This document shows, piece by piece, positions 1-64,000 of a stretch of 64,000 bases of DNA (positions are counted from its first letter, which is position 1; every line of letters begins with the position of its first letter). The stretch covers positions 1 to 64,000 of the forward strand of contig JALOLR010000011.1 of assembly GCA_025455885.1 (NCBI GenBank). The letters are read 5' to 3'. The notes below the pieces were generated by a model, which worked only from the letters and a program-made list of their open reading frames with translations, had not been told where the DNA came from and made no database searches. The position numbers were made by a program, and so were the translations under genes. The DNA comes from Acidimicrobiales bacterium (GTDB lineage Bacteria; Actinomycetota; Acidimicrobiia; Acidimicrobiales; Acidimicrobilacustridaceae).

Positions 1-816
1 CCATCCGGGCGCCTCGGTCCAGGAAGTCCCGGTGGCGTCGATCCGGCGCATCATGGGCACGGCGACCTCGGTGCCGTCGAGGCGCCGGAAGGGTGAGAGC
101 CGGGTGTCGCTGGGTGCGAACGGTGTCGCCCAGGGTGCCTTGAGGTACGCCGCGCTCGGCGCGAGGAAGCGGGTCAGCTCGTCGAGCGCCCCCCGCCGCA
201 GGAGCTCGGTGATGTTGTCGTCGGTGGCGTCGGCCGCCCATTCGTTCACCGCCCCGGTGGCGCGGTTCGGGTCGGACCGGAAGTCGGTCTCGCGGACCCC
301 GCTGTCCCAGGTTCGGGCGAGCCCGTCCAGCCACGGGTCCTCGAAGCGGGTGTTCCGCTGGGCCCACAGCGAGGACGCGAGCTCCACCGAGACCCGGCCG
401 CGTCGGCCGGTGTCGGGGTCTTCGCGGCCGCCGGACCGGTCCGGGAGCACCTGCCAGATGGTGCCGAGTCCGGCGTCGTACGCGGCGTCGCGGCCGAGGG
501 CGCGGTCCAGCTGGCGGAGGGTCTCACCGCCGGCGCCGGCGGCCGCCTGGGCGAGTCCGACGGCGACCGGCACCGGGGCGATCACGGCGTTGGCGTCGAC
601 GTCCCGGTCGGCGACGGCGCGCAGGAGGCCGGAGGTGAACCCCCACACCGGTTCGACCGCGCCCCGCGCCCCGGCCGGCGCGACGGTGGTCGGCGATGCC
701 TCGGAGCGCACCTCCTGACCGGCGTCGGGGGCGCAGCCCGAGAGGACCATGACCAGGACCGTCGCGACGATCCCCGCCGTAGGGCTCCGACCGGGGCGCG
801 GCGAGCGGAACGACAC
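1..816 (-). CDS. Serpin-family lipoprotein, N-terminal part (runs off the left edge)
   Basis: The reading frame is open from the start to base 1, so about 272 residues are visible and the C-terminus is missing. After a basic N-terminus and a hydrophobic stretch there is a lipobox ending Leu-Ser-Gly-Cys, predicting a lipid-anchored extracytoplasmic protein. The body matches the serpin fold: an early helix with APVPVAVGLAQAAAG, a VNEWAADAT...ITELL segment (family NxWVxxxTxGxIxxLL) and AAYLKAPWATPF (family NAIYFKGxWxxxF). Serpins trap serine or cysteine proteases through a C-terminal reactive-centre loop, which lies outside the window, so inhibitory specificity cannot be read. GTG at 816 is preferred because TACGGT ends 7 nt upstream (leaderless); GTG at 825 is an in-frame alternative that overlaps this box. 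Confidence 0.8.
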   Translation of the reverse strand, partial: MSFRSPRPGRSPTAGIVATVLVMVLSGCAPDAGQEVRSEASPTTVAPAGARGAVEPVWGFTSGLLRAVADRDVDANAVIAPVPVAVGLAQAAAGAGGETLRQLDRALGRDAAYDAGLGTIWQVLPDRSGGREDPDTGRRGRVSVELASSLWAQRNTRFEDPWLDGLARTWDSGVRETDFRSDPNRATGAVNEWAADATDDNITELLRRGALDELTRFLAPSAAYLKAPWATPFAPSDTRLSPFRRLDGTEVAVPMMRRIDATGTSWTEAPGW

Positions 817-839
817 CCGCGCCACCGTAGGGCGCCTGC

Positions 840-2018
840 TCAGGGGGCGTCGGCGGCGTCGAGTGCGGCGACCGCCGCGGCCAGCAGCCGGGCCGAGCAG
901 CCGCCCATGTCGACCGGGGGCGCGAGATCGTCGACGAGGCGGTCGAGGATCGTGGCGAACGCCGCGGCGGCGGCGCCGTCGCGCAGGGCGACCGGGCGTC
1001 CCTCGTCGCCGCCGGCCGAGACGGTGGGCTCGAGGGGGATGGCCCCGATGAGGGGGACGTCGGCCTCCGCGGCGAGGGCGGCGCCGCCCCCCGATCCGAA
1101 CAGCGGGTACGAGGTGCCGTGCTCGCACTCGAAGGCGCTCATGTTCTCGATGACACCGAGCACCCGCAGGTAGCTCTTCCTGGCCATCGTCACCGCCCGA
1201 CTGGCCACCTTCTGCGCGGCCAACGCCGGTGTGGTGACCACCACCATCTCGGCCTGGGGCAGCATCCTGGCCAGACCCATCTGCACGTCGCCGGTGCCCG
1301 GCGGCATGTCGATCACGAGGTACTGGAGGTCCTCGGGCCAGGCCACGTCCTCGAGGAAGTGCTGCACCGCCCGGTTCAGGATGAGACCGCGCCACATGAG
1401 CGCGTCGGTCTCGTCGTCGACCAGCAGGCCCATCGACACGACCTCGAGGCGTCCGGCGCCGACCTCGAGACGCTCGGGGAGGATGCGCGTGGAGCCGCCC
1501 TCGCCGGCCTCGGCGGTGAGTCGGCCGTCGAGCCCCAGCATCCGCGGCATCGAGAAGCCCCAGATGTCGGCGTCGAGCACGCCGACGACGAACCCCCGGG
1601 CGGCGAGGCCGGCGGCCAGGTTGGCCGACACGGACGACTTGCCCACGCCCCCCTTCCCCGACGCGATCGCCAGCACCCTCGTGGTGGCGGGGACCGCCGT
1701 CGCCGGGGCGCTCTCCCGGACGTTCCAGCGGGCTTTGGCCATGGCGGCCGACTTCTGCTCGGCGGTCATCTCGCCCCAGTCGATCTTCACGGAGGTGACC
1801 CCCGGGAGGTCGTTGATCCGTCCCTTGATCTCCGTCTGGAGCTGGGCGCGCAACGGGCACCCCGAGGTGGTGAGCACGATCTGCACGACGACGCGACCGT
1901 CGGGCTCGACGGTCGCTCCCCGGGCCATGCCCAGCTCGACGATGTCGGTACCGAGCTCGGGGTCGATCACCCCGCGCAGGGTGGCGAGGACGTCGTCGGG
2001 GGTGGGGAGCGGAGCCAC
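840..2018 (-). CDS. mrp: Mrp/NBP35-family P-loop ATPase, Fe-S cluster carrier
   Basis: 392 aa cytosolic ATPase thought to bind and hand over Fe-S clusters to apoproteins. The N-terminus (about 1-90) is a MIP18/DUF59 domain with the SGCP motif around Cys54. The ParA/MinD-like NTPase domain has the deviant Walker A GKGGVGKSS at 121-129 and VIDMPPGTGD near 235-244. The usual CxxC cluster ligand after ENMS is degenerate (only Cys298, followed by Glu-His), so a classical bridging cluster is doubtful. It is divergent from a SufR-like regulator and close to an A-type carrier gene, which fits Fe-S assembly. The GTG start at 2018 is 6 nt from TAGAAT on this strand, suggesting a leaderless transcript. 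Confidence 0.92.
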   Translation of the reverse strand: MAPLPTPDDVLATLRGVIDPELGTDIVELGMARGATVEPDGRVVVQIVLTTSGCPLRAQLQTEIKGRINDLPGVTSVKIDWGEMTAEQKSAAMAKARWNVRESAPATAVPATTRVLAIASGKGGVGKSSVSANLAAGLAARGFVVGVLDADIWGFSMPRMLGLDGRLTAEAGEGGSTRILPERLEVGAGRLEVVSMGLLVDDETDALMWRGLILNRAVQHFLEDVAWPEDLQYLVIDMPPGTGDVQMGLARMLPQAEMVVVTTPALAAQKVASRAVTMARKSYLRVLGVIENMSAFECEHGTSYPLFGSGGGAALAAEADVPLIGAIPLEPTVSAGGDEGRPVALRDGAAAAAFATILDRLVDDLAPPVDMGGCSARLLAAAVAALDAADAP

Positions 2019-2024
2019 GAGGTG

Positions 2025-2050
2025 ATTCTACCGGCTCGGGCCGTGTAAAC
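2025..2050. promoter_or_regulatory. Divergent leaderless promoters of mrp and the SufR-like gene
   Basis: Only 40 bp separate the two divergent GTG codons. On the minus strand TAGAAT (2030-2025) lies 6 nt before the mrp start. On the plus strand TAAACT (2045-2050) lies 8 nt before the regulator start. Neither gene has a Shine-Dalgarno sequence. The shared spacer is a natural place for autoregulation by the Fe-S regulator, although no operator was identified. Confidence 0.6.
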
Positions 2051-2058
2051 TCGACGTC

Positions 2059-2808
2059 GTGGCGACGGTCGACCCAGATCCCCCCGAAGCGGACGCCTCC
2101 GGCCCCGCGCCCGGAGGCGACCGGCGTGGCGACGGGGCGGCCCGCAGCGACGAGGGCCCGCCGCGCCTCGACGTCCTCAAGGCCCTCGGCGACAACACCC
2201 GCTACGCCATCTACCTGGAGGTCGCCCGCTCGCCCCTCCCGCTGGCCACCAGCGAGATCGCCGACATCCTCGGCCTGCACGTCAACACGGTCCGACCGCA
2301 CCTCGAGCGGATGCGCGACGTGGGCCTGCTCACCGTCGACGCCGAGGCCCGCGGCTCGGTGGGTCGGCCGCAGCACCGCTACTCGCTCAGCCCCGACGCC
2401 CCCGCCCTCGGCCTCGAGCCGTCGCCGTGGCCGATGCTCGCCCGGACGCTGCTCGACGCCGCCGCCGCCGGGGGCCTCGACGGCGAGGACCTCGCCGACG
2501 CCGGTCGTCGCCAGGGCGAGGCCGACGCCGCCCGGTGGCCCGAGGGCAGCGACTGCCTCGACGCCCTCGTCGTCGAGCAGGCCCGCCTCGGCTTCGACCC
2601 CGAGACGCTCGACCACCCCGGCGGGGCCACGATGGGGTTCGCCCACTGTCCGTTCCGTGACCTCGCGGAGATGCACCCGGAGCTCGTCTGCTCGCTGCAC
2701 AACGGACTGGTCGAGGGCTTCGTCACCGCGTGGGACGGCAGCGGGGTCGCTCGCTTCCACCCTCTCGTCGACCGGACCCCCTGCCAGGTCGAGCTCGTCG
2801 CCCGATGA
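2059..2808 (+). CDS. SufR-like Fe-S-sensing HTH transcriptional regulator
   Basis: 249 aa. After a charged, low-complexity N-terminus (1-35), residues about 36-110 form an ArsR/SufR-type winged helix (LDVLKALGDNTRYAIYLEV...LGLHVNTVRPHLERMRDVGL...RGSVGRPQHRY). The C-terminal half carries Cys197, Cys211 and Cys242 in a context (CPFRDLAEMHPELVC) typical of the SufR family, where cysteines ligate a 4Fe-4S cluster that switches repression of Fe-S assembly genes. The neighbours support this: mrp is divergent upstream and an A-type Fe-S carrier follows 72 bp downstream. Target genes and cluster type are inferred. The start could lie further downstream because the N-terminus is poorly conserved, but the -10 box favours GTG 2059. 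Confidence 0.82.
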   Translation: MATVDPDPPEADASGPAPGGDRRGDGAARSDEGPPRLDVLKALGDNTRYAIYLEVARSPLPLATSEIADILGLHVNTVRPHLERMRDVGLLTVDAEARGSVGRPQHRYSLSPDAPALGLEPSPWPMLARTLLDAAAAGGLDGEDLADAGRRQGEADAARWPEGSDCLDALVVEQARLGFDPETLDHPGGATMGFAHCPFRDLAEMHPELVCSLHNGLVEGFVTAWDGSGVARFHPLVDRTPCQVELVAR

Positions 2809-2880
2809 CCCACCGATGAACGCACCGCCGACCACCACCGATACCATTTCCATCCACCGCAGCCTCCGGGAGGACATCAC

Positions 2881-3201
2881 GTGATCACGCTCACCGACAC
2901 CGCATCGCTCAAGGTGAAGGAGCTCATCGACCAGGAAGGCCAGGACGGGCTGATGTTGCGCGTCGCCGTTCGTCCCGGTGGGTGCAGCGGCTTCAGCTAC
3001 GAGATGTTCTTCGACACCGAGAAGGACGCCGAGGACATGGTGCTCGACGACAGCGGCGTGCCCGTCGTGGTCGACCCCTCCAGCGCCCAGCTGCTCACCG
3101 GGGCCACCCTCGACTACAAGGACGGCCTCCAGGGCGCCGGGTTCGCCATCGACAACCCCAACGCCCAGAAGACCTGCGGGTGCGGTCAGTCCTTCAGCTG
3201 A
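2881..3201 (+). CDS. erpA: A-type iron-sulfur carrier, HesB/IscA/ErpA family
   Basis: 106 aa, standard family length. It has the three invariant cysteines: Cys35 in GGCSGFSY and Cys99/Cys101 in the CGCG tail. A-type carriers receive an Fe-S cluster from a scaffold and deliver it to target enzymes in the cytoplasm. The GTG start is preceded by GGGAGGAC at a good spacing. ErpA versus IscA/SufA cannot be separated by sequence alone; ErpA is the usual actinobacterial annotation for a stand-alone copy. It follows the SufR-like regulator on the same strand and ends in a strong hairpin. Confidence 0.9.
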   Translation: MITLTDTASLKVKELIDQEGQDGLMLRVAVRPGGCSGFSYEMFFDTEKDAEDMVLDDSGVPVVVDPSSAQLLTGATLDYKDGLQGAGFAIDNPNAQKTCGCGQSFS

Positions 3202-3218
3202 CGTCCCTTCCCGACCTC

Positions 3219-3244
3219 CCACGACCGCCTCCGGGCGGTCGTGG
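3219..3244. terminator. Hairpin between convergent erpA and thioredoxin-like gene
   Basis: A perfect 11-bp stem (CCACGACCGCC / GGCGGTCGTGG) with a 4-nt loop. It lies 17 bp after the erpA stop and 11 bp from the stop of the convergent gene, so it probably serves as a bidirectional terminator. There is no long T tract, which is common in GC-rich actinobacteria. Confidence 0.75.
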
Positions 3245-3255
3245 CGCGTCCGGGG

Positions 3256-4224
3256 TCAGGCGGTGGCGCCGTCGAGGGCCTGCGCCAGCTCGACGGTGTC
3301 GAAGACGTTGTCGAGCCGGGCGGTGACCGTGCCGTCGGCGCGGGCGACGAAGAGGCTCGGCTCGAAGGTCAGGCCGAACTGCTCGACGGCGGGGGAGGTT
3401 CCGCCGGCGCCGGGGTCGCTGCCGGCCGCGGGGTCGAGGTACACCTCGGCGTGGACCACCGCGAGGTCCGGTCGGGCGGCGGCCTCGGCCATCACCATGT
3501 CGAGCACGGGCCCGCACACCGCGGTCGCGCAGTAGAGCGGAGTGCTGATCAGCAGGGCCACCGGCCGCTGCTCGGCCAGCACGGCGGCCAGGCTGCGCTC
3601 GTGGAGCGGGCACTGCGGGTCGCGCGTGCAGATGGGCGTGACCCCCCGGGCGTCGTCGAACGTGGGGGTCGTGACGGGGACCATCGCCTGGCCGGGCTGG
3701 ATCAGCGCCACCTGGGACGGCTCCTGCACCTGGAAGTTCTGCGTCGACTCCTCGCCGTCGAGGACTGTCGTCAGCCCCCAGATCCCCGGCTGGTCGAACG
3801 TGGTGAAGAGCGGGTAGTACCCGATCGGGGTGCCGGCCGCGAAACGGGTCAGCTCGAACTCGCCCTTCTCGACCCCCTCCCGGGAGAGGGTGGCGGTCAG
3901 TCGCTCGGGCCCCTCGAGGGCGGGCGGGCCCTCCGGGCTGGCGATGGTGAACACCGCTCGCTGCGGGGTCCGGCTCACGAGGTAGTTGCCCTGGTAGTTG
4001 AACAGGCCGACGAGCTGGGAGCCCTGAGGGGTCAGCCCCACCGACCCGCTCTCCCCTGATCCGCCCGACGAGCTGCACGCCGCCAGCAACGCCGGGCCCC
4101 CGAGAGCCAGGAGCCCTGCGCTCATCGACGACCTGGCCAGGAAGGAGCGCCGGCTCGGGGCACTGCGCTCCGCTCGCCCGGCGGGGGCCCGAGGGGCACG
4201 AGCGGGGACCGGATCGGACGCCAT
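3256..4224 (-). CDS. Tat-exported lipoprotein with thioredoxin-like C-terminal domain
   Basis: 322 aa. A twin-arginine motif (SRRSFL, 24-29) precedes a hydrophobic stretch ending in a lipobox Cys at residue 50, so the protein should be folded before export and lipid-anchored. Residues about 62-170 look like a beta-rich domain. The rest resembles a thioredoxin fold with a strand-helix VALLISTP-LYCATAVC, containing a Cys232-x4-Cys237 pair instead of CxxC, plus Cys199 and Cys205. A redox or peroxiredoxin-like role outside the membrane is possible, but the spacing is not that of a standard oxidoreductase. A TAGGTT box lies 9 nt before the ATG. No operon partner is seen. Confidence 0.7.
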   Translation of the reverse strand: MASDPVPARAPRAPAGRAERSAPSRRSFLARSSMSAGLLALGGPALLAACSSSGGSGESGSVGLTPQGSQLVGLFNYQGNYLVSRTPQRAVFTIASPEGPPALEGPERLTATLSREGVEKGEFELTRFAAGTPIGYYPLFTTFDQPGIWGLTTVLDGEESTQNFQVQEPSQVALIQPGQAMVPVTTPTFDDARGVTPICTRDPQCPLHERSLAAVLAEQRPVALLISTPLYCATAVCGPVLDMVMAEAAARPDLAVVHAEVYLDPAAGSDPGAGGTSPAVEQFGLTFEPSLFVARADGTVTARLDNVFDTVELAQALDGATA

Positions 4225-4250
4225 AGGGGGGCGAACCTATCCTGCCGACG

Positions 4251-5870
4251 ATGGGCCTCCACCACTCCGCCGGCACCGTCGACGGGCCGGGACTCGAGCT
4301 CGTGGTCGACGGCGTGGCGGTGACGGTGCCCGATGACGGTTCGTCGTTGTTGGCGGTGCTGCGGGAGCGCCTCGGGATCACGAGCGTCAAGGACGGCTGC
4401 AGCCCGCAGGGGCAGTGCGGGTGCTGCACGGTCCTCGTCGACGGCGCGCCGAGGGTGGCGTGCGTGACCCCGGCCCGGCGGGTCGCAGGCCGGGTCGTGA
4501 CCACCGTCGACGGCCTCGACGACGAGGATCGGCGTCGATGGGCGGACGCCTTCCTGGCCACCGGTGCCAGCCAGTGCGGGTTCTGCACCCCCGGCATCAT
4601 CTGCCGCCTCGAGGGGTTGCGGGCCAGATCCGAACCGGCGTCCGTCGATCGAGCCCAGGTCGAACGGGCGCTCGCCGCCCACCTGTGCCGCTGCACCGGT
4701 TGGCAGACGATCGTCGAGGCGTGGGGGCTGGCCGTCGGTGGCGCGTCGGCCGCCGCCTCCGAGCTCGACCGGGAGCGCGACCTGGCCTCGGCCGAGCGGC
4801 GCGCCGCTCTGGAGGGAGGCGCCGTGCAGCGGGTGGGGCCCGACGTCGTGCTGGGACGGGGCGGGTTCGCCGACGACGAGGCCCCCGAGGGCGCCCTCGT
4901 CGCCGTCCCCGACGGCGCCGGTGGCTGGGCGCTCGGCGAGACGCTGGCCGAGGCCCGGGCCGCCGCCGGCAAGGTGCAGGGACGGCGCGGGAGCCGCGCC
5001 GCCGCGCCGCCGCTCGACGTCCCACCGGGGGCGTGGGACCTGACGCTGCGGACCGGCTGGGTCGAGCCCGGCTACCTCGAGACGGACGCCTCGTGGTGCG
5101 TCCCCGGTGGCGAGCCGGCCACCCCGCTCGCCAACGGGGGCGCGTTCGGGGCGAAGCGGGCCTCGCCGGTGTCCGAGGTGGCCCGTCGTCTGGCCGACCG
5201 CCACGGCCGACCGGTCCGGGTGCTCCTCTCGCGGGAGGACACGGTGCGAATCGGGCCGAAGCGACCGCCGATCGCGGCCGGGGTCCGCTCCGACGGGACC
5301 GGCGTGATCCGGGTGGTGCGCACCGACGGGGTGGCCGAGGCGATCCGCTCGGTCGCACCGGGTCTGGTCGTGGAACAGGTCGACGTCCCGGGCCCACCCA
5401 CCTCGGTCGACCTCCGGGCCGCCGGCTGGGCCGAGGCGGCCGTCCTCCTCGCCGCCCTGGAGGCCCGACGCGACCCGGTCGACGGGGTGCCGTCGCGCCG
5501 CGTGACGGTGCGGGCCCCCGGCGGCGCGCAGGCCGACGCGGCGGTGGGCGGCGACGGGGTGATCCGGGTCCGCGTCGAGTGCGGTGAGGTGCTCGACCCG
5601 ATCGTGCTGCGCTCCTACGTGATCGGGGCGGCCCACATGGGCTTCGGGTGGGTGACGAGCGAGGCGCTCGCCGTCGAGGACGGCAAGGTGCTCGACCTGA
5701 CCGTCAGGTCGTTCGGCATCCTGTCCGCCGCGGCCACGCCGCACGTGGAGGTCGAGCTCGTGCCCTCGGACGGTGAGGCGGTGAACGGTTCGGACGCGGT
5801 GTTCGCTGCAGTGGCCGCGGCGGCATGGGTGGCCCGCGGCTGCCCGCCGGTCTGGCCCGTGCCAAGCTGA
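4251..5870 (+). CDS. Fused 2Fe-2S / truncated molybdopterin-hydroxylase-like protein
   Basis: 539 aa. Residues 15-165 are a complete CoxS/xanthine-dehydrogenase small subunit: the plant-type 2Fe-2S ligands lie in DGCSPQGQCGCC (Cys50, 56, 59) plus Cys71, and the second cluster uses Cys109, Cys112, Cys146 and Cys148 (QCGFC, CRC). Residues about 250-539 retain only pieces of a molybdopterin-binding large subunit: GWVEPGYLETD, NGGAFGAK, RPVRVLLSREDTVR-GPKRPP and a C-terminal LRSYVIGAAHMG...VNGSDAVFAAVA block. At 539 aa it is far shorter than a normal small plus large pair (about 900 aa). It may be a compact specialised hydroxylase or may need a partner; substrate unknown. TATCCT lies 7 nt before the ATG. 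Confidence 0.75.
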   Translation: MGLHHSAGTVDGPGLELVVDGVAVTVPDDGSSLLAVLRERLGITSVKDGCSPQGQCGCCTVLVDGAPRVACVTPARRVAGRVVTTVDGLDDEDRRRWADAFLATGASQCGFCTPGIICRLEGLRARSEPASVDRAQVERALAAHLCRCTGWQTIVEAWGLAVGGASAAASELDRERDLASAERRAALEGGAVQRVGPDVVLGRGGFADDEAPEGALVAVPDGAGGWALGETLAEARAAAGKVQGRRGSRAAAPPLDVPPGAWDLTLRTGWVEPGYLETDASWCVPGGEPATPLANGGAFGAKRASPVSEVARRLADRHGRPVRVLLSREDTVRIGPKRPPIAAGVRSDGTGVIRVVRTDGVAEAIRSVAPGLVVEQVDVPGPPTSVDLRAAGWAEAAVLLAALEARRDPVDGVPSRRVTVRAPGGAQADAAVGGDGVIRVRVECGEVLDPIVLRSYVIGAAHMGFGWVTSEALAVEDGKVLDLTVRSFGILSAAATPHVEVELVPSDGEAVNGSDAVFAAVAAAAWVARGCPPVWPVPS

Positions 5871-5874
5871 GCCG

Positions 5875-6231
5875 GTGAGCACCCCCGTCGGCCCCTACAC
5901 CCCGATCGTGCGCGCCGGCGACCTCCTCGTCGTGTCGGGGCAGGTCGGCCAGGTCGACGGCCAGATGGTGTCGGGCGGAGTGCAGGCCGAGACCGCCCAG
6001 GCGGTGGCCAACCTCGTGTCCCTGCTCGAGTCCGAGGGTGCGTCGCTCGGCGACGTGGTGAAGACCACCGTCTTCCTCCGCCACATGCGCGACTACGGGC
6101 TCATGAACGAGGCCTACACCGCAGCGTTCGGCGATCACCGCCCGGCGCGCTCCGCCGTCGCCGTCGCCGAGCTCCCGATGGTCGCCCTCGTCGAGATCGA
6201 GGCCTGGGCGTACGCCCCGCGGGAGGGTTGA
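5875..6231 (+). CDS. RidA/YjgF/UK114-family protein
   Basis: 118 aa, standard RidA length. Recognisable blocks are GPYTPIVRAGDLLVVSGQVG, the mid-protein VVKTTVFLRHMRDYGLMNEAY and the C-terminal RSAVAVAELPMVALVEIEAWA, with the conserved Arg that binds the carboxylate of the substrate. Family members hydrolyse reactive enamines/imines produced by PLP enzymes or act as related deaminases. It begins 4 bp after the 2Fe-2S fusion gene and is probably cotranscribed, so it may act on a product of that enzyme. That link is inferred. Confidence 0.88.
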   Translation: MSTPVGPYTPIVRAGDLLVVSGQVGQVDGQMVSGGVQAETAQAVANLVSLLESEGASLGDVVKTTVFLRHMRDYGLMNEAYTAAFGDHRPARSAVAVAELPMVALVEIEAWAYAPREG

Positions 6232-6277
6232 GGTCCCCCTCGCCCGGCCGCACCCGCGGTGGGTAGCATCTCGGGCT

Positions 6278-6439
6278 GTGAGCGTCGTCCTGATCGTCAT
6301 CGTCCTGCTGGTCGTGATCCCGGTGGGCTTCCTCATCACCATGAGCGGAGTCGCCGCCCTCCTCGGCTGGGTCACGAAGACCGAGGTCGACGACGCCTTC
6401 GAGGGCACCGAGGAGCTCGCCCTCAGCCGCGAGGCCTGA
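6278..6439 (+). CDS. Small single-pass membrane protein (53 aa)
   Basis: GTG start with TAGCAT 8 nt upstream and no Shine-Dalgarno sequence, a leaderless arrangement. The product has a hydrophobic N-terminal half (VSVVLIVIVLLVVIPVGFLI, then a second moderately hydrophobic stretch AALLGW) and an acidic cytosolic-type tail ending ELALSREA. No family was recognised. Codon use matches the surrounding coding DNA and the frame is closed by TGA at 6437-6439. Function unknown. Confidence 0.6.
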   Translation: MSVVLIVIVLLVVIPVGFLITMSGVAALLGWVTKTEVDDAFEGTEELALSREA

Positions 6440-6604
6440 CGCGCCCCGCGCCGTCGCCGCACCGTTCACCCGGCGGTCACCCGGCGGTCCACGACCGTTC
6501 GCGAAGAGACCATCGACGCTGGCCCGATGAGGGGCTAGCGTCTCGCACCATCATGAGGTGCAGGGAAGGTGTTCCGACCCCGCAGGACAGAAAGGGGTGT
6601 CGGA

Positions 6605-6805
6605 GTGGCCTCCGGTACCGTCAAGTGGTTCAACGCCGAGAAGGGTTACGGCTTCATCTCCCGTGAGGGTGGTCCCGACGTGTTCGTGCACTACAGCGCG
6701 ATCCAGGGTTCGGGGTACCGCTCGCTCGAGGAGGGCCAGGCCGTCGAGTTCGAGGTGACCAGCGGCCCCAAGGGCGATCAGGCACAGGACGTCCGTCCGA
6801 TCTGA
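6605..6805 (+). CDS. cspA: Cold-shock domain protein
   Basis: 66 aa, the length of a classic single cold-shock domain. RNP1 (KGYGFI) and RNP2 (VFVHYSA) are both present, following the opening [11 protein letters not shown]. These proteins bind single-stranded RNA/DNA and melt secondary structure. GTG at 6605 is chosen over an upstream in-frame ATG (6569) because it gives the canonical N-terminus and is preceded by AAAGGGGTG. The roughly 100-nt non-coding stretch upstream is consistent with the long leaders of csp genes. A strong hairpin follows. Confidence 0.93.
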
Positions 6806-6833
6806 TCCCCTCTCGACAGCAGTGTTCACGACC

Positions 6834-6861
6834 GGACGGGTCGCCCACGGGCGGCCCGTCC
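6834..6861. terminator. Hairpin between cspA and the GlnR-like gene
   Basis: Stem GGACGGGTCGCCC / GGGCGGCCCGTCC (13 positions, one G-U wobble) with a very short loop. It lies 28 bp after the cspA stop and 10 bp from the stop of the convergent regulator gene, so it likely terminates both. Confidence 0.7.
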
Positions 6862-6871
6862 GTCGTTGTGG

Positions 6872-7552
6872 TCAGAGGCTCCAGCGGGACTGACCGAAGC
6901 GGTACCCGACGCTGCGCACGGTCTGGATCAGCCCGGCGTGGTGCTCGCCGAGCTTGGCGCGCAGTCGGCGGATGTGGACGTCGACCGTCCGCGCCCCGCC
7001 GTAGTACTCGTAGCCCCACACCCGGCTCAGGAGCGTCTCGCGGGTGAACACCTTGCCGGGGTGCGAGGAGAGGAACTTCAACAGCTCGTACTCCATGTAG
7101 GTCAGGTCGAGGGGCTTGCCCCCGATCGCCGCCTGGTACGTCTCGAGGTTCAGCACGAGCTCGCCGTACTCGACGAGCTCGGGGCGCGTGCCCTGCCCGG
7201 TGCGCCAGAACAGGTGCTTGAGGCGGGCCTCGAGCTCACGGGGGTGGAACGGGGCCAGGCAGAAGTCGTCGAAGAGGTCGTCGCGCAGCTCGAGGTCCGG
7301 GAGCTGCGCGCCGCCGATCAGGAGGAGGACCGGCTCGAGCGGCACGTCGCGCTTGCGCAGTGACCGGCACAGCGCGAACGCCCGCTCGGCGTCGCCGTGG
7401 GCGGCGACCACCGCCCCCGCCCAGCCGTCCTCGGGCTCGAGGCGAACGGCGGCGGTCTCGTCGGCGACGGCCTTCCACGGGTAGCCGGCGAGGTCGAGGG
7501 CCTGGGCGAGCTCAGGCGGCGCGGGGTCGGGGAACAGGAGGATCGGTTCCAT
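6872..7552 (-). CDS. GlnR-like orphan OmpR-family regulator without phosphorylation site
   Basis: 226 aa. Residues 1-118 are a degenerate receiver domain: the position expected for the acceptor Asp is in GAVVAAHG (46-53) and has no Asp, and the conserved KPF is APF (Ala100). Residues about 127-222 are an OmpR/PhoB winged helix (LDLTYMEYELLKFLSSHPGKVFTRETLL...GGARTVDVHIRRLRAKLG...VRSVGYRF). No histidine kinase is nearby. The gene lies 3 bp downstream of the GlnA2-type synthetase and faces GlnA, matching the role of GlnR, the orphan nitrogen regulator of actinobacteria that works without phosphorylation. The alternative is another atypical response regulator. Confidence 0.78.
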   Translation of the reverse strand: MEPILLFPDPAPPELAQALDLAGYPWKAVADETAAVRLEPEDGWAGAVVAAHGDAERAFALCRSLRKRDVPLEPVLLLIGGAQLPDLELRDDLFDDFCLAPFHPRELEARLKHLFWRTGQGTRPELVEYGELVLNLETYQAAIGGKPLDLTYMEYELLKFLSSHPGKVFTRETLLSRVWGYEYYGGARTVDVHIRRLRAKLGEHHAGLIQTVRSVGYRFGQSRWSL

Positions 7553-7555
7553 CGG

Positions 7556-8890
7556 TCACCAGTTGGGGAGGTAGCGATCGAGCTCGAACTGGGTGACCTG
7601 GGACTTGTAGTCGAACCACTCCGAGCGCTTGTTGCGCAGGAACCACTCGAAGATGTGCTCGCCGAGGGCCTCGGCGACGAGCTCGGAGCGCTCCATCGCG
7701 TCGAGGGCGTCGGAGAGCGACTGCGGGAGGGGTCGGATGCCCTCGGCGGCCCGCTCGGCGTCGGTCATCTCGAACACGTTGGCCAGCGACTCGGGGGGCA
7801 GCTCGTAGCCCTCCTCGATGCCCTTCAGCCCGGCGGCCAGGATGACCGAGTAGGCGAGGTAGGGGTTGCAGGAGGGGTCGGGCGCCCGGTACTCGATGCG
7901 GGTGGAGGACTGCTTGCCCCGCTTGGTGACGGGGATGCGCACCAGGGCCGACCGGTTGTTGCGGGCCCAGGTGACGTACACCGGTGCCTCGTAGCCGGCG
8001 ATGAGGCGCTTGTAGGAGTTCACCAGCTGGTTCGTGATGGCGGTGATCTCGGGGGCGTGGTGCAACAGCCCGGCGATGAAGCCCCGGCCGACCTTCGACA
8101 GCCCGTACTGGTCGCCGGGCTCGTGGAAGGCGTTCTCGTCACCCTCGAAGAGCGAGAGGTGGGTGTGCATCCCCGAGCCCTGCAGGCCGGCGACCGGCTT
8201 GGGCATGAACGTGGCGTAGGCCTTCTGCTCGAGGGCGATCTCGCGCACCACCAGCCGGAACGTCATCACGTTGTCGGCCATGGTGAGGGCGTCGGTGTAG
8301 CGCAGGTCGATCTCGTGCTGGCTGGGGGCGTCCTCGTGGAACGAGTACTCGACCGGGATGCCCATGTTCTCGAGCACCAGCAGGGTCCGCTTGCGCAGAT
8401 CGCTGGCCATGTCGGCCGTGGTGAGGTCGAAGTACGACCCGGTGTCGAGGGGCTCGAGCGGCCCGTTGGGGTCCCCGTCGGCGAAGTAGAAGAACTCCAT
8501 CTCCGGCGCCGTCATGAACGAGAAGCCGCGGTCGTGGGCGCGGTCGAGGTTCCGCTTGAGCACGTGGCGGGGGTCGCCCTCGAACGGCGTCCCGTCGTGG
8601 CTCAGGATGTCGCAGAACATCCGGCCCGAGACGTCGAGCTCGTCGCCCCAGGGGAGGAGCTCGAAGGTGTTCGGATCGGGCCGGGCGAGCACGTCGCTCT
8701 CCTGGACCCGGCTGAAGCCGTCGATGGCCGATCCGTCGAAGTGCATCCCCTCCTCGAAGGCGTTCTCGAGCTCGGCGGGGGAGATGGCGACGGACTTGAG
8801 CTGGCCGAGCACGTCGGTGAACCAGAGGCGGATGAGGCGGACGCCACGCTCCTCGACGGTGCGCAGCACGTAGTCCTGCTGACGTTCCAT
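7556..8890 (-). CDS. Glutamine synthetase type I-alpha-like (GlnA2 type)
   Basis: 444 aa. Cytosolic enzyme family that ligates ammonia to glutamate with ATP; some GlnA2 paralogues prefer other gamma-glutamyl acceptors. Core motifs are FDGSAIDGFSR, FMPKPVAGLQGSGMHTHLSLF, NSYKRLIAGYEAP and a C-terminus ELDRYLPNW. It lacks the 20-25-residue insertion of I-beta enzymes. The adenylylation loop reads ANVFEMTDAER with Phe373 where a modifiable Tyr would be, so GlnE control is not expected. ATG 8890 is preceded by GAGGATCCCGCC; the in-frame upstream ATG at 8956 gives a non-conserved extension. It is cotranscribed with the GlnR-like gene. Confidence 0.9.
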   Translation of the reverse strand: MERQQDYVLRTVEERGVRLIRLWFTDVLGQLKSVAISPAELENAFEEGMHFDGSAIDGFSRVQESDVLARPDPNTFELLPWGDELDVSGRMFCDILSHDGTPFEGDPRHVLKRNLDRAHDRGFSFMTAPEMEFFYFADGDPNGPLEPLDTGSYFDLTTADMASDLRKRTLLVLENMGIPVEYSFHEDAPSQHEIDLRYTDALTMADNVMTFRLVVREIALEQKAYATFMPKPVAGLQGSGMHTHLSLFEGDENAFHEPGDQYGLSKVGRGFIAGLLHHAPEITAITNQLVNSYKRLIAGYEAPVYVTWARNNRSALVRIPVTKRGKQSSTRIEYRAPDPSCNPYLAYSVILAAGLKGIEEGYELPPESLANVFEMTDAERAAEGIRPLPQSLSDALDAMERSELVAEALGEHIFEWFLRNKRSEWFDYKSQVTQFELDRYLPNW

Positions 8891-8962
8891 GGCGGGATCC
8901 TCGCACAGGCCCGGGACCGCCGACAGGGCCGCCTCGCCCCTCCCTGGCCGGTTCATCTAGCG

Positions 8963-8978
8963 TTCACAAACAGGCAAC
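8963..8978. promoter_or_regulatory. Candidate GlnR box between divergent glutamine synthetase genes
   Basis: TTCAC-n6-GCAAC matches all strongly conserved positions of the published actinobacterial GlnR box gTnAC-n6-GaAAC; only the two weakly conserved bases differ. It is centred about 80 bp upstream of the GlnA2-type start and about 155 bp upstream of glnA. Binding by the adjacent GlnR-like protein is an inference. Confidence 0.45.
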
Positions 8979-9125
8979 AGCAGGGAAAAGGCCCGATGCC
9001 AGGCTGCTGCCGGCCCAGGGCGTCCCGCAATCATGCGCGCCGCTCACGACCCCGGTCGACGATGTCCGTCGAACGGATGATCTCAACCCACGTGCGGCAC
9101 CGGCCCGCACCCCTCAGGAGGAATC

Positions 9126-10553
9126 GTGCAGGAACGCACCCCCGAAGAAGTGCTGGCACTGGTCGAGGACGAAGGTTGTGAGTTCGTCGACCTCCGCTTC
9201 TCGGATCTGCCCGGGATCATGCAGCACGTCACCATCCCGGCCCATGTGCTGAGTGAGGACCACTTCACCGACGGCCACGGCTTCGACGGTTCGTCCGTGC
9301 GGGGGTTCCAGGAGATCCAGGAATCCGACATGGTCCTGATCACCGACCCGAACACGGCGTACATGGACCCCTTCATGAAGCGCAAGACGATGGTCATCCA
9401 CTGCTACGTGGCCGACCCGGTCACCGGTGAGAGCTACACCCGCGACCCCCGCTACGTCGCCCAGAAGGCCGAGGCCTACCTGAAGAGCACGGGCATCGCC
9501 GACACCGCCTACTTCGGTCCCGAGTCGGAGTTCTTCATCTTCGACGACGTCCGCTTCGACACCCAGCCGAACGGTTCGTTCTACATGGTCGACTCGATCG
9601 AGGGCATCTGGAACACCGGCTCCGAGGAGCCCGGCGGCAACCTCTCCTACAAGCCCCGCACGAAGCAGGGCTACTTCCCCGTTCCGCCGATGGACCACTA
9701 CCAGGACATGCGTTCCGACATGGCGGTCGCCCTCCACGAGGTCGGCATCGAGACCGAGCTGCACCACCACGAGGTGGCCTCCGGCGGTCAGGGCGAGATC
9801 GGCATCAAGTTCAACACGCTGCTGGCGATGGCCGATCAGCTCATGACGTTCAAGTACATCCTCAAGGGCGTGGCCTGGCAGGCCGGCAAGTCGCTGACCT
9901 TCATGCCGAAGCCGATCTTCGAGGACAACGGCTCGGGCATGCACACCCACCAGTCGCTCTGGAAGGGCGGCGAGCCGCTGTTCTTCGACGAGGCCGGCTA
10001 CGCGGGCCTGTCCGACACCGCCCGCTGGTACATCGGCGGCCTGTTGCACCACGCCCACGCCGTCATCGCCTTCACCAACCCCACCACCAACAGCTTCAAG
10101 CGCCTGGTGCCCGGGTACGAGGCGCCGGTGAACCTCGTGTACAGCCAGCGCAACCGGTCGGCGTCGTGTCGCATCCCGCTCGCCTCGCAGAGCCCCAAGG
10201 CCAAGCGTGTCGAGTTCCGCTGCCCCGACTCGACCGCCAACCCGTACCTGGCCTTCTCGGCGATGATGCTGGCCGGCCTCGACGGCGTGGCGAACCGGAT
10301 CGAGCCGCCCACGCCGGTCGACAAGGACCTCTACGACCTCCCGCCCGAGGAGCTGGCGCTGGTGCCCCAGGTGCCCGCCACCCTCGAGCAGGCGCTCGAC
10401 GCGCTGGAGGCCGACAACGACTTCCTGAAGGCCGGCGGCGTGTTCACCGACGACCTCATCGAGACGTGGGTCGAGTACAAGCGCAAGAACGAGATCGACG
10501 CCATCCGCCTGCGTCCGCATCCGTACGAGTTCGCCATGTACTACGACATCTAG
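9126..10553 (+). CDS. glnA: Glutamine synthetase type I-beta, GlnA
   Basis: 475 aa. Main ammonia-assimilating dodecameric enzyme. Hallmarks are [10 protein letters not shown], the Glu-rich [34 protein letters not shown], and the adenylylation loop DLYDLPPEE with Tyr403, the target of GlnE, which is encoded in this window. The GTG start follows CAGGAGGAATC. The last five codons plus stop (MYYDI-stop) contain the left 13-bp repeat of an integrated element. The insertion leaves the protein sequence intact but separates the gene from its original terminator, now at 22574-22615. Confidence 0.97.
10541..10553 (+). repeat. Left attachment repeat (attL core)
   Basis: CTACGACATCTAG, comprising the last codons and stop of glnA, is repeated exactly at 22547-22559 in the same orientation. 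Both copies are followed after one base by TCG and, 16-20 bp further on, by a similar hairpin. This is the pattern left by site-specific integration into a gene end. Confidence 0.85.
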
Positions 10554-10569
10554 GTCGAGGGTTTGGTTG

Positions 10570-10611
10570 TTCCGCAGGTCAGGGGTCATCTAGGGCCTCT
10601 GACCTGCGGAA
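10570..10611 (+). terminator. Element-borne substitute terminator of glnA
   Basis: A perfect 13-bp stem, TTCCGCAGGTCAG / CTGACCTGCGGAA, with extra inner GC pairs and a roughly 10-nt loop, 17 bp after the glnA stop. It closely resembles the hairpin at 22574-22615 that originally followed glnA. The mobile element thus appears to restore termination at its target gene. Confidence 0.75.
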
Positions 10612-10663
10612 ATGGCTGTCCGGGGCGTACTAGTGCGTACCGGCAAATCGGCCCCTGTTCTCA

Positions 10664-10688
10664 GGATTCCGCGGACTATTCGCGGACT
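10664..10688 (+). repeat. Left arm-type repeat, paired with 22470-22494
   Basis: A 25-bp sequence containing two GCGGACT units (GGATTCCGCGGACT-n3-CGCGGACT). It matches 23 of 25 positions at 22470-22494, in the same orientation near the other end of the element. Paired heptamers inside both ends suggest integrase arm-binding sites. From 10612 to 10765 no gene is apparent. Confidence 0.6.
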
Positions 10689-10765
10689 GCCGGTACTGAA
10701 CGAGCTGCCCCCGAGTAGGGGGTACTCCAACCTTCCTGAAGACCCCTTGTGGGACTGCCTCAGAG

Positions 10766-13700
10766 TCAGACATCCAGCCCGAGCTCGGGCTCCGGGCTGC
10801 GGGCGACCGACTCCTGCTCCTGGGGGATAGTCATGGTCTCGAGCCGGGCCTTGGTTTCGGCCATCTCCCTTGGGCCGCCAAGGAGGGATGAGCGCTCACA
10901 TCGGCCTGAGTCGCGGTCGAGGCCGAGGCGGTGGCGTTCGAGGATGGTGGCGCCGCGCAGCCAGGTGGCTTGGTGGTCGGGGTAGGCGGGGACGGGGCCG
11001 AGGATGTGGAGGTGGTAGTCGGTTGGGTCGGCGGCGATCTGCCGCACTCGGCTGTGCAGTTGCTGGGCGAGTTCGTGGTCGATGGCGTTGAGGAAGCCGG
11101 TGTCGTGCGCGTGATCGGTCTGGAACTCCTCGCGCTCACGCATCGCGCAGTGGGCGTCGGCGAGTTCCGTGGTGAGACGGTCGAGGCCTCGGGATAGGTC
11201 GCCGGTCTCGTCACGGAGGTCGCGCATCTCGCTGCGGGTGCCGGGGCCCTTGAGCTTCCGGTCGGCCAGCTCGTTGTACCGGTAGACGAGCGGCTCGATC
11301 TCGGCCTGGGCCTGATCGCGTCGAGTGGTGAGCGCCGCGATGTCATGGCTTCGATCGGGTGGGCAGGCGGCGAGCACGGCTGTGAGGCGGTGGCGTTCGG
11401 TCACGAGATCCTCGATCGCCCAGAAGGCGAGGGGTTCGCCGGTGTCGATGGCGAGCCGCTTCTCGCCTTGGCGGTGCAGCGCCGCCTGCACGACCTCGCC
11501 CGGATCGTCGGCGAGAGGTGGCGGGCCGTGGCCGGTGGAGTCGTCGATCTCGTGGGCGCCGATGAGGTAGAGGTGGTTGGAGATGCGGCCGCGGCTGAGG
11601 GCGACGTAGCCGCGTTCGCGGAACAGTTCGTCGGTGCCAAGCACGAGCCCGCGGTCGACGGTGGCGCCCTGGGTCTTGTGGATGGTGGTTGCGTACCCGT
11701 GGGCGATGTGCCGTTGGTCGAGGTAGTCCCTCGGCAGCAGCACACGCCGGCGGCCCACCTCGATGGTGAGCGTTCCCCGTTCGGCGTTGACGGCGTGGAT
11801 GGTGGCGCGGGTGCCGTGGTGGACGCCGAGGCGGCGGCTATTGCGGAGGCAGACGATCTGGTCTCCGGCTTGGTAGGGGCGGTCGTCGAGGACCAGTTCG
11901 GGGCCTGACACGGCGCCGGATCGGGTGAGGTAGGCGCGGGCGCGGCCGTTGAGGTCGTCGACGTCGTCGCGGCGGTACGCGGTCATGGCGACGGTGTCGC
12001 CGGCGAGGCGGTGCGACCACCAGTCGGCGACCATCGTGCGGCGAACGTCGATCGCCGTGGGCGCGGACACGATGCGGTTGTTGGCCCGGTAGGCGGCGAA
12101 GGCGGTGTCGATGTCACCGCAGCGAAGCTCGTCTAGGGCGTCGCGTTCCCATTGGGCGCGCTGGCGCCGGTTCTCGGTCAGCTCGATGGGGTCGAGTCGT
12201 TGGGCGAGGCCGGTGAGGACGCCGCCGGCGTCGATCTCGGGTAGCTGGTGGGGGTCGCCGACGAGCACGACTTTGGCGCCGGCCTGGTCGGCGGCGTTGA
12301 GGATGGGGGCGAGGTTGCGGGTCCCGGCCATGCCGGCTTCGTCGATCACGATCACGGTGCGGTCGTCGAGGCGGACGCGGTGAGCGTCGAGGTTGATCTG
12401 CAACATGGCCAGCGTGGTGGACTCGATGGCGGCGCTGGACTGGAGCTCCTGGGCGGCGATCCCGGCCAACGCGGCGCCGATGACGCGGTGGCCGCTGGTC
12501 TCCCAGGCTTCGCGGGCGGCGTCGAGGGTGTAGGTCTTCCCGGTCCCCGCGGCGGCGCACACGACGTCAATCCCGTTGCCGCTCATGCACAGCCGGGCGA
12601 CCATCTCGGTCTGCTCTGCGGCGAGGGTGGGGCGCCGCGCCATCACCTCCGCCAGGACGTGGCCGTCGACGACGCAGGTGCGTTCGCCGGTGCGGGCGGT
12701 GGCGCGGGCGACGACGTGGCGTTCGATCCCGATCAGCTCTGCGGTTGACCAGCGGGCGTCGCCGATCCCGGCGGCGGCGACGATCGTGCCGTCGGTTCGG
12801 CGGATCACGTTCGACGACAACAGTCCGGGCCCGTTCGCCTCGACGAGGCGGACGACTTCGGTTCGGTCGAGGACTTGGTTGGCGATGCCGTCGATGTCGG
12901 CGACGGTTGCGCCGGCGGGGAGCCGGTTGCAGATCGCCCGGAGCAGATCGCGTCGGTCGAACGACGACGCCTGCTTCGTCAGGCCGTCCGCGCTCATCAG
13001 GTCCTCAGCCAGGTCGTCGAAGTCGGCCTCAACGCTGGCCCGCGGGACCCGATCGAGAGCCAGGGCGAGATCCGCGGGGTCCCAGCCGATCTCGGCGGCC
13101 TTGATCTCCCACACATTGCGCATCGACCCTTCGTCGAGGGTCGCCTTCTTCGCCGTGCGTGTCGCAAGCGTTGCGACTTGGGCGGCGCGAGCGGTGCGGA
13201 ACCCGACCTCATCGAGATGCTCCTCGATCTCCTTGCGACGATCAGAGAAATGCCCCCGCACGTCGGCGTCGATCCCGACGACATCAGCGATCCCGTCCTT
13301 GATCGGCCCCCATTCGACACCGAGACCAACGGTGAGCTCACGACGCAACTGCGCTTCGTAGAGGTACCCGGCAGTCGAGCTGTGCAGGTACAGCCACCGG
13401 CCGTCGAGCGTTCGCCACTTGCCGTCGGCGCCTTCGGCCATGTTCGCCACCAGCACATGGGTGTGAAGATGGGGGTCGCCGGCGCGGCTGGTGCGGTGGC
13501 GGAACGCGGCTGCGACGAGCCCGTTCACCTCGATCTGGTGGACACCGTTCTTGCCGGTACGGGACCGGGCGGCTTCGCGTTCGATGTATCCGAACGCGGC
13601 GTCGACCGCTGCTTCGTGTGACTCGCGGACGACTTGGGCGGTGTCGGGATCGCCGAGCCCGGCGAGCAGCGACACGGACTTCGGGGCGCGGAAGGTGAGG

Positions 13701-13948
13701 TCGAACCCGGCGATCTTGCGGTTCGTGAACCGCCCCAACCGCTCTGCGGTGGCCGGGTTCTCGCCGGCCCAGACGGCGTGCAGGTCGGTCGCGTCGACTT
13801 CGCCGTCGAGGTCCAGGTTTTGGCTGGCGGTGCCGACCCATCGACCTGGTGCTTCGCCGACACCTCGGTAGTACTCGTCGATGCCGTCGGCGACGGCGTC
13901 GAGGTAGTAGCTCTCACCGGAGAGCTGGATCTTGCCGAGGGAGAGCAC
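10766..13948 (-). CDS. MobF-family relaxase/helicase (TrwC/TraA-like)
   Basis: 1060 aa. The N-terminal TrwC relaxase domain starts with the usual LSLGKIQLSGESYYLD (candidate catalytic Tyr14/Tyr15), then FDLTFRAPKSVS at about 82-93 and the metal-binding histidine triad in DPHLHTHVLVAN (His160, 162, 164). A RecD-like helicase follows with Walker A AAAGTGKT near residue 468 and a VIVIDEAGMAG Walker B. The enzyme would nick oriT, remain attached to the 5' end and unwind the strand for conjugative transfer. GTG 13948 is chosen over an upstream ATG (13996) because of AAAGGAG 8 nt before it and the family N-terminus. It is last in a minus-strand operon after the Xis-like and winged-helix genes. Confidence 0.93.
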   Translation of the reverse strand: MLSLGKIQLSGESYYLDAVADGIDEYYRGVGEAPGRWVGTASQNLDLDGEVDATDLHAVWAGENPATAERLGRFTNRKIAGFDLTFRAPKSVSLLAGLGDPDTAQVVRESHEAAVDAAFGYIEREAARSRTGKNGVHQIEVNGLVAAAFRHRTSRAGDPHLHTHVLVANMAEGADGKWRTLDGRWLYLHSSTAGYLYEAQLRRELTVGLGVEWGPIKDGIADVVGIDADVRGHFSDRRKEIEEHLDEVGFRTARAAQVATLATRTAKKATLDEGSMRNVWEIKAAEIGWDPADLALALDRVPRASVEADFDDLAEDLMSADGLTKQASSFDRRDLLRAICNRLPAGATVADIDGIANQVLDRTEVVRLVEANGPGLLSSNVIRRTDGTIVAAAGIGDARWSTAELIGIERHVVARATARTGERTCVVDGHVLAEVMARRPTLAAEQTEMVARLCMSGNGIDVVCAAAGTGKTYTLDAAREAWETSGHRVIGAALAGIAAQELQSSAAIESTTLAMLQINLDAHRVRLDDRTVIVIDEAGMAGTRNLAPILNAADQAGAKVVLVGDPHQLPEIDAGGVLTGLAQRLDPIELTENRRQRAQWERDALDELRCGDIDTAFAAYRANNRIVSAPTAIDVRRTMVADWWSHRLAGDTVAMTAYRRDDVDDLNGRARAYLTRSGAVSGPELVLDDRPYQAGDQIVCLRNSRRLGVHHGTRATIHAVNAERGTLTIEVGRRRVLLPRDYLDQRHIAHGYATTIHKTQGATVDRGLVLGTDELFRERGYVALSRGRISNHLYLIGAHEIDDSTGHGPPPLADDPGEVVQAALHRQGEKRLAIDTGEPLAFWAIEDLVTERHRLTAVLAACPPDRSHDIAALTTRRDQAQAEIEPLVYRYNELADRKLKGPGTRSEMRDLRDETGDLSRGLDRLTTELADAHCAMREREEFQTDHAHDTGFLNAIDHELAQQLHSRVRQIAADPTDYHLHILGPVPAYPDHQATWLRGATILERHRLGLDRDSGRCERSSLLGGPREMAETKARLETMTIPQEQESVARSPEPELGLDV

Positions 13949-14013
13949 GAGGTGTGCTCCTTTCAAGTCGGTCCCGGCCGTGGCGCACAACGCCATGCCC
14001 GGATGCGGCGACG

Positions 14014-14032
14014 CGGGACCGCGATGGTCCCG
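14014..14032. other. Inverted repeat upstream of the relaxase gene; candidate oriT
   Basis: CGGGACC-gcgat-GGTCCCG is a perfect 7-bp inverted repeat, flanked by further partial complementarity (ATGC at 14003, GCAT at 14033). It lies about 70 bp upstream of the relaxase start in a 198-bp gap. MobF oriT sites usually contain such repeats beside the nick and near the relaxase gene. An attenuator or terminator hairpin is the alternative. Confidence 0.35.
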
Positions 14033-14146
14033 GCATCGGGGTGCAAGTTCGTGGCTTGTTCCTGGGGTCCCGTCGTGTCGCTGGCACCGAGGAGCGAGGT
14101 CGCTCGAGGGCGGGGCGCCACGGCGGTGTCGAGGGAGGGGGTCGCG

Positions 14147-14563
14147 CTAGGTCAGGAGGCTGAGCTGGTCGCCGGGAGGGCGCTGGTTGGTGCGCGGTGG
14201 CCCCGTTGGGACCGGTCCCGGGTCGTCGTCGTGCGACACGGTCACGACCGTGATGCCCGCCGCGGCCAGATCGACCCGGTACGTCGTCGACGAGAACCGA
14301 CCCGAGCGTTCGTTGCGATGATCGACGCGCTCGACGAACCCTGCGCCGGTCAAGCATCGGAACGCGCGAGCCACCGAGTCCTTCGACACACCGAGCATCC
14401 CGGCGACCGACCGCGAGCTGCATCGCACCTCGACCACGCCCTGACCGGGAGGTGCGTGTGCGGCGATCGCTTCGAGTACCAGCCAGCCGGTCGGCCCGAC
14501 CTGAGCGCGGATCGCCGCTGCCGTGTCGAGGTCGATCACGAGCCGGCGGCGCTCACGCGGCAT
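14147..14563 (-). CDS. Winged-helix DNA-binding protein of the mobile element
   Basis: 138 aa. Residues about 15-100 form a helix-turn-helix/winged-helix domain (GPTGWLVLEAIAAHAP...SSRSVAGMLGVSKDSVARAFRCLTGAGFVERVDH...STTYRVDL). The C-terminal 35 residues are polar and proline-rich and end in QLSLLT. The ATG at 14563 overlaps the end of the Xis-like gene by 11 bp, implying translational coupling; an in-frame ATG at 14659 would extend into that gene. It lies between the Xis-like gene and the relaxase, a typical place for a transfer or copy-control regulator. The target is unknown. Confidence 0.72.
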   Translation of the reverse strand: MPRERRRLVIDLDTAAAIRAQVGPTGWLVLEAIAAHAPPGQGVVEVRCSSRSVAGMLGVSKDSVARAFRCLTGAGFVERVDHRNERSGRFSSTTYRVDLAAAGITVVTVSHDDDPGPVPTGPPRTNQRPPGDQLSLLT

Positions 14564-14771
14564 TCGGTCCGCCGAGCTGCGCGTCGATCCACGCCAACAA
14601 CGCCCGCTTCGGGACCCGCAAAGTCCGGCCGATGCGGATCGAGGGCAAGCCCTCGACACCGCCGGTGCGCTGGAAGGCGGCGACTTCGTCGTAGGCCCGG
14701 CTGCGACTGATCCGCAGCACCGCCGCGGCCTCGTCGACCCGCAACATGTCAGGCAGAGTGTCGATGTCCAT
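14553..14771 (-). CDS. Excisionase-like helix-turn-helix protein
   Basis: 72 aa MerR/Xis-type DNA-binding protein: MLRVDEAAAVLRISRSRAYDEV is the helix-turn-helix and SIRIGRTLRVPKRALLAWID the wing typical of the excisionase (DNA-binding protein, excisionase family) fold. Such proteins bend att DNA to favour excision or act as regulators. ATG 14771 is chosen because it gives the family length and has an AGGAG sequence about 9 nt upstream. It is the first gene of the minus-strand Xis/wHTH/relaxase operon and is divergent from the Rhs gene. Confidence 0.8.
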   Translation of the reverse strand: MDIDTLPDMLRVDEAAAVLRISRSRAYDEVAAFQRTGGVEGLPSIRIGRTLRVPKRALLAWIDAQLGGPNAA

Positions 14772-15145
14772 CAAGGAGGTCTCCTGGAGCTCGGGTCCGG
14801 CCGTCGGGGAGGACGGTGACGGAAGTGATCCGTCTCTAGACAGACCCACCCCGAAACCCGGACCGGTCGCCCAACATCCAGAATCGGGAGACCGAACAGG
14901 ACTCAGGGGTGAGAACGCCCACCCCCTAACCCCACTGCCAACCCACCGGACCGTCGCGCGGAGACTCGCGGTGAGCGCTCGGGTCTGGGGGATCAATCGA
15001 AGACGCGCTGCCCGACGCATGTCTGTGTGGCAGGCCCAAGTTGGCCCTTGCCCGTCGACTCAGCCGGGTTTACGTTTCTGGAAAGGCGCCTCGCTTGAGG
15101 GGTCGAGCCGGCGCTGCACACGTCCAGTTCGGAGGGGGACCCGAG
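14772..15145. other. Divergent intergenic region, Xis operon / Rhs gene
   Basis: 374 bp without a convincing gene. It must hold both divergent promoters. On the minus strand, TAGAGA near 14836 could be a weak -10. On the plus strand an AT-richer patch (TTTACGTTT) near 15069 and GGAGGGGG just before 15146 precede the Rhs gene. No clear operator or RNA was recognised. Confidence 0.4.
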
Positions 15146-18100
15146 ATGGTGCTTCGGTCGGTGGCGAAGGTCCTTGTCGTTGTTCTGGTGGCGTCGCTGT
15201 TGGTCGTGGCGCCGAGTGGGCAAGATCGCCCAGCCGTCGCGGAACCGCTCGGGACGATTTGTTCCGGCGGGGGTCTGCGCGGATCTTTCGACAACTCAGT
15301 GGTCACGGGGGAGTTGTCGGGGACGTTCTGGGTTCCGGCGGGGGGGACTGTCACCGTCAGCGGAACCGTCCGAAACCTCGAGTCCTTGTTCGGTGCCCCG
15401 ATGCCGTGGTCACTCAGTCCCTTCGGAGTGTCTGGCGATACCCCGGCTGGGGGTTCGACTCCGGTCTCCGCGCAATGGGTGAACAGCGGTCCAAGCCAGC
15501 TGGTGAACGTCGTCTTCTCAGGCGACCAGGCGCTATTCGCTTTTCGGTACGACTGGAACTTCGGTTTGTCGGTACCCGGTGGGAAGCAGTGTTCGCCGGA
15601 CCCGTTGGAGACGCTCGGATCCAATCCGGCGATGCCGAACGGGAACAGCGCGCAGGGCGCGGAAGCCGACCCGGTCAACACGGCGACTGGGAACTTCCAT
15701 CTCGCTCAGTCGGATCTGGCGGTACCTGGGCGTGGTCCTGGTCTGGCGCTCGCCCGGGCCTACAACTCCCTGGACGCAACCCGAGTCAGTTCGTTCGGCC
15801 CCGGCTGGTCGTTCAGCTACGGAATGGCCTTGGTGTTGGACCTACCTGCCGGCAACGCGACCGTCATTCAAGAAGGAGGCTCACGGGTTCCCTTCGGGCT
15901 GACGAACGGCGTGTGGCGCTCCCCCGACAGGTTCACGGCGAGGTTGGTACAGGAGACGAACGGCACCTGGACCTTCACCCGCAACGAGCGGGAGGTCTTC
16001 CAGTTCGATTCGTCGGGGCGGTTGATTTCGATCAGGGATCTCAATGGCGAAACGACGACGCTGGGATACAACCCGACGTCGGGGAAGTTGGCGACGGTCA
16101 CAGATGCCGCCGGCCGGGTGATGACGTTCACGTGGTCAGGTGATCGGATCACGAAGGTGGTGGGGCCTGGCTCACCAGGCCGGGAGGTCCTCTACTCCTA
16201 CGACGCCTTATTGCGACTGACCGGTGTGACCGACGTGGCTGGCGGGAAGTGGGTGTACTCCTACGACACGAGCGGTCGGTTGTCGACGGTTCGTGATCCC
16301 AACCGTGAGGGGGTCGCGAACCCGCCGGTTCTGTCGAACCTCTATGACACGTCGGGTCGGGTGACGTTGCAGACGGATCGTCTCGGCAAGGCCACGGTGT
16401 TCGATTACTCCGTGGCGGGGGAGACGAAGGTCACCGACCCCACCGGTGACGTCTCGGTGGACTACTACACCAACGGGTTGCGGACGAAGGCGACGAAGGG
16501 CTTCGGCACGCCCGATGCGGCGTCGTGGCTGTTCGAGTACGACCTGAGGACCCTGGGGATCACGAAGGTCACCGACCCGAGGGGGAAGATCTGGACGGCG
16601 ACCTATGACACCAGAGGCAATCGGACTACTACGAAGGATCCGCTGAACCGGACCACGTCAGCGACGTTCAACGGTTTCAATCAGCCGTTGACGGTCACTG
16701 ATAGCGCTGGGGTGGTGACGACGTTCACCTATGACGCCAACGCGAATCTCCTGTCGCGGTCGACGCCGCTGGTGGGCTCCTCCCCGGCAGTCGCGGAGAC
16801 GGTTCAGTTCCGTCGCGATGATCCCGCCCACCGGGGTGATGTCACCTCGATGGTGGACCCGCGCGGCAAGGTGTGGACCTACCGGTATGACGCCTTGGGT
16901 TACCGCGATCAGGTCACCGACCCGCTTTTGTTCAAGACGACATCGACGTTCAACAACCAGGGGTGGTTGTTGACGTCGGTCAGTCCTCGGGGGAACGTCG
17001 CCGGCGCGAACGCCGCGAACTTCACGACCACCTACACCTACACGGCTCACGGCGATGTCGCGACCGTCGCGGGCCCAGAGGGCGGGTCGGTGACAAACGT
17101 CTACGACAAGAACCGCAACCTGATTTCGGTCACCGACGCCTTGGGTGCCACAACCGGCTACGCGTTCGACGCCAACGACCAGTTGATCACCATCACACGC
17201 CCAGGTGGGTCGCTGGTTCGCAACGAGTACTTCGACGACGGGATGCTCCGCAAGCAGATCGATGCTGCCAGCCAGGAGACCGTCTTCGCGTACAACGCGC
17301 TCGATCGGCTGATCACCCAGACGAACCCTCTGGGCCAGGTGACGAGGTATGTCTACGACAAGTCGGGGAACCTCGAGTCGAGGGAGGACCCGGGTGGGAA
17401 CTGCGCGGCCGTAACAAAGGTCGGTTGCGTGACCTACACCTACAACGACGCGAACCAGTTGGACGACGTCAACCAGCTGAAGGCGATCGACTACTCCGAC
17501 CCGGGCACCCGTGACGTCACCTCGGTCGACTACGACCCGGCCGGGCGCCGTTCGGCAGTAACCGAGACCGGCGGGGTCGTCACGTCGTGGTCGTGGGACT
17601 CCCTCGGCCGTCTGGAGTCGTCGACAGCTGCGGGCCGAACGACGACCTACCGCTACGACCTCGCCGGCAACCTCGAAAAGCTGCAAGGTCCGACCGGGCC
17701 GCTGGTCGAACGGGTCTATGACGACGCGGGGCGTTTCGTCGAGGTCAAAGACGGCACCGGGCGCTCCACGACCTTTGGCTACGACGCCGACGCCAACCAC
17801 ACCACCACCACGTTCCCGTCGTCGGTCAACGCTGACACGTTCGGCTACGACAACGCCGGTCGGATGACGTCGGCGACATACCGCAAGGGCACCACGATCC
17901 TTGCCGGCGCCACGTTCACCCGAGGAGACAGCCTCGGGCGGGTCACCGGCGAGAACCTCACCTCATTGCCGGGCACGAACTCGAGCTTCACCTACACCGG
18001 GCTGAATCAGCTCGGATCCCGTAACGCGACGCCGTTCACCTATGACGCCGCCAACAACGTGACCGGCCTCCAAGGTCGATTCCAGGCAGCCAACGTGGGC

Positions 18101-20611
18101 GGCCAGCTCTGCTGGGTGGCAGCGACGGCCGGTTCGGGGTGCTCGACTCCACCGTCAAGCGCAACGGGATTCACCTACGACCAGCGCGGGAACCGGATCA
18201 CCGAAACCCCGACGGCTGGCGTCGGAACGTCATTCGGCTACGACCAAGCCAATCGGTTGACTTCGGCGTCGGTGCCGGCTCAGGGTGGGTCGGGCGGGCA
18301 GTACACCGCGCTCGCAACGCCGGCCCGGGTCCTCGACACCCGCCCGGCACCCCAACGCGCAGGGCTGTGTCCGACCACGACCGCTCAGTGCACGACGGTC
18401 CCCTCAGGTGGGACCCGGGCGGTGCGGGTGAGCGGGCAGGGTGGGATCCCGACGTCAGGCGTGGCGGCGGTGGCGGTGAATGTCACATCGATCGGGTCGA
18501 CCGGTGGTGGGTTCTTGACGGTGTGGGGTCCGGGGTCGCGGCCGAACACCTCGAACGTGAACTACCTCACCGGGGCGACGATCACGAACCTGACGATTAC
18601 GGCGCTGTCGTCGACAGGCACGATCAACATCTGGGCACAAACCCAGACTGACGTGATCGTTGATGTGGTCGGCTGGTACGCCACCCCGACCGGGCAAGCC
18701 GGCGGGGAGCTCACCGCGATCAACCCGACCCGGATCCTCGACACCCGCACAAGCACCCGAACCGGGTTGTGCCCAACGACGACACCGCAGTGCACGACCG
18801 TCCCGGCGTTCGGGTCCAGGACGGTCCAGGTCAGCGGGCGTGGTGGTGTCCCAGTCACAGGGGTGCAGCAGGTTGTGGTGAACATCACCGCCGTGAACGG
18901 CACCGGGGCCGGGTTGTTGACGGCGTGGGCGGCCGGCGCGCCCCAGCCAGGGACGATCAATGTCTCCTACAGCGCCGGGCAGGTGGTCTCCGCGTTGTCG
19001 TTCGTGCCGGTCGCTGCGAACGGGCAGGTGTCGGTGGCAAGCCTGTTCGCAGGTACCGACGTGGTCTTCGACGTAGTCGGGTGGGTGTCCGCGCCCAGCG
19101 CGTCGAACCAGGCGTTCAACGTCGTCACCCCGACCCGGGTGCTCGACACCCGCCCGCCGCCGTCGCGGGTCGGGGTGTGCGACGCGCCGGGATGCACCCG
19201 ACTCAGTGCCGGTCAGGCCCGCACCGTTCAGATCACCGGGCAAGGCGGTATCCCCACCAGCGGGGTCAGCGCGGTGCTCGTGAACGTCACGGCGGTCGCT
19301 CCGAGCGGGTTCGCCGCGTGGTTGACGGTCCACCGGGCCGGCACCGCCGCCCCGTCAGGTTCCACGCTCGCCTACACCACCGCCACTGTCGCCAACCTCG
19401 CGGTCGTGCCGCTCAGCGCCGACGGCAAGCTGACAGTGTCGAACTTCAACGGGTCAACCGACGTGACTCTCGACGTCCAAGGGTTCTACGCGGATACCGC
19501 CACCTGGACCTACGCCTATGACGCCGACAACCTGCGGGTGTCGAAGACGTCACCGGCGGGGGTGGTGACCTCGTTCGACTGGGACAAGTCGACCTCGGTA
19601 CCCCAGCTGATCGCGGAGACGACCGCCGGTGTCACAACCCGCTACGTGTACGGGCCGGGGCTCGCGCCGGTGCAACAGATCGCCGGGTCCACGGTGTCGT
19701 ACCTGCACCACGACCAACTCGGATCGGTGCGTCTCGTCACCGACAGCGCCGGGAACCAGACCGGCGCTGCGACCTACCTGCCCTACGGGGAACTGGAAGC
19801 GTCTTCGGGCACCTTGACCCGATTCGGGTTCGCTGGGTCCTACACCGACCCCGAAACAGGGCTGCAGTACCTACGGGCCCGCTACTACGACCCCGATACC
19901 GCCCAGTTCCTGTCACGTGACCCGCTGGTCGGCTTCACCGGTGACCCCTACGGGTACGCCGGGGGGACCCCGCTCAACGCAATCGACCCAACCGGCCTCG
20001 CCCCCGCCGACCTGTGGGAGAACGCCCTGCGCGTCGCCGGGCAGTTCGCAGTGTTCGCGGCCGGTTTCGCCGGCGCCGCGATGTGCGGCGCCAGCGTCAT
20101 CTGTGGCGTCGCCGTCGGCGCCGCGGTCGGGTTCGGCAGCTACGCCGCCGCCAACGCCGGCACAAACCGGTGGAGCTGGGGATGGGCCATCGCCAACACC
20201 GCAGTCGGCGGCGCCGCCGGCGGACTCGGCGCCTATGCCGCCCGCGCCGCCACCGGAGTTGCCCCACAATCAGCAATCGGGTTCGCCGATGACGCAGTCG
20301 GCAGTGCCTACCAGGGCATGCGATCGGGCGGGGGCCACGCGATGCGCCATCTCATGGACGAGGGGCTCATCCCCAACGCAGGGAGCCTCGCCTCCCGGGC
20401 AGCGACCTTCCAGGACCTCACATCTCCGATCCTGAGGAATCCATCAGCGACGTTCAACTGGCGACTGGGTGATACCGCTACGAGAGCGTTCGCCGGCCAA
20501 GCAGGGGGGCGTCAAGTCGTCGTGTTCGTGGCGAAAGAAGGCCCCTACCAAGGGCGTGTCATCTCCGCTGTCGTCCCAGATGCGAGCCAGGTCGCTCAGT
20601 GGGGTCTGTGA
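15146..20611 (+). CDS. Secreted Rhs/YD-repeat polymorphic toxin
   Basis: 1821 aa. Signal peptide at about 1-31, a beta-rich N-terminal region, then the DPVNTATGNF entry motif (near 175) followed by many YD repeats (YDxxGRL, YDAxGNx types), which in this family wrap into a cocoon. At about 1053-1448 the repeats are interrupted by three VLDTR-type modules. YD repeats resume, then the core ends with the Rhs signature (YLRARYYDPDTAQFLSRDP...YGYAGGTPLNAIDPTGL, near 1614). The variable tip (about 1617-1821) has a hydrophobic Ala/Gly-rich pre-toxin segment and a final 95-residue domain with GGGHAMRHL and VVVFVAKEGPYQGRVISAVVP. Its layout resembles BECR-type RNase toxins, but this is not established. 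ATG 15146 follows GGAGGGGG; an upstream in-frame ATG (15041) is less likely. Confidence 0.88.
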   Translation: MVLRSVAKVLVVVLVASLLVVAPSGQDRPAVAEPLGTICSGGGLRGSFDNSVVTGELSGTFWVPAGGTVTVSGTVRNLESLFGAPMPWSLSPFGVSGDTPAGGSTPVSAQWVNSGPSQLVNVVFSGDQALFAFRYDWNFGLSVPGGKQCSPDPLETLGSNPAMPNGNSAQGAEADPVNTATGNFHLAQSDLAVPGRGPGLALARAYNSLDATRVSSFGPGWSFSYGMALVLDLPAGNATVIQEGGSRVPFGLTNGVWRSPDRFTARLVQETNGTWTFTRNEREVFQFDSSGRLISIRDLNGETTTLGYNPTSGKLATVTDAAGRVMTFTWSGDRITKVVGPGSPGREVLYSYDALLRLTGVTDVAGGKWVYSYDTSGRLSTVRDPNREGVANPPVLSNLYDTSGRVTLQTDRLGKATVFDYSVAGETKVTDPTGDVSVDYYTNGLRTKATKGFGTPDAASWLFEYDLRTLGITKVTDPRGKIWTATYDTRGNRTTTKDPLNRTTSATFNGFNQPLTVTDSAGVVTTFTYDANANLLSRSTPLVGSSPAVAETVQFRRDDPAHRGDVTSMVDPRGKVWTYRYDALGYRDQVTDPLLFKTTSTFNNQGWLLTSVSPRGNVAGANAANFTTTYTYTAHGDVATVAGPEGGSVTNVYDKNRNLISVTDALGATTGYAFDANDQLITITRPGGSLVRNEYFDDGMLRKQIDAASQETVFAYNALDRLITQTNPLGQVTRYVYDKSGNLESREDPGGNCAAVTKVGCVTYTYNDANQLDDVNQLKAIDYSDPGTRDVTSVDYDPAGRRSAVTETGGVVTSWSWDSLGRLESSTAAGRTTTYRYDLAGNLEKLQGPTGPLVERVYDDAGRFVEVKDGTGRSTTFGYDADANHTTTTFPSSVNADTFGYDNAGRMTSATYRKGTTILAGATFTRGDSLGRVTGENLTSLPGTNSSFTYTGLNQLGSRNATPFTYDAANNVTGLQGRFQAANVGGQLCWVAATAGSGCSTPPSSATGFTYDQRGNRITETPTAGVGTSFGYDQANRLTSASVPAQGGSGGQYTALATPARVLDTRPAPQRAGLCPTTTAQCTTVPSGGTRAVRVSGQGGIPTSGVAAVAVNVTSIGSTGGGFLTVWGPGSRPNTSNVNYLTGATITNLTITALSSTGTINIWAQTQTDVIVDVVGWYATPTGQAGGELTAINPTRILDTRTSTRTGLCPTTTPQCTTVPAFGSRTVQVSGRGGVPVTGVQQVVVNITAVNGTGAGLLTAWAAGAPQPGTINVSYSAGQVVSALSFVPVAANGQVSVASLFAGTDVVFDVVGWVSAPSASNQAFNVVTPTRVLDTRPPPSRVGVCDAPGCTRLSAGQARTVQITGQGGIPTSGVSAVLVNVTAVAPSGFAAWLTVHRAGTAAPSGSTLAYTTATVANLAVVPLSADGKLTVSNFNGSTDVTLDVQGFYADTATWTYAYDADNLRVSKTSPAGVVTSFDWDKSTSVPQLIAETTAGVTTRYVYGPGLAPVQQIAGSTVSYLHHDQLGSVRLVTDSAGNQTGAATYLPYGELEASSGTLTRFGFAGSYTDPETGLQYLRARYYDPDTAQFLSRDPLVGFTGDPYGYAGGTPLNAIDPTGLAPADLWENALRVAGQFAVFAAGFAGAAMCGASVICGVAVGAAVGFGSYAAANAGTNRWSWGWAIANTAVGGAAGGLGAYAARAATGVAPQSAIGFADDAVGSAYQGMRSGGGHAMRHLMDEGLIPNAGSLASRAATFQDLTSPILRNPSATFNWRLGDTATRAFAGQAGGRQVVVFVAKEGPYQGRVISAVVPDASQVAQWGL
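18302..19490 (+). repeat. Three tandem VLDTR-type modules inside the Rhs protein
   Basis: Three coding repeats of about 125-130 aa (protein 1053-1182, 1190-1315, 1323-1449). Each starts PxRxLDTR, has a Cys-containing loop (GLCPTT or GVCDAPGC), a G(Q/R)GG(I/V)P(T/V)(S/T)GV turn, an NVT strand and ends DVxGW/FY. Such modules occur in many actinobacterial surface proteins, probably as beta-rich adhesive or spacer domains. Their insertion between YD repeats is unusual. Confidence 0.8.
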
Positions 20612-21063
20612 TGGAACGACTCCGAGCGGCACTGGCGTGGTCGGGAACCGATGTCACTCTGTCGATGTTCGTCGTCACTCCTCATTCGGCTACTCCGCCG
20701 CTCGACCTCAGCCTCGACTGCCCACCCGTCCGTGTCAGGTCGTACGAGCTTGACGACGACGCCGGCATCCTCCGAGGCCGCCATCTTTATGAATACGACT
20801 TGGTGTGGACGGACTTCCCCCCCGACCTCGGCACGGTCGTCACCGATTGCCTCGTCTTCGCACTGTCTCAGGGCGCCGATATCGGTTGGTTCGGCTTCGA
20901 AGGCTCGTTCGACTTCGAGTACCTGCTGCATCCGGACACCGCCAACCAGGTCTATGCCGTGGCTGCCGGCGAGTCCGTGCGGTTGGCCCTAGAAGATGAC
21001 TACCGAGCCTCCGAGGACTGGCAACACCTACTCGCAGGGTTGAGGGACCACGTGCTGCGATGA
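20611..21063 (+). CDS. Candidate immunity protein for the Rhs toxin
   Basis: 150 aa, acidic, with no signal peptide or membrane segment, so cytosolic. The ATG overlaps the Rhs stop (TGATG), the classic arrangement of toxin and cognate immunity genes. The sequence is rich in Asp, Glu and aromatics (WTDFPPDLG, IGWFGFEGSFDFEYLL), which suits binding a basic nuclease tip. No family was recognised with certainty. The N-terminus starting at an upstream in-frame GTG (20599) would extend into the Rhs gene and is less likely. The function is inferred from position and charge. Confidence 0.65.
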   Translation: MERLRAALAWSGTDVTLSMFVVTPHSATPPLDLSLDCPPVRVRSYELDDDAGILRGRHLYEYDLVWTDFPPDLGTVVTDCLVFALSQGADIGWFGFEGSFDFEYLLHPDTANQVYAVAAGESVRLALEDDYRASEDWQHLLAGLRDHVLR

Positions 21064-21281
21064 CGCGTCGCGCGTTAGCTGTCCTCGCAGTCGCAGTCGC
21101 AGTCGCAGTCGCAGTCGCAGTCGCAGTCGCAGTCGCAGTCGTAGTCGTAGTCGGAGCGGGGCCGTCGACTGGTCGAGACGCCTCGCAGCCACGACGTGCT
21201 CGGGCGAGAGGCGACAGTGTTGTTGGCACGGAAGTAGGTCGGCGGTTGATCCCGAAGGCAAGGATGCGATCCACGCGGTGA
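21060..21281 (+). CDS. Doubtful small ORF over the hexanucleotide repeat (73 aa)
   Basis: Starts with ATG overlapping the immunity-gene stop (ATGA) and encodes MTRRALAVL followed by a long alternating Ala-Val stretch generated by the TCGCAG repeat, then a basic tail. It could mimic a signal or membrane segment, but the composition is dictated by the repeat and no homology is visible. Treat as unproven. Confidence 0.2.
   Translation: MTRRALAVLAVAVAVAVAVAVAVAVAVVVVVGAGPSTGRDASQPRRARARGDSVVGTEVGRRLIPKARMRSTR
21085..21153. repeat. Hexanucleotide microsatellite (TCGCAG)9(TCGTAG)2
   Basis: Nine perfect TCGCAG units followed by two TCGTAG units and a final TCG. It lies just after the immunity candidate. 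Unit length is a multiple of three, so expansion would not shift a frame. Apart from the doubtful small ORF at 21060-21281, the remaining sequence to 21461 contains no gene I can support, only the likely integrase promoter region. Confidence 0.95.
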
Positions 21282-21461
21282 AATCGGACCTCCCACGCAG
21301 TTTGCCGCTCGTGTCTGCTGCAGCTTCGTCTGACGGTGGTTGAGACTGGTCAGGCTGCTGGAGAGGAAGCATCCGGCGCAAAGAAGATTCGTTGTGCCTG
21401 TCACTGGCCGTCGATACGATCCGATCCCTCCTGACGCGGGGAGGAGCATGGGAGGTGCCCG

Positions 21462-22515
21462 GTGGCGAGCATTCAGAAGCGACCCGGAGGCCAGTGGCGG
21501 GCTCGCTATCGGGATCCCGAGGGAAAAGAGCACGCTCGGCACTTCGACCGAAAGGCTGACGCCCAGCAGTGGCTCGACCAAGTCACCTCGGACCTCGTGC
21601 GGGGTACCTACGTCGACCCGAAAGCCGGTCAGCTCCGATTCTCTGCTTTCGCCGAGCAGTGGCTGGCAGCGCAGACGTTCGATGTATCCACTCACGAGGC
21701 CGTCGGGCTCAGGCTACGGGTGCCGTCAGGCGAAGTGCGCGCCGACGCACGTGCGGGTGCTTCTGGCCAACTTCTCGACCATCCTGTCCGCAGCGGTGGA
21801 CGACGGCCTGCTGGCCCGCAACCCATGCGACTCTCGGTCCGTTCGAGCGCCGAAGGTCGAGCAGCGGCGCATCGTGCCATGGACTGCCGAGCAGGTCGCG
21901 GCCGTGGTCGAGACGCACCCCGACCGCTACCGGTCCGTCCCACTCGTTGCCGCGGGCTGTGGGCTACGCCAGGGCGAGGTGTTCGGCCTTCGGGTCGAGG
22001 ACGTCGACTTCCTCCGTCGCAGGGTGCTTGTGCGTCAGCAGGTGAAGCTCGTGAAGTCGCGGCCGGTGATCGCACCGCCGAAGGGCGGCAAAACCCGTGA
22101 GGTTCCTCTCCCCGATGCTGTGGCTGAGGCCATCTCCGAGCAGGTGCGGCGGTTCCCCGCCGGGGCCTCGGGGCTCGTGTTCGTGACCCGTGAGCGCAAG
22201 CCACTGGTGCGCACGTACTTCAATCATCACATCTGGAAGCCGGCACTCCGAGCTGCCGGCGTTGAGCCGACCCGCGAGAACGGGATGCAAGCGCTGCGGC
22301 ACTTCTACGCATCGGTGCTCCTCGATGCTGGTGAGTCGATCCGCGCGCTTGCGGACTACCTCGGCCACTCCGATCCGGGCTTCACGCTCCGCGTCTACAC
22401 ACACCTCATGCCGTCGTCGGAGGACCGCGCCCGCGTGGCCGTCGACAAGGTGCTGCGGTCGGGATCAGCGGATTCCGCGGACTCCTCGCGGACTCGTTCT
22501 CAAATTGGGCAGTGA
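21462..22515 (+). pseudogene. Tyrosine integrase, disrupted by internal deletion and frameshift
   Basis: GTG 21462, with GGGAGG upstream, starts a typical actinobacterial phage-type integrase (ASIQKRPGGQWRARYRDPEGKEH..., then LRFSAFAEQWLAAQTFDVSTHEAVGLRLR). Around 21718-21730 the homologous frame changes: the continuation (RQAKCAPTHVRVLLANFSTIL) is in another frame, and about 25-30 residues of the core-binding domain expected between the two parts are missing. The catalytic domain downstream is intact (GCGLRQGE with Arg, RHFYAS, LGHSDPGFTLRVYTHLM with His and Tyr). The gene lies next to the right att site, as expected for the element's integrase, but as read it cannot make a full enzyme. Sequencing error could explain a frameshift but not the missing block. 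Confidence 0.85.
22470..22494 (+). repeat. Right arm-type repeat, paired with 10664-10688
   Basis: GGATTCCGCGGACT-n3-CGCGGACT, 23 of 25 identical to the left copy and in the same orientation, 53 bp inside the right att core and within the 3' end of the integrase gene. A further 11-bp match (CCGCAGGTCAG) occurs at 22518-22528 and at 10572-10582. Confidence 0.6.
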
Positions 22516-22546
22516 AACCGCAGGTCAGATGGGTTCTGAATCAGAT

Positions 22547-22559
22547 CTACGACATCTAG
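22547..22559 (+). repeat. Right attachment repeat (attR core)
   Basis: Exact copy of CTACGACATCTAG from the glnA end. It marks the right boundary of the element; chromosomal sequence including the displaced glnA terminator resumes immediately after. Confidence 0.85.
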
Positions 22560-22573
22560 ATCGGGTCGGTCGT

Positions 22574-22615
22574 CTCCGTAGGTCGGTTGCCGTCCCCGGC
22601 GGCCGACCTGCGGAG
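22574..22615 (+). terminator. Displaced original terminator of glnA
   Basis: Stem CTCCGTAGGTCGG / CCGACCTGCGGAG (13 positions, one G-U) with inner GCC/GGC pairing. Its distance from the right att core equals that expected downstream of an uninterrupted glnA. It no longer follows glnA and may now insulate the element from the sigma gene downstream. Confidence 0.7.
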
Positions 22616-22748
22616 CACCCGCCGAACGGTGGGCGCGTCCCGCCGAACGGTCGCGAGGCCGCCCGCGTCCGGGCGAGGACGAGACGGGGCCCGGTTCGGG
22701 GCCGTCACCTCACAGCACCGTGCCCACGGGCGTTGGCAGAGTGTGGGC

Positions 22749-23222
22749 GTGCAACCGTTCGAGCAGGTCGTGACCGATCACGGCGCCGTCGTGCTCCGGG
22801 TGTGCCGCGCCGTGCTCGGTGCCGACCGGGCCGCCGCCGAGGACGCGTGGGCCGAGACCTTCGTCGCCGCGCTGCGGGCCTACCCCGAGCTGCGCCCAGG
22901 GAGCGACGTGCGGGCGTGGTTGGTCACCATCGCCCACCGCAAGGCGATCGACCAGGTGCGCCGACGGGCGCGTGGCGCGGTGCCGATGGCCACCCTCCCC
23001 GAAGTGTCCGTCGACGGTGTGCCGGCCGCTGACGACGGGTTGCTCGACGCGCTGGCCGCCCTCCCCCCGAAGCAACGGGCCGCCATCGCCTACCGGTACC
23101 TGGCCGACCTGTCCTACGCCGACGTCGCCGAACTGCTCGGTGGTACCCAGGCGGCTGCGCGCCGCTGCGCCGCCGATGGCATCGCCGCGCTCCGCGCCGC
23201 CTACCCGGGAGGACCACCGTGA
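22749..23222 (+). CDS. ECF-type RNA polymerase sigma factor
   Basis: 157 aa. Region 2 is recognisable in VTDHGAVVLRVCRAVLGADRAAAEDAWAETF and WLVTIAHRKAIDQVRRR; region 4 in ALAALPPKQRAAIAYRYLADLSYADVAELLG...AARRCAADGIAALR. GTG 22749 is chosen because it begins at region 2; GTG 22743 or a longer upstream frame is possible. The stop overlaps the next start (GTGA), coupling it to an Ogt-type DNA repair gene, which suggests a response to DNA alkylation. No anti-sigma gene is seen. Confidence 0.82.
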   Translation: MQPFEQVVTDHGAVVLRVCRAVLGADRAAAEDAWAETFVAALRAYPELRPGSDVRAWLVTIAHRKAIDQVRRRARGAVPMATLPEVSVDGVPAADDGLLDALAALPPKQRAAIAYRYLADLSYADVAELLGGTQAAARRCAADGIAALRAAYPGGPP

Positions 23223-23848
23223 ACCCGGTTCCCCACGATCCCGACGTCGCCGATCACCTCGCCGCGGCGCTCGGCGGGGACGACCTGGATGTCCTGCGCC
23301 GCCGGCTCTCCGACGAGGCGGACCGGGCGGGCGTGCTCGACCTCGCGTACCGGGTCGTCGAGAGCCCGGTCGGCGACCTGCTCGTCGTCACGTCCCCGTC
23401 CGGCCTCGTGCGCGTGGCGTTCGACCTCGAGGACCACGACCTCGTGCTCACCCACCTGGCCGAGGCCGTCAGCCCCAGGATCCTCCGGTCGGCCACCCGC
23501 ACCGACGAGGTGGCCCGGGAGCTCGACGAGTACTTCGAGGGAGCGCGTCGCCGCTTCGACGTCGCCGTCGACCTGCGCCTGGCGAGCGGCTTCCGGGCCG
23601 AGGTGCTCACGCACCTCCTCGACGTCCCGTACGGCACGGTCGTCTCCTACGGCGAGCTGGCCCGCACCACGTCGAGCCCCCGGGCGGCGCGGGCCGTCGG
23701 GACGGCCTGTGCCACGAATCCCGTGCCCATCGTGGTCCCGTGCCACCGCGTCGTGCGCTCCGGCGGGGCGCTCGGCAACTACCTCGGCGGCTACCTCGGG
23801 GGACCCGAGGTGAAGGTCGCGCTGCTCGAGCTCGAGGGGGCGCTCTGA
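23219..23848 (+). CDS. ogt: Methylated-DNA--protein-cysteine methyltransferase
   Basis: 209 aa. The C-terminal catalytic domain has YGTVVSYGELARTTSSPRAARAVGTA and the active site IVVPCHRVV, whose Cys accepts the alkyl group from O6-alkylguanine in a suicide reaction. The middle part (about 40-115) is the Ogt N-terminal ribonuclease-like domain. An extra N-terminal stretch of about 38 residues (ADHLAAALGGDDLDVLRRRLSDEADRAG) precedes it and is not part of the usual enzyme. GTG overlaps the sigma stop by 4 bp. Confidence 0.9.
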   Translation: MNPVPHDPDVADHLAAALGGDDLDVLRRRLSDEADRAGVLDLAYRVVESPVGDLLVVTSPSGLVRVAFDLEDHDLVLTHLAEAVSPRILRSATRTDEVARELDEYFEGARRRFDVAVDLRLASGFRAEVLTHLLDVPYGTVVSYGELARTTSSPRAARAVGTACATNPVPIVVPCHRVVRSGGALGNYLGGYLGGPEVKVALLELEGAL

Positions 23849-23870
23849 CCCATCTTCCGGTGGCTGAGCG

Positions 23871-25289
23871 TCAGCCGGCGGCCATCGCCTTCGCCTCGGC
23901 CTCCACGGCGGTGCCGGCGAAGAAGTCGGGGTTCGTGGCGGTGAACAGCCGGACGACGTTCCCGAACATGAAGTCGGCGAACTGCTCGCGGTCGACGAGG
24001 CCGCCCTCGACGAGCTCCCACGCCTCGGGCAGGACGCCCCGGAAGTCCGGCACGTCCCAGTGCCCGATGTCGGAGGCGAACATGGCCCGCAACCGGCTGC
24101 CGCCGGGGTTCACCCGTTCGTCGAAGGCCAGCGCGTTCATCGGGTCGTCGGCCTCGCAGCCGAAGAAGCACCGCTCGGTGAACGTCGCCACGATGTCGGC
24201 GACGGACGTCACCCCGCTGGTCGCCCACTCGTCGAGGGTGGCGTCGTCCTCGTCCGGGTCGGAGAGGAACGTCAGGGTCTCGCCCAGCCGGTCGACGCGC
24301 TCGGTGAACGACGCGTCGCCGTAGCGCCGCACCAGGGCGGCCAGCTCCTCGCGGTCGAGCGCCGCAGGGTCGTAGTGGGCCAGCGCGTCACGGTTGCGCT
24401 TCTCGAAGTGCCCGACGGTGTCGGCGAGCAGGTTGCAGGCCCAGGCCACCCCACCTTCGAGGAAGGCCCATCTCAGCTCCGGGAAGCGGTGCATCGCGCC
24501 CCCGAAGAACAACGATCGACAGACGGCCTCGCCGCCGGCGGCGAAGTTGCCGATGTGGTTGGCGACGTAGTTGGTCGGCGACGTGCGGCTGCCGAAGCCG
24601 ATCCCGGTCGAGTGGAAGGTGGGCGAGACGGCCAGCTCCGAGCAGCGCCGCCACAGCGGGTCGTAGTCGTGGGCGCTGTCGAGCCCGAGGCCGTCGGCCC
24701 ACCGGGCGGAGCGATCCGAGGGCTCCCGGCCCGGTGTGGGCCGCAGCACCAGCCCCCCGAAGAGGAAACCCCGCAGGCCGAGTGCCCCGGTCGCGTACTC
24801 GAGCTCGGCGACCGCCTCGTCGGGGTCGTAGGTCGGGATGACGCCCACCGGTCGCAACCGGTCGCCGTAGGGCCCGTAGGCCTGGGCGTAGAAGCGGTTG
24901 CACGCTCGCGCCACGGCCCGACGCAGCTCGTCGTCGTCGATCGCCATCACCGTCAGACCGACGGTCGGGTAGAGGACGGCGACGTCGATCCCCAAGGTGT
25001 CGAGGCGCTCGTAGAGCAGACCGGGCAGCATGGCCGTCGCCCGGTCGAGGGTGTTCCGGGACGGCAGTGCCCACCAGCCGGTCCGGGCGACCGCGTGGGC
25101 CCGTCGGGTGTCGACGTCGAGCGACCGTCGGACGGCGGCCGAACCGACCAGGGCGTCGAAGCGGTCGGCGACCGAACCTCCGCCTTCGTCGGCCACCAGG
25201 TCCCGCAGGAGCGGCAGGTACTCGATGGTGTGGCCGTCGGCGTCGACCACCGGGTGGTCGAGTTCGGCCCTGATCCGTTCGGCGTCCAT
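23871..25289 (-). CDS. Amidohydrolase-2 family metal-dependent hydrolase
   Basis: 472 aa TIM-barrel protein of the ACMSD/gamma-resorcylate decarboxylase-like family. Key pieces are VVDADGHTIEY near the N-terminus (in place of the HxH metal motif), GLRGFLFGG, SPTFHSTGIG with a candidate metal His, RFPELRWAFLEGGVAW and FASDIGHWDVPDF containing the catalytic Asp. Family members hydrolyse or decarboxylate small aromatic or carboxylated substrates; the substrate here is unknown. The start ATG has GGGAGGC upstream and TAGCGT about 30 nt upstream. It is convergent with ogt. Confidence 0.82.
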   Translation of the reverse strand: MDAERIRAELDHPVVDADGHTIEYLPLLRDLVADEGGGSVADRFDALVGSAAVRRSLDVDTRRAHAVARTGWWALPSRNTLDRATAMLPGLLYERLDTLGIDVAVLYPTVGLTVMAIDDDELRRAVARACNRFYAQAYGPYGDRLRPVGVIPTYDPDEAVAELEYATGALGLRGFLFGGLVLRPTPGREPSDRSARWADGLGLDSAHDYDPLWRRCSELAVSPTFHSTGIGFGSRTSPTNYVANHIGNFAAGGEAVCRSLFFGGAMHRFPELRWAFLEGGVAWACNLLADTVGHFEKRNRDALAHYDPAALDREELAALVRRYGDASFTERVDRLGETLTFLSDPDEDDATLDEWATSGVTSVADIVATFTERCFFGCEADDPMNALAFDERVNPGGSRLRAMFASDIGHWDVPDFRGVLPEAWELVEGGLVDREQFADFMFGNVVRLFTATNPDFFAGTAVEAEAKAMAAG

Positions 25290-25394
25290 GTGCCTCCCGT
25301 CGCCTGGTCGCCTCCGACGCTACCGCCCGCCACCTTCGCGGTTCCCGGGCGGGTGCGCCCGGGCGGGGGCGGAGCGACCGGTAACGTCCCGGGC

Positions 25395-26048
25395 ATGGAA
25401 GGCCCCGGACTCGCCGAATCGCTCACGCCGCGGAGCACGGGCCAGTGGATCCTCGCCGTCGTCGCCCTCGTGTTCCTGGCCGGAGCGGTCGGCTATGCGA
25501 TCCGGGCCTTCGCCGAACCCAGTCCCAACGAGCTCTCCACCGTCGACGAGGGCTTCCTGATCGACATGGTCGACCACCACGACCAGGCGGTGGAGATGTC
25601 GATCATCGCCACCGACCGTGCGTCGGACCCGCAGGTCCGCCGTCTGGCCCAGGAGGTGATCATCTCGCAGCGCTGGGAGCTCGGGGTCATGGAGTCGGTG
25701 CTGGGCCGGGGAGGCCTGACCAGGCGCACGGATCCCGAGCAGCTGGCGATGGGATGGATGGGGATGGCGCCGATGCCGGCCGCGGAGATGCCCGGCCTGG
25801 CCACCGAGGAGCAGCTCGAGGAGCTGCGCGGCGCTTCCCCCGAGCAGGTGAACGACCTGTTCCTCGAGTTGATGATCGCCCACCACGAGGCCGGGGTGGA
25901 GATGGCCGAGTTCGCGGCGGCCGACGGCTCCAACGCCTACGTGCGCCAGTTCGCCTCCGACGTCGGGTTCAACCAGCGCGACGAGATCGACGAGTACCGA
26001 CGGGTACAGGCCCGGCTGGCGGCCGCCGCCCAGGCTCCCGCCGCCTGA
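25395..26048 (+). CDS. DUF305 (ferritin-like) membrane-anchored protein
   Basis: 217 aa with one N-terminal transmembrane helix (WILAVVALVFLAGAVGYAI, about 16-35) and two copies of the DUF305 His-His signature (DMVDHHDQAVEMS and LMIAHHEAGVEMA). The family is a four-helix bundle found on the outside of the membrane and often linked with copper or metal handling; that role is not shown here. TAACGT lies 7 nt before ATG 25395, a leaderless arrangement. It ends 6 bp from the convergent glnE stop. Confidence 0.88.
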   Translation: MEGPGLAESLTPRSTGQWILAVVALVFLAGAVGYAIRAFAEPSPNELSTVDEGFLIDMVDHHDQAVEMSIIATDRASDPQVRRLAQEVIISQRWELGVMESVLGRGGLTRRTDPEQLAMGWMGMAPMPAAEMPGLATEEQLEELRGASPEQVNDLFLELMIAHHEAGVEMAEFAAADGSNAYVRQFASDVGFNQRDEIDEYRRVQARLAAAAQAPAA

Positions 26049-26054
26049 CGCCGG

Positions 26055-28787
26055 TCAGGACCGTTGGTCGGGGAGCTCGTAGAAGACCCGTTCCACGACC
26101 TTGCGGGCCCGGCGGGTGACCCGTCGGTACCGGTCCCGTAGCCGCCCGGGAGTGGTGTCGAGGGAGCGGGCCAGCCACAGCAGCTCCTCTGATCCCGACG
26201 GGAGGGAGTCGCCGGGACCGGAGTTGACGAGGAACCAGCGGTTGCGGACCTGCTCGCAGAACTCGTAGGCCTCCGCGAGGGTCGAGGCATCGTCCTCGGA
26301 GAGGACGGCGGCCGCCTCGAGGGCTCGCAGCGCGGCCAGGGTCCCGGGGGCGGCCACGCCGTGGCGGAGCTGGAGGAGCTGCGCGGTGAACTCGATGTCG
26401 GAGAGCGAGCCCCGCCCGAGCTTCAGGTGGAACTCGGGGTCCTCCCCCGGGGGGATCCGTTCCGCCTCGATCCTCGCCTTCATGCGGCGGATCTCCCGGG
26501 TCTCCTCCGGCGAGAGGCCGTCGCGCCAGACGTACGGGGCGATGCGGGTCAGCAGCTCGTCGCCGAGCGGGACGTCGCCGGCCACGACCCGCGCCCTGCT
26601 CATGGCCTGGCGCTCCCAGGTGAGCGCGCTCTCCCGCCAGTACGCGTCGAACGCCGCCAGGCTCCGTGAGAGGGGCCCGCTGCGACCCTCCGGCCGGAGG
26701 TCGGCGTCGATGGCGTAGATCCGCGCCGCGGGCGTGGACCCGCCGATGAAGCGCACGAGACCCGAGGCGAGGCGACGCGCCTCGTCGGCGCCCGCCGCAC
26801 CCTCGCCGTCGTGCACGAAGATCACATCGAGGTCGCTGGCGTAGGCCAGCTCCGCCCCGCCGAAGCGACCGAGGCCCAGGACGGCGAACCCGATCGTCGG
26901 CTCGAGCGCGGTGAGCGCGCTCTCGAGCGTCGCCTCCGCGAGCAGGGTCAGATCGGCGCCGACGCGGCGGACGTCGGCGTAGCCGAGCAGGTCGCGGGCG
27001 GCCACGCCGAACATGTGCCGCTGGTTCCAGCGTTGGAGGGTCTCCTGGCGGTCGTCGCGCTGCTCCCGCCACTGCACGGCCTTGTCGGCGGACGTCAGGA
27101 GCGCCTCACGGGGTCGCGTGAGGAGACGGTCGGGCTGGTCGAGGCGCGAGACGAGGTCCGGGTTGCGTTGGAGGATGTCGCCGAGCAGCCGACTCGTGCC
27201 CGCGAGCGTGCAGAGGTTGCGAGCGGTGGCCGGGGAGTCGCGGAACGACTCGGCGAGGGTTCGGCTGCGGCGGTCGTTGTCGAGGAGGTTGCGGACCAAC
27301 AACAGGCCGAGGTCGGGGTCGGGCGCCTGTGACAGCCAGTCGAGGAGGAGCGGCAGCAGCTGCTGCATGAGGCGGCTCGACCGGTTGAGCCCCCGGGTGA
27401 GCTCGCGGACCGCGGCCTGCGTGCGCTTGGCATCGATGAACCCGAACGCCGTGAGCCGCGCCACGGCCGCCTCGGGCGACAACGCGGCGTCGCCGGGCGC
27501 CGCCTCGGCGAAGACCTCGAGGAGCGGGCGGAAGTAGACCCGCTCGTGGATGGCCCTGACGCCGAGTTTCGTGCGCCGCAGCGAGCGGGCGAGCTGCTCA
27601 CCGGCGCCGGCGTCGGGTCGGTCGCGCAGACCCATCACCCGGGCCAGGCGGTCGAGTGCCACCGGATCATCGGGAACCGAGTGCACCTGTTGTTCGTCGA
27701 CCAACTGCACACGGTGCTCGACGGTGCGCAGCAGGCGGTAGGCCTCGGCCATCTCGTCGGCGTCGTCGGCATCGACGTAGCCCGCGCCCTTGAGCTCGGC
27801 GAGCATCGGGAGGGTGGAGGCGCCCCGCAGCTCGGGATCGAGGTGGCCGTGCACGAGCTGGAGGAGCTGCACCGTGAACTCGATGTCGCGGATGCCGCCG
27901 GGGCCCCGCTTGAGCTCACGGCCGGCGATGCCCTTGCGCACCACCTCGGACTCGGTGCGCTGCTTCATGGCCCGGACGGACCGGAGCGTGTCGGCGTCGA
28001 CGGGGCGCGACCACAGCCAGCGCTGCGCGGCGTCGAGCCATCGTCGCCCCAGGCCGTCGTCGCCGGCGACGGGACGGGCCTTCAGGAGGGCCTGGAACTC
28101 CCAGGGCTCGGCCCAGCGGTCCCAGTAGGCCTCGTAGGAGTCGATGCTGCGCACCAGCGGGCCGTCGCGGCCCTCGGGGCGGAGGTTGGCGTCGACCCGG
28201 AAGCAGCGCCCCGCGATCTCCATGACCGCCCGGGCCCGCCGCTCGAGGCGGTCGCGCGGGCCCTCGCCGGCGAACACCACGTCGATGTCGCTCGAATAGT
28301 TGAGCTCGGCACCTCCCAGCTTGCCCATGCCCACGACGGCGAGGCGGACGCCCTCCGGGCCTTCCTTGTCGTTCGCCTCGGCGAGGGCGCAGGCCGACGC
28401 CAGGCACTGGGCGCCGAGCTCGGCCAGGCGCAGGCCGACCGTCTCCAGTGGATCCGTGCCGACGAGGTCGCGGGCCGCGATGCGGAGGAACTCGGTGTTG
28501 CGCCATCGCACCAGGGAGGCCACGTCGCGATCGTCGACCGGGTGGCGGTCGTCGAGCTTGGCCAGGGTGGCCAGCGCCGTGTGGGGATCGGCCTCGATCA
28601 CCCGGGTGAGCGACCGACTGGCCGCCAGCACGGCCACGAGAGCCTCGGCGGCGTGGTCGTCGAGGGCGTCGAGGGAATCGGCGATCGAGGTGTCGTCTCG
28701 GAGGTTGGTGAGGGCGATGTCCACCGGCGCCGGGGCGGCGCTCCGTTCCACGAGGTCCTCGAGCTGGGAGGGCAGCGGCCGACTCAC
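26055..28787 (-). CDS. glnE: Glutamine synthetase adenylyltransferase / adenylyl-removing enzyme
   Basis: 910 aa. Two nucleotidyltransferase halves are clear: GGAELNYSSDIDVVF in the N-terminal (deadenylylating) half and GGAELAYASDLDVIFVHDGEG in the C-terminal (adenylylating) half, each followed by an RDIEFTVQLLQL or SDIEFTAQLLQL helix. GlnE modifies a Tyr of GlnA according to nitrogen status, and GlnA with that Tyr (403) is encoded in this window. GTG 28787 is favoured because TAGCCT lies 8 nt upstream; an in-frame extension to 28940 would overlap nadE, which is divergent. Confidence 0.93.
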   Translation of the reverse strand: MSRPLPSQLEDLVERSAAPAPVDIALTNLRDDTSIADSLDALDDHAAEALVAVLAASRSLTRVIEADPHTALATLAKLDDRHPVDDRDVASLVRWRNTEFLRIAARDLVGTDPLETVGLRLAELGAQCLASACALAEANDKEGPEGVRLAVVGMGKLGGAELNYSSDIDVVFAGEGPRDRLERRARAVMEIAGRCFRVDANLRPEGRDGPLVRSIDSYEAYWDRWAEPWEFQALLKARPVAGDDGLGRRWLDAAQRWLWSRPVDADTLRSVRAMKQRTESEVVRKGIAGRELKRGPGGIRDIEFTVQLLQLVHGHLDPELRGASTLPMLAELKGAGYVDADDADEMAEAYRLLRTVEHRVQLVDEQQVHSVPDDPVALDRLARVMGLRDRPDAGAGEQLARSLRRTKLGVRAIHERVYFRPLLEVFAEAAPGDAALSPEAAVARLTAFGFIDAKRTQAAVRELTRGLNRSSRLMQQLLPLLLDWLSQAPDPDLGLLLVRNLLDNDRRSRTLAESFRDSPATARNLCTLAGTSRLLGDILQRNPDLVSRLDQPDRLLTRPREALLTSADKAVQWREQRDDRQETLQRWNQRHMFGVAARDLLGYADVRRVGADLTLLAEATLESALTALEPTIGFAVLGLGRFGGAELAYASDLDVIFVHDGEGAAGADEARRLASGLVRFIGGSTPAARIYAIDADLRPEGRSGPLSRSLAAFDAYWRESALTWERQAMSRARVVAGDVPLGDELLTRIAPYVWRDGLSPEETREIRRMKARIEAERIPPGEDPEFHLKLGRGSLSDIEFTAQLLQLRHGVAAPGTLAALRALEAAAVLSEDDASTLAEAYEFCEQVRNRWFLVNSGPGDSLPSGSEELLWLARSLDTTPGRLRDRYRRVTRRARKVVERVFYELPDQRS

Positions 28788-28854
28788 GTCGCAGGAGGCT
28801 AGTGGTGCGCCCGGTCGGGTGTTCAGGGACCGGATCCGCCCGTAGTGTCGATCC

Positions 28855-30591
28855 ATGGCCTCCGTTCGCGTCGGGCTCGCCCAGATCAACCCGGTCGTCG
28901 GCGACCTCGGGGGGAACCTCGAGCGGATCCTCGCGGCCATGGCGGAGGCCGAGCGATCGGGGTGCGAGGTTCTCGCCCTCGCGGAGCTCGCCGTGACCGG
29001 CTACCCACCGGAGGACCTCCTGCTCCGCAGGAGCTTCGTGGCCCACAACCTCGAGATCCTCGACGCGGTGGTGGCTGCGTCGGGGTCCTGCGTCACCGTG
29101 GTCGGGTTCGTCGACGTCGACCGGGGGGGTCGTACCGGCCCGGTGCCCGAGGGGACCGAGGAGCTGCCGGCGAGGTACAACGCCGCCGCCGTCTGCACCG
29201 AGGGCCGGCTCGCCGGCGTCTACCGGAAGCGTCGCCTCCCCAACTACTCGGTCTTCGACGAGCAGCGGTACTTCGTGCCGGGTTCGGACCCCCTCGTCCT
29301 CCACGACATCGGTGGTCGCACGGTGGGTGTGTCGATCTGCGAGGACGCGTGGGTTGCCGACGGGCCGGTGGCCGAGCTCGGACGCGGCGGCGCCGACCTG
29401 GTGGTCAACATCAACGCCTCGCCGTTCCACCTCGGCAAGCGGGTGGCGCGCGAGCAGACCCTCGCAGCCCGAGCGGTGGAGGCGGGGGTCCCCATCGTCT
29501 ACGTCAACCAGGTGGGCGGGCAGGACGAGCTCGTCTTCGACGGTGACTCGATGGTGGTGGGCCCCGATGGGTCGGTGGTCGCCCGGGCCCCGCAGTTCCG
29601 CGAGGCCCTGCTCGTCGTCGACGTCGATCTCGGGACCGCGGCCCGAGATCGACGACTCCCGGTCGTCGACGCCCGACCCGCCCGTCGCGCCCCTTCCGAT
29701 CCCGTCCACGCACCCCGGCCTGGGGTGGTGGCCCCGCCGCTCTCCCCCGACGCCGAGCTCTGGGAGGCCCTGGTGCTCGGCACCCGCGACTTCGTGGTCA
29801 AGAACGGCTTCTCCGACGTGGTCATCGGGCTGTCCGGCGGGATCGACTCCGCCCTGGTCGCCACGATCGCCGTCGACGCGCTCGGGGCGGATCGGGTGCA
29901 CGGCGTCCTCATGCCGAGCCGGTACTCGAGCGAGCACTCCGTCGCCGATGCAGTCGCGCTCGCGGAGCACCTCGGCATCGAGCACCGGGTGGTGCCCATC
30001 GAGCCGGCGCACGTGGCGTTGATGGGCATGCTCGAGCCCTCGTTCGTCGATCATCCCCTCGGTCTCACCGAGGAGAACCTCCAGAGCAGGGTGCGGGCCG
30101 TCGTCCTCATGGGCTTCTCCAACGCTTTCGGCTGGTTGTTGTTGAACACCGGCAACAAGAGCGAGGCCGCGGTCGGCTACTCCACCCTCTACGGCGACTC
30201 CGCCGGTGGCTTCGCGGTCATCAAGGACGTCGGCAAGCTCGCGGTGTATCGGCTCTGCCGGTACCGGAATGCCGCCGCCGGTCGGGACCTGATCCCGGCG
30301 AGCACCATCGAGAAGCCCCCGTCGGCCGAGCTCCGGCCCGACCAGCGCGACGACCAGAGCCTCCCTGCCTACGAGGTGCTCGACCCGATCCTCGCGGCCT
30401 ACGTCGAACAGGACCGGAGCCCCGACGAGATCATCGCCGCGGGTGGCGACCCGGCCCTCGTCGATCAGGTCGTCCGCCTCGTCGACCGGGCGGAGTTCAA
30501 GCGGCGCCAGTCGCCGCCCGGGCCCCGGGTCACCACCAAGGGCTTCGGCAAGGACCGCCGGCTCCCCATCACCAACCGTTACGAAGGCTGA
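28855..30591 (+). CDS. nadE: Glutamine-dependent NAD+ synthetase
   Basis: 578 aa two-domain enzyme for the last step of NAD synthesis. The N-terminal nitrilase-type glutaminase has the Glu44-Lys125-Cys162 triad (ALAELAVTGY, YRKRRLPNY, VSICEDAW). The C-terminal ATP-pyrophosphatase synthetase has SGGIDSA, NTGNKSEAAVGYSTLYGDSAGGF and the ending RRQSPPGPRVTTKGFGKDRRLPI. TAGTGT lies 6 nt before the ATG, a leaderless start, divergent from glnE. Confidence 0.96.
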   Translation: MASVRVGLAQINPVVGDLGGNLERILAAMAEAERSGCEVLALAELAVTGYPPEDLLLRRSFVAHNLEILDAVVAASGSCVTVVGFVDVDRGGRTGPVPEGTEELPARYNAAAVCTEGRLAGVYRKRRLPNYSVFDEQRYFVPGSDPLVLHDIGGRTVGVSICEDAWVADGPVAELGRGGADLVVNINASPFHLGKRVAREQTLAARAVEAGVPIVYVNQVGGQDELVFDGDSMVVGPDGSVVARAPQFREALLVVDVDLGTAARDRRLPVVDARPARRAPSDPVHAPRPGVVAPPLSPDAELWEALVLGTRDFVVKNGFSDVVIGLSGGIDSALVATIAVDALGADRVHGVLMPSRYSSEHSVADAVALAEHLGIEHRVVPIEPAHVALMGMLEPSFVDHPLGLTEENLQSRVRAVVLMGFSNAFGWLLLNTGNKSEAAVGYSTLYGDSAGGFAVIKDVGKLAVYRLCRYRNAAAGRDLIPASTIEKPPSAELRPDQRDDQSLPAYEVLDPILAAYVEQDRSPDEIIAAGGDPALVDQVVRLVDRAEFKRRQSPPGPRVTTKGFGKDRRLPITNRYEG

Positions 30592-30618
30592 GCAGCCGAC
30601 GCCGCTAGCGTCGGCGTC

Positions 30619-31245
30619 ATGGAGCCCCCGCCGTCCCCCGTCCCCGGCCCGTCCTGGGCGGCTGCGGCGCCCGAGGGGGCGACGAGTGCGACGGCGACCG
30701 TCGAACGACTCGGGCGTTACTGCTGGGCGGAGCAGGAGCTCTTCGCGTTGCTCGGCGGGTGGGCGCCCGAGATCCCCGAGCACGACGTCGCGGCGCTGGT
30801 GGCCGAGCAGGCCGAGCACGCCGCCTGGCGGGCCGAGCGCTGGTTCGAGCTCCTGCCCGGTGCACCGGGCACCGGGCTCGTCGTCGCCCCCGAGGGGCTG
30901 GACGATCTGGGTGACCGGGCCCGGCAGGCGGCCGACGGGCCGACGCGCACCGTCGAGAAGCTGGCGGTGGCGTACCGCCTGCTCGCCCCCCGCCTGGTGG
31001 CCGCGTACGTCGCCCACCTGGGCTGGGCGACTCCCCACCGGGAGGCGGCCGCGCGCCGGCTGCTCGGCATCGCCGTCGCCGATCTCACCGGTGACCTCGT
31101 CGAGGGTGAGCGGTTGCTCCAGGCGCTGGCCACCGGGCCCGACGCGGTGTCGCGAGTGGCCGCGGCGGTGGGCCCGCTCGAGCGCGCCGTGGTCGTCGCG
31201 GGCGGGATCGTCGGTGACGGGAGCCTCGGGGTCCGGCCGAGCTGA
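30619..31245 (+). CDS. Conserved helical protein of unknown function
   Basis: 208 aa, mostly alpha-helical. It has Glu/His-rich patterns (YCWAEQELFALLGGW, EQAEHAAWRAERWFELL) suggestive of a ferritin-like or four-helix bundle. There is a proline-rich N-terminus of about 20 residues and no signal peptide. TAGCGT lies 7 nt before ATG 30619. It follows nadE by 27 bp but has its own promoter-like box. I do not recognise the family and assign no function. Confidence 0.65.
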   Translation: MEPPPSPVPGPSWAAAAPEGATSATATVERLGRYCWAEQELFALLGGWAPEIPEHDVAALVAEQAEHAAWRAERWFELLPGAPGTGLVVAPEGLDDLGDRARQAADGPTRTVEKLAVAYRLLAPRLVAAYVAHLGWATPHREAAARRLLGIAVADLTGDLVEGERLLQALATGPDAVSRVAAAVGPLERAVVVAGGIVGDGSLGVRPS

Positions 31246-31292
31246 CCGCTGAGGGTGGTCCGGCGGCGATGCAGCGCAGTCGGCGGTCGCGA

Positions 31293-31310
31293 ACCCCCAG
31301 GGTGGGGGGT
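31293..31310 (+). terminator. Hairpin after the helical protein gene
   Basis: ACCCCC-agggtg-GGGGGT stem (6 bp) followed by CTT, 48 bp after the stop. It is short but GC-rich and in the right place; it could also act in the leader of the sigma gene. Confidence 0.45.
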
Positions 31311-31420
31311 CTTGACCGGGCCGGTATTGTGGGGGCGCCCACGCAGTTGTCGGACCCTGTGGCCGTGCCCACGGTGGTCGTCGGCACCGCTTCGACTTTT
31401 GCGAATCACCGAGGTGTGCA

Positions 31421-32356
<936 letters not shown>

Positions 32357-32381
32357 GGGACGCCCGAACCACGCTGCGACG

Positions 32382-32903
32382 ATGACCGATCCGTCGGCCG
32401 AGGTCGTGCACGACGACGTCGGGCCCCGCCGCATCGGGGGCTGCCTGGCCTCGATCCTCGTCGTGGGGGCCCTGGCGGTCTTCACGGTGCTCGTCGTCGT
32501 GAGCCTGACCCTCGCCGGCGTCATCGGCGGGGAGGGGTCGGCTTCCGAGCAGGCCGAACGGCTCGCCGAGATCGAGGCCGAGTACGGCATCGCCACCTCC
32601 AGCCAGGACCTCGATCATCCGCCCCAGCGCGACCTGCGCCTCGGCCGGTGCGAGCGCGACGCCGCCGGTCGGATCGTCTCGATGGGCAGCGTCACGAACT
32701 ACACCAGTGAGCCGGTGAACTACGTGATCTCGGCGACGTTCCTCGCCGGCTCCGGGACCGATGTCGGGGAGGAGCTCGCCGCCACCACCGTGCGGGTCGA
32801 CGACGTCGCCGCGGAGCGCACCGTCGACTGGACGGCGGAGTCCGGGGTCGTGGCCCCCGGTGACTTCACCTGCCGGGTCGTGCGCATCGAGCGCACACCC
32901 TGA
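32382..32903 (+). CDS. Membrane-anchored FxLYD-like domain protein
   Basis: 173 aa. One transmembrane helix (about 22-48), a charged linker, then a C-terminal beta-sandwich resembling FxLYD domains (GRIVSMGSVTNYTSEPVNYVISATF...GDFTCRVVRIERTP), which usually face outside the membrane. Function unknown. It starts 26 bp after the sigma factor and may be cotranscribed. Confidence 0.6.
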   Translation: MTDPSAEVVHDDVGPRRIGGCLASILVVGALAVFTVLVVVSLTLAGVIGGEGSASEQAERLAEIEAEYGIATSSQDLDHPPQRDLRLGRCERDAAGRIVSMGSVTNYTSEPVNYVISATFLAGSGTDVGEELAATTVRVDDVAAERTVDWTAESGVVAPGDFTCRVVRIERTP

Positions 32904-32926
32904 CCTGGTCCCAGGGACTCGGTCAG
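32900..32926. terminator. Hairpin between convergent FxLYD and MBL-fold genes
   Basis: Outer stem CTGACC / GGTCAG with inner GTCC / GGAC pairing, overlapping the ends of both convergent genes. Plausible bidirectional terminator. Confidence 0.45.
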
Positions 32927-33525
32927 TCCGAGAAGCCGGCCTGCTCGGCCCCGATGGTGGTCGAGTCGCCGTGCCCGGTGTGCACCACCGTCGACGGCGG
33001 CAGCGTGAACAGTCGGCTGCGGATGGACGCCACGATCGTGTCCCGGTCGCTGTAGGAGCGGCCGGTGGCCCCGGGGCCGCCCTGGAAGAGGGTGTCGCCG
33101 CTGAACACCACGCCGCCCTCCCGATCGAGGAAGCAACAGCCCCCGGGGGAGTGGCCGGGGGTGTGGAGGACCTCGAGCTCGACGTCGCCGGCGCGGACCC
33201 GGTCCCCGTCGTGCAGCAGCGCGTCGGGCGGTCGATCCGGGTTGACGACCTCCCAGAGCATCAGGTCGTCGGCGTGGATCGAGATCGGCGCCCCGAGCTC
33301 GTCGGCCAGCTCCGCGGCGACGTTGATGTGGTCGTTGTGACCGTGCGTGGCGAGGATGCCGACGACGCGTCGACCGCCCACCGCGGCGACGACCGGGGCC
33401 GCTTCGTGGGCGGCGTCGATCACGATGACCTCGGCGTCGTCGCCGACCACCCAGATGTTGTTGTCGACGTCGAAGCTCTGACCGTCGAGGGTGAAGGTGC
33501 CGGAGGTGACGACGCGGTCGATCAT
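32923..33525 (-). CDS. MBL-fold hydrolase paired with MscR
   Basis: 200 aa metallo-beta-lactamase-fold protein of the glyoxalase II type: THGHNDH (His61, His63, Asp65, His66), [14 protein letters not shown] and a final HTGHG supply a binuclear metal site. Its ATG overlaps the mscR stop by 4 bp, so the two are translated together. The likely job is hydrolysis of the S-formylmycothiol made by MscR, releasing formate and mycothiol; this is inferred from gene pairing, which is also seen in mycobacteria. Confidence 0.85.
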
Positions 33526-34619
33526 GACGGGTCCGCCACGACGACGACCGAGCGCAGGACCTCGCCCGCCTCCATCCGGTGGAACGCCGCCTCGACGGCG
33601 TCGAGCGGGATCGTCTCGCTGACGAAGCGGTCGAGGTCGAGGCGGCCCTGGAGGTAGAGGTCGATGAGCATCGGGAAGTCGCGCGACGGCAGGCAGTCGC
33701 CGTACCAGCTCGGCTTCAGGCGCCCGCCCCGCCCGAAGAAGTCGATCATCGGCAGCTCGAGGCGCATCTCCGGGTCGGGGACACCGACCTGGACGACGGT
33801 GCCGGCGAGGTCGCGGGCGTAGAAGGCCTGCTCGAAGACCTTCGGGTTGCCGACCGCCTCGATGCACACGTCGGCGCCGTTGCCCCCGGTGAGCGCCTGG
33901 ATGGCCTCGACGGGGTCGGTGGTCGACGCGTCGACGGTGTGGGTGGCGCCGAACTCCGTGGCCAGCTCGAGCTTCCGGGCGTCGAGGTCGACGGCGATCA
34001 CGGTGGTGGCCCCGGCGAGGCGGGCCCCGGCGACGGCGGCGTCGCCGACCCCGCCGCAGCCGAAGACGGCCACCGAGTCGCCGGGTCCGATCTCGCCGGT
34101 GAACATCGCGGCGCCCAGCCCTGCCATCACCCCGCACCCCAGCAGTCCCGCCGCTTCCGGTCGGGCGGCCGGATCGACGGGTGTGCATTGGCCGGCAGCC
34201 ACCAGCGTCTTCTCGGCGAAGGCGCCGATGCCGAGCGCCGGGCTCAGCTCGGTGCCGTCGGCGAGGGTCATCTTCCGGGTGGCGTTGTGCGTGGCGAAGC
34301 AGTACTGCGGGCGTCCTCGTCGACACGAGCGGCAGGTGCCGCAGACGGCCCGCCAGTTGAGGATCACGAAATCGCCGGGCGAGACCCCGGTGACGTCGGG
34401 GCCGACCGCCTCGACGATGCCGGCCGCCTCGTGGCCGAGGAGGTAGGGGAACTCCTCGCCGATGGCACCGAGCTTGTAGTGCAGATCGGTGTGGCACACC
34501 CCGCAGGCCTGCACTCGCACGAGCGCCTCGCCGGGGCCCGGGTCGGGGACCACGATCGTCTCGATCGTGACCGGTGCGCCCTTCTCGCGGGCGACGACGC
34601 CCCGGACTTCGTGCGGCAT
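33522..34619 (-). CDS. mscR: S-(hydroxymethyl)mycothiol dehydrogenase
   Basis: 365 aa zinc-dependent medium-chain dehydrogenase. It has [12 protein letters not shown] (catalytic Zn Cys), [12 protein letters not shown], the structural-zinc Cys cluster in [15 protein letters not shown], and a Rossmann GCGGVGDAA. The opening [18 protein letters not shown] and [10 protein letters not shown] are characteristic of MscR, which oxidises the formaldehyde-mycothiol adduct with NAD+. It implies that the organism makes mycothiol. A GAGG sequence precedes the ATG, and a TAGAGT box lies about 80 nt upstream. First gene of a two-gene operon. Confidence 0.92.
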
Positions 34620-34802
34620 GGCGGACCTCGGTGTGGTGAGCGCGACCGGACGGGTCGGCGGCGGGTGGGGCGCGGCCGATCGGTGGGGCCGCCCGGCAAC
34701 TCTAGGGAAGTCTCCTCCCTGCCCGAGACCTCGTCGAGGGCCCGCAGAGGCCGACGGTGACCTCGGGACGCGGACCCCTCGGCCGGACGCCGCCGGGGGC
34801 GG

Positions 34803-34898
34803 TGGCGGAGGTGGACGGGAATCGAACCCGCCGTGCAGGGATCGCCTGCACCACCCGCTTTGAAGGCGGGGGCTGCCACCAGGCCAGCAGACACCTCC
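34803..34898 (-). tRNA. selC: tRNA-Sec (UCA)
   Basis: Read on the minus strand, the anticodon arm is CCCGC-CTTCAAA-GCGGG, giving UCA with the same loop as E. coli selC. The acceptor GGAGGTG pairs with CACCTCC, followed by discriminator G and an encoded CCA. The T arm is GCGGG-TTCGATT-CCCGT. There is a long extra arm (GGTGCAGG...CCTGCAC). Total length is about 96 nt with CCA, longer than ordinary tRNAs. It decodes UGA as selenocysteine together with SelA, SelB and SelD, none of which is in the window. Confidence 0.93.
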
Positions 34899-34905
34899 AC
34901 GGGTG

Positions 34906-34911
34906 ACGCTA
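34906..34911 (-). promoter_or_regulatory. -10 box of the tRNA-Sec gene
   Basis: TAGCGT on the minus strand, 7 nt before the first base of the mature tRNA. Confidence 0.5.
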
Positions 34912-34957
34912 CCCGTGCCCGCTCGCCCCGTGCCGGGGTGCGTCGTATGCTCACCGC

Positions 34958-35032
34958 ATGAAGAAGCTCCTCGTGGTCCTGGTCGTGCTCGCTCTCGCCG
35001 CCTTCGCGGTCAAGAAGCTGCAGGACGCCTGA
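34958..35032 (+). CDS. 24-residue hydrophobic small protein, DLW-39-like
   Basis: ATG with TATGCT exactly 6 nt upstream, the same leaderless arrangement as many neighbours. The peptide [24 protein letters not shown] is one membrane helix between Lys pairs and resembles the N-terminus of actinobacterial DLW-39 proteins, but stops earlier. The last 23 bp overlap the 3' end of the convergent HAD gene. Function unknown. Confidence 0.45.
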
Positions 35033-35900
35033 CCCCTCCCGGGCCCGCCGAGACGGCGGTCCGCACCCATCCCGGTACGACGCCCAGCGTGGTGCGCGCC
35101 GCAGGCGCGTGAGCCGCCCGTCGACGGCCGAGCAGCCACCGGCCCGTCGCGGCGCCGAGGATCGTTCCCACGAGGACCGACGCCCCCAGGGCGATGCGTC
35201 CCGGCGCAGGACGGGGGATGCGCTCGCCCAACGGCACGCCGTTGCGGAACTGGCGGACCTCCCAGCCCTCGGCCCGCGCCACACGCGCCAGCGCCCGGTC
35301 GGGGTTCACCGCGACCGGGTGTCCGACGGTGCGCAGCAGCGGCAGGTCCGTGGCGGAGTCCGAGTACGCCCAGCACTCGGCGAGGTCGAGCCCGTCGCGG
35401 CGGGCGATCTCTTCGACGGCGTCGGCCTTGTACGGGCCGTATGCGTAGTACTCGACCTCGCCCGTGTACCGGCCGCCGGCGTCGATGCGGGCCCGGCTCC
35501 CGATCGTCTCGTCCACGCCGAGGTAGTCGCCCAGTGGGACGACGATCTCTTCGGGTGAGGCCGAGATCAGCACGACGCGGTGGCCCGCGGACTGGTGGCG
35601 CCGCATCAGCGTGAGGGCCTCGTCGTAGACGATGGGCTCCACCACGTCGATGAGCGTGTCGGCGACGAGGCCCCGCACGAGCGCCTGGTCCCATCCCTTC
35701 GTCACCCGCAGCGCCGACTCGCGGAACCGCCGCATCCGCTCCTCGTCGGCGCCGAGGTAGTGGAACACGATGCCGCTCCACAGGGCCCGGAGCATGAGGC
35801 GTCGGTTGATCATCCCGGCCCGGCGCAGCGGTCCCCCGAAGGCGACCATCGACGGCGTCGCGATCACCGTCTTGTCGAGGTCGAAGAACGCGGCGGGCAT
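35010..35900 (-). CDS. HAD-IB family phosphatase with C-terminal membrane segment
   Basis: 296 aa. The HAD motifs are FFDLDKT (Asp7, Asp9), VLISASPEE, a Lys in YGPYKADAV and YSDSATDLPLL. This subfamily (SerB-like, HAD-IB) acts on phosphomonoesters; actinobacterial members beside the Tad locus are commonly annotated as phosphoserine-phosphatase-like, but substrate is unproven. After about residue 225 comes a hydrophobic stretch (IALGASVLVGTILGAATGRWLL), suggesting membrane attachment. TACCCT lies 8 nt before the ATG. It is divergent from the Tad operon, an order also found in mycobacteria. Confidence 0.85.
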   Translation of the reverse strand: MPAAFFDLDKTVIATPSMVAFGGPLRRAGMINRRLMLRALWSGIVFHYLGADEERMRRFRESALRVTKGWDQALVRGLVADTLIDVVEPIVYDEALTLMRRHQSAGHRVVLISASPEEIVVPLGDYLGVDETIGSRARIDAGGRYTGEVEYYAYGPYKADAVEEIARRDGLDLAECWAYSDSATDLPLLRTVGHPVAVNPDRALARVARAEGWEVRQFRNGVPLGERIPRPAPGRIALGASVLVGTILGAATGRWLLGRRRAAHAPAARTTLGVVPGWVRTAVSAGPGGVRRPAAS

Positions 35901-35970
35901 CGGGCCTCAGGGTACGGCTGGCGTCTCCGCCCCGCGGGGAGGCTCGGCGGGATCGTGCCCGGTCGACCCC

Positions 35971-35999
35971 TTGACCGGGGGCGGGGCCTCTCCTACGGT
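35971..35999 (+). promoter_or_regulatory. Sigma-70-type promoter of the Tad operon
   Basis: TTGACC, a 17-nt spacer, then TACGGT. The predicted start near 36006 leaves a leader of about 60 nt that carries GGGAGGG before the first ATG (36066). Confidence 0.65.
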
Positions 36000-36065
36000 G
36001 CCGGCACCTTCCCCGGTCGTCGTCGAGAGGCGCCGCCGTGCGCCCCGCCCGCCGGGAGGGTTCCC

Positions 36066-36740
36066 ATGCTCGTGTCCTGCTGGTCCGCCAAAGGCGGATC
36101 CGGTACCACCACCGTCGTCGCCGCGCTCGGGCGGATCCTCGCCGCCCGCAACGACGACGGTGCCCTGCTCGTCGATCTCGGGGGCGACCTCCCGGCTGCC
36201 CTCGGGGCACCGGAGCCGCCGGGGCCGGGGCTGGCGGAGTGGCTGGCCGCCGGCGCCGCGGTACCCGCCGACGCCCTCGGTCGCCTCGAGGAGCGCGTGT
36301 CGTCCGACGTGCGGATCCTGCCACGGGGTCGGGGGCCCCTCGGCCGCCCTGATCGCGCCGAGGTCCTCGCCGAGGTCCTGGCCGGCGACGTGCGTCCGGT
36401 CGTGGTGGACGTGGGCACCGTGCGGGCCGACGGCACCGGCGGGGAGCCGGCGGAGGTGGCCCGGTTGCTGGCCGGGGTCGCCACCGTGTCGCTGCTCGTC
36501 ACCCGGGCGTGCTTCCTCTCCGTGCGCCGAGCACTCGCCCTGCCGTTGCGCCCCTCGGGGGTGGTGGTGCTCGTGGAGGAGGGGCGGTCCCTCGGGGTCC
36601 GGGAGATCGAGGACCTCCTGGGCGTCCCTGTCGTCGCCGAGGTGGAGGTCGAGGCGGCGGTGGCCCGCGCCGTGGACGCCGGCATGCTCGGGGTCCGTGT
36701 CCCCCGCAAGCTGGAGCGGGCGCTGCGCCACGCGGCATGA
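36066..36740 (+). CDS. TadZ/CpaE-like (Ssd-type) ParA-family ATPase
   Basis: 224 aa. A deviant Walker A AKGGSGTTT starts at residue 8 and LLVDLGGD follows, but the rest is diverged from ParA. In Tad loci, TadZ/CpaE places the pilus machine at the pole or membrane; the mycobacterial orthologue is called Ssd. ATG 36066 is preceded by GGGAGGG at a good distance; the longer open frame upstream is not used. It overlaps tadA by 4 bp (ATGA). Confidence 0.85.
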   Translation: MLVSCWSAKGGSGTTTVVAALGRILAARNDDGALLVDLGGDLPAALGAPEPPGPGLAEWLAAGAAVPADALGRLEERVSSDVRILPRGRGPLGRPDRAEVLAEVLAGDVRPVVVDVGTVRADGTGGEPAEVARLLAGVATVSLLVTRACFLSVRRALALPLRPSGVVVLVEEGRSLGVREIEDLLGVPVVAEVEVEAAVARAVDAGMLGVRVPRKLERALRHAA

Positions 36741-37960
36741 CCGACACCGGCGACCGGGTCGCCCCCGGGGTGGGGGTCGACGGGCCCGACGGACTGCGCG
36801 GCCGGCTCCACCGCGTCTTGCTCGAGGCCCCGGAGCGTGCGGACGGCCCGACCGACCCGCGCACCGCTCTCCGAGCCCTCGCCCGGCGACACGACCCGCT
36901 CCTCGGCGGTGCGCAGGTCGACGCCGTGGTGGACGAGGTCCGGGCCCGGGTCGACGGCCTCGGGCCTCTCGAGCCGCTCCTCGCCGACCCGGCGGTCGAC
37001 GAGGTGATGGTCAACGGGGGCGGCCAGGTGTGGGTCGAGCGCCACGGCCGCCTGCACCTCAGCGCGGTGGTCCTCGACGAAGCTCTGACGGGTTCGCTCA
37101 TCGAGCGGATCGTCGCCCCCCTCGGCCTGCACGTCGATCGGGCGACGCCGATGGTCGACGCCCGCCTTCCCGACGGCTCGCGGGTCAACGCCGTCGTGCG
37201 ACCACTCGCCGTCGACGGGCCGTGCCTCACCATCCGACGCTTCGGAGCCCGACGGATCGACCTGGCCGACGTCGCCGAGCCGGGGGTCGTGTCGGTGCTG
37301 CGCTGGGCGGTGCGCAGCCGCCTGAACGTGGTCGTGTCGGGCGGGGCGGGAGCCGGCAAGACCACCCTCCTCAACGCCATGGCCGCCGAGATCCCCGACG
37401 GCGAGCGGGTCGTGACCATCGAGGACGCCGCCGAGCTGCGCCTGCCCGGCCGCCACGTCATCCGGTTGGAGGCCCGTCCGCCGAGTGCCGAGGGGCTCGG
37501 TGAGGTCCGAATCCGCGACCTGCTCCGCAACGCGTTGCGCATGCGACCCGACCGCATCGTGGTGGGGGAGGTCCGCGCCGGGGAGGCGCTGGACATGCTC
37601 CAGGCGATGAACACGGGTCACGAGGGGTCGCTCTCCACCTGTCATGCCAACGCCCCCGGGGACGCCCTCCGGCGGCTCGAGACGCTCGTGCTGATGGGTG
37701 ACGTCGCGCTGCCCAGCGCCGCCGTCCGCGAGCAGCTGCGCTCGGCGATCGACCTCGTCGTGCAGGTCGCCCGGCGGCCCGACGGGTCCCGCCGGGTCGT
37801 GGCGGTGGCCGAGGTGGCCGGTGCCGGGGACCTCGACGACGCGCTCTCGGTCGTCTCCCTCACCGACCCCGACGGTGTGCTGCGTCGCGTGCCCGACCGT
37901 CGACCGCGGTCTGCCGCCGCGTCGCCGCCCGATCCGGCCTGGGTGGGGTCGGACCGGTGA
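36737..37960 (+). CDS. tadA: TadA/CpaF-family secretion ATPase
   Basis: 407 aa. Hexameric motor of the Tad pilus. N-terminal domain with DPAVDEVMVNGGGQVWVERHG, then Walker A SGGAGAGKTTLL (202-210), the TIEDAAEL Asp box, and the His box GHEGSLSTCHANAP. The C-terminal tail (about 375-407) is proline-rich and unconserved. ATG overlaps the preceding stop; it in turn overlaps tadB by 4 bp. Confidence 0.93.
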   Translation: MTDTGDRVAPGVGVDGPDGLRGRLHRVLLEAPERADGPTDPRTALRALARRHDPLLGGAQVDAVVDEVRARVDGLGPLEPLLADPAVDEVMVNGGGQVWVERHGRLHLSAVVLDEALTGSLIERIVAPLGLHVDRATPMVDARLPDGSRVNAVVRPLAVDGPCLTIRRFGARRIDLADVAEPGVVSVLRWAVRSRLNVVVSGGAGAGKTTLLNAMAAEIPDGERVVTIEDAAELRLPGRHVIRLEARPPSAEGLGEVRIRDLLRNALRMRPDRIVVGEVRAGEALDMLQAMNTGHEGSLSTCHANAPGDALRRLETLVLMGDVALPSAAVREQLRSAIDLVVQVARRPDGSRRVVAVAEVAGAGDLDDALSVVSLTDPDGVLRRVPDRRPRSAAASPPDPAWVGSDR

Positions 37961-38721
37961 GCGCGGGGATCGTGGTCGCGGTGGCCGTCGCCGCGCTGTT
38001 CGCGACGGCGTCGTCCACCCCGGCGGCCGCCACGGCCTGGCGGGCTCGACGGCGAGCCGCCACCCTGCCGGCGTCGTCGGGCGTGCGGGGACCCGCCGTC
38101 GTCCACCGGCCTCCGGGGGTCGGCGTGGTGGAGCGCCTCGGTCAGGTGGTGCGGCGCCACGACCCCCGCGTCGCCCGCCGCGCCGACCAGGCCGTCCCCG
38201 CGCTCCTCGAGGCGGTGTCGCGCGAGCTGCGTGCCGGCTCCTCGCTGCGAGCCGCCGTCGGTTCGGCCGCCGCCGACCTCGACCGCCGAAGGCCGGGCGT
38301 AGATCCGGGGGCCACGGCGGTGGTCGTCGCGTTGGAGCGCGGCGCGCCGTTCGCGACGGCCGTGGCTGCCTGGGTCGACGCGCTCCCGACCGCGTCGCGT
38401 CAGTTGGCCGGGACGGCCCTCACCGTCGCCGCGGACACCGGAGGCGTGAGCGGCCCGGTCGTCGACGGGGTGGCCGACACCCTGCGGGACCGGATCGCCG
38501 TCGAACGCGAGGTCGCGGCGCTCTCGACGCAGGCCCGGGCGTCGGCGGCGGTGCTCGTGGTGGCGCCGGTGGTCGTGGCGTTCGGCGCGGCGTCGGCGGA
38601 CGAGCGCATCGCCGGCTTCCTGGTCGGGTCTCCGCTCGGCTGGGCCTGCATCGTCGGGGGTCTCGTCCTCGACCTCGTCGGCGGGGCGTGGATGTACTTC
38701 GCCGTGAGGCGGGCGACGTGA
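37957..38721 (+). CDS. tadB: TadB-like type II secretion F-domain protein
   Basis: 254 aa inner-membrane platform protein. N-terminal hydrophobic segment, then a T2SSF domain with AVPALLEAVSRELRAGSSLRAAVGSAAADL and ARASAAVLVVAPVVVAFGA, ending in a transmembrane pair (WACIVGGLVLDLVGGAWMYFAV). The GTG start overlaps tadA and the gene overlaps tadC by 4 bp, consistent with coupled translation. Confidence 0.85.
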   Translation: MSAGIVVAVAVAALFATASSTPAAATAWRARRRAATLPASSGVRGPAVVHRPPGVGVVERLGQVVRRHDPRVARRADQAVPALLEAVSRELRAGSSLRAAVGSAAADLDRRRPGVDPGATAVVVALERGAPFATAVAAWVDALPTASRQLAGTALTVAADTGGVSGPVVDGVADTLRDRIAVEREVAALSTQARASAAVLVVAPVVVAFGAASADERIAGFLVGSPLGWACIVGGLVLDLVGGAWMYFAVRRAT

Positions 38722-39548
38722 GCGTGTCGGCGTGGGCGGTGGCGGTGGCGACCGCCGGCGCCGTCCTCGCTCTCGTGGTGGGCGGCGACGCCCGGCTTCG
38801 GCGCCCACCGTCGCGACGACTGGTCGAACCCGCCGCCCCGGGCGCGGGGCGCTGCTCCGAGCGGACCCTCAGCGCGCCCGTGGTGTCGGCCACCGCCGCC
38901 GTGCGGCGTCTGGGTCGGGCCGCCCGTCGTCTCGCACGACGCCGAGGCGACCCCGCCGCCGATCTGCGGGTGGGTGCCGCCCTCGTCGGCGGAGCGAGCA
39001 CCGCGGTGGTGCTCGGACCCTGGTTCGGGTGCGTGGTGGCCGTGGGCGTGGCCACGGTCCTCCTGGTGGTCGAGCGCCGTGCCCCGGCCCGTCGCGACGA
39101 GGACGTGCGCGACGTGCTGCCCGATGTGGTCGACCTGTTCCGCCTCGCCGCCGGCGCCGGCTTGTCGGTGCACCAGAGCGTCGCCGTGGTCACCCCCGCC
39201 GTCCCCGATCCGGTGGGCGAGGCGCTCCGCGAGGTGGGTCGGCAGGTCGGGCTCGGCGTCCGACTCGGCGACGCTCTGTCCGCGTTGGACGTCCTCGGTG
39301 ACGCGGCACGACCCCTCGCGTCGGCTCTGACCGGTGCGGCACGCTACGGCGCGCCCCTCGCAGTGGCCCTCGATCGGGTGGCGGTCGACGCTCGCCTCCT
39401 GCGCCGCCGTCGGGCCGAGGAGCGGGCCCGCCGGCTCCCGGTGCAGTTGCTCTTCCCGCTGGTGATGTGCGTGCTCCCGGCATTCGTCCTCCTCGCGGTC
39501 GTCCCGCTCCTCGCCGGCTCCTTCCCGTCGGTCGTCCCGGCGCCCTGA
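38718..39548 (+). CDS. tadC: TadC-like type II secretion F-domain protein
   Basis: 276 aa. The second platform protein: transmembrane segments at the N-terminus (AWAVAVATAGAVLALVV) and about 95-125, then the F domain (LPDVVDLFRLAAGAGLSVHQSVAVV) and a terminal hydrophobic helix (LLFPLVMCVLPAFVLLAVVPLL). GTG 38718 forms a GTGA overlap with tadB; a much longer open frame upstream is a shadow. Confidence 0.85.
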   Translation: MSVSAWAVAVATAGAVLALVVGGDARLRRPPSRRLVEPAAPGAGRCSERTLSAPVVSATAAVRRLGRAARRLARRRGDPAADLRVGAALVGGASTAVVLGPWFGCVVAVGVATVLLVVERRAPARRDEDVRDVLPDVVDLFRLAAGAGLSVHQSVAVVTPAVPDPVGEALREVGRQVGLGVRLGDALSALDVLGDAARPLASALTGAARYGAPLAVALDRVAVDARLLRRRRAEERARRLPVQLLFPLVMCVLPAFVLLAVVPLLAGSFPSVVPAP

Positions 39549-39632
39549 GGGTGCCCCGTTTCCGCTCGTCACCTCCGGTGACCTCTCGGCGCTCGGCGTC
39601 CCGTGCTGTTCCGACAATGGAAGGCGTTTCCC

Positions 39633-39857
39633 ATGACCACACTGGTCGTCCGGGCCCACGTGGCCCTGTTCCTCGCCCTGGCCGATCGCCCCACCGCCCG
39701 AGAGGGCGACCGGGGTCAGGCCACGGCCGAGTACGCCCTCGTGCTCCTCGGCGCGGCGGGCATCGCACTGCTCCTCGTGGCGTGGGCCACCAAGTCCGGT
39801 GCGGTGGGCAAGCTCTTCGACACCGTCGTCAACGACATCATCGGCAAGGTGCGGTGA
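39633..39857 (+). CDS. DUF4244 Flp-pilin-like protein
   Basis: 74 aa. A short leader ending GDRGQ precedes TAEYALVLLGAAGIALLLVAWA, which has the Glu and hydrophobic helix of type IV/Flp pilins and matches DUF4244, a family confined to actinobacterial Tad loci. It is the likely main pilin subunit, cleaved near Gly-Gln-Ala. ATG 39633 is preferred over 39603 because GGAAGG precedes it. A prepilin peptidase is not in the window. Confidence 0.88.
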   Translation: MTTLVVRAHVALFLALADRPTAREGDRGQATAEYALVLLGAAGIALLLVAWATKSGAVGKLFDTVVNDIIGKVR

Positions 39858-40270
39858 GGGCCGCGAGGCGGGAGGGCCGTCGTCGGCGGCTCCGGGGTGC
39901 GGCCGGGCAGTCGACCGTCGAGCTGGCGATGGCCCTCCCCCTCGTCGTCCTGGTGCTCGTGCTGGTCCTCCAGGTCGGCCTCGTGGCTCGCGACCAGCTC
40001 CTCGTCGTCCATGCCGCGCGGGAGGCCGTACGCGGGGCGGCGGTGGCCGAGTCGGCGGGCGACCGCGCCGGCGCGGCCGTGCGGGCGGCGCACGCCGCGG
40101 GCGGCCTCCCCGGGACGGCCGTCACCACCGAGCTCCTCGACGGAGGGCGGAGGGTGCGGGCCACGGTGCGCCACACCGTGCGCACCGACCTCCCGCTCGT
40201 CGGGGCGTTGCTCCCCGATGTCGACCTCGAGGCCTCGGCGGTGATGCGCGTCGAGCATCCGGAGCGCTGA
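39854..40270 (+). CDS. TadE-like minor pilin
   Basis: 138 aa. Arg-rich leader, then GQSTVELAMALPLVVLVLVLVLQV, the TadE signature with the conserved Glu and a single helix, followed by an extracytoplasmic domain (REAVRGAAVAES...VTTELLDGGRRVRATVRHTV). GTG 39854 overlaps the DUF4244 stop by 4 bp. TadE proteins are minor pilins or assembly factors. The usual second TadE/TadF-like gene is missing, because the convergent helicase gene follows directly. Confidence 0.85.
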   Translation: MRAARREGRRRRLRGAAGQSTVELAMALPLVVLVLVLVLQVGLVARDQLLVVHAAREAVRGAAVAESAGDRAGAAVRAAHAAGGLPGTAVTTELLDGGRRVRATVRHTVRTDLPLVGALLPDVDLEASAVMRVEHPER

Positions 40271-40277
40271 CCCGGCG

Positions 40278-42563
40278 CTACGACCCTTCCGTCCCGAGGA
40301 TCCGGCGCAGCAGCGCGGCTGCCCCCGCCTTGTCCAGTGGCTCGTTGCCGTTGCCGCACTTCGGCGACTGGACGCACGACGGGCACCCGTCGAGGCAGTC
40401 GCACCGCTCGATGACCTCGAGGGTGGCGTGGAGGTGTCGGTCACCGGCGTCGTAGCCGAGTTCGGCGACGCCGGCGCCGCCGGGGTAGCCGTCGTAGACG
40501 ACGATCGTGGCCGCCCCCGTCTCGGGGAGGTGCGGGGTGGACACCCCACCCACGTCCCACCGGTCGCAGATGGCGAACAGGGGGAGGATGCCGATGGCGG
40601 CGTGCTCGAGGGCGTGGAGGGCGCCGGGAAGGGTGGCGGCCGTGAGCCCCGCTTCGGCCGTCACCCGGTCGGGGACGACGTAGGCGAACGCCCGGGTGAC
40701 CAGCTCGCCGGGGGGGAGGTCGAGGTCGTGCACGCCGAGCTGCTCGCCCGTGAAGGCGTCGATGCGGCGGTAGCCGACGACCTGCGAGCTCACCCTGACA
40801 GGGCCGAGGGTCAGCTCGACGTCGCCGATGGACCGGCTGCGCTCGCGTCCGAGCACGGCGATGTCGGTGGTCGTGCGGGGCTGGGTGTACTCGCTCCCGT
40901 CGGACGGCTCGACGAGCGCCACCCGGTCGTCGAGGTCGAGGTCGGTCACCCGCCACGCCCGGCCCTGGTGCAGGTAGACGGCCCCCGGATGGGCGACCCG
41001 CAGCGCCCGTCCGCCGTCGACGGTGCCCACGAGCGTGCCGTCGGCGGTGGCGATGCGGAACTCGTCGCCGCCGGCGCTGCGTAGGCCCACGCCCCTCGAG
41101 GGCCAGCCCCGCCGGGCCCAGACGGCGGCGGGACCACGTCGGTGGTGCGGTGGTCGGAGCCGCAGCGTGTCGTCGAGGACCAGGTCGCGCACCCCGTCGT
41201 CGAGCAGGCCCGGCCACCAGACCTCGTCGGCCGGTGTGAGCGGGAGCTCGTAGGCGGCGCAGGCCAGGTGGGGCAAGAGGACGTGGGGGTTGGCGGGGTT
41301 GACCACCGCCGGCTCGGGTGGCCGGGTGAAGAGCTCGGTGGGGTGGTGCACGAACCACTGGTCGAGCTGGTCGTCGCCGGCCACGAGGGCGGCGATCGAG
41401 GAGCGCGTGTCGCGTCCGGCCCGTCCGGCCTGCTGCCACATCGATGCCACGGTGCCCGGGAACCCGTTGAGCACGCAGGCGTCGAGCCCCCCGACGTCGA
41501 TCCCGAGCTCGAGGGCGGTGGTGGCCACCACGCCGCGCAGCCGGCCGCTGAAGAGCCGCTTCTCGATGTCGCGACGCTCGCTGGCGAGGTAGCCGCCCCG
41601 GTACGGACGGATGCCGTCGGCCAGGTCGGCGCGCACCCGCCGCCGGACGTCGGCTGCCACCAGCTCGGTGGCCTTGCGGCTGCGGCAGAACGCGATGGTG
41701 CGACGCCCGTCGGCGACGAGGCCGCTCATGAGCTCGGCGGTGTCTCGGGTCGCCGAGACGGAGCGACCGTGGTGTTCCTGGTCGGCTGCAGGGTTCCAGA
41801 GGACGAAGAGCCGTTCTCCGGTGGGGGAGCCGTCGTCGGTCACCTCGGTCACCGGGAGACCGCACAGTTCCGACGCCAACCGGCCGGGGTCGCCGATGGT
41901 GGCCGACGTGAAGACGAAGGTCGGCGTCGACCCGTAGTGGGCGCAGATGCGCCGCAGCCGCCGCAGGAGGTGGGCGACGTGGGACCCGAAGATCCCCCGG
42001 AGGGTGTGGAGCTCGTCGACCACGACGTAGCGCAGCCGCATGAAGAAGGTGGCCCAGCGGGCGTGGTGGGGCAGGAGCCCGACGTGGAGCATCTCGGGGT
42101 TGGTGAGCACCACGTTGGCGTGGGCGCGAGCCCACGCTCGCTCCTCGGGGCTGCAGTCCCCGTCGTAGGCGGCGGCGGTGAGGCGGGGCACCGCCATGTC
42201 GGTGACCGAACGCAGTTGGTCGTGGGCCAGCGCCTTGGTGGGGAAGAGCAGGAGGGCGGTGCCCGACCGCAGCCCCTGGCTCACCGCTTCGGCGATGGGA
42301 GCCTGGAAGCACAGCGACTTGCCCGACGCCGTCGACGTGGCGACGGCGACCGAGCGGCCGTCCCGGGCGAGGTCGATCGCCTCGGCCTGGTGGCTCCAGA
42401 AGTGGTCGATCCCGAGCGCGTCGCGCACCTCGGCGGGGAGGGGGCGGGACAGCTCGGCGGTGCGGGCGGGTCGGGCCGGCAGGCGTTCGACGTGCACGAG
42501 GCGGGGGTCGTCGACGAACGACGCGAGGAACCCGTCCGGGCCGGGGTCGGCGGGGAGCGCCAT
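40278..42563 (-). CDS. DEAD/DEAH-box helicase with DUF1998/MZB zinc domain
   Basis: 761 aa superfamily 2 helicase of the Hrq1/MrfA (YprA) type. Motifs: STASGKS (Walker A), VDELHTLRG (DEVH-like), FTSATI, and in lobe 2 TTALELGIDVG and QQAGRAGR. The C-terminal DUF1998-like module has four cysteines in CDCLDGCPSC...SPKCGNGNEPL, a zinc site. Related enzymes act in DNA crosslink or mitomycin-lesion repair. ATG 42563 is preferred since TAGCAT ends 7 nt upstream and overlaps the other ATG (42572). The location downstream of a Tad locus matches mycobacteria. Confidence 0.92.
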   Translation of the reverse strand: MALPADPGPDGFLASFVDDPRLVHVERLPARPARTAELSRPLPAEVRDALGIDHFWSHQAEAIDLARDGRSVAVATSTASGKSLCFQAPIAEAVSQGLRSGTALLLFPTKALAHDQLRSVTDMAVPRLTAAAYDGDCSPEERAWARAHANVVLTNPEMLHVGLLPHHARWATFFMRLRYVVVDELHTLRGIFGSHVAHLLRRLRRICAHYGSTPTFVFTSATIGDPGRLASELCGLPVTEVTDDGSPTGERLFVLWNPAADQEHHGRSVSATRDTAELMSGLVADGRRTIAFCRSRKATELVAADVRRRVRADLADGIRPYRGGYLASERRDIEKRLFSGRLRGVVATTALELGIDVGGLDACVLNGFPGTVASMWQQAGRAGRDTRSSIAALVAGDDQLDQWFVHHPTELFTRPPEPAVVNPANPHVLLPHLACAAYELPLTPADEVWWPGLLDDGVRDLVLDDTLRLRPPHHRRGPAAVWARRGWPSRGVGLRSAGGDEFRIATADGTLVGTVDGGRALRVAHPGAVYLHQGRAWRVTDLDLDDRVALVEPSDGSEYTQPRTTTDIAVLGRERSRSIGDVELTLGPVRVSSQVVGYRRIDAFTGEQLGVHDLDLPPGELVTRAFAYVVPDRVTAEAGLTAATLPGALHALEHAAIGILPLFAICDRWDVGGVSTPHLPETGAATIVVYDGYPGGAGVAELGYDAGDRHLHATLEVIERCDCLDGCPSCVQSPKCGNGNEPLDKAGAAALLRRILGTEGS

Positions 42564-42638
42564 GGCGCCCATGCTAGGTGAACATCCGTACGACCGCGGG
42601 CCCGCGGCCGGGCTCGTGGAGAGCCGGCGCGAGTGGCG

Positions 42639-44042
42639 TCAGCCCGTGAAGCGGGGTGTCACCAGCACCGCCCCGGCCGGCCCCGCTCCGCCCGCGCCGC
42701 CCGTGCCGCCGGTGCCGCCCGTGCCGCCGGTACCCGGTGTGTCCGGTGGTTCCACGGCGATCTCGACGGCGCCGATGTCGCACCCGGGGCCCTGGGGGCG
42801 GGTGACCCCGCGCTGGTCGGTGGGTACGGCGACCGGTCCGTCCTGGCAGTCGGCGACGGGGATGGCGTCGAGCAGCGGGCTACCGGGCCCGGGGAGCAGG
42901 GTGCGGGTCGGGCCGCCGTTGTCGGCGAGGGGCCCGAGGAGCGGGTCGACCCCCTCCTGATCCGTGGACGCGTCCAGGGCGCAGGAGTCGTCGCTGGCGA
43001 CGTTGTACCCGAGCGAGGTCCCCGGCGGGGCCGCGCAGTTCGGGGCGCCCCCGAGCGGATCGCTGATGACCGAGGCGAAGACCTCGTCACCCTCACTCAG
43101 CCGCACGTTGGCCCCCTGCGTGGCGGCGGAGTTCCCCGTGATCGTGGAGTACACGATGGTGAGCCGGTCGCCCGCCGCGACGCCGCCGGTGTTCGACGCC
43201 GGTCCCTCGGCGACGTTGCCGGTCACCGTGGAGTCGATGAGGGTGAGGGAGCCGTTCATGGCCACGGCCGCGCCGTAGCCCGAGCCGGAGTTGGTGCCCG
43301 GCTCGGAGCGGTTCTCCGAGAGGGTGGTGCGCACGAGGGTCACCGGACTGTTGCCGAAGATCGCGCCCGCACCCCCTCCGCTTTCCTCGGCTCCCTCGGC
43401 CACGTTGCCGGTGATCGTCGAGTCGGTCACGAGCGTGATGCCGTTGGCGGCGAACGCGCCGCCGAGCCCGGCGAAGATGCTCGTCCCCCCGCCGGCCGTG
43501 TTCTGGCTGATGGTGGAGGCGGAGATGGTCAGGTCACCGGTCGAGAAGAGCCCTCCGGCGAGGCCGCCGATCTGCGTGCCGGGGGCCACGACCGGCCCGT
43601 CGGCGCGGTTCCCGGTGATGGTGCTGTCCTCGATGACCAGAGGGCCGCCGTTCCAGATGCCGCCCCCGGCGCTGTCGGACGGACCGGGAAGGAGATTGCC
43701 GCCGGTGACGCTCACGGAGCGCAGCGTGAGGCCGCCGCCCTCGCTGCGCATCACCCGCTCGAACTCGCAGGTCTGGCGGATGGTGAAGCCCGCGCCGTCC
43801 ACCACGAGCGGTACCGCGCCCGCGGGGCGGAAGAGCTGGCCCGCCACGCAGTTGGTGAGGTCCACGTCCGCGGTGAGGGTGATGGTGGTCTCGGTGGGGT
43901 CGCCGAACGCGGCGCGGAGCTCGGCATCGCTGGACGCCGTCGCGGCGCCTGCGGGCCCCCCCGCCCCGACGACGACGGTGCCGGCCACCACGACGGCGGC
44001 GACGGCGGCCGCGACGCGGCGGCGGGTTCGCTGGAGCGTCAT
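42639..44042 (-). CDS. Secreted right-handed beta-helix protein (choice-of-anchor Q type)
   Basis: 467 aa. Sec signal peptide with AGGPAGAATA cleavage region near residue 34. The body consists of parallel beta-helix coils (LVIEDSTITGNRA, LTISASTISQNTA, ITLVTDSTITGN, LTLIDSTVTGNVA, LTIVYSTITGNSA). Two cysteine-containing loops follow, and the module ends TDQRGVTRPQGPGCDIGAVE, the end signature of choice-of-anchor Q proteins. The C-terminus is a Gly-Thr-rich tail (GTGGTGGTGG) of unclear use. Function unknown; probably a surface adhesin or carbohydrate-binding protein. TAGCCT lies about 36 nt upstream, with GGGAGGG before the ATG. Confidence 0.82.
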   Translation of the reverse strand: MTLQRTRRRVAAAVAAVVVAGTVVVGAGGPAGAATASSDAELRAAFGDPTETTITLTADVDLTNCVAGQLFRPAGAVPLVVDGAGFTIRQTCEFERVMRSEGGGLTLRSVSVTGGNLLPGPSDSAGGGIWNGGPLVIEDSTITGNRADGPVVAPGTQIGGLAGGLFSTGDLTISASTISQNTAGGGTSIFAGLGGAFAANGITLVTDSTITGNVAEGAEESGGGAGAIFGNSPVTLVRTTLSENRSEPGTNSGSGYGAAVAMNGSLTLIDSTVTGNVAEGPASNTGGVAAGDRLTIVYSTITGNSAATQGANVRLSEGDEVFASVISDPLGGAPNCAAPPGTSLGYNVASDDSCALDASTDQEGVDPLLGPLADNGGPTRTLLPGPGSPLLDAIPVADCQDGPVAVPTDQRGVTRPQGPGCDIGAVEIAVEPPDTPGTGGTGGTGGTGGAGGAGPAGAVLVTPRFTG

Positions 44043-44223
44043 GGAGTCCCTCCCGGGTGATCTCGATCCGGGCAGAGGCTACTTGTCCGGCGAACGTCGC
44101 GGCGACCCGTCGGGTGACGAGCCCTCGGCCCGGGACAGCAGGACGCGAAGGGGATGATCCCCGTCGGTAGCATCATCCCGTGGGGTCACGTCGGGTCGTC
44201 ACGAGCGCAGCTGGGAGCAGCCC

Positions 44224-44580
44224 GTGTTGTTCGACGTCACCGTGACGCCCGCCGCCACCGACCCGAGCGTGACCGTCGTCGCCGTCGTCGGCGAGCTCGA
44301 CGTGGCCACGGCTCCCCGGCTCCGCCAGGAGCTGATCGGCCTGGCGTCGCACGGCAGCCGTCGCCTGGTCATCGACCTGGCCGGGGTGGACTTCCTCGAC
44401 TCGACGGGCGTCGGCGTCCTGCTCGGTGCGGTGCGGCGGGCCCGTGACGGCGACGGGCGGATCGCCCTGGCCAACGCCGAGCCCCAGGTGGCGCGGGTCT
44501 TCGAGGTGACGCGTCTGGTGGACATTCTTCCCCTGCACGCCTCCGTCGACGAGGCGACGCAGGCGCTGGCGGGGGGCTGA
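44224..44580 (+). CDS. STAS-domain anti-sigma factor antagonist
   Basis: 118 aa SpoIIAA/RsbV-like protein. The STAS core VVGELDVATAPRLRQEL leads to the phosphorylation loop VDFLDSTGVGVLLGA, with Ser60 the expected target. In partner switching, the unphosphorylated form binds the anti-sigma kinase and frees a sigma factor. The kinase gene follows 6 bp downstream. The start is GTG with GGGAG upstream; a TAGCAT box at 44168-44173 predicts a leader of about 44 nt. Confidence 0.9.
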   Translation: MLFDVTVTPAATDPSVTVVAVVGELDVATAPRLRQELIGLASHGSRRLVIDLAGVDFLDSTGVGVLLGAVRRARDGDGRIALANAEPQVARVFEVTRLVDILPLHASVDEATQALAGG

Positions 44581-44586
44581 GGCCCC

Positions 44587-45087
44587 GTGCGCGAGGTCCG
44601 ACTCGAGATCCCGGCCCGCGCCGACTACCTCTCGTTGGCCCGCCAGGTCGTGGCCGCGGCGGCCGCCGTCGAGCCCCGCTTCCGCACCGAGCGCATCGAC
44701 GACCTCCGGGTGGCCGTCTCCGAGGCGACCACCAACGCCGTCGAGGCGCACGCCGATCTCGAGAGCGACGAGAGGATCGTGATCACCTGCGATCTCGACG
44801 AGGAGCGGATCCGGGTCGAGGTGGTCGACCGGGGTGGGGGCTTCGACCCCGAGGGCGTCCCGGTGGTCCCCGACGCCGAGGACCCCGCCCGTCTGGGGTT
44901 CGAGCACGGTCTCGGCCTGCCCATCATGCGAGAGCTCGCCGACGAGTCCGAGATCGTCGCCTCGCCCGAGGGGACGTCGGTGCGCCTGGTCGTCTACCGC
45001 TCCGCGGCCGCTGCCGAGCGCGGAGCGGGCGACGCCGACGCTGCGTCGAGCGCCCCCGCCGTCGAGGGCCCCGGAGCATCTGGCTAG
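44587..45087 (+). CDS. RsbW/SpoIIAB-like serine kinase anti-sigma factor
   Basis: 166 aa GHKL-ATPase-fold protein. The N box is VSEATTNAVEAHAD, followed by DRGGGFDPEG and HGLGLPIMRELADE. Such kinases bind a sigma factor and phosphorylate the STAS partner encoded just upstream. The C-terminal 25 residues are Ala/Asp-rich and unconserved. Which sigma factor is held is unknown; none adjoins directly. Its last codons overlap the -10 box of the Mrp operon. Confidence 0.88.
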   Translation: MREVRLEIPARADYLSLARQVVAAAAAVEPRFRTERIDDLRVAVSEATTNAVEAHADLESDERIVITCDLDEERIRVEVVDRGGGFDPEGVPVVPDAEDPARLGFEHGLGLPIMRELADESEIVASPEGTSVRLVVYRSAAAAERGAGDADAASSAPAVEGPGASG

Positions 45088-45244
45088 AGTCTGCCGACCG
45101 ACGTCATCAACTGGTCACATTCGGGAAACAGCGGCGAGACCCACGCGCGGTAGACCGCTTTGAACCGGGTGGACCGTCAGCAGATGTGCCGGGAGGTCCG
45201 GTCGGCGTCGCTGATCGACGAGTCGCTCCGAAGGAGGCACCCCC
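45085..45244 (+). promoter_or_regulatory. Promoter and long leader of the Mrp antiporter operon
   Basis: TAGAGT (45085-45090) overlaps the stop of the RsbW-like gene; the start of transcription would be near 45097, leaving about 148 nt before translation. The leader ends with AAGGAGG at 45231-45237. CCGACC near the 5' end could pair with GGTCGG near 45200. A regulatory RNA is possible but no known riboswitch was recognised. Confidence 0.4.
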
Positions 45245-47677
45245 CTGCTCGCCCTCGTCCTGCTCTACGGCCTCCTGGCCGTCGTGGTCGCCCTCGCGGG
45301 TCGGAGCCTCGGGTCGAGGGTCTTCTGGTTGGCCGCCGTGGCCCCTTTGGCCACCGTGGCCTACGCCGTCGCCGCCGGGGTGTGGATCGGCGACGACGGC
45401 GCGTGGACCGAGTCGTTCAGCTGGGTGCCGGCGCTGGGGCTCGAGATGGACTTCCGCCTGGACGGCTTCGGCGTGTTGATGCTGATGGTCATCGGGGTGG
45501 TCGGGGTGGCGGTCTTCGCCTACTCGGCCGGCTACTTCCACGGCACCACCCGCACGACGCGCACGGCGACCAGCCTCCTGGCCTTCGCCGGGGCCATGGT
45601 CGGCTTGGTGGTGTCCGACAACGTGTTGCTCCTGTTCCTCTTCTGGGAGCTCACCTCGGTCACCTCGTTCCTGTTGATCGGGACGAAGGACGAAGAGCTC
45701 GGGTCGCGCTCGGCCGCGCAGCACGCCCTGCTGGTCACCGGGGGCGGCGGGCTGGCCATGCTCGGCGGGCTCGTGCTCGTCGCGCAGTCCGCCGGCAGCT
45801 ACGACCTGAGCGCCTGGGTGGCCTCACCCCCGAGCGGCACCACGGTGACGGTCGGCGTGGGACTCATCCTGGTGGGAGCGCTGACGAAGTCGGCCCAGGT
45901 GCCGTTCCACAGCTGGCTCCCGGGGGCCATGGCCGCCCCCACCCCCATCAGCGCGTTCCTCCACTCCGCGACCATGGTCAAGGCAGGGGTCTTCCTCGTC
46001 GCCCGGCTCGCTCCCGCGTTCGCCGACCTCGGGGTGTGGCGCTGGATGGTGCTCGGCGCCGGGGCGGGCTCGCTCCTGCTCGGCGGGTACCGCGCCCTGC
46101 GCCAGCACGACCTGAAGCTCGTCCTCGCTTACGGCACGATCAGTCAGCTGGGCCTGCTCATGATCCTGTTCGGCGCCGGGACCGAGGAGACCACCCTCGC
46201 CGGGTGCGTCCTGCTCGTCGCCCACGCCGCCTTCAAGGCGTCGCTGTTCCTGACCGTCGGGGTCGTCGACCACCAGACCCACACCCGGGACCTCCGGGTC
46301 CTCGACGGCCTCGGTCGGCGCTGGCCGGTGGTGGCGGGCGCGGCCGCCCTCGCCGCGGCGTCGATGGCGGGCCTCCCCCCCCTCCTCGGCTTCATCTCGA
46401 AGGAGTTGGCCCTCAAGGGACTCCTCGAGGACGCCGCGCCGGCCGGCGCCGTGCTGCTCGTCGTCCTGGTCGTCGGCTCGACGTTCACCGTGGCCTACAG
46501 CGCCCGCTTCGTCTGGGGGGCGTTCGGCCCCGCCGAGGGCGACGGCGTCCACGCCGACGACGCCCCGCGGGAGGTGACGGGTGCCGACGCCCCGCACCCG
46601 TCCAAGGCGTTCGCCGCGGCGCCGGTGGTGCTCGGCGTGCTCGGCCTGGTGCTGGGGCTCGTGCCTGCCCTGTTGAACGGTCTGGTCGGCGCGGCGGTCC
46701 GGGCCCTCGGCTTCCCGGAGGCGGACGTCTCCATCCACCTCTGGGCGGGGGTCAACGCCGCGCTCGGGCTGTCGGTCCTCATCATCGGTCTCGGGGCGGT
46801 GCTGTTCATCGCCCGCCGCACCGTGGAGCGCGGGCAGGCCTCCGTCCCGCCGCTCCCCAGCGCCTTCGGCGCCTACGAGCACGTGATCCGGGGGGTGCTG
46901 CGGGGTGCGGAGCGCCTGACGGGGGTCACCCAGAGCGGGTCGCTGCCCGTCTACCTCGGCGTGATCCTGCTCACGGCCGTGGCCCTCCCCGTCCTGCCGA
47001 TGCTCTCGGCCGGTGGGCCCGACGAGTGGCCGGCGCTCGTCGACTCGCCCCTGCAGCTGGTGCTGGGGTTCGTGATGGTCGTCGCCGCCCTGGCCGCGAC
47101 GGTCACCCGTCGGCGCTTCGTGGCGGTCCTCCTCCTCGGGGCGGTGGGCTACGCCATGGTGGGGATGTTCCTCGTCCAGGGCGCTCCCGACCTCGCCCTC
47201 ACCCAGGTCCTCATCGAGACGCTGGGGATCGCCGCCTTCGTCCTGGTGCTGCGCCACCTCCCGGAGGGCTTCCCCAGGACCATGACCCCCGGTCGCAGGC
47301 TCGTCCCGGCCGTCATCGGCGTCATCGTCGCCGCGTTCGTGTTCGTGTTCCTCATCACGACCGGAGCCCTGCGCGACACGACCCTCACCCCTGACCGGGC
47401 CGCCGAGGACGTCGCCGCCGGCACGGCGTCGGTGAGCGAGGAGTTCCTGGTGCGCTCCGAACCCGAGGCGCACGGGCTCAACGTCGTCAACGTCATCATC
47501 GTCGACTTCCGCGGCTTCGACACCATGGGGGAGATCACGGTGCTCGTGGTGGCGAGCTTGGGCGTGATCGGCCTCGTGAGGGCCGGGCGGCGACGGTTCG
47601 CGCAGGACGACGGTGATCACGCCGCCGACGAGGTCGCCCGCGTGCCCACGGCGACAGCGACGGAGGAGGCCCGGTGA
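45245..47677 (+). CDS. mrpA: Mrp Na+/H+ antiporter subunit A (MrpA with fused MrpB-type domain)
   Basis: 810 aa polytopic membrane protein related to NuoL. The proton-channel part covers roughly 1-500 (SYFHGTTRTTR, ELTSVTSFLLIG, HSWLPGAMAAPTPISAFLHSATMVKAG, ASLFLTVG); a DUF4040/MnhB-like C-terminal part follows (GAPDLALTQVLIETLGIAAFVLVLR). The start is probably CTG 45245: a perfect AAGGAGG lies 7 nt upstream and this restores the first transmembrane helix (LLALVLLYGLLAVVVALAG). The first conventional codon, GTG 45284, has no ribosome site and cuts that helix. It is the first of seven genes, all overlapping by 4 bp. Confidence 0.9.
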   Translation: MLALVLLYGLLAVVVALAGRSLGSRVFWLAAVAPLATVAYAVAAGVWIGDDGAWTESFSWVPALGLEMDFRLDGFGVLMLMVIGVVGVAVFAYSAGYFHGTTRTTRTATSLLAFAGAMVGLVVSDNVLLLFLFWELTSVTSFLLIGTKDEELGSRSAAQHALLVTGGGGLAMLGGLVLVAQSAGSYDLSAWVASPPSGTTVTVGVGLILVGALTKSAQVPFHSWLPGAMAAPTPISAFLHSATMVKAGVFLVARLAPAFADLGVWRWMVLGAGAGSLLLGGYRALRQHDLKLVLAYGTISQLGLLMILFGAGTEETTLAGCVLLVAHAAFKASLFLTVGVVDHQTHTRDLRVLDGLGRRWPVVAGAAALAAASMAGLPPLLGFISKELALKGLLEDAAPAGAVLLVVLVVGSTFTVAYSARFVWGAFGPAEGDGVHADDAPREVTGADAPHPSKAFAAAPVVLGVLGLVLGLVPALLNGLVGAAVRALGFPEADVSIHLWAGVNAALGLSVLIIGLGAVLFIARRTVERGQASVPPLPSAFGAYEHVIRGVLRGAERLTGVTQSGSLPVYLGVILLTAVALPVLPMLSAGGPDEWPALVDSPLQLVLGFVMVVAALAATVTRRRFVAVLLLGAVGYAMVGMFLVQGAPDLALTQVLIETLGIAAFVLVLRHLPEGFPRTMTPGRRLVPAVIGVIVAAFVFVFLITTGALRDTTLTPDRAAEDVAAGTASVSEEFLVRSEPEAHGLNVVNVIIVDFRGFDTMGEITVLVVASLGVIGLVRAGRRRFAQDDGDHAADEVARVPTATATEEAR

Positions 47678-48174
47678 ACCCCGAGCCCGTCGAGCCTCCC
47701 GCCGAGGCGTTCGTCGACCCCGAGGCCGGGCGGGTGCCGATGCGCCCGTCGTCGCCCATCCTCGACATCGTCGTGCGGGCCGAGTTCCACGTGCTGCTCG
47801 TCGTGTCGGTGTACCTGCTCTTCGCGGGGCACAACGGTCCCGGCGGCGGCTTCGTGGGCGGCCTCGTGGCCGGGGCGGCCTGCGCCGTCCGCTACGTGGC
47901 GGGCGGACCGGCCGAGCTGCGCCGTTCCATCCGGGTGCGCCCCACTACCCTCCTCGGTGCCGGGCTCGTGGTCGCCGGAGCGACTGCCTTCCTCTCGCTC
48001 GTCAACGACGGGGGCTTCCTCCAGCACCGCCTCCTGAAGGTCGACGTGCCCTTCATCGGGCCGGTGAAGACGAGCAGTGCGTTCTTCTTCGACTTCGGGG
48101 TCTACCTCGTCGTGCTCGGCACCGTGCTCGTGATCCTCGCCGAGCTCGGCGCCCCGTCGGAGGACGAGCAGTGA
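47674..48174 (+). CDS. mrpB: Mrp antiporter subunit B
   Basis: 166 aa with four membrane helices. The MnhB family block SVYLLFAGHNGPGGGFVGGLVAGAA is clear, followed by FIGPVKTSSAFFFDFGVYLVVLG. It is part of the hetero-oligomeric Na+/H+ antiporter complex. GTG overlaps mrpA by 4 bp. Confidence 0.92.
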   Translation: MNPEPVEPPAEAFVDPEAGRVPMRPSSPILDIVVRAEFHVLLVVSVYLLFAGHNGPGGGFVGGLVAGAACAVRYVAGGPAELRRSIRVRPTTLLGAGLVVAGATAFLSLVNDGGFLQHRLLKVDVPFIGPVKTSSAFFFDFGVYLVVLGTVLVILAELGAPSEDEQ

Positions 48175-48554
48175 CCGTCCTCGTCGCCGCGCTCGTGGCC
48201 GTCCTGTACGGCACCGGCGTCTACCTCGTGCTGCAACGCACGCTGACACGCGTGATCCTCGGGCTGGCGCTGATCAGCCATGGCTGCAACCTGTTGCTGC
48301 TCGCCGCCGGCGGGGGTTCGGGGGCGGCGGCGTTCATCGGCCGGGTGTCGGGCGACGAGGTCGTGGTCGACCCTCTCCCTCAGGCGCTCATCCTGACCGC
48401 CATCGTCATCACCTTCGGCCTCACCGTCTTCCTCCTGGCGCTGGCCTACCGCAGCTTCCAGCTGACCAGGGACGACGAGGTCGAGGACGACCTCGAGGAC
48501 CGCCGCATCGCCAAGCTGTCCGAGGACCGGCTGCAGGAGCGGGTCGAGCCATGA
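48171..48554 (+). CDS. mrpC: Mrp antiporter subunit C
   Basis: 127 aa NuoK-like subunit with three helices: LVAVLYGTGVYLVLQRTLTRVILGLALISHGCNLLLL and DPLPQALILTAIVITFGLTVFLLAL. An acidic cytosolic tail ends the protein. GTG 48171 overlaps mrpB; a longer open frame upstream is a shadow. Confidence 0.92.
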   Translation: MTVLVAALVAVLYGTGVYLVLQRTLTRVILGLALISHGCNLLLLAAGGGSGAAAFIGRVSGDEVVVDPLPQALILTAIVITFGLTVFLLALAYRSFQLTRDDEVEDDLEDRRIAKLSEDRLQERVEP

Positions 48555-50038
48555 GGTTCCTGCTCCCCGCGGCGATCGCCGTGCCGCTGCTCTTCGCGGC
48601 CCTTGCCGTGGTGTTCACCCGCTCGCGGCCCCTCCAGCGGGCGTGCAGCGTCGCCGGGGTCGGCCTCGCGCTCGCCATCTCGATCGCCTTGCTCGTCATC
48701 GTCGAGCGAGACGGGATCCAGTCGGTGACGTTGGGGGGCTGGTCGGCTCCGTTCGGGATCAGCCTCGTGGCCGATCTGCTGTCGTGTCTCGTCCTCGTGG
48801 TCGGACTCGCCACGATGCTGGCCGTGCTGGTGTTCGCCGTCGGCCAGCGCGGCGCCGACGACCAGTCGGCGTTCCATCCCACCTACCTCGTCCTCACCGC
48901 GGGCGTGGCCCTCAGCTTCCTGACCGGCGACCTGTTCAACCTGTACGTGGCCTTCGAGATCATGTTGACGTCCAGCTACGTGCTCATCACCCTCGGTGGC
49001 CGTCGGGCCCAGGTCCGCCACGGCATGACCTACGTGGTCGTGAACCTCGTGGCCTCGCTGCTCTTCCTCACGGCCATCGGGCTCGTCTACGCGGCCACCG
49101 GCACCGTCAACATGGCCGATCTCTCGCTCCGGATCCCCGAGCTCCCCGATGGGATCCGCACGGCGTTGGGGTTGCTCCTCCTCGTCGTCTTCGGCGTGAA
49201 GGCGGCGATGTTCCCGCTCTTCAACTGGCTGCCCGACTCCTACCCGACGGCCTGGTCGCCGGTCACCGCGGTCTTCGCCGGGCTGTTGACCAAGGTCGGC
49301 GTCTACTGCCTCATCCGCACCCAGACCCTGCTCTTCCCCGAGTCGGGCCCGTCGCTGCTGATCCTCGTGTTCGCCGGGCTGACCATGGTCGTCGGCGTGC
49401 TCGGTGCCATCGCCCAGGACGACATGAAGCGGATCCTGTCCTTCCACATCGTCAGCCAGATCGGCTACATGCTGCTCGGGCTCGGCTTGTTCACGGTGGC
49501 CGGGCTCGCCGGGGCGGTCCTGTTCCTCCTCCACCAGATCCCGGTGAAGACCAGCCTCTTCCTCACCAGCGGGCTGGTGGAGGAGGGCGCCGGTTCCACC
49601 GCGCTCAGCCGGGTGGGAGGACTCCTCCGCCGTGCCCCCCTGACCGCCGCCCTCTTCGGGCTCGCCGCCCTCAGCCTCGCCGGCATCCCCCCGTTCTCCG
49701 GATTCGTCGGGAAGCTCTCGCTGATCGAGGCCGGGTTCGGTGTCGAGGAGTACGCGATCGCCGGGGTGGCGCTGGCGGTGAGCCTCTTCACGCTCTTCTC
49801 GATGGTCAAGATCTGGAACGGGGTGTTCTGGGGCCAGCCCGAGGACCCCACCCTGCGGATGGGCGACGGCACCACCCGGCTGCGCACCCCCGCGATCATG
49901 AACGGGGCCACGATCGCCCTCGTGGGCCTCACCCTGGCCATCGCGGTGTTCGCCGGACCCCTCTACGACCTGTGCCAGCGGGCCGCCGAGGACCTCCTCG
50001 ACCCGTCGGCCTACGTCTCGGCGGTGCTCGGCCGATGA
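48551..50038 (+). CDS. mrpD: Mrp antiporter subunit D
   Basis: 495 aa NuoM/NuoN-like proton-channel subunit with about 14 membrane helices. Recognisable parts are NLYVAFEIMLTSSYVLITLGG, KAAMFPLFNWLPDSYPTAWSPVTAVFAGLLTKVG, HIVSQIGYMLLGLGLF and LAGIPPFSGFVGKLSLI. ATG overlaps mrpC by 4 bp. Confidence 0.94.
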   Translation: MRFLLPAAIAVPLLFAALAVVFTRSRPLQRACSVAGVGLALAISIALLVIVERDGIQSVTLGGWSAPFGISLVADLLSCLVLVVGLATMLAVLVFAVGQRGADDQSAFHPTYLVLTAGVALSFLTGDLFNLYVAFEIMLTSSYVLITLGGRRAQVRHGMTYVVVNLVASLLFLTAIGLVYAATGTVNMADLSLRIPELPDGIRTALGLLLLVVFGVKAAMFPLFNWLPDSYPTAWSPVTAVFAGLLTKVGVYCLIRTQTLLFPESGPSLLILVFAGLTMVVGVLGAIAQDDMKRILSFHIVSQIGYMLLGLGLFTVAGLAGAVLFLLHQIPVKTSLFLTSGLVEEGAGSTALSRVGGLLRRAPLTAALFGLAALSLAGIPPFSGFVGKLSLIEAGFGVEEYAIAGVALAVSLFTLFSMVKIWNGVFWGQPEDPTLRMGDGTTRLRTPAIMNGATIALVGLTLAIAVFAGPLYDLCQRAAEDLLDPSAYVSAVLGR

Positions 50039-50640
50039 GCGCTACGTCGTTGCTCCGGCGGGTGCTCAACTCGGTCGTCCTGTTGGCCGTCTGGGTGGCC
50101 CTCTGGGGCGAGCCGAGCGTCGGCAACCTCCTCAGCGGCATCGCCGCCATCGTCGTCGTCAACCTGGTCTTCCCCACCGGCCCCGACGTGGTCGCCGCCG
50201 AGGACGAGGGCACCCCGCGCCTCGTGGCGGCGGTGAAGTTCCTCGGCATCTTCGGGTGGGCGCTCCTGGTCGCCAACGTGCAGGTGGTGGTGGCCGTCCT
50301 GCGGCCGCGTCTGCGCATCGCGGAGGGCATCGTGGCGGTCCCCCTGGTGAGCCGGTCGCCCATCATCGCCACCATGGTCGCCAACGCGATCAGCCTCACC
50401 CCCGGCACCCTCACCGTCGAGATCGGCGGCGGCGGCGCGAACCGCCCCGGAGGCGCCGCCGGGCGGGCCACCCCCGGCGTCCCCTCGGGGGCCGAGCCGC
50501 CGGTCGTGCTGTACGTGCACGCCCTCGACCTGGCCGACGCCGACGCGGTGCGGGCCGACGGGCGGCGCTTCGAGGAGCTGGCCGTCGCCGCGTTCGGGAG
50601 CGCCACCGACCGGGCCCGGATCGAGGAGAGCGCTTCGTGA
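50035..50640 (+). CDS. mrpE: Mrp antiporter subunit E
   Basis: 201 aa. Two or three N-terminal membrane segments and the MrpE motif VPLVSRSPIIATMVANAISLTPGTLTVEI. A Gly/Pro-rich insertion of about 20 residues (GGGANRPGGAAGRATPGVP) is followed by the cytosolic part. ATG 50035 overlaps mrpD by 4 bp. Confidence 0.9.
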   Translation: MSATSLLRRVLNSVVLLAVWVALWGEPSVGNLLSGIAAIVVVNLVFPTGPDVVAAEDEGTPRLVAAVKFLGIFGWALLVANVQVVVAVLRPRLRIAEGIVAVPLVSRSPIIATMVANAISLTPGTLTVEIGGGGANRPGGAAGRATPGVPSGAEPPVVLYVHALDLADADAVRADGRRFEELAVAAFGSATDRARIEESAS

Positions 50641-50897
50641 CCGTCGTGGCCGCCGTCGCCTACCTCCTCATCTCCGCCGGGGCGGTCCTCACCGTGCTGC
50701 GTCTCGTCCAGGGCCCGTCGCTGGCCGACCGCATCGTCGCCACCGACCTCCTCCTCGTGCTGCTCACCTGCGGCACCGGGGTGTACGCGTACGACACCGG
50801 TGACGGCATCTACCTCATCGTCATGGTCATCGTCGGCGTCCTCGGCTTCCTGGGGACCGTGACGGTCGCCCGGTTCATCGAGAAGCGAGGGGCGTGA
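50637..50897 (+). CDS. mrpF: Mrp antiporter subunit F
   Basis: 86 aa with three membrane helices: AVAYLLISAGAVLTVLRLVQGPSLADRIVATDLL is the MrpF signature, and YLIVMVIVGVLGFLGTVTVARFIEKRG closes it. GTG overlaps mrpE by 4 bp. Confidence 0.92.
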   Translation: MTVVAAVAYLLISAGAVLTVLRLVQGPSLADRIVATDLLLVLLTCGTGVYAYDTGDGIYLIVMVIVGVLGFLGTVTVARFIEKRGA

Positions 50898-51241
50898 TGG
50901 TCCTCGACGTCGTCTCGGGCGCGCTGCTGCTGGCCGGGGCCTTCCTCTGCCTGGTCGCCGGCATCGGGCTGCTGCGCCTCCCCGACGTGTTCGCCCGGAT
51001 GCACGCCGCCACCAAGCCGGCGACGCTCGGGCTGATGCTCATCAGCATCGCCGCGCTGTTCCAGGTGCGCGACGCCGGTGAGATCGTGGCGCTCGTCCTC
51101 ATCGTGGCGGTGCAGTTCCTGACCTCGCCGGTCGCCGCCCACATGGTCGGGCGGGCGGCCTACCGGGCCGGAGGGCTGCTGTCCGACGACACGGTGCTCG
51201 ACGAGCTCGACGGGCGGACCGACACCAGCGCCGCGGAGTGA
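50894..51241 (+). CDS. mrpG: Mrp antiporter subunit G
   Basis: 115 aa with three helices and the MrpG block GAFLCLVAGIGLLRLPDVFARMHAATKPATLGLML. Either GTG 50894 (GTGA overlap with mrpF) or the next codon ATG 50897 could be the start. It completes the seven-subunit antiporter and is convergent with the phosphatase gene 5 bp away. Confidence 0.93.
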   Translation: MMVLDVVSGALLLAGAFLCLVAGIGLLRLPDVFARMHAATKPATLGLMLISIAALFQVRDAGEIVALVLIVAVQFLTSPVAAHMVGRAAYRAGGLLSDDTVLDELDGRTDTSAAE

Positions 51242-51245
51242 ACAC

Positions 51246-52718
51246 TCACCGGGCCAGGCGGGTGATGGCCAGCACGGCGACGTCGTCGGCGCCGCCGGGC
51301 GAACGCAACTCGGCGAGACGAGTGTCGAGGTCGTCCGGGCCGACGCCGTGCAGCATCGAGGCGACGTCGAGGCCCCCGGTGGGGACGTCGCTCAGCCCGT
51401 CCGTGTAGAGCACCAGCGTCTCGCCTGTTGCGAGGTCGATCGACACGGTCTCGACCCTGGCGTCGGCGAAGACCCCGAGGAGCGAGCCGTCCGCCCCCAC
51501 CTCCTCGAGGTCGCCGGAGCTGCGGACGACGACCGGCCGGGGGTGGCCCGCCACCACCAGCCGCAGGCCCGGGTCCCCCTCACGGCCCTCGACGAGCACC
51601 GCGGTGCAGAACATGTCCTGGTCCTGCAGCGCGGCCACCGCCCGGTCGATCAGGTGGGCGGTGGTCGCCACGTCCTTCCCGTCGAGCGCCGCCGCCCGGA
51701 ACGTGTGGCGGGCGGCCGAGGCTGCGGACGCGGCGCGGACCCCCTTGCCGCAGGCGTCGCCCACGATCGCCATCCACCGGTCGCCCTCGACGATGACGTC
51801 GAGGAAGTCACCGGCGACGGTGTTGCCGAGCGCGGGGTGGAACCAGCTGCGCATCGAGAGACCGGGGACCGTCGGGAGTCGGGTCGGGAGCAGCGACTGC
51901 TGGAGCTGCTCGGCCACGGCCCGCTCGCGGTCGCGGAGCTGGGCGCGGGCGTAGGCCTGGGCGATCGTGGCCGTGGCGATCGAGAGCGACTCCTCGTCCT
52001 CGGCGTCGAGCGGTCGATCGGCACCGAGGTCCGCGACGAGGACCCCCACCGGCCCGGCCGGGGCCGCGAGCCGGGCGGCGATGATCCCGGCCTCGTCGAG
52101 CAGCGTGCCGCCTCGGTCGAACAGCAGATCGACCCGGCGGCGCAGGACGTCGTCGACCGGGCTCCCGCCCGACCACCACTCCTCTCTCGGTCCTCGCCCG
52201 TCGACACCGCTGGTGAGGGTCAACAGCGTCCTCGACGCGCCGAGGGAGTCTCGGCACCAGTGCAGCGAGGTCTGGATCACCTCGTCCGGTCCGGTGGCGA
52301 GGGCCAGGTCACCCGCGAGCTGCGAGAGGTGCTCGCTCCGGAAGCTGCGCTCCTCGGCGAGCCGCCGCGCGCCGTCGCGGGAGCGCACGAGCAGGATCAC
52401 GATGACGGCCATCGCGACGAAGGCGGCCAGGGCCGCGGCGTCTGCGCTCGATTCGAGCGCCAGGTCGCGCCTCGGGGGGAGGACCCCCCAGATCAACCCG
52501 GCGCAGGCGGCGCCGAGGGCCAGGGCTCCCGCCTTCCAGCCGCCGATCAGGGCGGCCACGATCACGACGAGCAGGTACCAGGCCCCCGCGAAGAACTCCC
52601 GGGGTGAGCTGAACACCGAGAGCACAGCCGTGACGCCGAAGGCGCCGAGGACGGCGATGGCGTACCCGGCGGCCTCGCGCGTGCGCTCGCGGGACCGGTT
52701 GCCGACCAGGACGCCCAC
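51246..52718 (-). CDS. Membrane SpoIIE/PP2C-type serine phosphatase
   Basis: 490 aa. N-terminal membrane region (about 15-110, four helices, DUF4118-like as in KdpD), a GAF-like domain (about 130-265), then a SpoIIE/RsbU-type PP2C domain (QLQQSLLPTRLPTVPGLSMRSWF, GDFLDVIVEGDRWMAIVGDACGKG, LLGVFAD, LYTDGLSDV, DDVAVLAI). Such phosphatases dephosphorylate STAS antagonists. The STAS and kinase genes lie just across the Mrp operon, so this is a good candidate for the input arm of that circuit; the membrane and GAF modules would sense the signal. Confidence 0.88.
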   Translation of the reverse strand: MGVLVGNRSRERTREAAGYAIAVLGAFGVTAVLSVFSSPREFFAGAWYLLVVIVAALIGGWKAGALALGAACAGLIWGVLPPRRDLALESSADAAALAAFVAMAVIVILLVRSRDGARRLAEERSFRSEHLSQLAGDLALATGPDEVIQTSLHWCRDSLGASRTLLTLTSGVDGRGPREEWWSGGSPVDDVLRRRVDLLFDRGGTLLDEAGIIAARLAAPAGPVGVLVADLGADRPLDAEDEESLSIATATIAQAYARAQLRDRERAVAEQLQQSLLPTRLPTVPGLSMRSWFHPALGNTVAGDFLDVIVEGDRWMAIVGDACGKGVRAASAASAARHTFRAAALDGKDVATTAHLIDRAVAALQDQDMFCTAVLVEGREGDPGLRLVVAGHPRPVVVRSSGDLEEVGADGSLLGVFADARVETVSIDLATGETLVLYTDGLSDVPTGGLDVASMLHGVGPDDLDTRLAELRSPGGADDVAVLAITRLAR

Positions 52719-52775
52719 TGTGGTCCCGTCAGCGCGGGCGGCGTCGGTGGCCCGGGCCGGGGCGGAAAGCGATGC

Positions 52776-54029
52776 TCACCGGGCCACGCCCAGGTCGGCG
52801 GAGGTGGGCTCCCCAGGCGCCTCGAGGTGAGGGCGCAGCTCGCGCCGGGCGAGCTGCATGCGGTGGACCTCGTCCGGCCCGTCCGCGAACCGCAGCGTGC
52901 GCAGGCCCGCCCACATGGCGGCGAGCGGGAAGTCCTGGGACACGCCGCCGCCGCCGTGGGCCTGGATGGCCCGGTCGACGACCCGCAGCGCGGTGTTGGG
53001 GGCAACCACCTTGATGGCGGAGATCTCCACGCGGGCCCCCTTGTTGCCGACCGTGTCCATGAGCCATGCCGCCTTCATCGTGAGGAGCCTCGCCTGCTCG
53101 ATCTCGATGCGGCTGTCGGCGATCCACTCCTGGATCACGCCCTGCTCGGCGAGGCGCTTCCCGAACGCCACCCGGTCGGCGACCCGCCGGCACATCAGCT
53201 CGAGGGCCCGTTCCGCGATCCCGATGCAGCGCATGCAGTGGTGGATGCGCCCCGGGCCGAGACGGGCCTGGGCCAGTGCGAACCCCCCGCCCTCCTCGCC
53301 GAGCAGGTTGGCGATCGGCACCCGCACGTCGTCGAAGTGCAGCTCGCAGTGGCCCTCACGGTCGTTGTAGCCGAACACCAGCAGGTCCCGGACCACGGTC
53401 AGCCCGGGCGTGTCCATCGGGACGAGCACCATGGACTGCTGGGTGTAGGTCGGGGCGTCCGGATCGGTCTTGCCCATCACGATCGCCACCCGGCAACGGG
53501 GGTTGGCCGCGCCCGAGATCCACCACTTCCGGCCGTTCAGGACGTACTCGTCGCCCTCGCGTCGGATGGACAGCTCGATGTTGCGGGCGTCGCTCGATGC
53601 CACGTCGGGCTCGGTCATGGCGAAGCACGACCGGATCTCGCCCGCCAGGAGGGGGACCAACCACTGCTCCTGTTGCTCGGGGGTGCCGAACATCGAGAGG
53701 ATCTCCATGTTGCCGGTGTCCGGCGCCGCCGAGTTGACCGCCTCCGGTCCGAGGGGGCTCCGCCCGGTGATCTCGGCGAGCGGCGCGTAGTCGGTGTTCG
53801 ACACCGGGTCGGGGGTCCAGGGCGTCACCCGGGGCAGGAAGAGGTTCCACAGGCCCCGCTCGCGTGCCTCGGCCTTGAGTTCCTCCATCACCGGCGGGTG
53901 GAAGTGGGGGTCGCCCGAGGCGTGCATGGCCTCGGCGAACACGGGCTCGGCCGGGTAGACCCGTTCGTCCATGAAGGCCAGCAGGCGCTCCTGCAGGTCG
54001 GCGGCGCGGGGGCTGAGAGCGAAGTCCAC
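52776..54029 (-). CDS. Acyl-CoA dehydrogenase
   Basis: 417 aa flavoenzyme of the ACAD family, oxidising acyl-CoA to enoyl-CoA with electrons passed to ETF. Typical segments are [26 protein letters not shown], the beta domain [33 protein letters not shown], and the C-terminal [35 protein letters not shown]. It belongs to the group of long ACADs (like FadE or ACAD10/11-type) by sequence order; chain-length preference is unknown. GTG 54029 is chosen from family length; the open frame continuing upstream is spurious. Confidence 0.9.
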
Positions 54030-54073
54030 GAGAGGGCCCTTGCAGTGGGACGGCGATGACGCCCGGCGGCGTC

Positions 54074-54472
54074 TCAGTCGGCCCGACCGTAGTCGTCGGC
54101 CAGACGGACGATGTCGTCCTCGCCGAAGTAGTCGCCGAGCTGGACCTCGACGAAGACCAGCGGTCCGTCGCCGTCGTTGGCCACCCGGTGGGCCGTGCCC
54201 ACGGGGATGTCGACGCTGCCCCCCGGGGCCACGGTGAGCTCTCGATCGCCGAGGGTGACGGTCGCCTCGCCCCTGACGACGACCCAGTGCTCGGCCCTGC
54301 GGTGGTGGCGTTGGAGTGACAGGCGACGGCCGGGATCGACGGTGATGCGCTTGACCTTGGCGTCGGACCCGTCGTCGAGCACGACGTAGGAGCCCCACGG
54401 TCGACGGCCCTCGTCGTCGACCACCGGGTCGTCGGCGTCGACCGATCCGGGTTCTGTCGCACGTGGGGCCAT
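54074..54472 (-). CDS. Cupin, mannose-6-phosphate isomerase type II-like
   Basis: 132 aa single cupin corresponding to the C-terminal isomerase domain of ManC/type [63 protein letters not shown] and [16 protein letters not shown]. Metal-binding His in RHHRRAEH are kept. The likely reaction is mannose-6-P/fructose-6-P interconversion or another sugar-phosphate isomerisation. TAGGCT lies 6 nt before the ATG (leaderless). Confidence 0.85.
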
Positions 54473-54547
54473 CGCACGAGCCTAGGCCCGACGCCGACGG
54501 CCCTCCGGTCCCTCGGCGTCGCTGCGGAGCTGCTCGGTCGAGATCGC

Positions 54548-54572
54548 CGGGATCCCCCGAAGGGGGATCCCG
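54548..54572. other. Perfect 11-bp hairpin upstream of topA
   Basis: CGGGATCCCCC-gaa-GGGGGATCCCG: an uninterrupted 11-bp stem with a 3-nt loop in the 161-bp gap between two divergent gene starts, so not a normal terminator position. It lies about 25 bp upstream of the topA -35 box. It could be an operator or a supercoiling-sensitive cruciform. Confidence 0.6.
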
Positions 54573-54596
54573 TGGGCCGACGTTGCGGGGGGCGCA

Positions 54597-54626
54597 TTGA
54601 CAGCAGCGGCGCCGTGCTCCCAACCT
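54597..54626 (+). promoter_or_regulatory. Promoter of topA
   Basis: TTGACA (54597-54602), an 18-nt spacer and CAACCT (54621-54626), then 7 nt to the ATG. The -35 is consensus, the -10 weak, a combination that would make expression depend on supercoiling. Confidence 0.5.
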
Positions 54627-54633
54627 TTGCGCC

Positions 54634-57432
54634 ATGGCAGGACCCCTGGTCATCGTCGAGTCGCCGGCAAAGGCGAAGAAGATCCAAGCCTTCCTGGGCG
54701 ACGACGCCCAGGTGGCCGCCGCGCCCACGGTGATGGCGTCGATCGGCCACGTCCGCGACCTCGCCCGGCGGGCCAAGGAACTGCCGCCGGCCGTCCAGAA
54801 GGAGCGCTGGGCCCGCCTCGCCATCGACACCGACAACGGCTTCAAGGCCTACTACGTGGTGCCGGAGAACAAGAAGAGCGTGATCGCCGATCTCCGCCGG
54901 GCGCTCAAGGGGGCCGACTCGCTGTACCTCGCCACCGATGAGGATCGCGAGGGCGAGGCCATCGCCTGGCACCTCCTCGAGGTGCTCAAGCCGCCGCAGA
55001 CCATGCCGGTGCACCGCATGGTGTTCCACGAGATCACCGCCCCCGCGATCCGGGAGGCCTTCGAGCACCCCCGCGAGCTCGACAACCGCATGGTCGACGC
55101 GCAGGAGACCCGCCGCCTCCTCGACCGGCTCTACGGCTACGACGTGTCGGAGGTGGCCTGGAAGAAGGTCAACCCCGGCCTCTCCGCAGGGCGTGTGCAG
55201 AGCGTGGCCACGCGTCTCGTCGTCGAGCGCGAACGGGAGATCATGGCGTTCGTCGCCGCCGGCTACTGGGACCTCGAGGGCACCTTCGCGGCCGCCGGCA
55301 CCGCCGAGTCGACCTCGTTCGGAGCCAAGCTCGTCGCCCTCGACGGCACCCGCCTGGCATCGGGCGGCGACTTCTCGTTACAGGGGCAGCTCACCCGGGA
55401 CGATCGCGTCGTGCTCGGCGAGGACGACGCACGTGCCCTCGCCGCCGAGCTCGAGCCGGCGGCCTTCGTCACCCGCTCCGTGGAGTCCAAGCCCTACCGC
55501 AAGCGTCCCTTCGCTCCCTTCATCACCTCCACGCTGCAGCAGTCCGCCGGCCGGGCGCTGCGGATCTCGGCGAAGCAGGTCATGTCGATGGCCCAGAGCC
55601 TGTACCAGGACGGCTACATCACCTACATGCGGACCGACTCCACGGCGTTGTCGGACGCCGCGGTGGCCGCGGCCCGGGCGGCGGCCACCGAGCGCTTCGG
55701 TGTCGGGTCGGTCCCCCCGTCACCCCGCTCGCACGCCAAGAAGGTGGCCAACGCCCAGGAGGCCCACGAGGCCATCCGTCCGGCGGGGGACACCTTCCGC
55801 GCCCCCGAGGAGGTGGCCCGTGAGCTGGGCCAGCCCGGCCTGGCCCGCCTCTACGAGCTCATCTGGCGCCGCACCGTGGCCAGCCAGATGAACGACGCCG
55901 TCGGCGAGACCGTCACGGTGCGCCTCGGGGCCGTCACCGCCTCCGGTCGCGACGCCGAGTTCTCGGCGGCCGGCACGGTGATCACCGACCGGGGCTGGAT
56001 GCAGGTGGAGGAGTGGCGCAGCGACGACGACGAGGAGCGCCGGCTCCCCGCCCTCACCCCGGGCGACGCCCTCGACGCCACCGACCTCTCCGCCGAGGGC
56101 CACTCGACCAAGCCACCGGCCCGCTTCACCGAGGCCAGCCTCGTGGCCCGCCTCGAGGAGCTCGGTGTCGGTCGGCCGTCGACGTACGCCTCGATCATGG
56201 AGACCATCCAGAACCGCGGCTACGTCTGGAAGAAGGGCTCGGCGCTGGTGCCGAGCTGGACGGCCTTCGCCGTCACCACGATGCTCGAGCAGCACTTCGC
56301 CGAGCTCGTCGACTACGGCTTCACCCGCGACCTCGAGGAGGTCCTCGACGCCATCTCCGCGGGCAGTGCGGAGATGGTCCCCACGCTCGAGGACTTCTAC
56401 TTCGGCCCCGTCGGCGTCGACGGCGAGCGCCACGGCGGCCTGCGCGACCTGGTCACCGACCGCCTCCCGGAGATCGATGCCGCCGCCATCAACTCGTTCC
56501 CCATCGGCGAGGACCCGAACGGTGTCACGATCATCGCCAAGCCCGGCAGGTTCGGACCGTACGTCCAGCGGGGCACGGACACGGCGAGCATCCCCGACGA
56601 CCTCCCTCCCGCCGACCTCGACGCCGCCCGCGCGCTGGAGCTGCTGTCCATGCCGAAGGGCGGCAAGGTCATCGGCACCGACCCCGACACCGGCCTGGCC
56701 GTGTTGGTGCTGAACGGGAAGTTCGGCCCCTACGTCCAGCTCGGCGAGGTCGACGAGGCACCCGACGGCAAGCCGAAGCGGGCGTCGCTCTTCGCCGCCA
56801 TGGACCCCCACGAGGTCGCCCTCGACGACGCGCTGCGGCTCCTGTCGATGCCCCGGGTCGTGGGCGTCGCCCCCGACGGCGACGAGATCCGGGCCCAGAA
56901 CGGCAAGTTCGGTCCGTACCTCACCAAGGGCGACGACGGCAAGGACAGCCGGAGCCTCGCTACCGAGGAGGACATCTTCTCGGTCACACTCGACGAGGCG
57001 CTCCGGCTCTTCGCCGAGCCCAAGCGCCGGGGCCGGGCGGCCCCGAAGCCCCCGCTGGCCGAGCTCGGTCCCGACCCGGTGACCGGTGCCCAGATGGTGG
57101 TGAAGGACGGGCGCTTCGGCCCCTACGTCACCGACGGCGAGACCAACGCCTCGCTGCGAGTCGGCGACGAGCCGGCCAGCCTCAGCCCCGAGCGGGGGGC
57201 CGAGCTGTTGCAGATGCGACGGGACGCGGTCGCCAACGGCGAGGTGGGCAAGAAGCCGGCGAAGAAGACCGCGAAGAAGACCGCGAAGAAGCCGGCGAAG
57301 AAGGCGACCACGACGTCGGGTCGGGCGCGGGCCGGGGCGACGACCGGCGACGGGATCTCCTCCACCGTCGGGCGCACGGTGAAGGCCACGGGTCGCAAGC
57401 GGGCCTCCGCGAAGCCGCCGCCCCGGGGCTGA
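54634..57432 (+). CDS. topA: DNA topoisomerase I
   Basis: 932 aa. Type IA enzyme that relaxes negative supercoils. TOPRIM motifs are [12 protein letters not shown] and [15 protein letters not shown]; the active-site Tyr is Tyr331 in [25 protein letters not shown] is also present. The C-terminal part has several GKFGPYV-type repeats of actinobacterial enzymes instead of zinc fingers. A Lys-Ala-rich tail at about 873-896 ([10 protein letters not shown] pattern) follows, as in other actinobacterial TopA where such tails aid DNA binding and processivity. Confidence 0.97.
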
Positions 57433-57495
57433 CCGGCGGCGACGGGCCCGTCGAGGTACCAGGGCCGGACGACCCGCGGGTTCTAGGGTTTGCCG

Positions 57496-59055
57496 GTGGC
57501 CGTGCCGCGCCCCGAGCCGGGCCTCCCCGACGACCCCGAGCACGGGGACGACGCCACCGCCGAGCGCGGCGGTCCCGACGGCGCGGTGGTGACCTCGGAC
57601 CACGCCGACACCGGATCCGTCTTCCCGGCGGCATCGAACGACCGACCGGGATGGCACGTCCGGCTCTTCGGCTCCCACGAGTTCTTCCGCCTGTGGCTCG
57701 TCCAGGTCGTCTCGGCGACCGGTGACTGGCTCGGCTTCTCCGCCATCATCGTGCTGGCCACCCGCATCGGCGGCACCGCCGGCGCAGGTGCGGTGTCGCT
57801 CGTGATGGCCGCCCGCATCATCCCCGGGTTCTTCTTCGGTCCCGTCGCCGGTGTGCTCGTCGACCGCTGGGACCGCAAGAAGGTCATGGTCGCCTGCGAC
57901 GTGGGCCGGGCGGTGGTGCTGGCCTCGTTGCTCTTCGTCGACTCCATCGTCGGGCTGGTGATCGCCTCCCTGCTGCTCGAGGTGTTCACGCTGCTCTGGT
58001 CACCGGCCAAGGACGCCGAGGTGCCGAACCTCGTGCCCCACGACCACCTCACGACGGCCAACTCGCTGTCGCTGGCGGCCGCCTACGGCACGTTCCCCTT
58101 CGCCAGCGCGCTGTTCGCCCTGCTGGCCGCCGTCTCGGTGTGGCTGGGCGACGTCCCGGCGCTGGCCTTCCTCGACAGCGACCAGGTGGCGCTGGCCTTC
58201 GTCGTGGATGCGTTCACGTTCCTCTTCTCGGCGTGGATGATCCACCGCCTGACGTTCGGCCAGACACCTCCCCCGGACCCCGAGACCATGCGGACCCGGG
58301 CGGTGGCCGGTTCCGAGAAGCGCGAGATCAAGGCGGCGCTGCGCCGCACCCTCGGCGAGCTCCGCGAGGGCTGGCGGGAGATCCTCGACAACCACACCGT
58401 CCGGGCCGTCAACCTCGGCCTGGCCTGTGGGCTCATCGGCGGCGGGATGCTGATCCCGCTCGGTGCCGTGTTCTCCGCCGAGGTGCTCGGCGCCGGCGCC
58501 GCCGGCTACGGCCTGTTCATCACCGCCCTCGGGTTCGGGGTCGCCGTCGGGGCCGTGGGGGTGTCGTTGCTGCAGAAGCGGCTCCCGGCCGGACGGGTCT
58601 TCACCACCTCGCTGTTCGCCGCCGGCCTGGCGCTGTTCGCCGCGGCCTCCTCCTCGACGCTGCCCGTGGCGGCGGCGTTCGTCTTCCTCATGGGCGTCTC
58701 GGTGGGGCCGGTCTACGTGCTCGGCTTCTCGATGCTGCAGACCGCGGTCCCCGACGACAAGCGGGGCCGCGTCTTCAGCTCGCTCAACACGCTCGTGAGA
58801 CTGTGCGTGCTGGTGTCGATGGTGGTCGGGCCGCTCGTGGCGGCGCTGCTGGGGCGGATGTCGACCGCCCTCGTCGGCGGCGAGGTCACCCTGCTCGGCG
58901 TCACGATCCCGGTGCCGGGGGTCCGCCTCGCCCTCTGGCTGGCCTCGGCGATCATCATCGGCGCCGGCGTGGCGGCGTGGACGGCCCTCCGCGCCGGTGA
59001 GCGCATCCTGCGCGCCCGGGCGTCGTCGCACCCGTCGCGGTACTCCCGTCCGTGA
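57496..59055 (+). CDS. MFS transporter (MFS_3 family)
   Basis: 519 aa with about 50 hydrophilic N-terminal residues and then 12 predicted membrane helices. Motifs include GPVAGVLVDRWDRKKVM (loop 2-3 motif of the superfamily) and FSMLQTAVPDDKRGRVFSSLNTLVRL. MFS_3 members are mostly efflux proteins; substrate unknown. GTG 57496 is favoured because TAGGGT ends 6 nt before it; TTG 57490 is the alternative. It overlaps tmk by 4 bp, and the tight spacing suggests one operon with tmk and holB. Confidence 0.88.
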   Translation: MAVPRPEPGLPDDPEHGDDATAERGGPDGAVVTSDHADTGSVFPAASNDRPGWHVRLFGSHEFFRLWLVQVVSATGDWLGFSAIIVLATRIGGTAGAGAVSLVMAARIIPGFFFGPVAGVLVDRWDRKKVMVACDVGRAVVLASLLFVDSIVGLVIASLLLEVFTLLWSPAKDAEVPNLVPHDHLTTANSLSLAAAYGTFPFASALFALLAAVSVWLGDVPALAFLDSDQVALAFVVDAFTFLFSAWMIHRLTFGQTPPPDPETMRTRAVAGSEKREIKAALRRTLGELREGWREILDNHTVRAVNLGLACGLIGGGMLIPLGAVFSAEVLGAGAAGYGLFITALGFGVAVGAVGVSLLQKRLPAGRVFTTSLFAAGLALFAAASSSTLPVAAAFVFLMGVSVGPVYVLGFSMLQTAVPDDKRGRVFSSLNTLVRLCVLVSMVVGPLVAALLGRMSTALVGGEVTLLGVTIPVPGVRLALWLASAIIIGAGVAAWTALRAGERILRARASSHPSRYSRP

Positions 59056-59675
59056 GCACCGAAGCGACCCGGGGTCGCTTCGTGGCCTTCGAGGGCGGCG
59101 AGGCGTGCGGGAAGAGCACCCAGGCGGCGTTGCTGGCCGACGCCCTGGGCGCGGTGCTCACCCGTGAACCGGGCGGCACGACGATCGGGTCGGTGCTGCG
59201 CGGGCTCGCCTTGTCGCCCGACACCGTCGGCCTCGACCCCAGGGCCGAGGCGCTCGTCATGGCCGCCGATCGGGCTCAGCACGTCGCCGAGGTGGTGCGC
59301 CCCGCGTTGGTGCAGGGTCGCCACGTCGTCTCGGACCGCTTCGCCGGCTCCTCGATCGCCTACCAGGGCTACGGGCGGGGCCTCGGTGCCGACGAGATCC
59401 GCCGGCTGTCGGCGTTCGCGGTCGACGGGGTGTGGCCCGACCTCGTCGTGCTGCTCGAGGTGCCGGCGGCGGTCGCCGCCGAGCGCCTCGGGGGCGACCT
59501 CGACCGGATGGAGGCCGCCGGCGCGTCGTTCCACGCCGCCGTGGCCGACGGCTTCCGTCGTCAGGCCGAGGCCGATCCCGACCGGTGGGTCGTGCTCGAC
59601 GGGTCCCGTCCCGTCGACGAGGTGCGTGACGCCGTGAACGCCGCCGTGCGCGAGCGGCTACAACTCCCCGGGTGA
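59052..59675 (+). CDS. tmk: Thymidylate kinase (dTMP kinase)
   Basis: 207 aa. P-loop FEGGEACGKST (residues 13-23), the DR motif VVSDRFAGSSIAYQGYGRGL and the thymidine-binding LTREPGGTTIG. It phosphorylates dTMP to dTDP for DNA synthesis. The P-loop has Ala-Cys where Gly-Ala is usual. GTG overlaps the transporter stop, and its own stop overlaps holB (GTGA). Confidence 0.95.
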   Translation: MSTEATRGRFVAFEGGEACGKSTQAALLADALGAVLTREPGGTTIGSVLRGLALSPDTVGLDPRAEALVMAADRAQHVAEVVRPALVQGRHVVSDRFAGSSIAYQGYGRGLGADEIRRLSAFAVDGVWPDLVVLLEVPAAVAAERLGGDLDRMEAAGASFHAAVADGFRRQAEADPDRWVVLDGSRPVDEVRDAVNAAVRERLQLPG

Positions 59676-60757
59676 GCGGCTCCGAACCCCTGACCGCCGA
59701 CGGGACCGGTCCCGACGTCTGGGGCGACGTGATCGGCCAGGCCGCCGCGGTCGCCGAGCTCCGGGCCGCGGTGGCGTCACCGGTGCACGCCTACCTCCTC
59801 GTCGGGCCCCGGGGCAGCGGGAAGCGGGCCCTGGCCCGGGCGTTCGCGGCGGCCCTGCTCGCTCGTGGCCACACCGGCGACGAGGCCGTCCGTCACGCCA
59901 CGCTGGCGCTGGCCGAGGCCCACCCCGACCTCAACGTCGTCGAACGGACGGGGGCGTCGATCAGCGTCGAGCAGGCCGACGAGATCATCGGCCGGGCGTC
60001 CCGGGCGTCCGTGGAGGGTGGCCCGAAGGTGCTGGTGCTCGACGAGTTCCACCTCGTCACGACGGCCGGACCGAAGCTGCTCAAGTCGATCGAGGAGCCG
60101 CCGGAGGGGACCGTCTTCCTCGTCCTCGCCGACCGCCTCACCCCCGACCTGGTCACGATCGCCAGCCGGTGCGTGCGCGTCGACCTCGGCCCGGTGCCCG
60201 AGCCGGCCATCGTCGAGCGGCTGGTCGCCGAAGGGGTCGACCCGGCGCGGGCCGCCGACGCCGCCCGGGTCGCCGTCGGCGACCTGCGCCGCGCCCGGCT
60301 GTTGGCGGTCGACGAGCGGCTGTCGCTGCGTCGTCAGGCCTGGCACGCCGTGCCCGACCGTCTCGACGGCAGCGGTGGCACGGCCGTCGTGGTGGCCGAC
60401 GAGCTGCTGGCCATGATCGCCGACGCCATGGCCACGCTGGCCGAGGCCCACCAGGCCGAGCTCGCCCAGCTCGAGGAACGGGTCGCCGCGACGGGGGAGC
60501 GGGGAGCGGGGCGGACCGAGATGGTGGCCCGCCACAAGCGCGAGGAGCGGCGCTACCGCACCGACGAGCTGCGGGCCGGGTTCACCGAGCTGGCGCGTCG
60601 GTACCGCGACACGATGGCCGCCTCCGAGCGACCCGGCGCGGCGATGGAGGCGATCGCGGCGATCACCGCGCTGGCCGACGAACTGGTCCGCAACCCCAAC
60701 GAGCGCCTGCAGCTCGTCGCGCTCCTCGTCCGGCTGGGCCGCCTCCGGGCGCGGTGA
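59672..60757 (+). CDS. holB: DNA polymerase III delta' subunit
   Basis: 361 aa clamp-loader subunit. AAA+ features: VHAYLLVGPRGSGKRALARAFAAALL (degenerate P-loop 45-52), KVLVLDEFHLVTTAGPKLLKSIEEPP and LTPDLVTIASRCVRVDLGP (sensor 1 region). Zinc-binding cysteines of many DnaX/HolB proteins are absent. The tmk-holB pair, with a tRNA-Thr gene after it, is a common actinobacterial arrangement. Confidence 0.92.
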   Translation: MSGSEPLTADGTGPDVWGDVIGQAAAVAELRAAVASPVHAYLLVGPRGSGKRALARAFAAALLARGHTGDEAVRHATLALAEAHPDLNVVERTGASISVEQADEIIGRASRASVEGGPKVLVLDEFHLVTTAGPKLLKSIEEPPEGTVFLVLADRLTPDLVTIASRCVRVDLGPVPEPAIVERLVAEGVDPARAADAARVAVGDLRRARLLAVDERLSLRRQAWHAVPDRLDGSGGTAVVVADELLAMIADAMATLAEAHQAELAQLEERVAATGERGAGRTEMVARHKREERRYRTDELRAGFTELARRYRDTMAASERPGAAMEAIAAITALADELVRNPNERLQLVALLVRLGRLRAR

Positions 60758-60798
60758 ACCCGCCGCGGTTCGCGGTTCGGTCCGCCCGCCCACGGCGC

Positions 60799-60804
60799 TA
60801 CCAT
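60799..60804 (+). promoter_or_regulatory. -10 box of the tRNA-Thr gene
   Basis: TACCAT, 10 nt before the first base of the tRNA. A -35 was not recognised. Confidence 0.5.
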
Positions 60805-60814
60805 CGCCGGACCC

Positions 60815-60890
60815 GCCCGGGTAGCTCAGACGGCAGAGCAGCTCACTCGTAATGAGCAGGTCAGGAGTTCGATTCTCCTCTCGGGCTCCA
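60815..60890 (+). tRNA. tRNA-Thr (CGU)
   Basis: Acceptor GCCCGGG pairs with CTCGGGC (one G-U), followed by T and an encoded CCA. The anticodon arm GCTCA-CTCGTAA-TGAGC gives CGU, reading ACG. The T arm contains GTTCGATTC. 76 nt including CCA. Confidence 0.97.
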
Positions 60891-60898
60891 GGGGTCGG

Positions 60899-61138
60899 TC
60901 AGACCGCGGCCAGCTCGGGGCGAACCTTGCGCAGGTAGAAGATCGACAGGGCCAGGCTGGCCGGCCAGCACGCCACCGGGGCGACGACGGTGACGATGAC
61001 CCACAGCATCTTGTTGTGGTCGATCGCCTTGAACGTGTGCTTCGGGCGCCGGACCACGTCGACGAGGCAGAAGACGGCCAGGCCGAGCGTCGCCAGCGCG
61101 GCCACGAAGAAGGCGGACTCCTGGAACCCGATGTTCAC
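60899..61138 (-). CDS. Small two-helix membrane protein (PLDc_N-like)
   Basis: 79 aa. Two membrane helices: FFVAALATLGLAVFCLVDVVRR and MLWVIVTVVAPVACWPASLALSIFYL, separated by a basic loop. It resembles the phospholipase D N-terminal-like small membrane proteins of actinobacteria. TAACCT lies 6 nt before the GTG (leaderless). Function unknown. Confidence 0.72.
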   Translation of the reverse strand: MNIGFQESAFFVAALATLGLAVFCLVDVVRRPKHTFKAIDHNKMLWVIVTVVAPVACWPASLALSIFYLRKVRPELAAV

Positions 61139-61173
61139 GCCGGCAGGTTAGTGGGGCGCCTCGCCCCCCGGTT

Positions 61174-61707
61174 TCAGGAGCGCTCGGGCGGCCGGGTGGC
61201 CTCGAGCACGAAGATCCGGATCTCGCGGTCGGTCACGCGCTGCTGGTACGTGCCGTAGCCGCCGTAGATGCTCGCCGACGCGGCCCATACCGAGGCCCGC
61301 TCGGCGTCGGTGGCGGGGCGCGCCGTCGCCGCCACCGCGCGCCCACGGAACTCCACCGTGGCGTGCGGGTCGGCCTCGAGGTTGTGCACCCACGCCGGCG
61401 TCCGGGACTGCCCGAAGTTCGTGCCCAGCAGCGCCAGGTCGTCGCCGACGGGCACCGAGATCAGCGGGGTCAGGCGGGGGGCGCCGCTGCGCCGGCCGGT
61501 CGTGGTGACCATCAGCACCGGCAGTCCGGCCAGCACGGCGGGGAGGCTGGTCGCCCCCTTGCTCACCCGGTGGACGATCCGGTCGAGCGGGGGAAGGGCC
61601 TTCGAGAAGGTCCACGCCCCGGGGCGGGTGGCGCCGAGGCGCTGGTTGAGGCGCTGGAAGGCGTTCGGCGGCCGGTGCCGGTAGCCGAGCTCGGTGGCGA
61701 GTCCCAT
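61174..61707 (-). CDS. Deazaflavin (F420)-dependent nitroreductase-family protein
   Basis: 177 aa split-barrel protein of the Ddn family: GLPVLMVTTTGRRSGAPRLTPLISVPVGDDLALLGTNFGQSRTPAWVHNLEADPHATVEFRGR is the F420-binding core. Family members reduce nitro compounds or quinones with F420H2; the physiological substrate is unknown. It implies F420 in this organism but does not prove it. TAGCGT lies 7 nt before ATG 61707; the open frame upstream is a shadow. Confidence 0.87.
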   Translation of the reverse strand: MGLATELGYRHRPPNAFQRLNQRLGATRPGAWTFSKALPPLDRIVHRVSKGATSLPAVLAGLPVLMVTTTGRRSGAPRLTPLISVPVGDDLALLGTNFGQSRTPAWVHNLEADPHATVEFRGRAVAATARPATDAERASVWAASASIYGGYGTYQQRVTDREIRIFVLEATRPPERS

Positions 61708-61785
61708 CGTCGTGACGCTACCCACCCCGCCGCGGGACCCCGTCGACGCCGGGTGACCGGGGGGATTCGCTGGTAGAACGGTCCG

Positions 61786-62424
<639 letters not shown>

Positions 62425-62426
62425 GC

Positions 62427-62723
62427 ATGGCCGATCACGATCACGATCACGACCAGCCCTCCCCCTGCGAGCAGGCGCTCGCCGAGCTCTACACCTTCCT
62501 CGACGGTGAGCTCACCGACGCCAAGCGGTCCGCGATCGCCTCGCACCTGGAGAGCTGCAACCCGTGCGTCGAGATCTTCGACTTCGAGGCCGAGCTGCGC
62601 ATCGTGGTCAGCACCCGGGCCGTCGAGGAGGTGCCCGACGCCCTGCGGCTGCGGATCACCCAGACCCTCACCGCGCTGGCGACCGACGACACCGGCGGCG
62701 ACGCCCCCGCCGCCGCATTCTGA
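62427..62723 (+). CDS. rsrA: RsrA-type zinc anti-sigma factor
   Basis: 98 aa. An N-terminal Asp-His stretch (DHDHDHD) precedes a zinc anti-sigma domain with Cys14, His40, Cys44 and Cys47 (HLESCNPC), the same set as RsrA. In that family, oxidation of the cysteines expels zinc and releases SigR. Its position 2 bp after the sigma gene supports pairing. The His-rich N-terminus is an extra feature that may also bind metal. Confidence 0.9.
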   Translation: MADHDHDHDQPSPCEQALAELYTFLDGELTDAKRSAIASHLESCNPCVEIFDFEAELRIVVSTRAVEEVPDALRLRITQTLTALATDDTGGDAPAAAF

Positions 62724-62754
62724 CCCTCGGCCCGGTCGTTCTAGGATCCCCGCC

Positions 62755-62889
62755 ATGGAACTCGCACTGGGCGTCGTCTGGACCTTCTGGATCTCGGTGG
62801 CGCTGGTCCTCGGCACCATCCTCCTCGTCGCCGGCATCCTGGCCATGTACGTGATGAAGGTCGTCGTCCCCAAGTACCCCAAGCGGTGA
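62755..62889 (+). CDS. Small single-helix membrane protein (44 aa)
   Basis: ATG with TAGGAT 7 nt upstream (leaderless). One long hydrophobic stretch (VVWTFWISVALVLGTILLVA and on) followed by a basic tail KYPKR. No family recognised. It lies between rsrA and the zincin gene, 7 bp before the latter's GTG, so the two may be cotranscribed. Confidence 0.62.
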   Translation: MELALGVVWTFWISVALVLGTILLVAGILAMYVMKVVVPKYPKR

Positions 62890-62896
62890 GCTGACC

Positions 62897-63970
62897 GTGG
62901 CCGGCGCCGTCGACTGGGCGTTCGCCGAACGGGTCGCCGTCCGCCGCTGCGGCCGCGACCCCTTCGCCGAGTCGTACCACTACGACTCCCTCGCCCCCGA
63001 CTTCGCCGAGTACACGGCGCGCGCCGAGGACCTCGTCGCCTCCGAGACCGGGCTGCGGTCCCTCGCCGGCCCCGCCCGGTCCCGGGTCACCGACCGCGAA
63101 GGGTGGATCCGCGCCAACCTGGCGTCGTTCCAACGGCTGTTGCGCCCGTTGCTCGACCGGTTCGGCGAGCGGGTGGGGTCGAGCCCGCTGCTCCCGGTCA
63201 CGTCGCGCTTCGCGGGAGCCGAGCTGGGCCTGGTGCTCGGTTGGATGAGCACCCGGGTCCTCGGCCAGTACGACCTCCTGGTGATCGAGGAGGAGCGGCC
63301 CCTCGACCAGGACCTCGTGTACTACGTCGGTCCCAACGTCCTGGCCCTCGAGAAGCAGTACGGCTTCCCGCCGGCGGAGTTCCGCATGTGGCTGGCCCTC
63401 CACGAGGTCACCCACCGGGCGCAGTTCACCGGTGTCCCGTGGCTCCGTGAGCACTTCATCGGGCTCGTCCACCAGACCCTCGACGCCGTCGAACCCGATC
63501 CCGATCGCCTGTTCGGCGCCCTCGACCAGCTCGTCACCGCCGTGCGCCAGGGCCGCAACCCGCTCGCCGACGGCGGTGTCATGACGCTCCTCGCCGGCCC
63601 CGAGCAGCGCGCCGTCCTCGACCAGGTGGGCGGGTTGATGAGCCTGCTCGAGGGCCACGGCGACGTCACCATGGACCGCGCCGGCACCGAGCTCGTGCCG
63701 AGCGCCGAGCGGTTCGGGCGGGTGCTGCGCCAGCGCCGCCAGTCCGCCACCGGCCTGGCCAAGCTCCTCCAACAGCTCATCGGCCTCGAGGCCAAGCTCG
63801 AGCAGTACGCCCAGGGCGAGGCGTTCATCGAGGCGGTCGAGGCCCACGGCGGCCAGGACTTCCTCAACCGGGCCTGGGAGGCACCGGCCAACCTGCCCAG
63901 CCGGGCCGAGATCCGCGAGCCCCGCCTCTGGATCGAGCGGATCGACGCGTTGCTCCCCGCCGCCGGCTGA
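62897..63970 (+). CDS. DUF2342/zincin-2 metalloprotease-like protein
   Basis: 357 aa. HEVTH at 169-173 with a further Glu/His region downstream (LREHFIGLVHQTLD) matches the actinobacterial zincin_2 family, annotated as zinc-dependent metalloprotease or F420-biosynthesis associated. In many relatives it sits upstream of tilS, hpt and ftsH, and a new GTG follows 4 bp downstream here. Substrate unknown. Confidence 0.88.
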   Translation: MAGAVDWAFAERVAVRRCGRDPFAESYHYDSLAPDFAEYTARAEDLVASETGLRSLAGPARSRVTDREGWIRANLASFQRLLRPLLDRFGERVGSSPLLPVTSRFAGAELGLVLGWMSTRVLGQYDLLVIEEERPLDQDLVYYVGPNVLALEKQYGFPPAEFRMWLALHEVTHRAQFTGVPWLREHFIGLVHQTLDAVEPDPDRLFGALDQLVTAVRQGRNPLADGGVMTLLAGPEQRAVLDQVGGLMSLLEGHGDVTMDRAGTELVPSAERFGRVLRQRRQSATGLAKLLQQLIGLEAKLEQYAQGEAFIEAVEAHGGQDFLNRAWEAPANLPSRAEIREPRLWIERIDALLPAAG

Positions 63971-63974
63971 CCCG

Positions 63975-64000
63975 GTGGCACGCCCGGCCGAGCCCGAGCT
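63975..64000 (+). CDS. Start of a further gene, possibly tilS (runs off right edge)
   Basis: GTG followed by codons for ARPAEPEL, 4 bp after the zincin gene. Only nine codons are visible. TilS is suggested by gene order alone. Confidence 0.3.

Follow-up and report, generated by a model that had tools for sequence, protein, structure and literature searches.

The window analysed here is a stretch of 64,000 nt from an Acidimicrobiales bacterium (assembly GCA_025455885.1, contig JALOLR010000011.1; the genome is called G000 below). It contains mrpA, located between a gene for an anti-sigma-type protein and a gene for an MnhB-domain protein, and the region in front of mrpA holds several short features. 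Those discussed below are as follows.

44587-45087, + strand: upstream gene for an anti-sigma-type HATPase_c_2 protein, ending 157 nt before the CTG
45188-45206, + strand: degenerate copy of a leader element (GCCGGGAGGTCCGGTCGGC), departing from the element at positions 8 and 12 and at flank position -3, with no TANNNT box at the usual distance
45212-45214, + strand: TGA in the frame of mrpA, barring starts further upstream
45231-45237, + strand: Shine-Dalgarno (SD) sequence AAGGAGG, followed by the 7-nt spacer CACCCCC (45238-45244) and then CTG
45245-45247, + strand: proposed CTG (CUG) start codon of mrpA, based on SD, frame and relatives
45245-47677, + strand: mrpA coding sequence, 810 amino acids and stop, with Proton_antipo_N/M, MbhD and MbhE domains
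45284-45286, + strand: GTG at codon +13, the next conventional in-frame codon, without SD and rejected as the main start
47674-48174, + strand: next gene, for the MnhB-domain protein (a separate MrpB)

The initial annotation had placed a perfect AAGGAGG 7 nt before the CTG at 45245, and the coordinates are borne out. Between the TGA at 45212 and the CTG, the frame consists of ten sense codons (TCG ACG AGT CGC TCC GAA GGA GGC ACC CCC), from which ATG, GTG and TTG are absent, in agreement with the claim that no conventional codon lies near in frame. The GTG at 45284 had been said to lack a ribosome site and to cost much of the first membrane helix; an SD match of at least 4 nt is indeed absent there, and about 5 of roughly 18 hydrophobic residues would be left.

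The product of mrpA matches Proton_antipo_N, Proton_antipo_M, MbhD and MbhE, all above the Pfam cut-offs. Its closest solved relative is the MrpA chain 7d3u_A, which aligns with residues 2-784 of the query, query residue 2 falling on its residue 5. Therefore, the residues encoded by 45245-45284 appear to belong to the protein. The window protein does not reach the full score of an NCBIfam MrpA model: the best one, NF009284, gives 838.8 bits against a cut-off of 962 (match to 2-777 of 975 positions), and TIGR00940 gives 523.7 against 920.45. Since the 975-position NF009284 ends with a region that is matched here by the next gene (the MnhB-domain protein matches positions 815-950), its cut-off is missed, and we read the protein as a member of the Mrp group with split A and B subunits, without a formal match to NF009284 or TIGR00940.

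The search for mrpA covered 2 genomes of the genus, 37 of the family, 298 drawn from the order, 395 drawn from the class and 296 drawn from the phylum, as well as 32 loci from a named collection; 5' regions that were missing were retrieved, and the loci fetched are a part of all matches. A strong match is present in 8 of the 37 genomes of the family, with CTG at the start in G000, G001, G016, G030 and G035 and ATG in G010, G024 and G027. G001, from the same genus, reads AAGGAGG-CACGCC-CTG-CTC-GCT where the window reads AAGGAGG-CACCCCC-CTG-CTC-GCC; the spacer of G001 is 6 nt, and this indel before the CTG would break any upstream frame common to both. Conservation of MrpA between the two genomes sets in at the CTG: the mean BLOSUM62 score is 3.9 over the 12 residues after it, 11 of which are identical, and -1.3 over the 10 before it, and within the first 50 codons 16 of the 28 differing codons are synonymous. 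No in-frame stop interrupts the 71 codons upstream of the CTG in G001, which include a GTG at -20 that has no SD. AGGAGG and CTG are found in G016, behind an in-frame TAA five codons upstream, and likewise in G035, where the stop five codons upstream is TGA and a GTG stands at +2 too. In another same-genus pair, the 12-nt leader gatcggagtgcc is followed by ATG in G638 and by CTG in G671, and TTG preceded by an SD occupies the homologous place in three loci (L146-L148) from relatives of that family.

For the wider survey, 7 duplicates, 5 own-genome paralogue rows and 20 rows below 40% identity were removed from 150 matching rows, and 2 truncated ones from the remaining 118, which left 116 classified actinobacterial loci. 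A start was counted as conventional if ATG, GTG or TTG occurs near the homologue of 45245, no more than 4 codons ahead of it or 3 codons behind it. Such a codon is present in 104 loci (47 ATG, 44 GTG, 13 TTG). The initial annotation had named homologues that start at the place of 45284 as evidence against its reading, and these 104 loci instead start near the homologue of 45245, far from 45284. Of the other 12, ten have only CTG there (in L139 one codon upstream), L119 has an mrpA broken by a stop codon, and in L096 no start is evident. At L044, L064 and L137 the start is ambiguous: CTG with a strong SD occupies the site, but a conventional codon lies one to three codons from it. An SD of at least 5 nt precedes 8 of the 10 CTG starts and 9 of the 104 conventional ones (2 of 47 ATG, 5 of 44 GTG, 2 of 13 TTG; Fisher p=1.7e-6, not corrected for kinship); the two CTG-only loci without a good SD are L084 (none) and L151 (GGAG). 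At five loci in draft genomes (L082, L086, L090, L047, L068) an in-frame stop is reported within the mrpA match or frame. Two metagenome-assembled records (L011, L013) are titled Bifidobacterium breve; their MrpA clusters with that of G301, from the order of the window, and the titles look wrong.

As controls, topA and nuoL were inspected in 30 genomes, 13 of them picked for CTG in mrpA. None of the 26 topA loci with a covered N-terminus (29 found, 3 dropped) needs a CTG; in L196 no conventional codon stands at the homologous site, the nearest being an ATG five codons upstream. In nuoL a conventional codon is found at the homologous site in 25 of 27 loci, and two are unclear: L221 (G351) has CTG at the homologous start without SD and a GTG five codons before, and L225 (G857) has no clear start. 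G351 also carries a CTG-only mrpA (L084). When 77 syntenic ortholog pairs of G000 and G001 were compared, a strong case for CTG emerged for mrpA alone; its CTG has the highest score (15.7) of the conventional and CTG candidates listed for these pairs, and no other shared candidate has a 7-nt SD in both genomes. The best score falls on a shared CTG in the pair at 103398-103970 too (56% identity, 4-nt SDs). This score is crude and takes in shadow reading frames, since 14 of the 77 pairs have no aligned conventional codon.

The combination of SD and CTG is not enriched as a string: AAGGAGG-N5-9-CTG occurs at 24 sites on both strands of the 3.29-Mb genome against 61 for the reversed control, and AGGAGG-N4-8-CTG at 266 against 385 in G000 and 271 against 327 in G001. 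Therefore, CTG starts are by this measure not a general habit of the genome, and the argument rests on position, in a gene without another usable start, and on conservation. The usual 16S 3' end with the anti-SD, GGATCACCTCCTT, has 0 matches in the 33-contig G000 assembly, from which the 16S 3' end or the rRNA may be missing. An open SD as the reason for efficient CUG initiation is not supported by folding of the region -40 to +40, which does not predict it (mean unpaired probability of the SD 0.34 in the window and 0.15-0.51 over 13 loci).

With the SD and CTG shared within the genus, the onset of conservation and the ten CTG loci, the CTG at 45245 very probably is the start of mrpA translation, as had been suggested. 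Gene callers limited to ATG, GTG and TTG would choose the GTG at 45284, the first conventional in-frame codon after the TGA, and translation from it would give an antiporter subunit with a shortened first helix. Only a small probability can be given to this start; it has no SD, the residues before it are conserved between G000 and G001 with the identities and synonymous changes described above, 104 of the 116 loci start within a few codons of the homologue of 45245, and 7d3u_A covers the region. MrpA might also be made by coupling or a frameshift from an upstream frame, for which the 71 open codons of G001 and their GTG at -20 could be cited. However, the in-frame stop lies 11 codons upstream in the window and 5 in G016 and G035, 157 nt separate mrpA from the preceding gene, and conservation is absent upstream of the CTG, so that such a route is hardly credible. 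A sequencing or assembly error in place of a conventional codon is next to negligible: although the base is the last of six consecutive C directly before TG, nine more separately assembled genomes have CTG there, with no conventional codon near and no C run.

Taking CTG as the start, its origin can be considered on an mrpA tree of 115 rows, in which the bootstrap is not settled and the deep forks are weak. The window's family forms a cluster of five rows, all with CTG except for one with ATG. CTG is also shared by L057 and L064, which belong to two other families and pair with full support. The remaining CTG rows are spread over the tree, and the relatives next to each of them use conventional codons. 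The natural reading is that CTG may have arisen several times from ATG, GTG or TTG and persisted locally, including in the window's family; a single ancient origin with many losses is an admissible but less natural account of these sequences.

Placement of a CUG by the SD, with pairing of the initiator tRNA despite a mismatch at the first base and incorporation of formyl-methionine, is an established mechanism. In mrpA, the AAGGAGG with its 7-nt spacer would hold the 30S subunit and thereby bring the CUG into the P site, where the initiator tRNA would pair with U and G and the first-base mismatch would be tolerated. We infer from the sequence, its conservation, the position of the codon and the SD association that initiation takes place at 45245, that the N-terminus of MrpA would be formyl-methionine, and that the strong SD would offset the weak codon, the yield per mRNA being lower and partly restored by the SD. 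Initiation complexes on CUG are reported to be less stable (PMC11497404). In the mycobacterial selection described in PMC4633059, CUG makes up 0.03% at the leadered position and is not enriched, which, as far as that dataset goes, counts against easy use of CUG; CTG and TTG fail there on leaderless transcripts. The SD association in mrpA agrees with this failure and with the compensation between start codon and SD reported by Belinky et al. 2017 (PMC5622118).

CUG is regarded as a negligible bacterial start codon, and callers limited to ATG, GTG and TTG cannot propose it; real N-termini are thereby cut short, and those of mrpA in the CTG genomes should be re-annotated. CUG starts are already known in bacteria, and what is unusual in mrpA is their recurrence within one gene, mostly with a strong SD, which makes it a natural test bed for the balance between a weak codon and a strong SD. 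The lower yield expected from CUG may set the amount of MrpA or may be merely tolerated.

The upstream regions of mrpA share the sequence GCCGGGAAGNCNGGTCGGC, found as a forward copy with at most 4 substitutions in 40 of 125 locus rows (duplicates included). It belongs to a 25-nt element, GGNGY-GCCGGGAAGYCUGGUCGGC-R, which precedes genes for cation transport, among them nhaA, mrp and Na/Ca-exchanger genes. With at most 3 substitutions and within 250 nt upstream, the element is present at 34 of 115 distinct mrpA loci; L041, L043, L044 and L045 are among the loci that contribute to the 131 copies in all. The pattern occurs at 116 places in 95 of the 298 genomes of the order against 1 for the reversed control, and the orientation test does not separate the two strands, with 26 of 26 on the same strand and 23 of 26 on the opposite one. 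The copy in the window has a G at element position 8 that is found in no other of the 131 copies, and with two departures in the core, another at -3 and no box it is probably decaying. An intact copy in the same genome (G000:C3:228970-228988, L241) precedes a Na+/Ca2+ exchanger gene. The element accompanies 8 of 13 CTG loci (the ten CTG-only loci with L044, L064 and L137) and 26 of 102 others (p=0.019, uncorrected for kinship); the link is weak, both going with leadered transcripts.

Of the 116 places, 14 are known mrpA leaders and the other 102 were fetched, with one downstream open reading frame (ORF) per place picked by length and GC bias and scanned against Pfam (E up to 1e-8). The families found are NhaA (51), Na_Ca_ex (19), Mrp/Proton_antipo_M (6), Na_H_Exchanger (3), cation P-ATPase (2), Cation_efflux (2, and 2 at weaker E) and DUF2254 (2), with one each of ammonium transporter, H_PPase, UPF0182, AI-2E, NfeD and Castor/Pollux; the rest gave no match at E up to 1e-8. 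Based on its two matches among the 102, the membrane family DUF2254 may belong to cation homeostasis. Small membrane proteins follow the element at L233, L243 and L252, with weak Cation_efflux matches, and at L235, similar by eye; at L244 an ORF of 483 codons follows.

Conservation in the 131 copies extends beyond the search pattern, with G at -4 in 130, G at -3 in 126, G at -1 in 127 and T at position 12 in 119. A TANNNT box lies 3-25 nt upstream in 102 of the 131 copies, most often (89 copies) at a distance of 11-14 nt; shuffled sequence has it in 9 of 131. This spacing puts the expected 5' end of the RNA no more than a few bases from GGNGY, directly after the predicted promoter. On either side of the GCCG/CGGC stem, positions 0 and +1 read T-G in 60 copies, C-A in 35, A-A in 17, A-G in 6, T-A in 5 and others in 8; they covary (Fisher p=1e-20 for T/C versus G/A, kinship not corrected), and Watson-Crick pairs are rare (T-A 5, C-G 1). 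Since U-G and C-A have similar wobble geometry, this points to an RNA. Against the RNA reading, neighbouring columns further downstream share mutual information too (0.48 versus 0.57), the search pattern itself determined the core, and the predicted folds do not converge on one stable form (the inner pairing 2-14 to 5-11 has a mean probability of 0.32). No Rfam 15 family matches the element at gathering scores (20 loci) or at E up to 10 (14 loci), and none of the 15 matches at the latter threshold is Na+-I, Li+-I or Li+-II.

It is possible, at somewhat less than even odds, that the element represents a new class of cis-acting RNA in Actinomycetota. It would stand at or a few bases from the 5' end of mRNAs for NhaA, Na+/Ca2+ exchangers and Mrp, as well as NhaP-type exchangers, cation P-ATPases and cation efflux proteins. 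Its fold would be the GCCG/CGGC stem, capped by a nearly invariant 11-nt loop and with U-G or C-A as a basal wobble pair, and the candidate stem-loop would sense Na+ (or Li+, or pH), directly or via a protein. Where some of these genes have a CUG start behind a strong SD, this start would add a second brake to the leader, one that could be tuned. The element was not found described in the open-access literature and is apparently uncatalogued; as the more novel lead of the two, it may be a larger discovery than the CTG start. Should it be confirmed, Actinomycetota would have in it the first component of a cation regulon at the RNA level, and the element would be a candidate sensor of very small size.

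Compared with known systems, the window protein shares Proton_antipo_N/M, MbhD, MbhE and the alignment to 7d3u_A with MrpA of Mrp Na+/H+ antiporters, whereas the MnhB domain, with which NF009284 ends, is encoded here by a gene of its own. As in known CUG-start genes of bacteria, CTG lies at the homologous start with a properly spaced SD and no conventional alternative. Reconstructed switches to CUG are very rare in the counts given in PMC5622118 (2 of 61,358 ancestral AUG, 1 of 5,080 GUG and 1 of 2,468 UUG); in contrast, mrpA has CTG in 10 of 116 loci and in several lineages. The weak codon goes with a strong SD in mrpA (8 of 10 versus 9 of 104) as it does in Belinky et al. 2017 (PMC5622118), but the weak codons reported there are GUG and UUG and that of mrpA is CUG. 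The Na+-I (DUF1646), Li+-I (nhaA-I) and Li+-II (nhaA-II) riboswitches are leader RNAs of alkali-cation transporter genes (PMC9337991, PMC9646797), in whose main texts the word 'Actinobacteria' is absent. The element resembles them, as far as these two papers describe them, in leading genes of alkali-cation transporters, nhaA prominent among them, and differs in its length of about 25 nt, its one short stem and its lack of an Rfam match.
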